DNA from: a virus
DNA length: 30,543 nucleotides
Strand: one strand, 5' to 3'
Virus record (IMG/VR): IMGVR_UViG_3300024520_000346
Location: 1-30,543 of that record
A program made the translations under genes and the position numbers. The notes under the pieces are model-generated. The model saw only the letters and a list, made by a program, of their open reading frames with translations. It did no database searches and was not told where the DNA came from. Shown piece after piece: positions 1 through 30,543 of the stretch; position 1 is the stretch's first letter, and every line of letters starts with the position of its first letter.

Positions 1-1
1 A

Positions 2-346
2 AACCAGGACTACCTGGGGTCTAAATTTCTAGATCGGGAATGGGACGCAGATCGGGCAAGATGGGATCTAGGACACCAGTTATCAGAGATAGCTAAAGAA
101 GCATATGATCACAGGGATCGGCCTACGCTAAAAAGCGGTAAGAAGCTGCGCCAGATAACCATAGATAATCATTATTTTATGTTTGACAGTGGGTATGCGT
201 TCCATGATGCCATGCAAGAATGGGATCAGGAGTGGCATGAGTATGGGATCGGGATGGGTTACAACGAGCGCGATCACGGTATGCTGTGCGCTATTAATCG
301 CAGGTTTTCAGAATTGTACAGCGAGGCCAGTGATGCCAGCGTGTGA
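2..346 (+). CDS. Hypothetical protein, 5' end cut by window edge
   Basis: An open frame runs from the first complete codon (base 2) to a TGA at 344-346, giving 114 codons with no start inside the window, so the N-terminus lies upstream. The product is rich in Asp, Glu, Trp and His, for example EWDADRARWDLGHQL and MQEWDQEWHEYGIGMGYNE, and has no membrane segment. I do not recognise the family. It lies upstream of the replication genes on the same strand and is probably an early accessory protein. The uninterrupted frame and non-random composition support coding; a different-frame ORF beginning at 183 overlaps it and is less likely. Confidence 0.6.
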   Translation, partial: NQDYLGSKFLDREWDADRARWDLGHQLSEIAKEAYDHRDRPTLKSGKKLRQITIDNHYFMFDSGYAFHDAMQEWDQEWHEYGIGMGYNERDHGMLCAINRRFSELYSEASDASV

Positions 347-444
347 TTATATAGTGTTGCCAGTAGGCAATGAAAGTGAAAAAGTAAGCCTGGGGTTCAT
401 TTTCAGCCACGTGGGGGGCAGGTTGCCACGACCACTGGCCAGGA

Positions 445-537
445 ATGGGGCCAATTACCTGGGCTGGGGCTGCCATTGTCACAGTATCTGGCCTGCTGGG
501 CTGGCTGGATAGCCATCACAACTGGCTGTTTACGTAG
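445..537 (+). CDS. Possible 30-residue single-pass membrane peptide
   Basis: ATG at 445 opens 30 codons to TAG at 535-537. The product begins MGPITWAGAAIVTVSGLLGW and ends in a polar, Trp-containing tail, so one membrane helix is plausible. The AGGA before it abuts the ATG and gives poor ribosome-binding spacing. It is listed because the same genome carries several better supported very small membrane proteins. It may equally be chance. Confidence 0.2.
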   Translation: MGPITWAGAAIVTVSGLLGWLDSHHNWLFT

Positions 538-626
538 TCGATTGGCTGGGCTAGTGGGTGCACTTACCTGGGGCTGGCCTATGCGCTGCGAATATCAGCC
601 AGGAATATCCAGCTATACTGGGCCAC

Positions 627-679
627 AAATGACCGTAAAAATATCGAAAATGACCGTACATATTTTAATAATATGTACG
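627..679. promoter_or_regulatory. Operator-like element: direct repeat plus 10-bp palindrome
   Basis: AAATGACCGTA occurs at 627-637 and again at 648-658, exactly 21 bp apart (two helical turns). The second copy runs into a perfect inverted repeat, CGTACATATT (655-664), TTAAT, AATATGTACG (670-679). The element lies 33 bases upstream of the ATG at 712. Spacing and symmetry suggest a binding site for a dimeric regulator controlling the replication block. No clear -35/-10 pair was recognised next to it. Confidence 0.5.
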
Positions 680-711
680 CTATATCCTAAAGGGTTGCTA
701 AGGAAAATATT

Positions 712-1461
712 ATGAGCATTGAATACATCGAATTTTGCGCAGCGTTAAACGTGTTAGATCAACTAGATAAAGATCAGGGTGATGCGTGGCGAGTGGTGCG
801 TGCTGGGGTGCTGGCCACGATGGCCCAGCGCGCGCACTTTCCCCCCAGTCGCTGGGGGGTGCTGTCACACGCTGCTGACAAATTAGCGGAGCAAATTGTC
901 ACGACTGGGGAGAGTAGTGACTGGGAGATCCCTCCCGCTGCCAGCCAAGCAATGGAGAAACTCATCTATAGACTCACTAAAGTATTGGAGCACTTGCTGG
1001 ATGTTTACAAGGCCCAGGCAGATGGAGAGCCGCTAGAAGATCGGCCAGTGTCATGGGTGGGGCTGCCTGATAGCTTTGCCTACTGCCCTGAGTGCAGATC
1101 GTGGCGAGTAACACATCCAGAATTCGGCGGTGAATTTTGCCACGTTTGCTATAATATCCTGATGATACCAGCTCAGGGCTACCTGAAACTAGACGAGCCA
1201 GCAGAAGCAGAGGATCTGGATTTTGGCGATGGCCTACTGGCTGCCCTGGATCGGCGGCCTGAAAATGATGGGCTGTGGACTTTCAAAAATGGGGCCGTGG
1301 TCGCCACTGCACCCTATGGCAGCGCATTGGCAGAGGATCTAAACTTTAGGGCCGGCTTGCTGGATGCCCTAGATGATTATGATAGCCAGGTCAGTGGGAG
1401 CACAGGCAGCGATCAGCCTACTGGCAGCGGCAATGGGGCAGGGCCTGAAAATGAAGATTGA
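712..1461 (+). CDS. Hypothetical protein with zinc-ribbon-like CxxC pairs and internal duplication
   Basis: This 249-residue protein starts at ATG 712 with AAGGA seven bases upstream. The N-terminal ~110 residues look alpha-helical. A zinc-ribbon-like segment follows around residues 124-145 (CPEC then CHVC about 17 residues later). Two copies of a 15-residue motif, AEDLDFGDGLLAALD and AEDLNFRAGLLDALD, start near residues 166 and 207 with 11 of 15 identical. The tail is Gly/Ser-rich. The stop overlaps the primase start by 11 bases, so the two are probably translationally coupled. I do not recognise the family; a nucleic-acid-binding accessory replication role is only inference from position and the zinc motif. 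Confidence 0.75.
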   Translation: MSIEYIEFCAALNVLDQLDKDQGDAWRVVRAGVLATMAQRAHFPPSRWGVLSHAADKLAEQIVTTGESSDWEIPPAASQAMEKLIYRLTKVLEHLLDVYKAQADGEPLEDRPVSWVGLPDSFAYCPECRSWRVTHPEFGGEFCHVCYNILMIPAQGYLKLDEPAEAEDLDFGDGLLAALDRRPENDGLWTFKNGAVVATAPYGSALAEDLNFRAGLLDALDDYDSQVSGSTGSDQPTGSGNGAGPENED

Positions 1462-4153
1462 TCTAGAGACTATTAAACAAGCTAACCCTATAGAGGCTGT
1501 GATCACCGAAACGGCCAAAGTCACCCTGGCTGGCAGGCGTGCCTATCTTAAAGCCACAGAGCACAGCAGTCTGGTGGTAGATGTGGATAAGCAGGCGTAC
1601 TGGTGGAACAGTAAGGGCCATCAGGGCGATGTGATCAGCTGGCTTGAAAATGTCCACGGTTATACATTTAAGCAGGCAGTTGAATGGCTGGCAGCCAGGG
1701 CAGGCATGGATCTAGACTGGGGTGCGGGATCGGATGACTGGCAGCGCACCAGAAAGCGCCAGGATGCGCTGGGCGCTGTGATGGCCTACTTCATAAAGTG
1801 CGCAGCCACTAGCGCTGCCTACGATGACTATCGAGCCAGCAGGGGCTGGGCGCTAGACACAGGCGCAGAGGCTGGGCTGGGCTGGTATGATGGTGATCGC
1901 CACTCACTACTGCGTGCTATGAAGATCGAAGGGCTGGCAGCGGATCATGATGTGGTTAAAGCTGCTGGCAGCATACCTGCTATGTCGCTAGTGTATGGCC
2001 ACAGCCTGGCCAGTCGGGTGCGCTACTTTAGCACCAGGGCCACAAAGCCAGGCGCAGTGCCCAAGATGTGGAACCCACCAGCCATACTATTGGGGGATCG
2101 GCGGCCATACTTTAATCACAAATATCAGAGCAGGGCAAAAAATGTGGTCATAGTCGAGGGCCAGGCTGATGCCATCACCCTGGCCCAGTGGGGAGTGGCT
2201 GCTGTGGCGCTGGCTGGGTGCAGTTTGGATCTAGTGCTGGCCAAGCAATTAGCAGGCCACGGCCAGATCTACCTGGGCCTGGATGATGATCAGGCTGGGC
2301 GCGCTGGCACAGGTGCGGCCGCTGCCCTACTGGGTGCTGGGGTGCGCGTGGTGACATGGCCACAAAAAGATCCCAATGATTGGCTAGTGAATGATCGTCC
2401 AGGGCGCAGCAAGGTGATTGAATTGTTACAGGATGCGCCACTGTATGTGATGTGGCTGGCTGGCCAGGTGGCTACTGCCCAGGGTGGCACTGCCAGGGTG
2501 GGTGCGGTGCGTGCCACAGTAGCAGAGGCCGTGCGGCTGGATGTTATTAGCTGGCGCATGAACAGATCAGATATCGCAGGCGCTATGGGGATCGGCCTAA
2601 CCGATCTAGATGCGATGGTGAAAGAACAGCGCCAGGTATCTGCCAGCCAGCCAGCTAACAAGCCAGCCAGCAAACCAGTGTCCAGCAGTGACGATGGCAC
2701 CCATGAGGCGATGATCAAGGCTGCGCTGTTAAAAGAAGAAGCCAGCCATCATGGGCACGCCAGGTGCCTGGCGCTGCTATATCCTAACAAGTTTTTATAT
2801 GTGAATGAATGGGGCTGGCTGCGCTTTAATGGCACCCACTGGCAGCGGGGGGCCGATCTAGGCGTGGAGGCCGCTGTTACTGATACACTCAAGCAGCGCG
2901 CACACGCAGCCATTGATCAGCGTGATTCATATGGGGAGCTACTCAAGCGCACATCGACAAATAGAGGCTGGATCACTGGCACCAGGGATCAGCTGCGAGT
3001 GATCGCACAGGCAGAGTATACTGATTTTGATCAGCAGGCGTGGCTGCTCAATTGTGCTAACGGGGTGGTAGATCTGCGCACTGGCCAGCTAATGGCCCAC
3101 GACAGCAGCACCCAGCACTTTACCTACTGCCTACCCACTAATTATGATCCAGATGCAGATTATAGTCAGTGGCTGATCTTCTTATGCGGGGTGATCGGCC
3201 AGGATGGCCTAAGTGTGGATAGCCAGGTGATCAAATATCTACAGCAGGCTGTGGGCTACAGCCTAACAGGAGAGACTAGGGAGGAGATCTTCTTTTATCT
3301 TTATGGGCCTACGCGCAGCGGCAAAGGCACATTTACTGAGACACTACTGGCGCTGCTGGGGGATCCACTGGGTAAAGAGGTAGACTTTGCGACCCTGACA
3401 GCAGATCGATCTGGCGACACAGATAATTTTGATCTGGCCCATCTGTTTGCTAGTAGATTTATCACAGCAGCAGAGAGCGGAAAATACAAGCGAATTAACG
3501 AGGCCAAGATCAAGGCCATGACTGGTGGCAACCAGGTGCGCTGCTCCTTTAAAAGAAAAGATCACTTTGAATACTGGCCCAGATTTAAAATCTGGATGAC
3601 GTCTAACTGGCCGCTTAATTTGGATGTTGACGACCACGCGGCGTGGGGCAGGGCGAACGTGATCAATTTTCCCCATAGCCACTTAGGCAGAGAGGACAAA
3701 GGACTGAAGCGGCGACTACGAGAGCCAGCACAGCTAGAGGGCGTGCTGGCCTGGGCTGTGGCTGGGGCCATTGCCTGGTATGCTAGCGAGGACGGGCTAG
3801 TAGCACCTAAAGCAATTAAGGCGGCTACAGCACAGCAGCGACTAGAGCAGGATCTGATCAGACAATGGATCGATGATTGCATGGCTGTGGCTGATCCTGA
3901 GTGTCGAGATGATGACTGTTTTATGACTAGTGGCGATCTGTACGCAGCCTTTCAAGCGTGGGCAGCCAGCCAGGGGATCGCACCTAATCAGATCAAAAAA
4001 GTGCGCTGGTTTGGGATCAGTCTGGCCAGCAAAGGCTATAGCCCAGCCAGGACTACCAGGGCTGGTAAGCAGGTGCGTGGTTATTGGGGGCTGCGGCTGC
4101 GGCCAGATGCGCCAGGCGTGCCTGCTTTGGCTCAGAAAGGGATGGTTTTATAA
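1451..4153 (+). CDS. Primase-helicase fusion (TOPRIM primase and SF3/D5 helicase)
   Basis: This is a 900-residue replication protein. Residues 1-80 resemble the DnaG CHC2 N-terminus in fold pattern (NPIEAVITE, GDVISWLENV, EAV-like EWLAARAG), but the usual Cys/His zinc ligands are absent. A TOPRIM region spans about 228-312, with VEGQADAI (catalytic Glu), LGLDDDQAG and DPNDWL. A D5_N-like segment precedes an SF3 helicase with Walker A GPTRSGKGT near 618, a DFATL region, and a sensor-like WMTSNWPLNLD near 715. It would prime and unwind DNA at the phage origin. I chose ATG 1451 because it puts the CHC2-like domain at the N-terminus; the frame is open back to 1373 without a ribosome site. Similar fusions occur in phages and P4-like elements. 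Confidence 0.9.
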   Translation: MKIDLETIKQANPIEAVITETAKVTLAGRRAYLKATEHSSLVVDVDKQAYWWNSKGHQGDVISWLENVHGYTFKQAVEWLAARAGMDLDWGAGSDDWQRTRKRQDALGAVMAYFIKCAATSAAYDDYRASRGWALDTGAEAGLGWYDGDRHSLLRAMKIEGLAADHDVVKAAGSIPAMSLVYGHSLASRVRYFSTRATKPGAVPKMWNPPAILLGDRRPYFNHKYQSRAKNVVIVEGQADAITLAQWGVAAVALAGCSLDLVLAKQLAGHGQIYLGLDDDQAGRAGTGAAAALLGAGVRVVTWPQKDPNDWLVNDRPGRSKVIELLQDAPLYVMWLAGQVATAQGGTARVGAVRATVAEAVRLDVISWRMNRSDIAGAMGIGLTDLDAMVKEQRQVSASQPANKPASKPVSSSDDGTHEAMIKAALLKEEASHHGHARCLALLYPNKFLYVNEWGWLRFNGTHWQRGADLGVEAAVTDTLKQRAHAAIDQRDSYGELLKRTSTNRGWITGTRDQLRVIAQAEYTDFDQQAWLLNCANGVVDLRTGQLMAHDSSTQHFTYCLPTNYDPDADYSQWLIFLCGVIGQDGLSVDSQVIKYLQQAVGYSLTGETREEIFFYLYGPTRSGKGTFTETLLALLGDPLGKEVDFATLTADRSGDTDNFDLAHLFASRFITAAESGKYKRINEAKIKAMTGGNQVRCSFKRKDHFEYWPRFKIWMTSNWPLNLDVDDHAAWGRANVINFPHSHLGREDKGLKRRLREPAQLEGVLAWAVAGAIAWYASEDGLVAPKAIKAATAQQRLEQDLIRQWIDDCMAVADPECRDDDCFMTSGDLYAAFQAWAASQGIAPNQIKKVRWFGISLASKGYSPARTTRAGKQVRGYWGLRLRPDAPGVPALAQKGMVL

Positions 4154-4170
4154 GACACATAGAAAACACT

Positions 4171-4390
4171 AGACGGATTAAGACACAAAATCTTGACTTA
4201 TTGACTTGCTTTTTATTTTCGCATAACGGCAAAATGACGAAAATGTTAATAGAGAATGAGTAAAAAAAGAGTTTTATACATGAAATTAGACATAAGACAG
4301 ATTAAGACACAAAATCCCCAGGAGGCATCAGCTATACACGCGTTACTCCCAAGTGAAAAAGTATTGTCTTAATCTGTCTTGTGTCTAATT
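4171..4390. repeat. AT-rich region with direct and inverted repeats; candidate origin or operator
   Basis: A 22-base motif beginning AGACGGATTAAGACACAAAA occurs at 4171-4192 and, with one change, at 4295-4316. The second copy is part of a long inverted repeat: 4284-4309 pairs with 4365-4390 at 25 of 26 positions, and the right arm ends just before the ribosome site of the gene at 4413. The spacer between the direct copies is AT-rich, with TTGACT twice and long A/T runs. Repeats beside a helicase gene are typical of phage origins, but an mRNA hairpin or operator is also possible. Confidence 0.55.
4280..4372 (+). CDS. Possible 30-residue peptide resembling the primase N-terminus
   Basis: ATG 4280 opens 30 codons ending in TAA at 4370-4372. 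The product starts MKLDIRQIKTQNPQEA. The primase starts MKIDLETIKQANPIEA: 9 of 16 residues are identical and 2 more are conservative. Upstream AAAGAG is a weak ribosome site. The ORF lies inside the repeat region, so its sequence is also constrained by the inverted repeat. It may be a duplicated remnant of the primase start, a regulatory leader, or coincidence. Confidence 0.25.
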   Translation: MKLDIRQIKTQNPQEASAIHALLPSEKVLS

Positions 4391-4412
4391 GAATGAAAAG
4401 GTGAATAAAAAA

Positions 4413-4628
4413 ATGGGCAAAAAACCGGAGAAATCAGTAATTTTAGAGGGACATTTTCAGGCGCTGCCAGATGAAGATCGGGCAAAAGTAGCCCAGGCCA
4501 TTGCTGATCTGCGCAACGGGCTGGAACTAAAGCGAGGCTGTGCATCAGGGCTGGGTGATGTGTCTGGGCTGCGGCTAGTGTATGCGCTGGGGCAGCATTT
4601 GAATAAGGGGCAGAGTAATGGTAAATAA
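4413..4628 (+). CDS. Small hypothetical protein, 71 residues
   Basis: The start chosen is ATG 4413, preceded by AAAAGGTGA, the same ribosome-site style as at 6352, 20888 and 30305. A TTG at 4389 would extend the frame but lies inside the inverted repeat and upstream of that site. The protein is basic at the N-terminus (MGKKPEKS) and has a helical centre (LPDEDRAKVAQAIADLRNG). No family is recognised. Its stop overlaps the next start by 11 bases. The large upstream hairpin (4284-4390) could affect its expression. Confidence 0.65.
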   Translation: MGKKPEKSVILEGHFQALPDEDRAKVAQAIADLRNGLELKRGCASGLGDVSGLRLVYALGQHLNKGQSNGK

Positions 4629-4914
4629 AGCAATTGTGCGTAATTGGTTCAGAGAGCCATACGACTGGGCGAAAATGTCAAAAAGAACGACGCTTGTTCT
4701 CAGTGAAAATTCTATAGAATCCGATGGTGATGTGTGCCAAGATTGTCAAACATTCGATCAGTATTCTATGGTAGGCAAGCAAGTGGTGGGCGTGTGCTCA
4801 TACTGCGAGGGCCTAGGTATGAACACAGATGATAATTATGGGCCAGTCTACTGCGATGTCTGTGGCGCTACTGGCGAGTGTAGATCGTGTGGTGGTACAG
4901 GGGCGGTGCAATGA
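4618..4914 (+). CDS. DnaJ-type cysteine-rich (CxxCxGxG) protein without J domain
   Basis: This 98-residue protein has four CxxC pairs in its C-terminal two thirds: CQDC, CSYCEGLG, CDVCGATG and CRSCGGTG. CSYCEGLG and CRSCGGTG match the CxxCxGxG signature of the DnaJ/Hsp40 zinc domain exactly, and CDVCGATG nearly does. The order fits a two-zinc-centre domain. There is no HPD J domain, so it cannot be a full co-chaperone; it may bind nucleic acid or unfolded protein. ATG 4618 overlaps the previous stop. ATG 4675 is an alternative start that keeps all cysteines. It ends in an ATGA overlap with the next gene. Confidence 0.75.
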   Translation: MVNKAIVRNWFREPYDWAKMSKRTTLVLSENSIESDGDVCQDCQTFDQYSMVGKQVVGVCSYCEGLGMNTDDNYGPVYCDVCGATGECRSCGGTGAVQ

Positions 4915-5123
4915 GTAGCAACAGCACAGCACCCAGGCTGGCTGCCTGGGGTCAATTTAAGCAGATGATCAGCCACTGCGCACAGGGATGGCAGCCAACA
5001 CCAGCAGGCGCACGCTGCGAGGTTTGTCAGGGGCCGCTGTGGGAAAAACAGATCAGCAGCCAATGGGAGCGGCGACAATGCAGCAGCGGCTGTGGCTGGT
5101 CAAGGAATTACAGGACTAGGTGA
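4911..5123 (+). CDS. Small zinc-ribbon-like protein, 70 residues
   Basis: The start ATG 4911 overlaps the previous stop as ATGA, the commonest junction in this genome; the frame is open upstream to 4887 but that start has no advantage. The protein carries CEVC and, about 22 residues later, CSSGC, with aromatic residues between (PLWEKQ, QWERR), a pattern like a short zinc ribbon. The N-terminus is polar. The TGA at 5121-5123 lies inside the ribosome site of the next gene, implying coupled translation. The family is not recognised. Confidence 0.65.
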   Translation: MSSNSTAPRLAAWGQFKQMISHCAQGWQPTPAGARCEVCQGPLWEKQISSQWERRQCSSGCGWSRNYRTR

Positions 5124-5127
5124 TAAA

Positions 5128-5931
5128 ATGCAATTAATGAAAAAAGCACAGGACGCGATCAGCGTGCCTGTGACTATGATCAAGGAACAAAAAAAGAGAG
5201 ATCCTCAACAGCTAGCCGATCTGGTATCAGCGATGCCTGACGATGTGTCAGATTTTTGGTATAAACGAAAAACGCCAAAGGCCACGTTTGATCCTGTGGC
5301 TATCCAGGCGCTGGGCACCCTGGCCACCTGGCTGGCAGGTATGGCTGGGCTGATGTGGTTTATAATCCGCTGCCCCAATTTTGTGGACGTGGCCACAGAT
5401 CCTGGCCACTTTAACTGGCTGTGGAGGGAGGTAGTGGTAGTGGTGGTGATGACTGGGGCACTGTGCCTAGTGGGCCTGGTGGTGCTGTATGCCAGCACGA
5501 TGGCAGAGCAGGAGGAGGCTGTCATTAATAGACGCAACGTAAACTTTATAGAGGGGCAGGCACGGCCAGCCACACTGGCTGCGCCAAAGCCACGGACGAT
5601 CAGAATTGAAAAAGAGACAGCGCCAGGCCAGCTAAAACTGGATCGCTTCGACGTGCCAGGGCCACTGGATCAGCTATTGCCAGCAGTGGCGCTGGCCGTG
5701 CTAGTCGATGGCCGTGCTTTTTCCAGGCAGGGGCTGGCCGTGGGTGATGATCGGGTAATGAGTCAGAGCCAGTATAATAAAATGCTGCTACCATTCTTCA
5801 CTGCTGGCCAGGTGGCTGGGCAGGGTGGGCGCACGTTTGATGGGCGCGCGCTGGCTGAAAAATCGGGCCGTGGTTACACATTGACAACAGAAGGAAAAGC
5901 CATACTGACCACTTACCTCCCCAGGGGGTGA
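5128..5931 (+). CDS. Two-helix membrane protein with soluble C-terminal domain
   Basis: ATG 5128 is favoured over 5092 because AGGTGA sits at 5118-5123, four bases upstream. The protein has 267 residues. A polar N-terminus of about 60 residues precedes two hydrophobic segments near residues 61-80 (LATWLAGMAGLMWFII) and 103-126 (VVVVVVMTGALCLVGLVV). A charged linker follows. The last ~110 residues (QYNKMLLPFFTAGQVAGQGG, then GRGYTLTTEGKAIL) resemble a winged-helix fold, but this is pattern reading only. It may be a membrane-tethered DNA-binding or regulatory protein. No family name can be given with confidence. Confidence 0.7.
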   Translation: MQLMKKAQDAISVPVTMIKEQKKRDPQQLADLVSAMPDDVSDFWYKRKTPKATFDPVAIQALGTLATWLAGMAGLMWFIIRCPNFVDVATDPGHFNWLWREVVVVVVMTGALCLVGLVVLYASTMAEQEEAVINRRNVNFIEGQARPATLAAPKPRTIRIEKETAPGQLKLDRFDVPGPLDQLLPAVALAVLVDGRAFSRQGLAVGDDRVMSQSQYNKMLLPFFTAGQVAGQGGRTFDGRALAEKSGRGYTLTTEGKAILTTYLPRG

Positions 5932-5932
5932 T

Positions 5933-5974
5933 GGTTTGATTTTTTGGTTTTTGGTTGGTTTGGTTTGGTTTTTT
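5933..5974 (+). other. T/G-only tract with five GG runs (possible two-tetrad G-quadruplex)
   Basis: Between the membrane protein and the gene at 6051 lies a nearly pure T/G tract. GG pairs occur at 5946, 5953, 5957, 5962 and 5967 with loops of 2-5 T. A further GG is at 5933, and T6 follows at 5969-5974. DNA or RNA of this form can form a two-layer quadruplex. A function in termination or translation is unproven. Confidence 0.35.
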
Positions 5975-6000
5975 GAACGAGAACAGAACCAAAATTATAA

Positions 6001-6034
6001 GCCTGCGGCCATCCAGGGCGGGGCGGTCGCAGGC
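6001..6034 (+). other. Hairpin upstream of the gene at 6051
   Basis: GCCTGCG (6001-6007) pairs with CGCAGGC (6028-6034) across a 20-base GC-rich loop. It lies just upstream of the AAAGGA ribosome site at 6038-6043. It may affect mRNA stability or translation. There is no T-run, so it is not a classical terminator. Confidence 0.35.
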
Positions 6035-6050
6035 GCAAAAGGATGCGCAC

Positions 6051-6317
6051 ATGATAGGTAAAGATTGTTTTCTAGAGGATGATGAACTGATCGAGAGGCT
6101 GGCTGACTGCGCTCATGTAGCCTGGTCGGGCTGGATGAAGTATATGTTTAGTAAAATGCACGACGATTGCGAGGGTGGGCTGCGCCTCCCAGGCGAATTT
6201 GTCGATAGGTGGGTGCGGCAAATGAACACACCCTATGCAGGTTTACCGGAAATTGAGAAAGAGAGCGATAGAGTGGAGGCTAAAAAGATTATTGAGATAA
6301 TTACATTTAACGGCTAG
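6051..6317 (+). CDS. Conserved small phage protein (WSGWMKYMF / RQMNTPY family)
   Basis: The start is ATG 6051 with AAAGGA about seven bases upstream; an upstream ATG-initiated extension from 5955 would translate the T/G tract and is unlikely. The 88-residue protein reads LIERLADCAHVAWSGWMKYM, later DRWVRQMNTPYAGL, then EKESDRVEAKKII. This pattern (Trp-Ser-Gly-Trp-Met, Arg-Gln-Met, Thr-Pro-Tyr, Glu-Lys-Glu-Ser-Asp-Arg) is one I recall from many phage genomes as a small conserved protein of unknown role. It is probably cytoplasmic, with an accessory or early function. Confidence 0.75.
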   Translation: MIGKDCFLEDDELIERLADCAHVAWSGWMKYMFSKMHDDCEGGLRLPGEFVDRWVRQMNTPYAGLPEIEKESDRVEAKKIIEIITFNG

Positions 6318-6351
6318 CAACTACCAAACAGGCATAAAAGGTGAATAAAAA

Positions 6352-7098
6352 ATGAGCAAGAAAAATACAAAATCAAAAGCGACAAATAGACGTATTGTAG
6401 ATTATGGCCAGATCCTTATGTGGGGGGCGCTGCTGGTATCGATGCCCAGATGGGCTGGCGCTTTTATCGCAGCAGATAGCACTGTGATCCCTCATGTAGT
6501 AGAGCAAGGACTACAGGCTGCCAATGTCCTGGCAGGTATAGGGATGGGCTTCATAGAAGTGCTGGGGGCAGCCTATCTGCTGGACGCCTGGGGCAAAATG
6601 AAGCCACGCAAACGACACAACAGCAAACACCTGGATCACAAGTGGGTGATCTTGACTGGCTTTGTGGCTGGGCTGTTTATCCTGATGCCTTTTATTTTAG
6701 CGCCCTATATTTTCGTTCGTATGGATGGCACCAGCCTGGCCCAGCTGCCTGCCTGGTTCAGATCGATGTGGGCCGTGGCTGTGGTAGTCTCCCCTGGCTT
6801 TATTGTCGGGGGCGTGGCTGTGGCCCAGGGCGATCTGGTCAGTAGTGCCAGCACTATGCCAGCAAAGAGCCAGCACAGTGCCAGCACTAAAGCGGCTGGC
6901 AAAAAAGCAAAAGCGCCAGAGCCAGCACCAGCCAGCACTGTACCAGCAGTAGTGGGCCAGGTCATAACTGGCCAGTGCCCTGACTGTGGCAAGGTGCTAA
7001 ACAGTAACACAGTGCAGGCGCTGAATGCTCACAAGCGATTTTGCAAGGCTAAGGAATTACCAGCGGCCAGTGCCAATGGTGCGGGGGGTGCGCAATGA
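6352..7098 (+). CDS. Four-helix membrane protein with C-terminal C2HC zinc finger
   Basis: ATG 6352 follows AAAAGGTGA. The 248-residue protein has a basic N-terminus, hydrophobic segments near 20-40, 55-78, 97-122 and 137-160, and a Lys/Ala/Pro/Ser-rich linker (about 165-205). A single zinc-finger motif comes last: CPDC near 209-212 and HKRFC about 16 residues on (C2HC). The finger would lie on the same side as the linker, probably in the cytoplasm. A membrane anchor joined to a nucleic-acid- or protein-binding finger suggests tethering, but this is inference. The family is not recognised. The stop overlaps the next start by four bases (ATGA). Confidence 0.7.
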   Translation: MSKKNTKSKATNRRIVDYGQILMWGALLVSMPRWAGAFIAADSTVIPHVVEQGLQAANVLAGIGMGFIEVLGAAYLLDAWGKMKPRKRHNSKHLDHKWVILTGFVAGLFILMPFILAPYIFVRMDGTSLAQLPAWFRSMWAVAVVVSPGFIVGGVAVAQGDLVSSASTMPAKSQHSASTKAAGKKAKAPEPAPASTVPAVVGQVITGQCPDCGKVLNSNTVQALNAHKRFCKAKELPAASANGAGGAQ

Positions 7099-7811
7099 CC
7101 GATAAACCGATCTTATTCTCTGGTCAGTTAATTAGATCTATCTTGAGTGGAAAAAAAACGCAAACAAGACGCGTCATTAGGGGATTGTCCCAAGATGCAG
7201 ATTACCATGATGTTTATGCTCATACGGTGCGAGACAGGAAGGGGCCAGGTTATGGCTGCGAGGACACCCTCTGGGTGCGCGAGACATGGCAAACTGATCA
7301 AATATACGATGATGCCAAGCCATCGAAACTGCTTCATGGTAGCGCTGTGTGGTATCTGGCTGACGACACATCCAGAAATGCGCCACCAGGATTGTGGGCG
7401 CGAGGGCGCACCAGGCCCAGTATATTCATGCCTAGATGGGCTAGTAGGTTGTCACTACCTTTAATCAGTGTCCACTTTGAGCGGTTACAGGATATCACAG
7501 ATGCTGCTGCTGTGGCGGAGGGGGTCGATCCTCTTTTTTCCAAAGATGATATAAATGAGCCAAAATATAAACCAGAACTAGACCTACGACCTATGCCGTA
7601 TAAAAACTATATGTGGCACGGGTTTCACGGGGGCGACACAACAAAAGAACAGCCCAACAACTGGCACAATCATTATTCCTCCTATGCTTCACCTGTGGGA
7701 TCGTTTGCGTCCCTTTGGGAGAAAATAAACAGCCAGAGAGGCTATTCCTGGGCATCAAATCCCTGGGTTTGGGTGCTAGAGTGGAGCAACGTTATAAATA
7801 AGCAACCTTAA
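7095..7811 (+). CDS. ASCH/PUA-like phage protein
   Basis: This 238-residue protein shows the signature order of a widespread phage family: PILFSGQLIRSILSGKKTQT with RRVI near the start, LWVRETW near residue 60, RPSIFMPRWASRLSL, a VHFERLQDITDAAAVAEGV segment, then FASLWEKIN and NPWVWVLEW at the end. From memory this family is assigned to the ASCH/PUA-like superfamily and may bind RNA or modified nucleotides; its activity in phages is not established. It is complete relative to the family. The start overlaps the previous stop. It is the last gene before the structured RNA and terminator. Confidence 0.85.
   Translation: MTDKPILFSGQLIRSILSGKKTQTRRVIRGLSQDADYHDVYAHTVRDRKGPGYGCEDTLWVRETWQTDQIYDDAKPSKLLHGSAVWYLADDTSRNAPPGLWARGRTRPSIFMPRWASRLSLPLISVHFERLQDITDAAAVAEGVDPLFSKDDINEPKYKPELDLRPMPYKNYMWHGFHGGDTTKEQPNNWHNHYSSYASPVGSFASLWEKINSQRGYSWASNPWVWVLEWSNVINKQP
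7769..7798 (+). promoter_or_regulatory. Possible promoter for the structured RNA
   Basis: TATAAA at 7793-7798 is preceded, with an 18-base spacer, by TTGGGT at 7769-7774. A start point would fall around 7805, just before the structured RNA. The -35 matches the consensus only partly, and the element lies within the end of the ASCH-like gene, so it may be chance. Confidence 0.25.
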
Positions 7812-7823
7812 AAACAGGTGACA

Positions 7824-7859
7824 ATGAGCCAGCGGAGTGCTATACTGTTTTTTGACTAG
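7824..7859 (+). CDS. Possible 11-residue micro-ORF within the structured RNA
   Basis: ATG 7824, with AGGTGA four bases... upstream at 7816-7821 region, opens MSQRSAILFFD followed by TAG at 7857-7859. Its ribosome site is as good as those of real genes here, but it is paired in the predicted outer stem. Ribosomes on it would disrupt the inner stems, so it could act as a leader peptide. Its length makes chance likely. Confidence 0.25.
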   Translation: MSQRSAILFFD

Positions 7860-7907
7860 TCCCTCCTGACTAGCTCATTTTAAGGGAATTGCTACCCTTT
7901 CACCTGT

Positions 7908-7948
7908 AAGGCTACCAGCGCATAATTGCTGGTAGCCTTATTTTTTTT
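7908..7948 (+). terminator. Strong intrinsic terminator
   Basis: AAGGCTACCAGC (7908-7919) pairs perfectly with GCTGGTAGCCTT (7928-7939) around an 8-base loop, and eight T follow at 7941-7948. It ends the replication/accessory transcript, or the structured RNA, before the late promoter. Confidence 0.93.
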
Positions 7949-8179
7949 GGCTTGTTTGTTCTATGGCTGGGCCTACTTTTTAGAACAGATGGTACTAAAA
8001 TCGTGATTTTAACCACGCCTGATGGCTGGCCTATGTTACCAGCGCACGTGGCCTGGCTGGCCGTTTTTGGCCGTTTGGCAGGATGCGCCCAGGCTGGCGA
8101 TTTTGGCCCACTAGAATGGCCGTTCTAATCCACTACTTATTAATACAGGCGTTCTAGTGCGGGTCTATACATCATTACT
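7949..8179. promoter_or_regulatory. Regulatory gap with repeated TTCTA/TAGAA half-sites
   Basis: No convincing gene lies between the terminator and the late promoter. TGTTCTA (7957-7963) and TAGAACA (7981-7987) form a 7-bp inverted repeat. CACTAGAA (8109-8116) and TTCTAGTG (8152-8159) form an 8-bp inverted repeat. Another TTCTA is at 8123-8127, paired with TAGAA at 8112-8116. GGCCGTTT is repeated at 8059-8066 and 8069-8076. The layout suggests multiple operators for a repressor or activator of the late operon. Confidence 0.5.
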
Positions 8180-8208
8180 TTGACAAATGGCGGCCAATTG
8201 TCTAAAAT
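8180..8208 (+). promoter_or_regulatory. Near-consensus sigma-70-type promoter of the late operon
   Basis: TTGACA (8180-8185) is followed after exactly 17 bases by TAAAAT (8203-8208). The predicted start point (8213-8217) coincides with the ATG at 8215, so the mRNA would have essentially no leader. TTCTA-type inverted repeats lie directly upstream. Confidence 0.8.
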
Positions 8209-8214
8209 GGGACT

Positions 8215-8775
8215 ATGAGCACGCAGCAGAACGCCCTACCAGGTTTCAATGTTGAGGCCAGAAATTTATTAGATCAGAGCCACGAAGCAGAGCGGCGGCT
8301 GTTTACAGCCATGTTGGGCGATCTATCCTGGGGCGATCAGTTTGCTGCACTTATTGGCGAGGGCTGGCCGTGGCGAAAAGCGGCCTACATTGCCTGGGCT
8401 GCACTGCCAGCCACTTACAGGCAGCCAGCCACACTGGCTGATTTTGCTTCTATCATTGGCTTGAAAACGACTACAGCAATTCGAACCTGGCGCACTAAAA
8501 ATGCGGCTATAGATGCTGCTGTGGCTAAGTTGGCTATGGGAGCGCTGCTAGAAAGTGCGCCAGATGTGGTGGCAGCGCTGACCACTAGCGCCAGTGATCC
8601 CAGCTATAAGCACGCACCAGATAGAAAAGTGTACCTGGAAATAGCAGGTATTTATACACCGAAATCAAAACACGAATTATCACTAGATGATAATAGTACA
8701 ATGGAAAATATGAGCGATCAGGAACTGGCCAGGCTGGCTGGGCTGTCTGATGATGTTGAGGCTGGGGGATTATGA
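8215..8775 (+). CDS. terS: Terminase small subunit
   Basis: This 186-residue protein sits directly before the large subunit, sharing an ATGA overlap. A helix-turn-helix-like segment near residues 60-100 (PATYRQPATLADFASIIGL, then TTAIRTWR) fits DNA recognition by small terminases, which select the packaging site and feed DNA to the large subunit. The C-terminal third is polar and helical. There is no ribosome site before ATG 8215, and the promoter places the transcript start at this codon, so translation is probably leaderless. Function is assigned from position and the HTH-like pattern; sequence similarity was not tested. Confidence 0.8.
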   Translation: MSTQQNALPGFNVEARNLLDQSHEAERRLFTAMLGDLSWGDQFAALIGEGWPWRKAAYIAWAALPATYRQPATLADFASIIGLKTTTAIRTWRTKNAAIDAAVAKLAMGALLESAPDVVAALTTSASDPSYKHAPDRKVYLEIAGIYTPKSKHELSLDDNSTMENMSDQELARLAGLSDDVEAGGL

Positions 8776-10451
8776 TCGCCCAGGTTGCAACCACTAGCAC
8801 CAGCCAAAGATCGGCGATGGCACGCAGAGAACGTGCCAGGCGTCAACTGGCGCGAACTAACTTAACAGACTTCTGTTGCTATGTGGATCAGGGGGCAGCC
8901 AGCCCTGGTGCGCTTGACTCGTTTATTAGTAACCATTATCGGGCACAGCATCTAGCACTGATCGCCAACTATATTGAGGGTGCGGCTAACGGATCGCTGT
9001 TTGATGCTGTGCCTGGTAATGGTAAAAAGATTCTAATTATAACCACACCCCCAGGCCATTGGAAAAGCAGCCTAGTATCGAGAAAGCTACCTGCTTTTTT
9101 TGTGGCTAGACGAGCAGAGGCGCAGCGCCTGGCGCGCAAGGTAGCCAAAGAAACAGGCCAGCCATTGGCGGCCGTGGGTGGCCATCAGGTTATACTGACC
9201 AGCTATAATGCGACCCTGGCCCAGTCTAATAATAGAGCTGTGCTAGAGCTGGTCAGGGACAATGCCCAATTCAAAAAACTTTTTCCCCACTTTGAACTAT
9301 CGAAAAACAACCAAAGCAGCGAGGAGTGGGCGCTGGCTGGTGATACTTTCCCAGCCTGCGTAGCTGCTGGGGTGGGTGGGGGCTTGACTGGTAAGCACGC
9401 CGATCTGTGCATAGTCGATGATCCCATCAAAGATCGGGCACAGGCCAACAGCCAGACCTATATTAATCAGTTGTGGGACTGGTGGAATGATGTATTACGC
9501 ACCCGCGTCAATCCCATGGGATTTATTTTGGGTATCTGGACGCGCTGGTCAGAGAACGATCCAGCAGGACGCCTGGCCAAACAACTGGCCAGCGGAGAGA
9601 GCGAGGAGCGGCTAGTGATGCTGCGCCTACCAGCCCTGGCCGAAACACAAAAAGAACGCGCAGCGGTGGCCACGATGGGCCTACCGGTAGACGAGCGCGA
9701 TCCCTTAAATAGAGAGCCAGGCCAGGCATTATGGCCAGCCAAAGAGAGCGCAGCAGAGCACCTGGCCACAAAGCGCACAGCACCCCTAACTTTTGACAGC
9801 CTGATGCAAGGGCGACCACGCCCATCGGGTGGCCACTTGGCAGGGCGCGAGGCCATCACAGTGCTGGCCGTGGCACCAGCCACAGGCGTGCGCTGGATAT
9901 ACGGCACTGACTGGGCACTGACAGAAAAACAAGCCAGCCCCAAAGCAGGCGATCCAGATTATACAGTGATCGCTAGGGTGGGGCTGTGGCAGCCAGATCG
10001 AACTGGCCAGGCTAGGCTGATTATCAGCCATATAGAAAGAGGCCAACTAGGCCCAGCAGCGGCCAGGAAAATGGTCAAAGATCAATTAGTGGCCGCTGGC
10101 AGAGCTGCCAAAATGGTATCAGGCCAAGCTAACTTCGAACGCATCCACCTGGCTGATCTGCGCGCAGATCCCCAGCTAATGGGCGTCAGTATGCGCAACA
10201 TGACCAGAAAGCAGCTAATGGGCGACAAAGTAACCAGGGCCACACCCTGGCTAGAGATGGCCGAGGCTGGGCTGGTTTATGCTGTGGCTGGGGCCTGGAA
10301 TAATGATTTTTTTAATGAATTAGAAAATTTCCCTCATGGTGCACACGATGATCAGATCGATGCCATCAGCGTGGCTGTGATCGCGCTGGGCATAGGTGCC
10401 AGGGATAAAAAAGCCAGATCGGCCAATGTGGCAGGGTTTGGGAGGTATTAG
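8772..10451 (+). CDS. terL: Terminase large subunit
   Basis: This 559-residue packaging motor ATPase and nuclease has Walker A TTPPGHWKSS at 91-100, Walker B LCIVDD near 212-217 and a coupling-like GIWTRWSENDP segment near 256. The RNase-H-like nuclease domain shows WIYGTDWAL near 375 and HDDQIDAISVAVIA near 524, which supply the acidic metal-binding residues. Length and motif order match phage TerL proteins. It translocates DNA into the prohead through the portal and cuts it. It begins in an ATGA overlap with the small subunit, and its stop shares one base with the portal GTG start. Confidence 0.95.
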   Translation: MIAQVATTSTSQRSAMARRERARRQLARTNLTDFCCYVDQGAASPGALDSFISNHYRAQHLALIANYIEGAANGSLFDAVPGNGKKILIITTPPGHWKSSLVSRKLPAFFVARRAEAQRLARKVAKETGQPLAAVGGHQVILTSYNATLAQSNNRAVLELVRDNAQFKKLFPHFELSKNNQSSEEWALAGDTFPACVAAGVGGGLTGKHADLCIVDDPIKDRAQANSQTYINQLWDWWNDVLRTRVNPMGFILGIWTRWSENDPAGRLAKQLASGESEERLVMLRLPALAETQKERAAVATMGLPVDERDPLNREPGQALWPAKESAAEHLATKRTAPLTFDSLMQGRPRPSGGHLAGREAITVLAVAPATGVRWIYGTDWALTEKQASPKAGDPDYTVIARVGLWQPDRTGQARLIISHIERGQLGPAAARKMVKDQLVAAGRAAKMVSGQANFERIHLADLRADPQLMGVSMRNMTRKQLMGDKVTRATPWLEMAEAGLVYAVAGAWNNDFFNELENFPHGAHDDQIDAISVAVIALGIGARDKKARSANVAGFGRY

Positions 10452-11710
10452 TGGCGAGCGGATCTATATTTACACTAGATGAGTTTAAAGATCTGGCCGT
10501 TCAATTCGAGCAGCGCCAGTCGCGCTTTGCACGGAACTGGGCCTACTACAAAGCCACAGTTTACGGCAAAACTGACTCTTTCAAAACCATGACTATGGCA
10601 ATGATGGGCCAGCGCTTTGCTAGTGCTGTGCAGCCGCTTTTTACACCACTGGCCAGGGCGGTGCGCCTAGATGTGGCGCTAATACCAGGTCATTGGAAAC
10701 TGGCCAGCACGGCCACAGACCTGGCACCAGCGGTGGCTGCTGTATTCCAGGCGTCAAGATGGCCAGTCAATGGTGACATTTTTGTACGCTATATGGCGGC
10801 GATGGGCGAGGCTGGGCTATGGGTGGTCGATGATCGCAATAATGGCCAGATCTTTTTGCAGGCCATCAGACCAGATCTATACGTTACCCGTACGGCAGCG
10901 CCCTGGGATCCAACAGTCACCCAGGCCGTGCTGATATCCAGCGCCACTGATGAAAATGGACAGCAGGCAGAGGCCGCTACTGTGATCGAGCCAGACAGCG
11001 TGCGCACTTTCGTGGCTGGGCAGCCAGCAGGACTGGTAGGGCGCGAGGCTGCTTATATAAACGCTTTGGGCTTTGTGCCTTTAGTGGAGGCCAAGAACGA
11101 TCCAGGGGATGGCTGGGGCGAACCTACATTCGATGATGCTATAGCCAGTCTGGATCAGGTCAATCTACAGGCCACGCACCTGGCCAATATTATCCAGCGC
11201 CACGTAGAACCACAGTGGGCGGCGTTTGGTGCAGAGCCTGGCGATCTTGAAAAGTCAGGGGAGGCTGTCTGGTTCTTTCCGGAGGGATCTGATGTGAAAG
11301 CTATTTTAGCTGCTGTGGATTTTGATGGGGTGCTGGATTTTATCAAAGAGATAAAACAAGAGGTTAAGGATGGGCTACCCGAACTGGCGTTCGCTCAATT
11401 GGTTGGGATCGAACGCGTGGCCGTGGCTACTATAGAGATTCAAATGTCAGAGCCAGTGGCCAAAATTCGCATGATGCGCAAGATAGTGGATCAGGCGCTG
11501 GCTGATGCGCTGCGCCTGGTGGGGCGTGCTGCTGGCACAATGCCTGACCAGTCGGAGCTGGCCGTGCTGGATACAATGGATCTAATGTTTGATCCACTGC
11601 GGCCAGTGATCACGGCTGACAATTTAACCAGGATCCAGATAGAAGCAGCAGCTACTGGCCAACAATTGCAACAGATAGCACTAGATAGGGAGCTGGCACT
11701 GGATGGCTAA
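10451..11710 (+). CDS. Portal protein
   Basis: This 419-residue protein begins with GTG 10451, preceded by GGAGGT; the start overlaps the terminase stop as TAGTG. The position between TerL and a MuF-type protein is the standard portal location. The segment near 55-75 (GQRFASAVQPLFTPLARAV), the FDDAIASLDQVN region, and a long C-terminal helix-rich part (IKEIKQEVKDGLPELAFA) fit portals of the SPP1/HK97-like fold. It forms the ring at one capsid vertex through which DNA enters and the tail attaches. The size is typical. The assignment rests mainly on order and general pattern. Confidence 0.85.
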   Translation: MASGSIFTLDEFKDLAVQFEQRQSRFARNWAYYKATVYGKTDSFKTMTMAMMGQRFASAVQPLFTPLARAVRLDVALIPGHWKLASTATDLAPAVAAVFQASRWPVNGDIFVRYMAAMGEAGLWVVDDRNNGQIFLQAIRPDLYVTRTAAPWDPTVTQAVLISSATDENGQQAEAATVIEPDSVRTFVAGQPAGLVGREAAYINALGFVPLVEAKNDPGDGWGEPTFDDAIASLDQVNLQATHLANIIQRHVEPQWAAFGAEPGDLEKSGEAVWFFPEGSDVKAILAAVDFDGVLDFIKEIKQEVKDGLPELAFAQLVGIERVAVATIEIQMSEPVAKIRMMRKIVDQALADALRLVGRAAGTMPDQSELAVLDTMDLMFDPLRPVITADNLTRIQIEAAATGQQLQQIALDRELALDG

Positions 11711-12620
11711 TGTAAGAGATAGACAACTGTCACAGCTAACAGCCCAGCAGGCTGTAGTGCTGCGCGAGGAAGCAGCCACGGCCAAAGCGGTGGCCGCTGC
11801 TTATGAGCAGGCCAGGCGCGATCTGTTGGCAGAATTTATGGAGCGCGTGGCACTGCTGGGGCCTAATCCCACGCCAGGCCAACTGCGCACGCTGTCAAAT
11901 GACGCAGCGCTGATCAGGGCCATGACCAATAGACTGGCCCAACTAGAGCAGCAGCTAGGGGCCATCATTGGCGACAGTCTAGGCGATTCAAGCACGGCTG
12001 CCTTTGAGGCTGCTGTAGCCGAAATAGCCCAACTGGCTGCGGCTGCTGGGGCTGGCGTTTTTGAGTTTGGCTTCAATGATCTGGTGGAATTGACCATCAG
12101 ACCAGCCATAGACCAGATCCCAGATTTGGTGGCTGCTGTGCGCGCTGGCCTATTGGCTGATATGCGCGCAGGGCTGGCCGCTGGTGAACGCATTGGCGAT
12201 CTGGCTGGGCGGCTGTTTTCGTCGCAGGCTGGGCCGTTCCCTAGAGGAGCTACCAGCGCGCAGCTAATGACCAGGCGCGCAGTTATTCAGGCAGATAATA
12301 ATGCTAAACTGCTTTACTACGAACGGGCACAGGCCCAACTGCCCGATCTGCAAAAGCAGGTCATAGCCAAAACAGGCAGCGCACGCACCACGGACTTATG
12401 TTTGCGCGCGCACGGCCAGATCAGAGATTTAGACGAGCCGTTCAGCCTATCAGGCACGCCTGATCCATTTGCACGCCAGATGCAGCAGCCTCCTTTCCAT
12501 TGGAATTGCCGCACTAGTGTGGCTGCTTATCTTCCGCAATTTGATGCAGCTAGCAATATGACCACGCGCAGCATGAGAGCGCAGGCCAGCAAAGAGCTGG
12601 AGGCCAGGGCTGATGAGTAA
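11703..12620 (+). CDS. MuF-like minor head (head morphogenesis) protein
   Basis: This 305-residue protein overlaps the portal by eight bases. The N-terminal two thirds are Ala-rich and helical. The C-terminal domain has the hallmark order of SPP1 gp7/Mu gpF proteins: RRAVIQADNNAKLLYYERA, later KTGSARTTDLCLRAHGQIRD, and the conserved PPFHWNCRTS near residue 263, where His, Asn, Cys and Arg are typical. Such proteins bind the portal and may enter the cell with DNA. The start is ATG 11703 inside the portal end. Confidence is high for the family, lower for its exact role. Confidence 0.88.
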   Translation: MANVRDRQLSQLTAQQAVVLREEAATAKAVAAAYEQARRDLLAEFMERVALLGPNPTPGQLRTLSNDAALIRAMTNRLAQLEQQLGAIIGDSLGDSSTAAFEAAVAEIAQLAAAAGAGVFEFGFNDLVELTIRPAIDQIPDLVAAVRAGLLADMRAGLAAGERIGDLAGRLFSSQAGPFPRGATSAQLMTRRAVIQADNNAKLLYYERAQAQLPDLQKQVIAKTGSARTTDLCLRAHGQIRDLDEPFSLSGTPDPFARQMQQPPFHWNCRTSVAAYLPQFDAASNMTTRSMRAQASKELEARADE

Positions 12621-13788
12621 TTTAAAATACACACGCCAGAGGATGCTGGAAAAATCGGGGAAAAGCGCCTTTGGCGAGGCGCTGATCGCACCCTTAATAC
12701 CTACAGCGGCGTGGCTGTTTGCCTATAATATTAATACTGAGATCGTAGATGTGACCACAGCCACTGGGGGCACTGTCACCCAGGATGCTGGGCGCGCAGT
12801 GCTGCAAACCAGCGCAGCCGCGGGCGGCCTGGCTAAAATTAACACTAAAAGATCCTTGAGATACACACCAGGGATCGGGGGCGCGGCCAGGTTTACTGTG
12901 GTGTTTGACACCCCAGCGGCTGGCGCTGTGCAATTAATTGGCATAGGCAACGGCACAGATGCCCTGGCCTATGGCTATAACGGCCTAGACTTTGGCACAC
13001 TGCGCAGGCGTGGTGGGGTTGATGTCTGGGACATAAGTGATCAGTGGTCAGAGCGGCTGCACACGACCCTGGGAAAAAGAATAAATACAAGTTTGGGTAA
13101 TGTACTCCAGATTTATTATCAGTGGCTGGGCTACGGAGGATTAATGTATTTCGCAGAGGAACCTAGCACAGGTGATACTGCACTGGTACACATGATAAAA
13201 TACGCTAATACAAGCACTGATGTGTCCGTTCTTAATCCCACGTTGCCAATTTTCGCCAGTGTAGAAAACGCAAGTAATGATACCAATATAACACTACGCA
13301 CATCCAGCGCTGTGGCTGGCTTTCATGGCTGGCCCATGAGTGCCGAACATCACCCCATGAACTTGCACAGGACACACTACACTAGCCTGGCAGTGACTAC
13401 TGAGGCTGCTGTATTGACCATCAGCAACAAGGTTTCCTATGCAGGCGTTAGCAATCGGGTGGGGTCGCAACCTGTTAGCCTGAGTGTGACCACTGATGGG
13501 AATAAGTCAGTAAGGATCAGGGGCGTGTTAGACACCACGCTGGGCGGCACGCCTAGCTGGACAGATTACCACACCACGAACAGCCCAGTAGAATACGACG
13601 AGGCAGGCACCACGCTGGCTGGGGGTGACGAGATCTTCACGCTTGGCCTATCCAAATCGGATAGTATTATTATTGATCTTAAACAATACACCAATCCATT
13701 ATTGCCAGGGCAAACGCTGACCGTGTCAGCCCAGTCATCAGCATCTAATACTGTAGACGTGGCACTGTCCTGGGATGATTTATTTTAA
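12613..13788 (+). CDS. Putative virion protein with jelly-roll-like fold
   Basis: This 391-residue protein overlaps the MuF gene by eight bases. After a short basic leader it becomes beta-rich and Gly/Thr-rich. The stretch FTVVFDTPAAGAVQLIGIGN then GTDALAYGYNGLDFGTLRRR resembles a motif I recall from diverse phage structural proteins (GIGN..D...GYNG..FG.L.R.GG). The C-terminal ~120 residues look like a second beta domain. An insert between MuF and scaffold is unusual and suggests a virion decoration or adhesion protein. There are no catalytic motifs. No specific function is assigned. Confidence 0.65.
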   Translation: MSNLKYTRQRMLEKSGKSAFGEALIAPLIPTAAWLFAYNINTEIVDVTTATGGTVTQDAGRAVLQTSAAAGGLAKINTKRSLRYTPGIGGAARFTVVFDTPAAGAVQLIGIGNGTDALAYGYNGLDFGTLRRRGGVDVWDISDQWSERLHTTLGKRINTSLGNVLQIYYQWLGYGGLMYFAEEPSTGDTALVHMIKYANTSTDVSVLNPTLPIFASVENASNDTNITLRTSSAVAGFHGWPMSAEHHPMNLHRTHYTSLAVTTEAAVLTISNKVSYAGVSNRVGSQPVSLSVTTDGNKSVRIRGVLDTTLGGTPSWTDYHTTNSPVEYDEAGTTLAGGDEIFTLGLSKSDSIIIDLKQYTNPLLPGQTLTVSAQSSASNTVDVALSWDDLF

Positions 13789-13811
13789 GCCTACGCAGGC
13801 GTAAAACGCGA
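13788..13811 (+). repeat. Intergenic repeat copy 1, before the scaffold gene
   Basis: AGCCTACGCAGGCGTAAAAC plus GCGA is nearly identical to copy 2 at 14339-14361; they differ by a short indel. Small internal stems are possible (GCCT with AGGC, GCGT with ACGC). It precedes the AGAGGA ribosome site of the scaffold gene. Confidence 0.6.
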
Positions 13812-13822
13812 AAGAGGAAACT

Positions 13823-14335
13823 ATGACAGAAGAAACAGCAGAACCAACAACGGCACCAGCAGAGCCAGTGGCAGCAGTAGAGCCAGGGCCAGTGCCCTAC
13901 GACCGATTCAAACAGGTCAATGATAAATTTAAGGCCAGTCAGGCAGAGCTAGACGCGCTGCGAGGCCAGCAGGCAGATAAGGAAAAAGCCCAGCTGATCG
14001 AACAGCAGAATTTCAAAGACCTGGCCGAAAAATTACAGGCCGATCTGGATGCCCAGACAGCGGCCACGAGCGCAGCAGAGCTGGCCAGGCTGCGGTTACA
14101 GGTGGCCACAGATGCTGGATTACCAGCAGAGATGGCAGCCAGGCTAGTGGGCACTACAGCAGAGGAGCTGGCCACAGATGCTGGTCAATTAGCTAGTTGG
14201 GCGAAGCCAGCAGCGCCAGGCGTGCCTGGTGTGAATGGCAAGGCCGCTGGCCCAGGGGCGATCACGGCCAGCCAATTGACCGATCCAGCCTGGGTGCGTA
14301 AGAATAAGCAGCGCATACTGGCTGCCAGAAAATAA
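13823..14335 (+). CDS. Capsid scaffold protein
   Basis: This is a 170-residue acidic protein directly before the major capsid gene. The N-terminus is Pro/Glu/Thr-rich and disordered; residues ~24-95 (PYDRFKQVNDKFKASQAEL onward) form a predicted coiled coil rich in Gln, Glu, Lys and Leu; the C-terminus ends in a basic helix (DPAWVRKNKQRILAARK) as in many scaffolds that bind coat protein electrostatically. This pattern and position strongly indicate a scaffold. The ribosome site is AGAGGA about seven bases before ATG 13823. Near-identical intergenic repeats flank the gene on both sides. Confidence 0.88.
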   Translation: MTEETAEPTTAPAEPVAAVEPGPVPYDRFKQVNDKFKASQAELDALRGQQADKEKAQLIEQQNFKDLAEKLQADLDAQTAATSAAELARLRLQVATDAGLPAEMAARLVGTTAEELATDAGQLASWAKPAAPGVPGVNGKAAGPGAITASQLTDPAWVRKNKQRILAARK

Positions 14336-14338
14336 AAT

Positions 14339-14361
14339 AGCCTAGCAGGCGTAAAACGCGA
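14339..14361 (+). repeat. Intergenic repeat copy 2, before the major capsid gene
   Basis: AGCCTAGCAGGCGTAAAACG plus CGA matches copy 1 at 13788-13811 with a short indel. It lies right after the scaffold stop and 48 bases before the capsid ATG. Because it flanks the most highly expressed genes, an mRNA-processing or stability element is possible. Confidence 0.6.
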
Positions 14362-14409
14362 GGATACTAAAATAATAATATGAATACAAAATAAGAGGTA
14401 AAAAATATC

Positions 14410-15318
14410 ATGGCAAACATAGGCATAGGCGAAGCAGCCAATAGCATCCCCACGATTGTGGCAGCAGAGGCGCTGGGCTATTTACAAGCAAACACAGTGA
14501 TGCTGCAATTGGTAGCACGCGACTGGGACAATGAAGTAGCCCAGGCTGGCAACGTGATCACGATCCCATTTACTGGGGCGCTGTCAGTTAATGACAAAGC
14601 AGCAGATACAGTGGTCACACTTCAAAATCCGTCAGACACGGCTGTCACTGTGACACTAGATAAGCATAAAGAAGTTTCTTTTATCATCGAGGATCCTGGC
14701 GCGTGGTTCGCACGGCCAGATCTGCAAGCCCAATACATCAGTGATGCTATGGCCGTTATGGCAGAGCAGATCGATGCCGACTTAACAGCGCTGTACACTG
14801 GCTTATCGCAAACCATTGACGCCACAGCGGGGCTGGGCGAAACTGATTTTCGCGAGGCTCGCCGCCTGCTCAATTCAGCTAAAGCACCGCTGGGCAATCG
14901 GGCCGCTGTTTTGCACGAAGATGCAGAGTTTGAACTGTTGGCGCTGGATCGGTTTATCAGCAGCGACTACTCAAGCGTTCAAGGCGAACCAGGCCCAACT
15001 GGCCTGGTGCAGTCTTATGCTGGTAAATTTATGGGCTTCGATGTGTTCATGGATCAGAAGATCACCATTGCCACAGCCCAGGCTAAAAACCTCTTTTTCC
15101 ATAAAAACGCTTTCGTTCTGGCTACACGGCCTATGGCTTCTGCACCTGCGGAGTTTGGCGTAAGTCAGGTAGTGATGGCAGAAAATGGGATCGGGCTGCG
15201 CGTGACTATGAGCTATAACGCAGATCACCTGGGTGTACAGGTCACTATTGATGTGCTGTACGGGGTGAAAGAGCTGCGAGATAGTCACGGCGTATCAGTT
15301 TCTACTACTGAAATTTAA
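14410..15318 (+). CDS. Major capsid protein (HK97-fold)
   Basis: This 302-residue protein follows the scaffold. The N-terminal arm (ANIGIGEAANSIPTIVAAEA) leads into LQANTVMLQLVARDWDNEV and a beta-rich E-loop-like part (GNVITIPFTGALSVNDK). Later come ADLTALYTGLSQT, LHEDAEFELLALDRFISS and KNLFFHKNAFVLATRPM, which match the layout of HK97/P22-type coat proteins I know from phages. It assembles around the scaffold into the prohead shell. The ribosome site AGAGGT lies about 11 bases before ATG 14410. Length is in the usual range for small coat proteins without a protease domain. Confidence 0.92.
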   Translation: MANIGIGEAANSIPTIVAAEALGYLQANTVMLQLVARDWDNEVAQAGNVITIPFTGALSVNDKAADTVVTLQNPSDTAVTVTLDKHKEVSFIIEDPGAWFARPDLQAQYISDAMAVMAEQIDADLTALYTGLSQTIDATAGLGETDFREARRLLNSAKAPLGNRAAVLHEDAEFELLALDRFISSDYSSVQGEPGPTGLVQSYAGKFMGFDVFMDQKITIATAQAKNLFFHKNAFVLATRPMASAPAEFGVSQVVMAENGIGLRVTMSYNADHLGVQVTIDVLYGVKELRDSHGVSVSTTEI

Positions 15319-15348
15319 GTCTAGCATCTAGCTAAGGGAGATCGACCA

Positions 15349-15735
15349 ATGAGTAAATTTTTAACTCACCGAGGGCTGAAATTAGACGCAACTTTCACGA
15401 TAGGCACAGAGGCTGCTAATGTTATCAATGTAGGCGTTCAATTGACGGATCGCCACAATGGCAACGAGCTAACAGAACGCACTTGCTTGCCGTGGTATAT
15501 GTCTGATGATGCGAATGGTGATTCTATTGCTGGCACTGCTGCTAGTGGTGGTATAGCTATTGGCACAGATGGCCTGCTGATTGAATGGACAGCCAACCTG
15601 GCAGGGCTGGCAACATGCGAGGCTGATGGTGATATCGATATTGATATTACCGAAACTGGCATAGATACCTGGTATCTGGTGCTGGTTATGCCTGATGGCC
15701 GCTTACAGGTTTCAGGTGCTATCACGTTTGCCTAA
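15349..15735 (+). CDS. Putative head decoration or minor virion protein
   Basis: This 128-residue beta-rich protein comes immediately after the capsid gene. Its pattern (FTIGTEAANVINVGVQL, LPWYMSDDANGDSIAGTA, GGIAIGTDGLLIEW, ITETGIDTWYLVLVMPDGRL) recurs in many phages next to capsid genes, as far as I recall, without a firmly assigned role. Decoration of the capsid surface or a fibre base is plausible from position and fold. AAGGGAG about nine bases before ATG 15349 serves as ribosome site. A strong hairpin follows the stop. Confidence 0.7.
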   Translation: MSKFLTHRGLKLDATFTIGTEAANVINVGVQLTDRHNGNELTERTCLPWYMSDDANGDSIAGTAASGGIAIGTDGLLIEWTANLAGLATCEADGDIDIDITETGIDTWYLVLVMPDGRLQVSGAITFA

Positions 15736-15753
15736 TTTAGTGTAAAATGTAAC

Positions 15754-15779
15754 AGGTGGCCCAGATAGCTGGGCCACCT
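15754..15779 (+). other. 10-bp intergenic hairpin without T-run
   Basis: AGGTGGCCCA (15754-15763) pairs perfectly with TGGGCCACCT (15770-15779) around GATAGC. No T-run follows, so full termination is unlikely. It probably stabilises the upstream capsid mRNA or partly attenuates transcription into the connector genes. Confidence 0.6.
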
Positions 15780-15795
15780 ATAAAGCGAGGTAAAA

Positions 15796-16041
15796 ATGAC
15801 AACAACAACAACGAGAAAGCCAAAACGAAAAAAAGCGCGCTACTTCATTGTCAACCCAGCAGGGGCGATCCATGAAGTCACACGCGATCTGGCTGCTGTG
15901 CGACTGCGTCAACCTGGCTACCGAAAAGCGACCAGGGCAGAAGTAGGCGCGCTGATCGAGGCTAAAGGTTTTCAGCGTGCTGGGCGACCACTGGCCACAA
16001 TTTGGAACCCAGAACCAGAACCACTAGAGCTGGATGACTAG
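15796..16041 (+). CDS. Small basic protein, 81 residues, head-connector region
   Basis: ATG 15796 follows GAGGT. The protein begins with a run of Thr and a very basic stretch (RKPKRKKARYF), followed by a compact domain: IVNPAGAIHEVTRDLAAVRL, then KATRAEVGALIEAKG and a Pro/Glu-rich tail. Its layout echoes the 71-residue protein at 19660 (basic leader, then a short conserved domain). Similar small proteins occur near phage head and tail genes. The role is unknown; binding DNA or capsid through the basic leader is inference. Confidence 0.65.
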   Translation: MTTTTTRKPKRKKARYFIVNPAGAIHEVTRDLAAVRLRQPGYRKATRAEVGALIEAKGFQRAGRPLATIWNPEPEPLELDD

Positions 16042-16044
16042 CCA

Positions 16045-16866
16045 ATGAGTGCCAACAAGATCTTTAATGGTGGCTTTATAGGCGATCTTGGATCGTGGAC
16101 AGTGGCGACTAGTGCCGTATACATTGCCAGCGTAGGTAATGATCAGTTAGGTGCCTGCCATCTGACTGGGGCAGGGGATGCTGTAAGCCAGCAGTTCAGC
16201 GCACCCACGTCAAGGGAGTATATGATCGACATATACGCCAGGACAGTCACAGGCACTGGCGATCTGACCTTGACGATCACAGACAGTAATGGCAATACTA
16301 CCTATACAGCCACCCAAAGTGCTACCACTGCTTTTGCTAACACCGAGGGCAATCGGGTGGGGCTGCCATCTGGCACCTATACGCTGGCGCTGACCTATGA
16401 TACTGCTGCTGTTTATGTTGATGATGTGTCAGTGGCCGTGGTCGAAAAAACACGGCTAGAGCTGGCCGATGATGCAGCCGATATACTAGGCGATCTGGCC
16501 ACCCAAGATGCTGGCTTTGTGACCACGCCTAGCGGCACAGACACAGAGGGCGACTATACAGAGGCTGTAGATGCAGCACTTAGGGAGTTTGGAGCAGTGG
16601 GCGCTGATGGCCAGCCAGATGTTAGATACCTAACGCTGGATCGGGTTGATGGTGCTATTGATTCAATTCAGCTATATATGCTGCACAAATTACATCGATA
16701 CTACGCACGCCACGCGACTGATTTTACTTTGGAAGGGCGCACAGAGCATTGGCACCAGCGCACGGCTGCTATTGAGGCTTTGCTGGGCATTGCCGTGGGT
16801 GGTCGCACTAGTGGCGCTGGGCGCGCTATAGCCACCAGGCGCTTAGTACATGGATCTAGCTTATGA
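16045..16866 (+). CDS. Head-tail connector with N-terminal carbohydrate-binding-like domain
   Basis: This 273-residue protein appears to be a fusion. Residues 1-130 look like a carbohydrate-binding jelly roll: NGGFIGDLGSWTV at the start, AGDAVSQQFSA, YMIDIYARTVTGTGDLTLTI and VYVDDVSV at the end of the domain. Residues ~135-273 (EAVDAALREFGAVG, YLTLDRVDGAIDSIQLYMLH, YARHATDFTLEGRTEHW) fit a helical head-tail adaptor of the kind found after capsid genes. The adaptor would dock to the portal; the extra domain could project outward and bind host surface sugar. The upstream ribosome site is weak. Confidence 0.65.
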   Translation: MSANKIFNGGFIGDLGSWTVATSAVYIASVGNDQLGACHLTGAGDAVSQQFSAPTSREYMIDIYARTVTGTGDLTLTITDSNGNTTYTATQSATTAFANTEGNRVGLPSGTYTLALTYDTAAVYVDDVSVAVVEKTRLELADDAADILGDLATQDAGFVTTPSGTDTEGDYTEAVDAALREFGAVGADGQPDVRYLTLDRVDGAIDSIQLYMLHKLHRYYARHATDFTLEGRTEHWHQRTAAIEALLGIAVGGRTSGAGRAIATRRLVHGSSL

Positions 16867-17225
16867 GTGGGGCCACCTTATTGGCTACAGTGACAGCCAG
16901 CACAAAACGCTACCCAGCCATCAGTGCTGGGCTAGTGGGTGCGCCTGCCACTAATTTGGCCAGCCTGGCGCTGATCCCGCTGCGCAGTGTATCACCAGAA
17001 CTGGCCCAGGAGGCTGGGATCCAGGACGTTAGCGAGGCTTTCGTCACCCAGGCATTTTACGACACTGTAGCCGTGGCGCTGCCAGATGTCAGAGAGGGTG
17101 ATATAGTGACTATATCCAGCGCTGACTATACAGTCAGATCTGTGGCAGAATACAATGATGGGATCAGCCGATCAGAGGAAGCGGGTTACATGCGCATTAT
17201 TTTGCAACAAAGGAAAATAACATAA
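16863..17225 (+). CDS. Putative head-tail joining (stopper-like) protein
   Basis: This 120-residue protein starts in an ATGA overlap with the connector gene. The C-terminal half is beta-rich: DVREGDIVTISSADYTVRSV matches the pattern of small head-closure proteins, where a GD.V......Y.V segment is common. The N-terminal half is Ala/Leu-rich. Its place between an adaptor-like gene and tail genes supports head-tail joining. The family assignment is tentative because these proteins diverge quickly. Its TAA shares one base with the next ATG. Confidence 0.6.
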   Translation: MSGATLLATVTASTKRYPAISAGLVGAPATNLASLALIPLRSVSPELAQEAGIQDVSEAFVTQAFYDTVAVALPDVREGDIVTISSADYTVRSVAEYNDGISRSEEAGYMRIILQQRKIT

Positions 17226-17668
17226 TGGGAAATTTTACCCTATACAGACCCACTAACACCTGGGATCTGCAATTGCAGGCAGAAGAAACGGCCGACGATA
17301 GCGATAAACTTTTCACTGTTCCTGCTGGGCGGATCTGGCAGGTCATGTGGATCTGGATCGAACTAACGAGTACAGCCACAGTAGGTGATAGACAGATCGA
17401 GGTATTGATCAGGGACAGCGCCGATGATACTGTGATGCAGCTACAGGCAGGCGTTACCCAAGCGGCTAGCCTGACCTATAATTATTTATTTGCACCAGGG
17501 ATGCCCGATCTAGGCGCGCTGCGTGATAGTACCTATCTCACGACACCACTTCCCCCCACGCTGATCCTACCAGCGGCCTATGATATCCGAATTTATGATA
17601 ATAATGCTGTGGCTGCTGCGGCTGATGATATGATCATCCAGATGATGATCGGGGAGCAGTCGCACTGA
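17225..17668 (+). CDS. Putative virion protein, beta-rich, 147 residues
   Basis: The protein begins MGNFTLYRPTNTWDLQLQAE and continues with alternating beta pattern and aromatic/aliphatic stretches (GRIWQVMWIWIELTSTATVG, PPTLILPAAYDIRIYDNNA). I recall similar short proteins next to LamG or fibre genes in phages. It has no signal peptide and no membrane helix. Tight TAATG and TGATG junctions on both sides place it in the virion operon. A structural, perhaps adhesion-related, role is inferred from context only. Confidence 0.6.
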   Translation: MGNFTLYRPTNTWDLQLQAEETADDSDKLFTVPAGRIWQVMWIWIELTSTATVGDRQIEVLIRDSADDTVMQLQAGVTQAASLTYNYLFAPGMPDLGALRDSTYLTTPLPPTLILPAAYDIRIYDNNAVAAAADDMIIQMMIGEQSH

Positions 17669-18420
17669 TGATCGGCCTACCTTCACTGGGCGCTGGTTAT
17701 CGCAGCGCTGTCAATGTGGCTGCATTTGGTGGCTACCAGTCAAAAGTGCTGGGGCTGTCACCCGCTGGCTACTGGCCACTTACCGAAACGAGCGGAGTAA
17801 CTGTCTTTGATGTTAGCGGCAACGGGCTAGATGGGACGTCCGATGGTGTGACGGTCGGAGATGCGCCTGGGCCAATTATTGGCACACTGGCCCACTTATA
17901 CGATGGCGTGAACGACCGTACCAATGTGCCACACACGACTATAGACGCAGTGATCAACAAGAGCGAGGGCGCGCTGGGCATTTGGATCAAGGCGGCCAAT
18001 GTTGGCGTGTGGTCGGATGGGGCAAACAGAGCGCCAGTTATACTGGCCGCTGATGGAAACAACAGGATACTCCTTCAAAAAAGCTCGACCACTGGAACTT
18101 TTTTTATACTGTACGACGCAGGGGGCACAACGAGCGCAGTTACAGTATCTTCATTATCGACCACTGACTGGCTACACATAGCGATCACCTGGTCTGTGTC
18201 AGACGACGAGGTTATTGCGTACATTGATGGTTCTCAGTCAGGCAGTACACAAACAACACTGGGAACGTGGGCGGGTGCGCTGGATGCTGATCTAACACTA
18301 ATAGGCGCAGGCAGTAAAAACCCAATAGTTAATCCGTGGGATGGCTGGCTGGCCCAGGTGGTGCTGTTTGATTATGCGCTCACAGCGGAGCAGGTCTTAT
18401 CTTTGGCTACTATAAACTAG
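17668..18420 (+). CDS. LamG/concanavalin A-like domain protein (putative virion adhesin)
   Basis: In this 250-residue protein residues ~30-248 form a LamG-type (concanavalin A-like) domain. GYWPLTETSGVTVFDVSGNG with GLDGT is the classic start; GALGIWIKAANV, WLHIAITWSVSDDEVIAYID with GSQSGS, and WDGWLAQVVLFDYALTAEQV at the end complete it. Such domains bind sugars or proteins and are common in phage particles. Lying between head-connector and tail genes, it probably decorates the virion neck or head and helps adhesion to host surface glycans. The start shares one base with the previous TGA. Confidence 0.85.
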   Translation: MIGLPSLGAGYRSAVNVAAFGGYQSKVLGLSPAGYWPLTETSGVTVFDVSGNGLDGTSDGVTVGDAPGPIIGTLAHLYDGVNDRTNVPHTTIDAVINKSEGALGIWIKAANVGVWSDGANRAPVILAADGNNRILLQKSSTTGTFFILYDAGGTTSAVTVSSLSTTDWLHIAITWSVSDDEVIAYIDGSQSGSTQTTLGTWAGALDADLTLIGAGSKNPIVNPWDGWLAQVVLFDYALTAEQVLSLATIN

Positions 18421-18427
18421 GAACATT

Positions 18428-18868
18428 ATGGCGAATTGGCACGGCTACATGATTTTTGAAAATTTGGCACTTTCCCCAGCAAACAGACAGATCCTTACTG
18501 CTGAACTGGAAAATATAGGCACGGCTAACAGCGGCCAGCGGCCAGAACACAGGAACCACTGGCGCACACGACTGGACAATGAGGCCGCTTTATTCGAGGC
18601 TTTATTTGATGCCAGTAATTTGACTGTAGCCGCTTTTGAGCAGCGCCTAGCCACTATTTTTGGGGTGGATGTGGCGACTATTGACACCACGTTGCAAAAT
18701 GTTACCTACGATACACTAGTCACACCTGTGGCCACGTTCGCCAGACTAGGCACGGATTATATCAGGGCCGCTGTATTCGGTGGCCCATCATCCACCTGGG
18801 AGCAATCGAGGATTGAAGCGCTGGCTTTTTTGGCTGCCAACAGCGCAGCCTGGGAGGCAGCAGAATGA
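18428..18868 (+). CDS. Putative virion protein, 146 residues
   Basis: This 146-residue protein starts at ATG 18428 with AGGA seven bases upstream. The core reads QRPEHRNHWRTRLDNEAALF, then EALFDASNLTVAAFEQRL and ATIFGVDVATI, a pattern I recall from phage proteins encoded near LamG or fibre genes. It is mostly helical and has no catalytic motif. The stop overlaps the next ATG (ATGA). A structural or assembly role alongside the LamG protein is inferred from gene order. Confidence 0.6.
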   Translation: MANWHGYMIFENLALSPANRQILTAELENIGTANSGQRPEHRNHWRTRLDNEAALFEALFDASNLTVAAFEQRLATIFGVDVATIDTTLQNVTYDTLVTPVATFARLGTDYIRAAVFGGPSSTWEQSRIEALAFLAANSAAWEAAE

Positions 18869-19233
18869 TCAAGGTATCCACAAACGGCACAGCCGAGCGC
18901 AGCCAGGGCCAATACAACAGCGCAGCCCAGGCCATCAGCCCATCAGGGCTGGCGCCACTATTCCAGGCTGCCCTGCTACAATTGCAGCGCTTTACGCTTG
19001 GGAATATCGAAGTGGACACAGGGCGCACTAAAAATAGCATTTTCGCCCAGCTGGATCAGTCGGGCAATAGCATCGCAGCCCTGCTAGGCACTAGCGTGCG
19101 CTATGCGCCCTATGTGCGCCAGGCCAATGGTGGGGTGCAGTTTTTCACCTACGCGGCCGATGTGGAAGGGCCAGCAGCGCTGGCCGCTTTGGGTGATAAT
19201 GTGATCTTGGCCGTGTCGGGGGAGTTTGATTAA
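18865..19233 (+). CDS. Tail-completion protein, HK97 gp10-like
   Basis: The 122-residue protein has the layout of gp10-like neck/tail proteins: helical N-terminus, then IEVDTGRTKNSIFAQLDQSG (the VDTGR.K.S motif is typical), then LLGTSVRYAPYVRQANG (G..VRYA.YV motif), and a beta-rich end. These proteins form the tail-side interface of the neck. The gene lies directly before the tail-terminator-like gene, as expected. Junctions on both sides overlap. Confidence is good because both signature motifs are in the right order. Confidence 0.85.
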   Translation: MIKVSTNGTAERSQGQYNSAAQAISPSGLAPLFQAALLQLQRFTLGNIEVDTGRTKNSIFAQLDQSGNSIAALLGTSVRYAPYVRQANGGVQFFTYAADVEGPAALAALGDNVILAVSGEFD

Positions 19234-19670
19234 TGGCCATAACTGACTTAGGCACGCTACTGGCAGAGATAAGCGATCTATTTGATGGGCTTGTTACTGA
19301 TGGTGATATCCAGGCGAACCTGGAAGGGCCACCACTGCTAACAGACCTAGAAGGGCGCAGCCCTATACTGTCCACCCATTATGGTGGTAGCCGCTATAAA
19401 TTCCAGGGCGCTGGCTATACTGAAACGCTGGCAGAGTGGGTGCTGACACTCTTTATTAATCGCAGGGCGACTGGCAGCGCAGCAGCAGAGATAGCCCTGG
19501 GCGATCTGGTTACTAAGATTTTACAAATTGTACGGGATGGCCAGGGGGGCACTAATTACGAGGAACTGGCCAGCAGCAGCACACCTATAGCACCCTCTTT
19601 CGTCGAGATCGGGGGCGTGCCCTATAGGGTGTGCGAGGTTATATTGGAGAGCATCACCCATGACAGCTAA
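19233..19670 (+). CDS. Putative tail terminator protein
   Basis: This 145-residue protein sits between the gp10-like gene and the tail-tube gene, the usual place of the tail terminator. The sequence has an alpha/beta pattern ending RVCEVILESITHDS, consistent with the small mixed fold of tail terminators, which cap the growing tail tube and bind the neck. GAGYTETLAEWVLTLFINRR is a predicted beta-strand/helix core. Sequence divergence in the family is high, so the assignment rests on order, length and general pattern. Its 3' end overlaps the next gene by 11 bases. Confidence 0.7.
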   Translation: MAITDLGTLLAEISDLFDGLVTDGDIQANLEGPPLLTDLEGRSPILSTHYGGSRYKFQGAGYTETLAEWVLTLFINRRATGSAAAEIALGDLVTKILQIVRDGQGGTNYEELASSSTPIAPSFVEIGGVPYRVCEVILESITHDS

Positions 19671-19875
19671 GAAAAAAACAACAGCAGCGGCCAAGAAGAC
19701 ACCTATAGCCAAAGCTATGGCCAATGGGCTGCGCTATATCGGAAAAAGCGGCAAGCACTTGCACGGAATACCAGCCAGAGATCTGGCACCAGCAGAAGTG
19801 CACGCTTTAACAGTGATTGATTTGGATCAATGCCTAAAATCAGGCATATATAAAATTATAGGAGATAACCCATGA
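19660..19875 (+). CDS. Small conserved phage protein, 71 residues
   Basis: It starts at ATG 19660 inside the end of the tail-terminator gene. A Lys/Thr/Ala-rich basic leader (TAKKKTTAAAKKTPIAKAM) precedes a compact domain: LRYIGKSGKHLHGIPARDL, then APAEVHALTVIDLDQCLKSG and YKII. The GIPARDL segment recurs in small proteins before tail-tube genes in other phages, as I recall. Its function is unknown. The similarity in layout with the 81-residue protein at 15796 suggests two related accessory proteins, one per morphogenesis module. Confidence 0.7.
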   Translation: MTAKKKTTAAAKKTPIAKAMANGLRYIGKSGKHLHGIPARDLAPAEVHALTVIDLDQCLKSGIYKIIGDNP

Positions 19876-20852
19876 GTAATGCAGCATTGACTGTAGTCCA
19901 GGCAGGCATAGAGTCCACGCGATTCACAGCGGTGGCTGCTGATCGAGTGATTTTACCTAAAGAGGGAATTTTCCCCAATGAGGAGCGCTTTAAAGCCGAT
20001 ATCACCCAGGCGCGTGGCACGTTTAACCAATACTACGAGAGTGCAGAAACGCACGTGGCCGCTAATTGGCAGATGGATCAGGACATTGCTTATGACACCT
20101 TGCACTGGTGGTCACAATTGGCAATGGAGGGCAACGTATCACCCACTGGGGTGGGGCCATATACCTGGGCCTATGATAGCGAGGCCACAGCCGATGCCCT
20201 GGAAACGGCTACTTTCGAGTTTGCCGATAGTGTGACAGCTTTTGAAATGAATGGATCGGCTGTGACAGAATGGGAATTGTCAGGCAGTGATGGTGATGGT
20301 GGGCCAGGTATCTGCCAGGCTACCTACAGCCTGATCGGGCAAAAACTGACTGTAGCTTCTATCACTGGTGCCCTAACTGCGCCAGATCTGCGTGCTGGCT
20401 ATATGCCATTTAAAAACAGCACGCTATATCTGGATGATACGGCTGGTGGGATCGGTGGCACAGAGGTGGCTGGGGCTGTTTTGTCGTGGTCTATTAAATG
20501 CAATAATAACATCGTGCCTATCTGGCCAGGCAATAACAGCGGCGAGATGAGCGCCTATCGACGCGGGGATCGGCACGTAGAATTTGTAGTTGAGCTGCTA
20601 CTGGATGCCACGACCCTGACAGAATTTACTGGCCATTTCAAGGCCAATGATATGCGCTTTGCACGTTTAAACGTGCCAGGCACAGGGAATGATGATTTTA
20701 CTTTTGATATCGCTGGCAAGTGGTCTACGCATGAGTTTACGCGCAGTGGCCCAGTGCGTAAACTCGCGCTCATGACGCGCAGCCTCTACGATCCCACTTT
20801 GGCCTATGCCTGGAAATCTACAGTTATCAATGATGAGAGCGGTCTAACTTAA
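19872..20852 (+). CDS. Major tail tube protein
   Basis: This 326-residue beta-rich protein lies just before the tail-assembly chaperone genes and tape measure, the standard location of the tube subunit. The start is well placed (GGAGATAACCC before ATG 19872). Sequence features include ESTRFTAVAADRVILPKEG, a KADITQARGTFNQYYES segment and a repeated beta pattern with aromatic residues; the C-terminal part (RSGPVRKLALMTRSLYDPTL) is also strand-rich. It probably polymerises into rings of the non-contractile tail. The size suits a tube protein with two related domains. Confidence 0.82.
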   Translation: MSNAALTVVQAGIESTRFTAVAADRVILPKEGIFPNEERFKADITQARGTFNQYYESAETHVAANWQMDQDIAYDTLHWWSQLAMEGNVSPTGVGPYTWAYDSEATADALETATFEFADSVTAFEMNGSAVTEWELSGSDGDGGPGICQATYSLIGQKLTVASITGALTAPDLRAGYMPFKNSTLYLDDTAGGIGGTEVAGAVLSWSIKCNNNIVPIWPGNNSGEMSAYRRGDRHVEFVVELLLDATTLTEFTGHFKANDMRFARLNVPGTGNDDFTFDIAGKWSTHEFTRSGPVRKLALMTRSLYDPTLAYAWKSTVINDESGLT

Positions 20853-20887
20853 TAACAATTTGTAGGGACTATTCAATAAGGTGAAAA

Positions 20888-21235
20888 ATGAAAAATAAAA
20901 GCAAAAGCAAGAAAATGGTGCGCATCGATCTGCCTGCTGCGGTATTCGATGTTGAGGGCGCTTATGTGATGCGTAAAAAACGGATCGCTATTTGGCGGCT
21001 AGATGCTATCAAAGAGTGCACCACAGCCGACGAGGTTTATAGCCTGGTAGCTGCTTTAATCCCCACCTGGTACGGGGTGCTGGATGTAGACACAGATGAG
21101 CCACTGGGGGATCCAGAGCTAGATCCCAAAGTTTTTGGCCATCTGGATGCGCAGGAGCAATGGCCGTGGCTGGTGGGTTGTTTGCAAGCCAGCCCAAAAG
21201 GCCAGGCCAGCCGTGGGCCAGACCAGACACAATAG
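20888..21235 (+). CDS. Tail assembly chaperone, short form (G-like)
   Basis: This 115-residue protein starts at ATG 20888, preceded by AAGGTGA. It has a basic leader and a helical domain (LDAIKECTTADEVYSLVAAL, LDAQEQWPWLVGCLQASPKG). The place between tail tube and tape measure, plus the slippery site near its 3' end, identify it as the upstream member of the G/GT-type chaperone pair. These proteins bind the tape measure during tail assembly and are absent from the virion. Normal decoding stops at TAG 21233-21235; a fraction shifts to -1 at 21193-21199. Confidence 0.85.
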   Translation: MKNKSKSKKMVRIDLPAAVFDVEGAYVMRKKRIAIWRLDAIKECTTADEVYSLVAALIPTWYGVLDVDTDEPLGDPELDPKVFGHLDAQEQWPWLVGCLQASPKGQASRGPDQTQ

Positions 21236-21390
21236 GACTGGCCCAGCACTATGGATGGCTGCCTAGCCAGGTAGATCGCGAGGACTGGGCAGCACTGGCC
21301 GAAATTCAACACAGGATCATACAAAAAAATGAGCGCCAAGAACTGGAGAACTTTAAACAAAAAACGCGCGCACAGTGGGGCAGGCGCTAA
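20888..21390 (+). CDS. Tail assembly chaperone, frameshifted long form (GT-like), 167 residues
   Basis: Decoding shifts -1 at CCCAAAA (21193-21199), joining 20888-21199 to 21199-21390. This adds 63 residues: RPGQPWARPDTIGLAQHYGW follows, then QVDREDWAALAEIQHRIIQK, ending in a basic tail and TAA at 21388-21390. The downstream frame has no proper start of its own and is precisely in -1 relative to the first frame. In the lambda G/GT model the T extension contacts the tail tube subunit while the shared part coats the tape measure. The ratio of forms is set by the slip frequency. Confidence 0.85.
21193..21245 (+). promoter_or_regulatory. Programmed -1 frameshift signal (slippery heptamer and hairpin)
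   Basis: The heptamer C CCA AAA (21193-21199) fits X XXY YYZ in the zero frame. Downstream, TGGGCCAG (21214-21221) pairs with CTGGCCCA (21238-21245), an 8-bp stem starting 14 bases after the heptamer. That spacing is longer than usual, so the stem may be only part of the stimulator. Confidence 0.85.
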
Positions 21391-21667
21391 CTTAGCAGCC
21401 TGGGCACTAGCCTGGGCGCTGGTGGCACTAGCTGGCAGGTTCTATGGCCTAGCCATTGTCTCAGGGGCTGCTGCGCTAGCCTGGTGGCTGTGGTGGCCTG
21501 GGTGGCCGCTACGCACTAGCCTGGCGCTGCTAGTGGCCAATATAATGGCCATTGCTGTGCTAGGCAATCACAGCGCCTGGTGGGGCAGCGCACTGGCCGT
21601 GCTGGCTGTCTCTATTGCTGGCTGGATGTGTCTGGCAGAGGCTGGGAGGCTAGAATGGACACACTAA
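21329..21667 (+). CDS. Small four-helix membrane protein
   Basis: ATG 21329 lies within the chaperone extension, overlapping it by 62 bases in another frame. The 112-residue product has a basic 17-residue leader and four hydrophobic segments: LAAWALAWALVALAG, GLAIVSGAAALAWWLWW, LALLVANIMAIAVLG and ALAVLAVSIAGWMC. Trp is abundant. The ribosome site is weak (AGGA at 21313-21316). Membrane genes between chaperones and tape measure are unusual; a role in lysis or superinfection exclusion is conceivable but not shown. The stop overlaps the following gene start. Confidence 0.65.
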   Translation: MSAKNWRTLNKKRAHSGAGANLAAWALAWALVALAGRFYGLAIVSGAAALAWWLWWPGWPLRTSLALLVANIMAIAVLGNHSAWWGSALAVLAVSIAGWMCLAEAGRLEWTH

Positions 21668-21870
21668 GCGGCTATGGGCCACTGTTGGCCATCAGCGGAT
21701 TGTCACTAGTGGCCATTATCGTGATCGTTCTGATTTATAATCTATTCCAGGCCAGGGCCTATAGGATGTTTTGGCGCTATGTTTTAGAAAATAAAGCGCT
21801 GCAAGATCGGCTAGTCGCTGAACTAATGAAGATGCAGCGCACCAGCGAGGGTGGTGATGATCATGGATGA
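21655..21870 (+). CDS. Small single-pass membrane protein with cytoplasmic helix
   Basis: ATG 21655 has GGGAGG six bases upstream and is preferred over the GTG at 21580. The 71-residue protein has one hydrophobic segment (LLAISGLSLVAIIVIVLIYN, about residues 9-28), then an amphipathic helix with charged residues (FWRYVLENKALQDRLVAELM) and a Gly/Asp tail. This resembles the layout of small phage membrane accessory proteins. The function is unknown. It overlaps genes on both sides and sits in a run of four consecutive membrane-protein genes. Confidence 0.7.
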   Translation: MDTLSGYGPLLAISGLSLVAIIVIVLIYNLFQARAYRMFWRYVLENKALQDRLVAELMKMQRTSEGGDDHG

Positions 21871-21967
21871 TAACGGAAGCGGAAAAGGCGCAGCACTGGT
21901 GGCCATCGTGGCGCTGATAGCTGTGGTGGTGATCTTTTTAGTCATAGCCAGCCAGGTGGGCGGCTAA
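21857..21967 (+). CDS. Tiny single-pass membrane protein, 36 residues
   Basis: ATG 21857 has GAGGG five bases upstream; ATG 21863 in the same frame is an alternative. The product is MIMDDNGSGKGAAL followed by a strongly hydrophobic helix (VAIVALIAVVVIFLVIAS) and QVGG. The TAA at 21965-21967 shares its last base with the next ATG, and the start overlaps the previous gene by 14 bases. This tight packing argues that it is a real gene despite its length. The function is unknown. Confidence 0.65.
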   Translation: MIMDDNGSGKGAALVAIVALIAVVVIFLVIASQVGG

Positions 21968-22311
21968 TGGCTGATAACATCGATCCTAAAGAGTTTTACG
22001 ATCTGCGTTCCAATGTGGCCGTGATGATGGCTTCACTAGCACACCTAGAAGAAATGGTCAAAGCGTCTATAGCTGATGAGCGCGAGCACAGGATCGCGCT
22101 GCGAACTGAGAGAGAGGAGCACAGACAAGCCCAGGCCATAGCAATGGAAAAATACCAGGCCGATCAGGCCCAGCTGCTGGCAGCCTTGAATGATAGAATA
22201 GCTCCCCTTGAGTTTAGAATGAGAAACATAACAGCAGCCATAGGCGCGATTTTAGGCGCACTCTCTACCATTGGGATCGGGCTGCTGATGAACTGGCTGG
22301 GAGGCCCATAA
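21967..22311 (+). CDS. Coiled-coil protein with C-terminal membrane helix
   Basis: The 114-residue protein has a long charged helix/coiled coil (residues ~10-85: VAVMMASLAHLEEMVKASIA, EREHRIALRTEREEHRQAQA) and one C-terminal hydrophobic segment (IGAILGALSTIGIGLLMNWL). This design resembles XhlA-type and other phage hemolysin or holin partners, but position before the tape measure also fits a tail-assembly accessory. It starts at ATG 21967 and its stop shares one base with the tape-measure ATG. The call is by architecture only. Confidence 0.65.
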   Translation: MADNIDPKEFYDLRSNVAVMMASLAHLEEMVKASIADEREHRIALRTEREEHRQAQAIAMEKYQADQAQLLAALNDRIAPLEFRMRNITAAIGAILGALSTIGIGLLMNWLGGP

Positions 22312-24839
22312 TGCCGAGTAGCACAGTTAGTCTATTTTTAACAGGCGAAGATAAAGGGGCCAGCGCTGCACTGGAAAGCGTGGGCGGCAAAGTAGGTGGA
22401 CTAGCCAGCACCCTGGGTGCGATGGCAGCAGGGGGCGCTGTACTAGCTATTGGCGCTATGGCTGCTGTAGGGGCCAGCGCGTTCACAATGAGCCAAGATC
22501 TATCCACTGCGGCTAATTTATTCCAGGCCACAACGGGTGCCAATAGCGAGGCCGTGGCCGATTTTAAAGAGCAGGCGCTGGATCTGTTTACTGCCAATTT
22601 TGGGGGCAATTTAGAAGATGCAGCGGCGGCTATGACGACTGTGGCCAGCGTGCTGGGCGGCACTGGCGATGCGCTAGAAACGACCACGGCCCAGGCCATT
22701 ACTTTGCGTGATGTGTTTGGCCAAGAAATCGAAAAAAGCGCCCAGGCTGCTAATACAGCCGTGTTGAATTTTGGGGGCACTGCTGGCGAGGTATTTGATT
22801 TAGTCACAGCCACGATACAAGCCACAGGCGATCCCGCTGATGATCTACTGGATGTCATAAACGAGTATAGCGCTGATTTTGCGGCTGCTGGTTTCAGCGC
22901 TGTGGACATGTTTAGCATATTGACAGCCGGATCTGAGGCTGGCGCGTTCAATATGGACAAAGTGGCAGACAGTGTGCGTGAATTTACGACGCGCATTATA
23001 GATGGCAGCGATCTAACGTCCACAGCGCTGGATGCCATAGGCGTGGACAGCGAGGCGCTGTTTGCTGGTTTTCAGGATGGATCGATCACGGCCAAAGATG
23101 CCCTGGATCTGGTAGTCAAGTCACTGGAGGACACAGGCGATCCACTGGCCCAGGATGCTGCTGGCGTGGCGCTGTTTGGTGCTACCTGGGAAGATCTGGG
23201 CAGCCAGGCTATCTTTGCCTTAGATGAGATGGAGCAGGGCCTGGGCGATGTAGAAGGGGCCACGCTAGATGCAGCGGCCACAGTGGATCAGGGCATAGGC
23301 CCAGCGTGGGAGGGTGCCAAGCGCCAGGTGATGGCTGCCTTACTTCCGCTGGGTGATTTTTTGGCTGGGGTTGTTTCTACAGCCACACCCAAACTAGTGG
23401 AATTATCCACTTGGCTATCTGATAAGATCCCAGTGGCCACGGCTGCGCTGGTGGATTTTTGGGAAAACAGACTATCCCCAGCCTTAGTGGCTGCGGGTGA
23501 CTGGATACAAGCCAATGTGATCCCAGCCCTGCTGCAATTATCTGATTGGATGACTACCACAGGCATACCTGCTGCCCAGCAGTTTGCCAGCCAGGTACTA
23601 GAGCAATTAATACCAGGCATGGTGCAGCTGGGCGAGTGGATCCAAAATGCAGCGGCCGTAGCACTGCCACTGCTGGGCGATGCGTTCACATTTGTCAGTG
23701 AAAATATGAATATAATACTACCCATCGTGGGTGCTGTGGGGGCAGCTATCGTGCTACTTAATGCACCTATTATAGCCATAGGGGCGCTGTGGGTGACAGT
23801 GGCCACAGCCTGGGCAAATAACTGGTTTAATATACAGGGCATTACCAACACAGCGCTGGGGGCTATTCAAGAAGTGATCAATACAGCCCTGACCACGATC
23901 AGGGCGTTCTGGCAGGAACATGGGGATAGCATCATGATCATAGTTGATGCTGCTATGGCTGCCATTGACAGCACTATAACCACTATTATGGCTGCTGTGG
24001 GCGCTGTGGTATCCACTACGCTGGGCATTATCCAGGGCTTATGGGAAGAACATGGGGCAGCTATTGAAAATGCAGCCCAGGTAGCCTGGGATAATATCGG
24101 GCTTATTGTTGACACTGCGATCACTGTGATTGGTGATGTGATTGATGCTGTGGCGGCTGCTATCCAGGGTGACTGGGAGGCGTTTGGCGAGGGCCTGCGC
24201 TCTGCCTGGGATGCTGCTTGGGAAACTATCAGGACAGTGCAGGACACTGCGGCGGCTGCTATTTTGGGAATACTTGACAGCCTGATCACATCTATTACTA
24301 ATAAGTTTAATAATACAGACTGGGCAGCCCTGGGGCAAAATATCATAGATGGGCTGATCGGCGCCCTGAACAGCGGATCTGATGCTGTGGTAGGGGCCAT
24401 TATCGATATAGCCAGCAACAGCCTGGATGCTATCAGGGGCTTTTTTGGTATAGAATCACCTAGTAAGGTGATGGCAGAAGTGGGTCATAATATTGTAGAT
24501 GGGCTGGTTAATTCGCTACACGCTGGCCATGATGCTGCGGCTGATACCATGTCAGGACTGGCTGAGGCCGCTATGGGTGGGTTTGATGACACAATCGAGC
24601 CAGTTACAATACCAGGCGCCGTGCCTGGTGCGTTCACAGATCTAGCCACGCCTGGCGCGTTCACTAATTTGGCCACGCCTGGCGCGTTCGCTAATCTAGC
24701 CACGCCTGGTGGGGCAGCTGGGCCTGGTGGGCAGCAGATCACTATAGAGAACGTCAACATTAATGATCGGGGGGCTATGCGCCTTTTTATTGACTATTTA
24801 AGCGGCCAGCAGGCTGCTGCACGATTCGAGGTATTTTAA
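22311..24839 (+). CDS. Tape measure protein
   Basis: This is the longest tail gene, 842 residues, following the chaperones. The start (SSTVSLFLTGEDKGASAALE) is typical of tape measures, followed by a Gly/Ala-rich hydrophobic stretch (residues ~30-60) and long helical repeats rich in Ala, Asp and Thr. A second hydrophobic region lies near residues 466-500. Near the C-terminus is FFGIESPSKVMAEVGHNIVD, a motif shared by many tape measures. Three tandem 9-residue repeats (PGAFTNLAT type) follow. By the usual 0.15 nm per residue, the tail would be about 125 nm long. It sets tail length and may form a channel for DNA entry. Confidence 0.95.
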   Translation: MPSSTVSLFLTGEDKGASAALESVGGKVGGLASTLGAMAAGGAVLAIGAMAAVGASAFTMSQDLSTAANLFQATTGANSEAVADFKEQALDLFTANFGGNLEDAAAAMTTVASVLGGTGDALETTTAQAITLRDVFGQEIEKSAQAANTAVLNFGGTAGEVFDLVTATIQATGDPADDLLDVINEYSADFAAAGFSAVDMFSILTAGSEAGAFNMDKVADSVREFTTRIIDGSDLTSTALDAIGVDSEALFAGFQDGSITAKDALDLVVKSLEDTGDPLAQDAAGVALFGATWEDLGSQAIFALDEMEQGLGDVEGATLDAAATVDQGIGPAWEGAKRQVMAALLPLGDFLAGVVSTATPKLVELSTWLSDKIPVATAALVDFWENRLSPALVAAGDWIQANVIPALLQLSDWMTTTGIPAAQQFASQVLEQLIPGMVQLGEWIQNAAAVALPLLGDAFTFVSENMNIILPIVGAVGAAIVLLNAPIIAIGALWVTVATAWANNWFNIQGITNTALGAIQEVINTALTTIRAFWQEHGDSIMIIVDAAMAAIDSTITTIMAAVGAVVSTTLGIIQGLWEEHGAAIENAAQVAWDNIGLIVDTAITVIGDVIDAVAAAIQGDWEAFGEGLRSAWDAAWETIRTVQDTAAAAILGILDSLITSITNKFNNTDWAALGQNIIDGLIGALNSGSDAVVGAIIDIASNSLDAIRGFFGIESPSKVMAEVGHNIVDGLVNSLHAGHDAAADTMSGLAEAAMGGFDDTIEPVTIPGAVPGAFTDLATPGAFTNLATPGAFANLATPGGAAGPGGQQITIENVNINDRGAMRLFIDYLSGQQAAARFEVF
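24624..24704 (+). repeat. Three tandem 27-bp repeats in the tape measure gene
   Basis: Units at 24624-24650, 24651-24677 and 24678-24704 encode PGAFTDLAT, PGAFTNLAT and PGAFANLAT in frame; a partial fourth unit follows. The repeat is a Pro/Gly linker near the C-terminus of the tape measure. Copy number may vary between relatives. Confidence 0.85.
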
Positions 24840-26170
24840 TGGCTGCTGTATTAAAGATAACTAACGGGACAGACAGCGTAGATCTACTGGATACCACAGC
24901 GCTATATATCCAGAACTGGGCGCAGGCCATAGCCAGGCGCTTGCCATCTGGGGACTATGCAGATGTGGTGGAAATTATAAAACTGGCCTGGATGGAGGAG
25001 GACGATGATACCAGGGACAGCACGATCCAGGCGCTTATGCAATTAGCTGGGGAGGCTTGGGATTATACAGATCGGGAGCTGCTGGATCAGTGGGTATGGC
25101 TAGAAGCACGCACGCACAGCGAAACATCCAGCCGCTATGCTATTTTAAGCGAAATATGGCCAGATCGGCTAAGTAGTCGCCACTGGGGGCCAGATGGGCC
25201 TGTTGACCTAATGCCCCAAATAACGCGAGAGGGACTCTGGCGCTACACGGCACCCAATGGCACACCTACCACGGCTGTAGCTGCTACCACTGTTTATAAT
25301 AAGCAGGATGCAGATGGTGACAATTTTGTCACTATTGCAGATACTGATGCAGATGGTGATGCACCTGGCCTGATTATATTTGATCAGGAATGGGACGAAC
25401 TGGCCACAGATGTGATCGTGGCCATGAAATCGAGCAGCAGCACCAGCGATCTAAATGATTTTATTCCCCACCTAGATGCCACACTGGAGCTAGACAACGT
25501 GGGCAGCCAGGCGGCTGATGTAGAGGCACCCGAAAATATACGCATTGATCTGGCTGCTGGGGCTACGCTGCGCTGGACATTGACAGCAGCGGCCAGAAAA
25601 ATGGCCAATTATGCAGGCGATTATTATGTATATGCTGTGGCTGTCATGTCTGGCGGTAGTGGTACTATGACATTTAAGCACGGTAATGATTATGTAGGGC
25701 TAGACGCTGTCACGGTCAACACCACAGCCAGCCCAGCCGCTGCCCACTTTATGGGGCGCACCACGATACCTGGGGGCACTTACAACCCAGGGCTTGCCGA
25801 TGCTGATTACAATATAAAATTAGTTGTCACTGTGGCAGGGGGCGGCACTTTCCGCTTTTTCGATCTGTGGCTGGTGCCTATATCAGAGTTTGCGCCTTTC
25901 GTGGTCAACAATACCCAGCCCACTGGCAACCTACTCACTGTGGATGGCAACCTGGAAAGGGTCTATCAGCAGACCAGCGGAGGGGCATACAGCCAGGCAG
26001 ATACCACACCCCCAGAACCAGGGGGGCGTTATTTACAATTCAAGCCCAACAGACACAATAGACTGTATTTTTTTTGGACTGGGGTCAATGATGTGGCACC
26101 CCCTAACTGGGCCATCGATGTGACAGTTAAAATAATACCACGCTGCCTGGCCATCAGGGGTGACACATGA
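24839..26170 (+). CDS. Putative distal tail protein
   Basis: This 443-residue protein follows the tape measure, where distal tail (Dit) proteins usually lie. Residues ~1-110 form an alpha/beta part (LKITNGTDSVDLLDTTALYI). Residues ~150-380 are strongly beta-rich with Asp-rich turns (DADGDNFVTIADTDADGD) and galectin- or carbohydrate-binding-like patterns (GTYNPGLADADYNIKLVVTV then FRFFDLWLVP). It would form the ring connecting tail tube and tip. The start shares one base with the previous TAA; the stop overlaps the next ATG. The family assignment is from gene order. Confidence 0.65.
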   Translation: MAAVLKITNGTDSVDLLDTTALYIQNWAQAIARRLPSGDYADVVEIIKLAWMEEDDDTRDSTIQALMQLAGEAWDYTDRELLDQWVWLEARTHSETSSRYAILSEIWPDRLSSRHWGPDGPVDLMPQITREGLWRYTAPNGTPTTAVAATTVYNKQDADGDNFVTIADTDADGDAPGLIIFDQEWDELATDVIVAMKSSSSTSDLNDFIPHLDATLELDNVGSQAADVEAPENIRIDLAAGATLRWTLTAAARKMANYAGDYYVYAVAVMSGGSGTMTFKHGNDYVGLDAVTVNTTASPAAAHFMGRTTIPGGTYNPGLADADYNIKLVVTVAGGGTFRFFDLWLVPISEFAPFVVNNTQPTGNLLTVDGNLERVYQQTSGGAYSQADTTPPEPGGRYLQFKPNRHNRLYFFWTGVNDVAPPNWAIDVTVKIIPRCLAIRGDT

Positions 26171-27342
26171 CAGCACTATCTGATCTGCGCGTTTTTTCGC
26201 CTATCATTGGAAATGGTGATTTTTTAGAAGATGTCACCAGGCGCTGGTGGCCATCATACAAGCGCACCAGCCTGGCGCTGGGTGGTGATTTTGCAGCCAG
26301 CGCCACTTTTTCTGCGAGCGATCAGGTGCTAGAGGACTGGCTAGATAATCGGCTGGCTGGCCACGTAGTCGAGAGCTACGCAGGCCAGGTGGCATTTAAT
26401 GGGTTTATTAATACGATCAGACTCAGTTATAACGGGTTGGTGCTAGTGCGCACACTCGACACAGTATTCAATAATGTGGCCGTTTACTACACCCCAGGCA
26501 CAGGTGAACCTACTGCGCTAACATCGTTTAATAGCGATAGCAGCAGCGTGGCTAGTTGGGGCACTAAGGATCTAATTTATAGGGCTACTCGCAATATGAG
26601 CCAGGCCAGTGCAGAGGCGCTGCGTGATAAGATCCTAGACGAGCAAAAAGAGCCAAAGATTATCACTGTAGATGTGGCTGACTGGGATCCCACCCAGCAG
26701 GGCGTGTGCCAGGTTGAAATTTTAGGCTATGCGCACAGCCTGGACTGGCAGCACTTGAGCGTAGCACCCGCTGTGGCGGCCACAGATGATGCTGATGACG
26801 AAATAGCAGACGCCCTATCTGGCGCTGATTTTGTCACGGCTGGCACTATCGATACTAATACCTTGCAAATTAGGCAGGAGCTGGACTACAGGCCAGCCTG
26901 GCAACGAATAAAAGAAATAACAGCGGAGGGTGATACCAGCGGCAATAGATGGATCGCTGGCTGCTACGCTGGGCGGACATTAAACTATAACCAGGCTAAC
27001 ACCAGTAGTATAGCCTACTTTTTCAGCGTGAAAGATCGCAGGGCTAGCGGCCGTAGGCGCATGTATGATGCTGGCAATAACTGGGTGCCAGATCCACTGG
27101 TGGTGCCTGGCCAGGTTGCCCTGGTGCGTGATATTTTGGCAGGCAGGCCCAGGGCCAGCACTTTACTGGATGATCCACGCGCTTTATTTATAGAATCAGT
27201 GGAATACAGCGCGCAGGGCCTAAAGTTAAAAGGCGCTAACCAGCAGATCATGAGACTGGCAGGGCTAGAGATGGCAGCCACAAACATCATGGGCGCTGTG
27301 GGCAAATTTTCAAGCCTGGGCAGCAGAGCGGGGCGCAAATGA
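26167..27342 (+). CDS. Putative tail-tip hub protein
   Basis: The 391-residue protein begins with ALSDLRVFSPIIGNGDFLED and shows beta-rich early segments (GQVAFNGFINTIRLSYNGLV) like the hub domain of tail-associated proteins, a central helical and mixed part (EALRDKILDEQKEPKIITVD) and a C-terminal beta/alpha region (ALFIESVEYSAQGLKLKGAN). Its place after the Dit-like gene fits a Tal/gp27-type hub that closes the tail tube. No peptidoglycan hydrolase motif is seen. The start is ATGA-overlapped. Function is inferred from order and pattern. Confidence 0.65.
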   Translation: MTALSDLRVFSPIIGNGDFLEDVTRRWWPSYKRTSLALGGDFAASATFSASDQVLEDWLDNRLAGHVVESYAGQVAFNGFINTIRLSYNGLVLVRTLDTVFNNVAVYYTPGTGEPTALTSFNSDSSSVASWGTKDLIYRATRNMSQASAEALRDKILDEQKEPKIITVDVADWDPTQQGVCQVEILGYAHSLDWQHLSVAPAVAATDDADDEIADALSGADFVTAGTIDTNTLQIRQELDYRPAWQRIKEITAEGDTSGNRWIAGCYAGRTLNYNQANTSSIAYFFSVKDRRASGRRRMYDAGNNWVPDPLVVPGQVALVRDILAGRPRASTLLDDPRALFIESVEYSAQGLKLKGANQQIMRLAGLEMAATNIMGAVGKFSSLGSRAGRK

Positions 27343-27728
27343 GTGTTTTGCGTTCTGGCCAGGTGCCGAAGTTGTTGGGTGAACTACTGGCCCAACTGCG
27401 TGCAATGGGGATCAGGGTCGATGATGGGCGCAGGTATCTGGCTGGGCGCAGTGTGTCTGGCACCAGTTATACCATTGTAGATGATGATTGCTTTGTGCTG
27501 GCAGAGGCCACTGGCTTTGCCATGACACTGACACTACCAGCCAGTGCTATAAATATAAACCGATTATTGATTATAAAACGCACCAGCAGCGCGCTGGCTG
27601 TGACAGTCACCAGGGCTGGATCTGATACCATAGAGGGTGCCACTACTCATAGCCTATCTGCTCAATATGATAGTGTTAGCTTGTGGACAGATGGCAGCGG
27701 GATCTGGTATATTCAAGCAACGACATAA
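27339..27728 (+). CDS. Small tail fibre-like protein
   Basis: This 129-residue protein has a helical leader (SGQVPKLLGELLAQLRAMGI) and a beta-rich C-terminal module: TSYTIVDDDCFVLAEATGFA, TLTLPASAININRLLIIKRT, DTIEGATTHSLSAQYDSVSL and WTDGSGIWYI. I know this module (Y.V.DDDYFVL, TLPA, I.G......L..QYDSV.L..DGS.W) from many phage tail fibre and tip proteins. It probably trimerises at the tail end and contributes to host contact. It overlaps the hub gene by four bases. Confidence 0.82.
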   Translation: MSVLRSGQVPKLLGELLAQLRAMGIRVDDGRRYLAGRSVSGTSYTIVDDDCFVLAEATGFAMTLTLPASAININRLLIIKRTSSALAVTVTRAGSDTIEGATTHSLSAQYDSVSLWTDGSGIWYIQATT

Positions 27729-27743
27729 AAGGAACAATAAACA

Positions 27744-27929
27744 ATGCAGAAATTTAAAGGTATAACATCATTAATCTATAGCCGTAAATTTTGGCTTTTG
27801 CTATTTGGCATTATTCAAACTGTAGTATTAAATAATTTTAACGTCGATCTGGAAGTATGGGCGGCCATAGATGCCCTAGTGGGTTTTTTGATCCTGGCCA
27901 TCGCTCACGAAGATACGGCACGCATATAA
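27744..27929 (+). CDS. Holin-like small membrane protein
   Basis: The 61-residue protein starts at ATG 27744 with AAAGGA upstream. It has a short basic N-terminus (MQKFKGITSLIYSRKF) and two hydrophobic segments, WLLLFGIIQTVVLNNF and VWAAIDALVGFLILAIA, followed by a short polar tail. This two-helix layout after tail genes is common for phage holins, which open the inner membrane to release lysins. No endolysin follows in the window, so the holin role is unconfirmed. It is the last gene of the late operon. Confidence 0.7.
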   Translation: MQKFKGITSLIYSRKFWLLLFGIIQTVVLNNFNVDLEVWAAIDALVGFLILAIAHEDTARI

Positions 27930-28184
27930 TATAGACCCACTGCCTGGCGCACTTGGCTGGCCAGTGGTACAAATTTATTTGATAGCTGCCTGGTAATTTG
28001 GCCCAGCGCCTGGCTAACTTTCTCCGCTCCCAGCTAGGCGTGTACAAATTGGAACAAGCGCGATCCCCTGTCATCACTGGGAGATCAGCAGCGGGTCAAG
28101 GTTGCAGGCAGATCATTAAATAACATACAGCCCAGCAGGGTGGCCCAGGGCGGCCGCTTTGGTGTGCTTATACATGAAATCAAG

Positions 28185-28209
28185 AACGGCCGTTAAGTGG
28201 CCGTTTTTT
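28185..28209 (+). terminator. Intrinsic terminator of the late operon
   Basis: AACGGCC (28185-28191) pairs with GGCCGTT (28199-28205) around GTTAAGT; six T occupy 28204-28209. The stem is short but GC-rich. It lies about 260 bases after the holin-like stop and just before the next promoter. Confidence 0.75.
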
Positions 28210-28217
28210 ATTGCCTA

Positions 28218-28246
28218 TTGACAGAAACTATAATTTGACTTAGATT
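28218..28246 (+). promoter_or_regulatory. Promoter for the regulator gene
   Basis: TTGACA (28218-28223) is followed after 17 bases by TAGATT (28241-28246), a fair sigma-70-type -10. The start point would be near 28253. Confidence 0.55.
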
Positions 28247-28252
28247 TTATAT

Positions 28253-28270
28253 CCAGCCAGTTGGGGCTGG
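28253..28270. promoter_or_regulatory. Possible operator at the regulator promoter start
   Basis: CCAGCC (28253-28258) and GGCTGG (28265-28270) form a 6-bp inverted repeat around a 6-base centre, at the predicted transcription start. It could be an autoregulatory site for the HTH protein encoded just downstream, or an mRNA hairpin. Confidence 0.35.
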
Positions 28271-28313
28271 GGCAGATTTTAACAGCGGCCAGGGGTCGCA
28301 AGAGGTGAAAGTT

Positions 28314-28535
28314 ATGGATAATCCCATCAAACAATTAGCAGCCCACACAGGCCAGAGCCAGGCAGCGCTGGCAGCCAAAACGGGCTACACTGCGCAAAGT
28401 ATCAGCAATGTAGCCCGGGGGCGTACGCGAGTCACTTATCAACTAGTGGGGCGTGTGGCTTTTTATTTTGGCCATGATGCTGGCGATATACTGCGGCCAT
28501 TTATAAACCAATATATTGATCAAGATGATAAATAG
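28314..28535 (+). CDS. Cro/XRE-type helix-turn-helix regulator
   Basis: ATG 28314 has AGAGGTGA five bases upstream and is preferred over the GTG at 28305, which lies inside that site. The 73-residue protein has a clear HTH: SQAALAAKTGYTAQSISNVA followed by RGRTRVTYQLVGRVAFYF, the standard XRE pattern (turn at GYT, recognition helix QSISNVARG). The short acidic C-terminus leaves no room for a peptidase domain. It probably binds operators in phage promoters, perhaps its own at 28253-28270. Small size suits a Cro-like repressor. Confidence 0.88.
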   Translation: MDNPIKQLAAHTGQSQAALAAKTGYTAQSISNVARGRTRVTYQLVGRVAFYFGHDAGDILRPFINQYIDQDDK

Positions 28536-28692
28536 GCGCGTTTTTTATCGTTTGTTCCTGGCCATTATCGCTGGCCTGATCGCACCAGTGGCGCTGCCAC
28601 TAGCAGGCGATCTGGCAGGATCGTGGCTGTATTCTTTTATTTTTATTATTATCATATTGCCTGGGCTTTTTATCCTGGGCGCTAGGTTATAG
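28525..28692 (+). CDS. Small two-helix membrane protein, 55 residues
   Basis: ATG 28525 overlaps the end of the regulator gene and opens 55 codons to TAG 28690-28692. After a basic start (MINRRVFYR) there are two hydrophobic segments, LFLAIIAGLIAPVALPL and WLYSFIFIIIILPGLFILG. The TAG immediately precedes the AGGAGG of the next gene. Composition and packing support a real gene. It may be a superinfection-exclusion or lysis accessory protein; no family was recognised. Confidence 0.7.
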   Translation: MINRRVFYRLFLAIIAGLIAPVALPLAGDLAGSWLYSFIFIIIILPGLFILGARL

Positions 28693-28701
28693 GAGGGCTT
28701 T

Positions 28702-28995
28702 ATGTTTTGGGTGGAAGATGCAAACAAAGATTTTGTAAATTTGGAGAATGGCAGCGTGATCAAGTTAGATCTGTTTAATGATCAACTGGGTGAAAATGGC
28801 CTGTATGTAGTCTCATTTGAAAGTGCAAGCGGTGGCACTATAGTGGCGCTGTACGAGAACGAAGATCGGGGGGCGTGCCGTGGTTATATGCACATGCTGG
28901 GGTTATCTTTGGCCGTGGTGATGATAAGCGAACCAGGCAAACCAGGCCAGCGCGCTGTGGTCATTAATCAGGGGATGGAGGGCCACAGTGAATAG
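28702..28995 (+). CDS. Hypothetical protein, 97 residues
   Basis: The gene has the best ribosome site in its neighbourhood, AGGAGG about eight bases before ATG 28702. The protein is a beta-rich small domain: FWVEDANKDFVNLENGSVIK, NGLYVVSFESASGGTIVALY, and ACRGYMHMLGLSLAVVMISE. It has no membrane helix. Proteins starting with a similar FVNL..G pattern occur in phages, but I cannot name a function. It overlaps the following GTG start by eight bases. Confidence 0.65.
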   Translation: MFWVEDANKDFVNLENGSVIKLDLFNDQLGENGLYVVSFESASGGTIVALYENEDRGACRGYMHMLGLSLAVVMISEPGKPGQRAVVINQGMEGHSE

Positions 28996-29608
28996 CATAA
29001 AGTGTGAATTTTGCAGCGCACCAGCCACGATCATGCAACAGCGCAGCGATCACAGGATCGCACCAGAAGATCTGCCAAACATCATAGCAGGCGACATGAC
29101 CAGCAGCCAGCCAGCCAGCGGCTATAGGGTTGTCGTGGTATGCGACGATCACGCGCTGGATAGTGCTGGGCTACCTAGTGCAGCGATCCCAGCCCAGCAG
29201 GCCGTGGCAGCGGCCGTGGCTATTCGTGGCTATCGAGAGGGCTATACTGCCCATCAGTTTGCAGCCAGGCAGGTGGCCAAGTTAGCAGAGGAGCTGCTGG
29301 AAGTGGCAGAGCATATGGCCTGGCCTGCCTATCCAGAGACTAATACCAACAGTAACATCAAAGCAATGCTGGGCGATATCGACACAGCAGGAACGATGGC
29401 CAAGCGCGTTTTTAATAATCCAGATAGCTGGGCAGATCAGCCTGACAGCGCTGTAGATCCGTTGCCAATGATAGCAGAGCTGGCCGATCTACAGGTGGCT
29501 ATCTTCTGCCTAGCTGGTGCCCTGGCAGAGATAACGGGCCAGCCAGTAGATATAGTAGCCCTGGCCAGAGACAAAGCCACAGCCGATATAGATCGGGGGG
29601 TGCGATGA
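28988..29608 (+). CDS. MazG-like nucleotide pyrophosphohydrolase with N-terminal zinc finger
   Basis: This 206-residue protein starts at GTG 28988 with GGAGGG upstream. The first 55 residues carry CEFC and later CDDH, a plausible zinc finger. Residues ~85-205 match the all-alpha NTP pyrophosphohydrolase layout: KLAEELLEVAEHM (EExxE motif), a loop, then MIAELADLQVAIFCLAGALA (ExxD motif) and a final helix. This supplies the four acidic metal ligands. Such phage enzymes hydrolyse nucleotide triphosphates, including alarmone or damaged nucleotides, to reshape host pools. The N-terminal finger is an unusual addition. ATGA overlap follows. Confidence 0.8.
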   Translation: MNSIKCEFCSAPATIMQQRSDHRIAPEDLPNIIAGDMTSSQPASGYRVVVVCDDHALDSAGLPSAAIPAQQAVAAAVAIRGYREGYTAHQFAARQVAKLAEELLEVAEHMAWPAYPETNTNSNIKAMLGDIDTAGTMAKRVFNNPDSWADQPDSAVDPLPMIAELADLQVAIFCLAGALAEITGQPVDIVALARDKATADIDRGVR

Positions 29609-29685
29609 TGCCAGCCCTGATCGCTGTGGCCATTGTTGGCCTGGTGCTGTGCTGCGCCCTAGCCTGGTGGGTGGTGCGACAATGA
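29605..29685 (+). CDS. Tiny single-pass membrane peptide, 26 residues
   Basis: ATG 29605 overlaps the pyrophosphohydrolase stop (ATGA), and its TGA at 29683-29685 overlaps the methyltransferase ATG. The product, beginning MMPALIAVAIVGLVLCCALA and ending in a Trp-Val-Arg-Gln tail, is nearly all hydrophobic. GGGGGG lies about eight bases upstream as a possible ribosome site. The perfect overlaps on both sides are the main evidence that it is translated. Confidence 0.55.
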   Translation: MMPALIAVAIVGLVLCCALAWWVVRQ

Positions 29686-30281
29686 CAGCGCCTACTATGC
29701 CAGATGGTGGCTATAGGTTAATACTGGCCGATCCTCCCTGGGTTTATCGCAATGGGGGCAATGGCAGAGCGGCTGCCCACTATGATGTTATGGGGATCGA
29801 TCTAATAGCTGCCTTTCCAGTCAAGCGCATAGCGCACGATAATGGGATCTTGATTATGTGGGCCACCTGGCCACATTTAGCTGGGGCGCTGATGGTGATG
29901 GATCTATGGGGTTTTGAATATGTGACGGGTTTTCCCTGGGTGAAATTGAATAGAGCGCCAGTATACGATCTGTTTAACGATATGAGGATCAGGCCATCAT
30001 GGGGCACTGGTGCCTGGGTGCGTGGGGCTAGTGAACCTATATTAATAGGCAGGCGTGGAAAAGCCAGACCGCCACAGCATCATCACTTCATGGGCCTGAT
30101 AAGCAAGCGAATGGAGCACAGCAGAAAGCCAGACAATATACATGAATACTGCGAAAGTCTACCAGGCCCATACCTTGAAATGTTCGCCAGGAGGCCAGTC
30201 AATTATCATTGGCACGTATGGGGCAATCAGGCACCAGACTGCGCAGTACTGCCAGGATTCGAGATTTTTAATAATAGTTAG
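29682..30281 (+). CDS. MT-A70-family adenine methyltransferase
   Basis: The 199-residue protein starts at ATG 29682, overlapping the previous TGA; the GTG at 29649 is less likely. It has the DPPW catalytic motif at residues 17-20 (LILADPPWVYRNGG), then the MT-A70 order: IAHDNGILIMWATWPHLAGA, WGFEYVTGFPWVKLNR, the GTGAWVRGASEPILIGRRG segment (SAM-binding region typical of the family) and EMFARRP near the end. It methylates adenine N6 in DNA, perhaps in GATC or another short site, protecting phage DNA or marking it. The target site cannot be read from sequence. Confidence 0.92.
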   Translation: MTAPTMPDGGYRLILADPPWVYRNGGNGRAAAHYDVMGIDLIAAFPVKRIAHDNGILIMWATWPHLAGALMVMDLWGFEYVTGFPWVKLNRAPVYDLFNDMRIRPSWGTGAWVRGASEPILIGRRGKARPPQHHHFMGLISKRMEHSRKPDNIHEYCESLPGPYLEMFARRPVNYHWHVWGNQAPDCAVLPGFEIFNNS

Positions 30282-30304
30282 CTACTCATAATAAAAGGTG
30301 AAAA

Positions 30305-30543
30305 ATGAGCAAAATTGAGAAGTATTTAACACGCGATTATCCACCCATGACAATGGATGATTACTACGAAAGTATGGCCCAGAACATACTGATAAAAGAA
30401 AGTGACACCCACTACAGACTGGCCAGGGAGGGGGGTGGTCATATAATGAGTGTATCGATCATATTTGATGCTGGGCGTATTATCATCACTGGCGACTGGT
30501 CACCAGGCAAGCATGGGGCGATCAGTGCGCTGGGTTATGGGGT
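30305..30543 (+). CDS. Hypothetical protein, 3' end cut by window edge
   Basis: ATG 30305 is preceded by AAAAGGTGA, the favoured ribosome site here. The frame stays open for 79 codons to the window end. The product reads KIEKYLTRDYPPMTMDDYYE, then an alpha/beta domain (RLAREGGGHIMSVSIIFDAG, RIIITGDWSPGKHGA). The GDWSP segment following a beta hairpin recalls small phage proteins of unknown function. The family cannot be named. Confidence 0.7.
   Translation, partial: MSKIEKYLTRDYPPMTMDDYYESMAQNILIKESDTHYRLAREGGGHIMSVSIIFDAGRIIITGDWSPGKHGAISALGYG

Follow-up and report, generated by a model that had tools for sequence, protein, structure and literature searches.

Locus organization

The window, the whole 30,543-base virus record that we analyzed, carries its genes on the + strand (Table 1). 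We found strong intrinsic terminators at 7907-7948 and 28185-28204, along with strong promoters in non-coding DNA at 8180 and 28218. Given these positions, the layout reads as two operons, an early one running from 28218, probably via the ends of the record, to 7811 and a late one from 8180 to about 27,930. The last early gene has its stop codon 96 nt before the first terminator, which in turn lies upstream of the late promoter; that promoter is found about 240 nt downstream of the 7811-7948 element.

The spacer of the late promoter contains a near-perfect 21-bp palindrome, GACAAaTGGCgGCCAaTTGTC, which occurs once in the window and is probably a repressor operator. Since 6-7 nt separate the end of the -10 from the ATG of the terminase small subunit gene (terS) both in the window (8180-8215) and in the related phage L184 (1987-2024), the terS mRNA is predicted to be leaderless in both, with the +1 of the window expected on or next to ATG 8215. 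The start of the HTH gene, listed as GTG 28305, is more likely ATG 28314, because AGGTGA at 28303 would be its ribosome site.

Relatives were found via the major capsid protein (53-69% identity); TerS, TerL, and primase as single queries found none. The nearest relatives by terminase are L186 (TerL 55%) and L184 (TerL 49%). The best bacterial contig match of the capsid protein is a Chloroflexi MAG (L163, 63% identity), with weaker matches in Anaerolineales and Anaerolineaceae. Hence, the phage host probably belongs to Chloroflexota.

Table 1. Features of the window and short cassettes of related phages.
Feature	Position	Strand	Remarks
Primase and small early genes	up to 7811	+
5' masking arm, read-through early RNA only	7814-7853	+	predicted pairing
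Exact 8-bp outer inverted repeat ACAGGTGA/TCACCTGT	7814-7821/7900-7907
Inner repeats AATGAGC/GCTCATT and AAGGG/CCCTT	within 7811-7948
Candidate sRNA promoter	7818-7846	+	GTGACA, 17-nt spacer, extended -10 TGc-TATACT
11-codon ORF MSQRSAILFFD*	7824-7859	+	AGGTGA at 7816, 8 nt before ATG
Candidate small RNA, about 95 nt	7854-7948	+	start from predicted promoter, end at T8
Hairpin CTAGTC-CCTCCT-GACTAG, 6-bp stem	7856-7873	+	anti-SD loop CCUCCU
Second hairpin AAGGG-AATTGCTA-CCCTT	7882-7899	+
UUUCACCU	7898-7905	+	contains UCACCU linker
Intrinsic terminator, 13-14 bp stem, T8	7907-7948	+	also ends early operon
Late promoter TTGACA-17-TAAAAT	8180-8208	+	best promoter of window
Palindromic operator (probable)	8182-8202		in late promoter spacer
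terS; terminase large subunit	8215; 8772	+
Portal, major capsid (14410), tail genes	to about 27,930	+
Short cassette, L143	2640-2760
Short cassette, L143	4350-4270	-
Short cassette, L183	about 3320-3440
Short cassette, L151	about 3460-3560
Short cassette, L163	2400-2520

The sequence-only reading of this DNA had described an 8-bp outer stem, inner repeats, a CCTCCT hairpin sequence, and an AGGTGA site in front of an 11-codon ORF, and all of these are present as described; the terminator that it gave as 12 bp with T8 does have T8, with a stem of 13 bp (13-14). A CCTCC hairpin of this kind arose in only 5 of 20000 shuffles. The AGGTGA motif is also found before several likely genes of the phage, and the 11-codon ORF is possibly translated in the early mRNA. 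The outer-stem arms were rejected as a repeated operator; CAGGTGA is not confined to regulatory sites.

Folding of the long and short RNAs

We found that 7811-7948 folds better than all 200 of its dinucleotide shuffles with the terminator included (z -6.42), and the fold still beats 200/200 shuffles without it (z -3.43). In the minimum-energy fold, CCUCC pairs with GGAG at 7834-7837 and its core is more than 95% buried (P unpaired 0.01-0.04 at 7863-7866). Beyond this GGAG, which takes up CUCC of the loop, the 5' arm pairs ACAGGTGA with 7900-7907 and AATGAGC with the GCTCATT 3' of the CCTCCT hairpin. These pairings gain -13.2 kcal/mol compared to -3.2 ± 2.2 in arm shuffles, with 2 of 1000 as good. 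Hence, the predicted pairing suggests that the 5' arm masks CCUCC in the read-through RNA.

Forcing the CCTCCT hairpin in the full RNA costs about 4 kcal/mol (-50.9 vs. -55.0), so the earlier picture of one RNA that has the outer stem and also presents CCTCCT in a hairpin is not the preferred fold. In contrast, for RNAs that start anywhere in 7850-7855, the CCUCCU loop is predicted to be 100% unpaired, and UCACCU is predicted to form a single-stranded linker before the terminator.

This folding bears on whether the whole three-way structure might be cut from the early mRNA as a processed 3'-UTR small RNA that acts as a unit without a promoter of its own. Its 5' and 3' halves pair far above chance right after the stop codon, as such an RNA would, but the anti-SD (Shine-Dalgarno) core is buried in that form, the promoter-like site (below) would not be needed, and L184 has no comparable 5' arm pairing; we think processing of this kind improbable.

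The terminator, outer, and inner stems form together, all with P above 0.98; we found no mutually exclusive antiterminator structure and no competition between the terminator stem and the outer stem. This coexistence counts against a leader-peptide or RNA switch, the second idea of the sequence-only reading, by which the 11-codon ORF would control read-through into the late operon. Although the AGGTGA site of the ORF is of the kind used by other phage genes and sits within the outer stem, about 48 nt separate the end of the ORF from the terminator, and the late operon is served by a strong promoter of its own farther downstream. A switch is therefore very hard to credit.

Candidate internal promoter and small RNA

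Absent from the sequence-only reading is a promoter-like site at 7818-7846, within the 5' arms; its +1 is expected at about 7853-7854, at the base of the CCUCCU hairpin. The site ranks 6 among sigma-70-like sites on both strands of the window, and an equally good one appeared in 12 of 1000 cases when the segment was shuffled and in 8 of 200 when the entire intergenic stretch was. Its weak points are G as the first -35 base and the absence of the operator of the late promoter. A search for that operator (GACAA.TGGC.GCCA.TTGTC) gave a half-site with 2 mismatches, which is uninformative because there are 70 such matches in the window.

From this promoter, an RNA of about 95 nt would be made (about 7854-7948), consisting of two small hairpins and the intrinsic terminator and exposing complements of both phage SD forms: the first loop would carry CCUCCU and the linker UCACCU. 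Pairing with SD sites would block the start of translation on phage or host mRNAs. In the early read-through transcript, the 5' arm would fold back and bury CCUCC, so that only RNA from the element's own promoter would be active. We infer transcription from 7818-7846, as well as the stability of the RNA, its binding to ribosome sites, its targets, and its timing.

The element shares with trans-acting sRNA genes in general a promoter of its own (as predicted from the sequence) and a Rho-independent terminator, and with C-rich SD-targeting sRNAs an SD-complementary motif that is predicted to be single-stranded, here in both the CCUCCU loop and the UCACCU linker.

Ribosome sites, targets, and homologues

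CCUCCU and UCACCU are both parts of the established 16S 3' tail, AUCACCUCCUUUCU. UCACCU is complementary to the AGGUGAAA ribosome sites of the phage, and UUUCACCU is the exact complement of the octamer AGGTGAAA, whose 3 occurrences in the window are all at gene starts (20879, 28303, and 30296). The two ribosome sites that the sequence-only reading had named as targets, AGGAGG before 28702 and GGAGGT before 10451, are present at 28691 and 10441, and the longest exact match of the loop region, AGGAGGG, occurs once in the window, before gene 28702. However, predicted duplex energies at 38 phage gene starts averaged -18.4 kcal/mol compared to -18.2 kcal/mol in random windows; with no enrichment, these particular targets gain no support. 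Pieces of the 16S tail in the window RNA alone numbered 3 vs. 0.7 in its own shuffles (151/2000), which is not significant.

Searches by DNA and by the exact hairpin pattern found no sequence homologue of the element in phages, IMG/VR, or the relatives, and no Rfam family matched at its gathering score. The best sub-threshold Rfam match was Qrr RNA (RF00378) at 7856-7945, with 20.4 bits and an E of 0.29 (gathering score 50). A 17-nt match in L144 falls inside an ORF and was discarded as chance.

Cassettes in related phages

In L184, 187 nt separate the last early gene from terS, the place equivalent to that of the window element. We found that this stretch contains two copies of TTGACT-N18-TACACT, each holding the operator GTACA-N6-TGTAC, and that there are no other copies in the L184 locus (10.9 kb). 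The first copy begins within the last codons of the early gene and is followed by a short non-coding segment, with no notable start-to-stop reading frame, and then by a terminator; the second has the terS ATG 8 nt after its -10. That 48-nt segment contains both CCTCC copies of the locus, one of them within ACCTCCTTT, which is 16S-tail sequence. The promoter ahead of the segment repeats the late promoter of L184 together with its operator. L184 lacks the hairpin of the window, and its CCTCC motifs are unstructured.

Elsewhere in their genomes, L212 and L187, which are nearly identical in sequence (promoter TTGACA-16-TAAAAT), and L208 (promoter TGgTAGAAT) carry CCUCC within or next to a hairpin loop, followed by a terminator; L208 and L212 make a biased count because CCTCCT was the search motif that led to both. 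In L186, an HNH gene precedes the terminase gene and there is no promoter-CCTCC-terminator cassette, and most other relatives likewise lack a cassette at this place. In L143, a structured region upstream of TerS was rejected as an analogue (z -1.6).

A second, related small RNA gene is predicted at 9061-9210 of L212, about 1024-1175 of L187, and about 80-230 of L189, before the scaffold and capsid genes. It has a TTGACA-16-TAAAAT/TACAAT promoter and a hairpin with a CCCCU loop, then a terminator. Its upstream hairpin shows 6 compensatory pairs among the three sequences, two of which are almost the same, and the RNA differs from that of the window. These pairs suggest that structured RNAs are truly encoded in the phage family.

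Promoter-to-terminator cassettes of about 60-120 nt, with no room for a gene, also occur in L143, L183, L151, and L163 (Table 1); one of those in L143 is antisense, before terS, and that of L163 has the palindrome TTTCACATGTGAAA in its spacer. Directly before its stand-alone HNH gene, L186 (300-446) has the long-range pairings AAGCCCGTtGTGCA/TGCACgACGGGCTT and GTTGGCGCTCTTTA/TAAAGAGCGCCAAC and two overlapping alternative stems. L185 (4150-4250) has three tandem copies of about 34 nt (GTCGGAACAACCACTAAAGTGGTCACTACAAACG) immediately before terS.

Across the family, a strong promoter with its -10 30-150 nt upstream of the terminator precedes 10 of 87 distinct terminators (46 records), compared to 4, 2, 2, 2, 2, and 2 of 87 in six control windows (Poisson 1.6e-4, mean 2.33). 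Together with the position and strength of the promoter in the window and the parallel cassette of L184 with its duplicated promoter, this excess argues against the main rival explanation, that the region serves only as the early operon's 3' end, with a strong terminator and mRNA-stabilizing stem-loops, and that CCUCCU and the promoter-like site arose by chance. A plain 3' end would agree with a terminator lying shortly past the last early stop codon and ahead of the late promoter, with the very stable fold of the full-length RNA, and with the finding of neither homologue nor targets; we consider it possible but doubtful.

In 11 cassettes, a set that includes the window and L184, which had prompted the question, at least one 16S-tail piece is present in 6 vs. 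1.8 in shuffles (2/1000), and the matches total 15 vs. 2.8 (1/1000). The most enriched 6-mer before terminators is TCCTTT (9 vs. 1.1; p 2e-6, uncorrected for the 4096 words), partly because one locus has overlapping entries; for CCTCC by itself, the enrichment before all family terminators is not significant. The 16S-tail pieces in several cassettes raise the alternative that the RNA is a general decoy, which copies the 16S rRNA 3' tail, lowers SD-dependent initiation late, and favors a leaderless first late mRNA. This agrees with the terminase gene being predicted leaderless in the window and L184, but that start is itself a prediction, and the downstream late genes, which have clear SD sites, would suffer too. 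A decoy is quite unlikely.

Interpretation

The anti-SD loop that is predicted to be open only in the short RNA, the predicted internal promoter, and the cassettes of relatives all support a small RNA, whereas the lack of a homologue, the lack of target enrichment, and the lack of a cassette in L186 and most relatives weaken this reading. On balance, the region is probably a real sRNA gene, and we hold less surely that its RNA is an SD blocker. The whole proposal, of a phage sRNA gene between the early and late operons whose RNA blocks SD sites and is masked in early read-through mRNA, we give an even chance. A small RNA with an anti-SD loop was thus the better of the two ideas in the sequence-only reading.

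A broader and far more speculative claim is that, in a phage family probably of Chloroflexota type, small RNA genes, one of which shares the repressed promoter of the late genes, make RNAs whose exposed loops copy the 16S tail and switch translation from SD-led early and host mRNAs to late mRNAs at the early-late change, with fold-back silencing read-through copies; we consider it improbable as it stands.

Few phage sRNAs are understood, and among those that we found in the literature, none is from phages of Chloroflexota. If the proposal is true, a single piece of DNA yields two RNAs in which the anti-SD loop takes opposite states, a compact case that ties the choice of promoter to the control of translation at the early-late switch in a way that can be tested. 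Other phages can be searched for the same cassette signature of repressible promoter, anti-SD loop, and terminator.

Comparison with known systems

Qrr RNA resembles the candidate in having hairpins plus a terminator; however, the match in the window is far below the gathering score, and there is no Hfq or quorum-sensing context. The c4 RNA of phages P1/P7 acts at a ribosome binding site, with the complementary sequence probably in loops (PMC12197685). It is thus a phage-encoded RNA at ribosome binding sites, as predicted for the window, but it is a sequence-specific antisense RNA to one mRNA (ant), in other phages and with another structure. Our search of the text of that 2025 review of phage sRNAs found no C-rich class (PMC12197685).

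The best reading, by analogy, is a mode of action like that of the Gram-positive C-rich SD-blocking sRNAs, without homology. The LhrC sRNAs of Listeria monocytogenes use redundant CU-rich motifs in loops and a linker to pair with the SD and block translation (PMC4132741). Like the candidate, they are short RNAs with hairpins and a terminator and with motifs in loops and a single-stranded linker; unlike it, they are chromosomal, have five copies, the motif UCCC, and proven targets, and bear no sequence relation to it. IsrR of Staphylococcus aureus pairs with the SD through C-rich single-stranded hairpin loops (PMC9410917). The C-rich sRNAs of the IsrR and RsaE/FsrA type share C-rich loops and a Rho-independent terminator with the candidate, but they serve iron or metabolic control in Firmicutes and are not homologous to it, and in the window the motif is predicted to be additionally masked in the read-through transcript.
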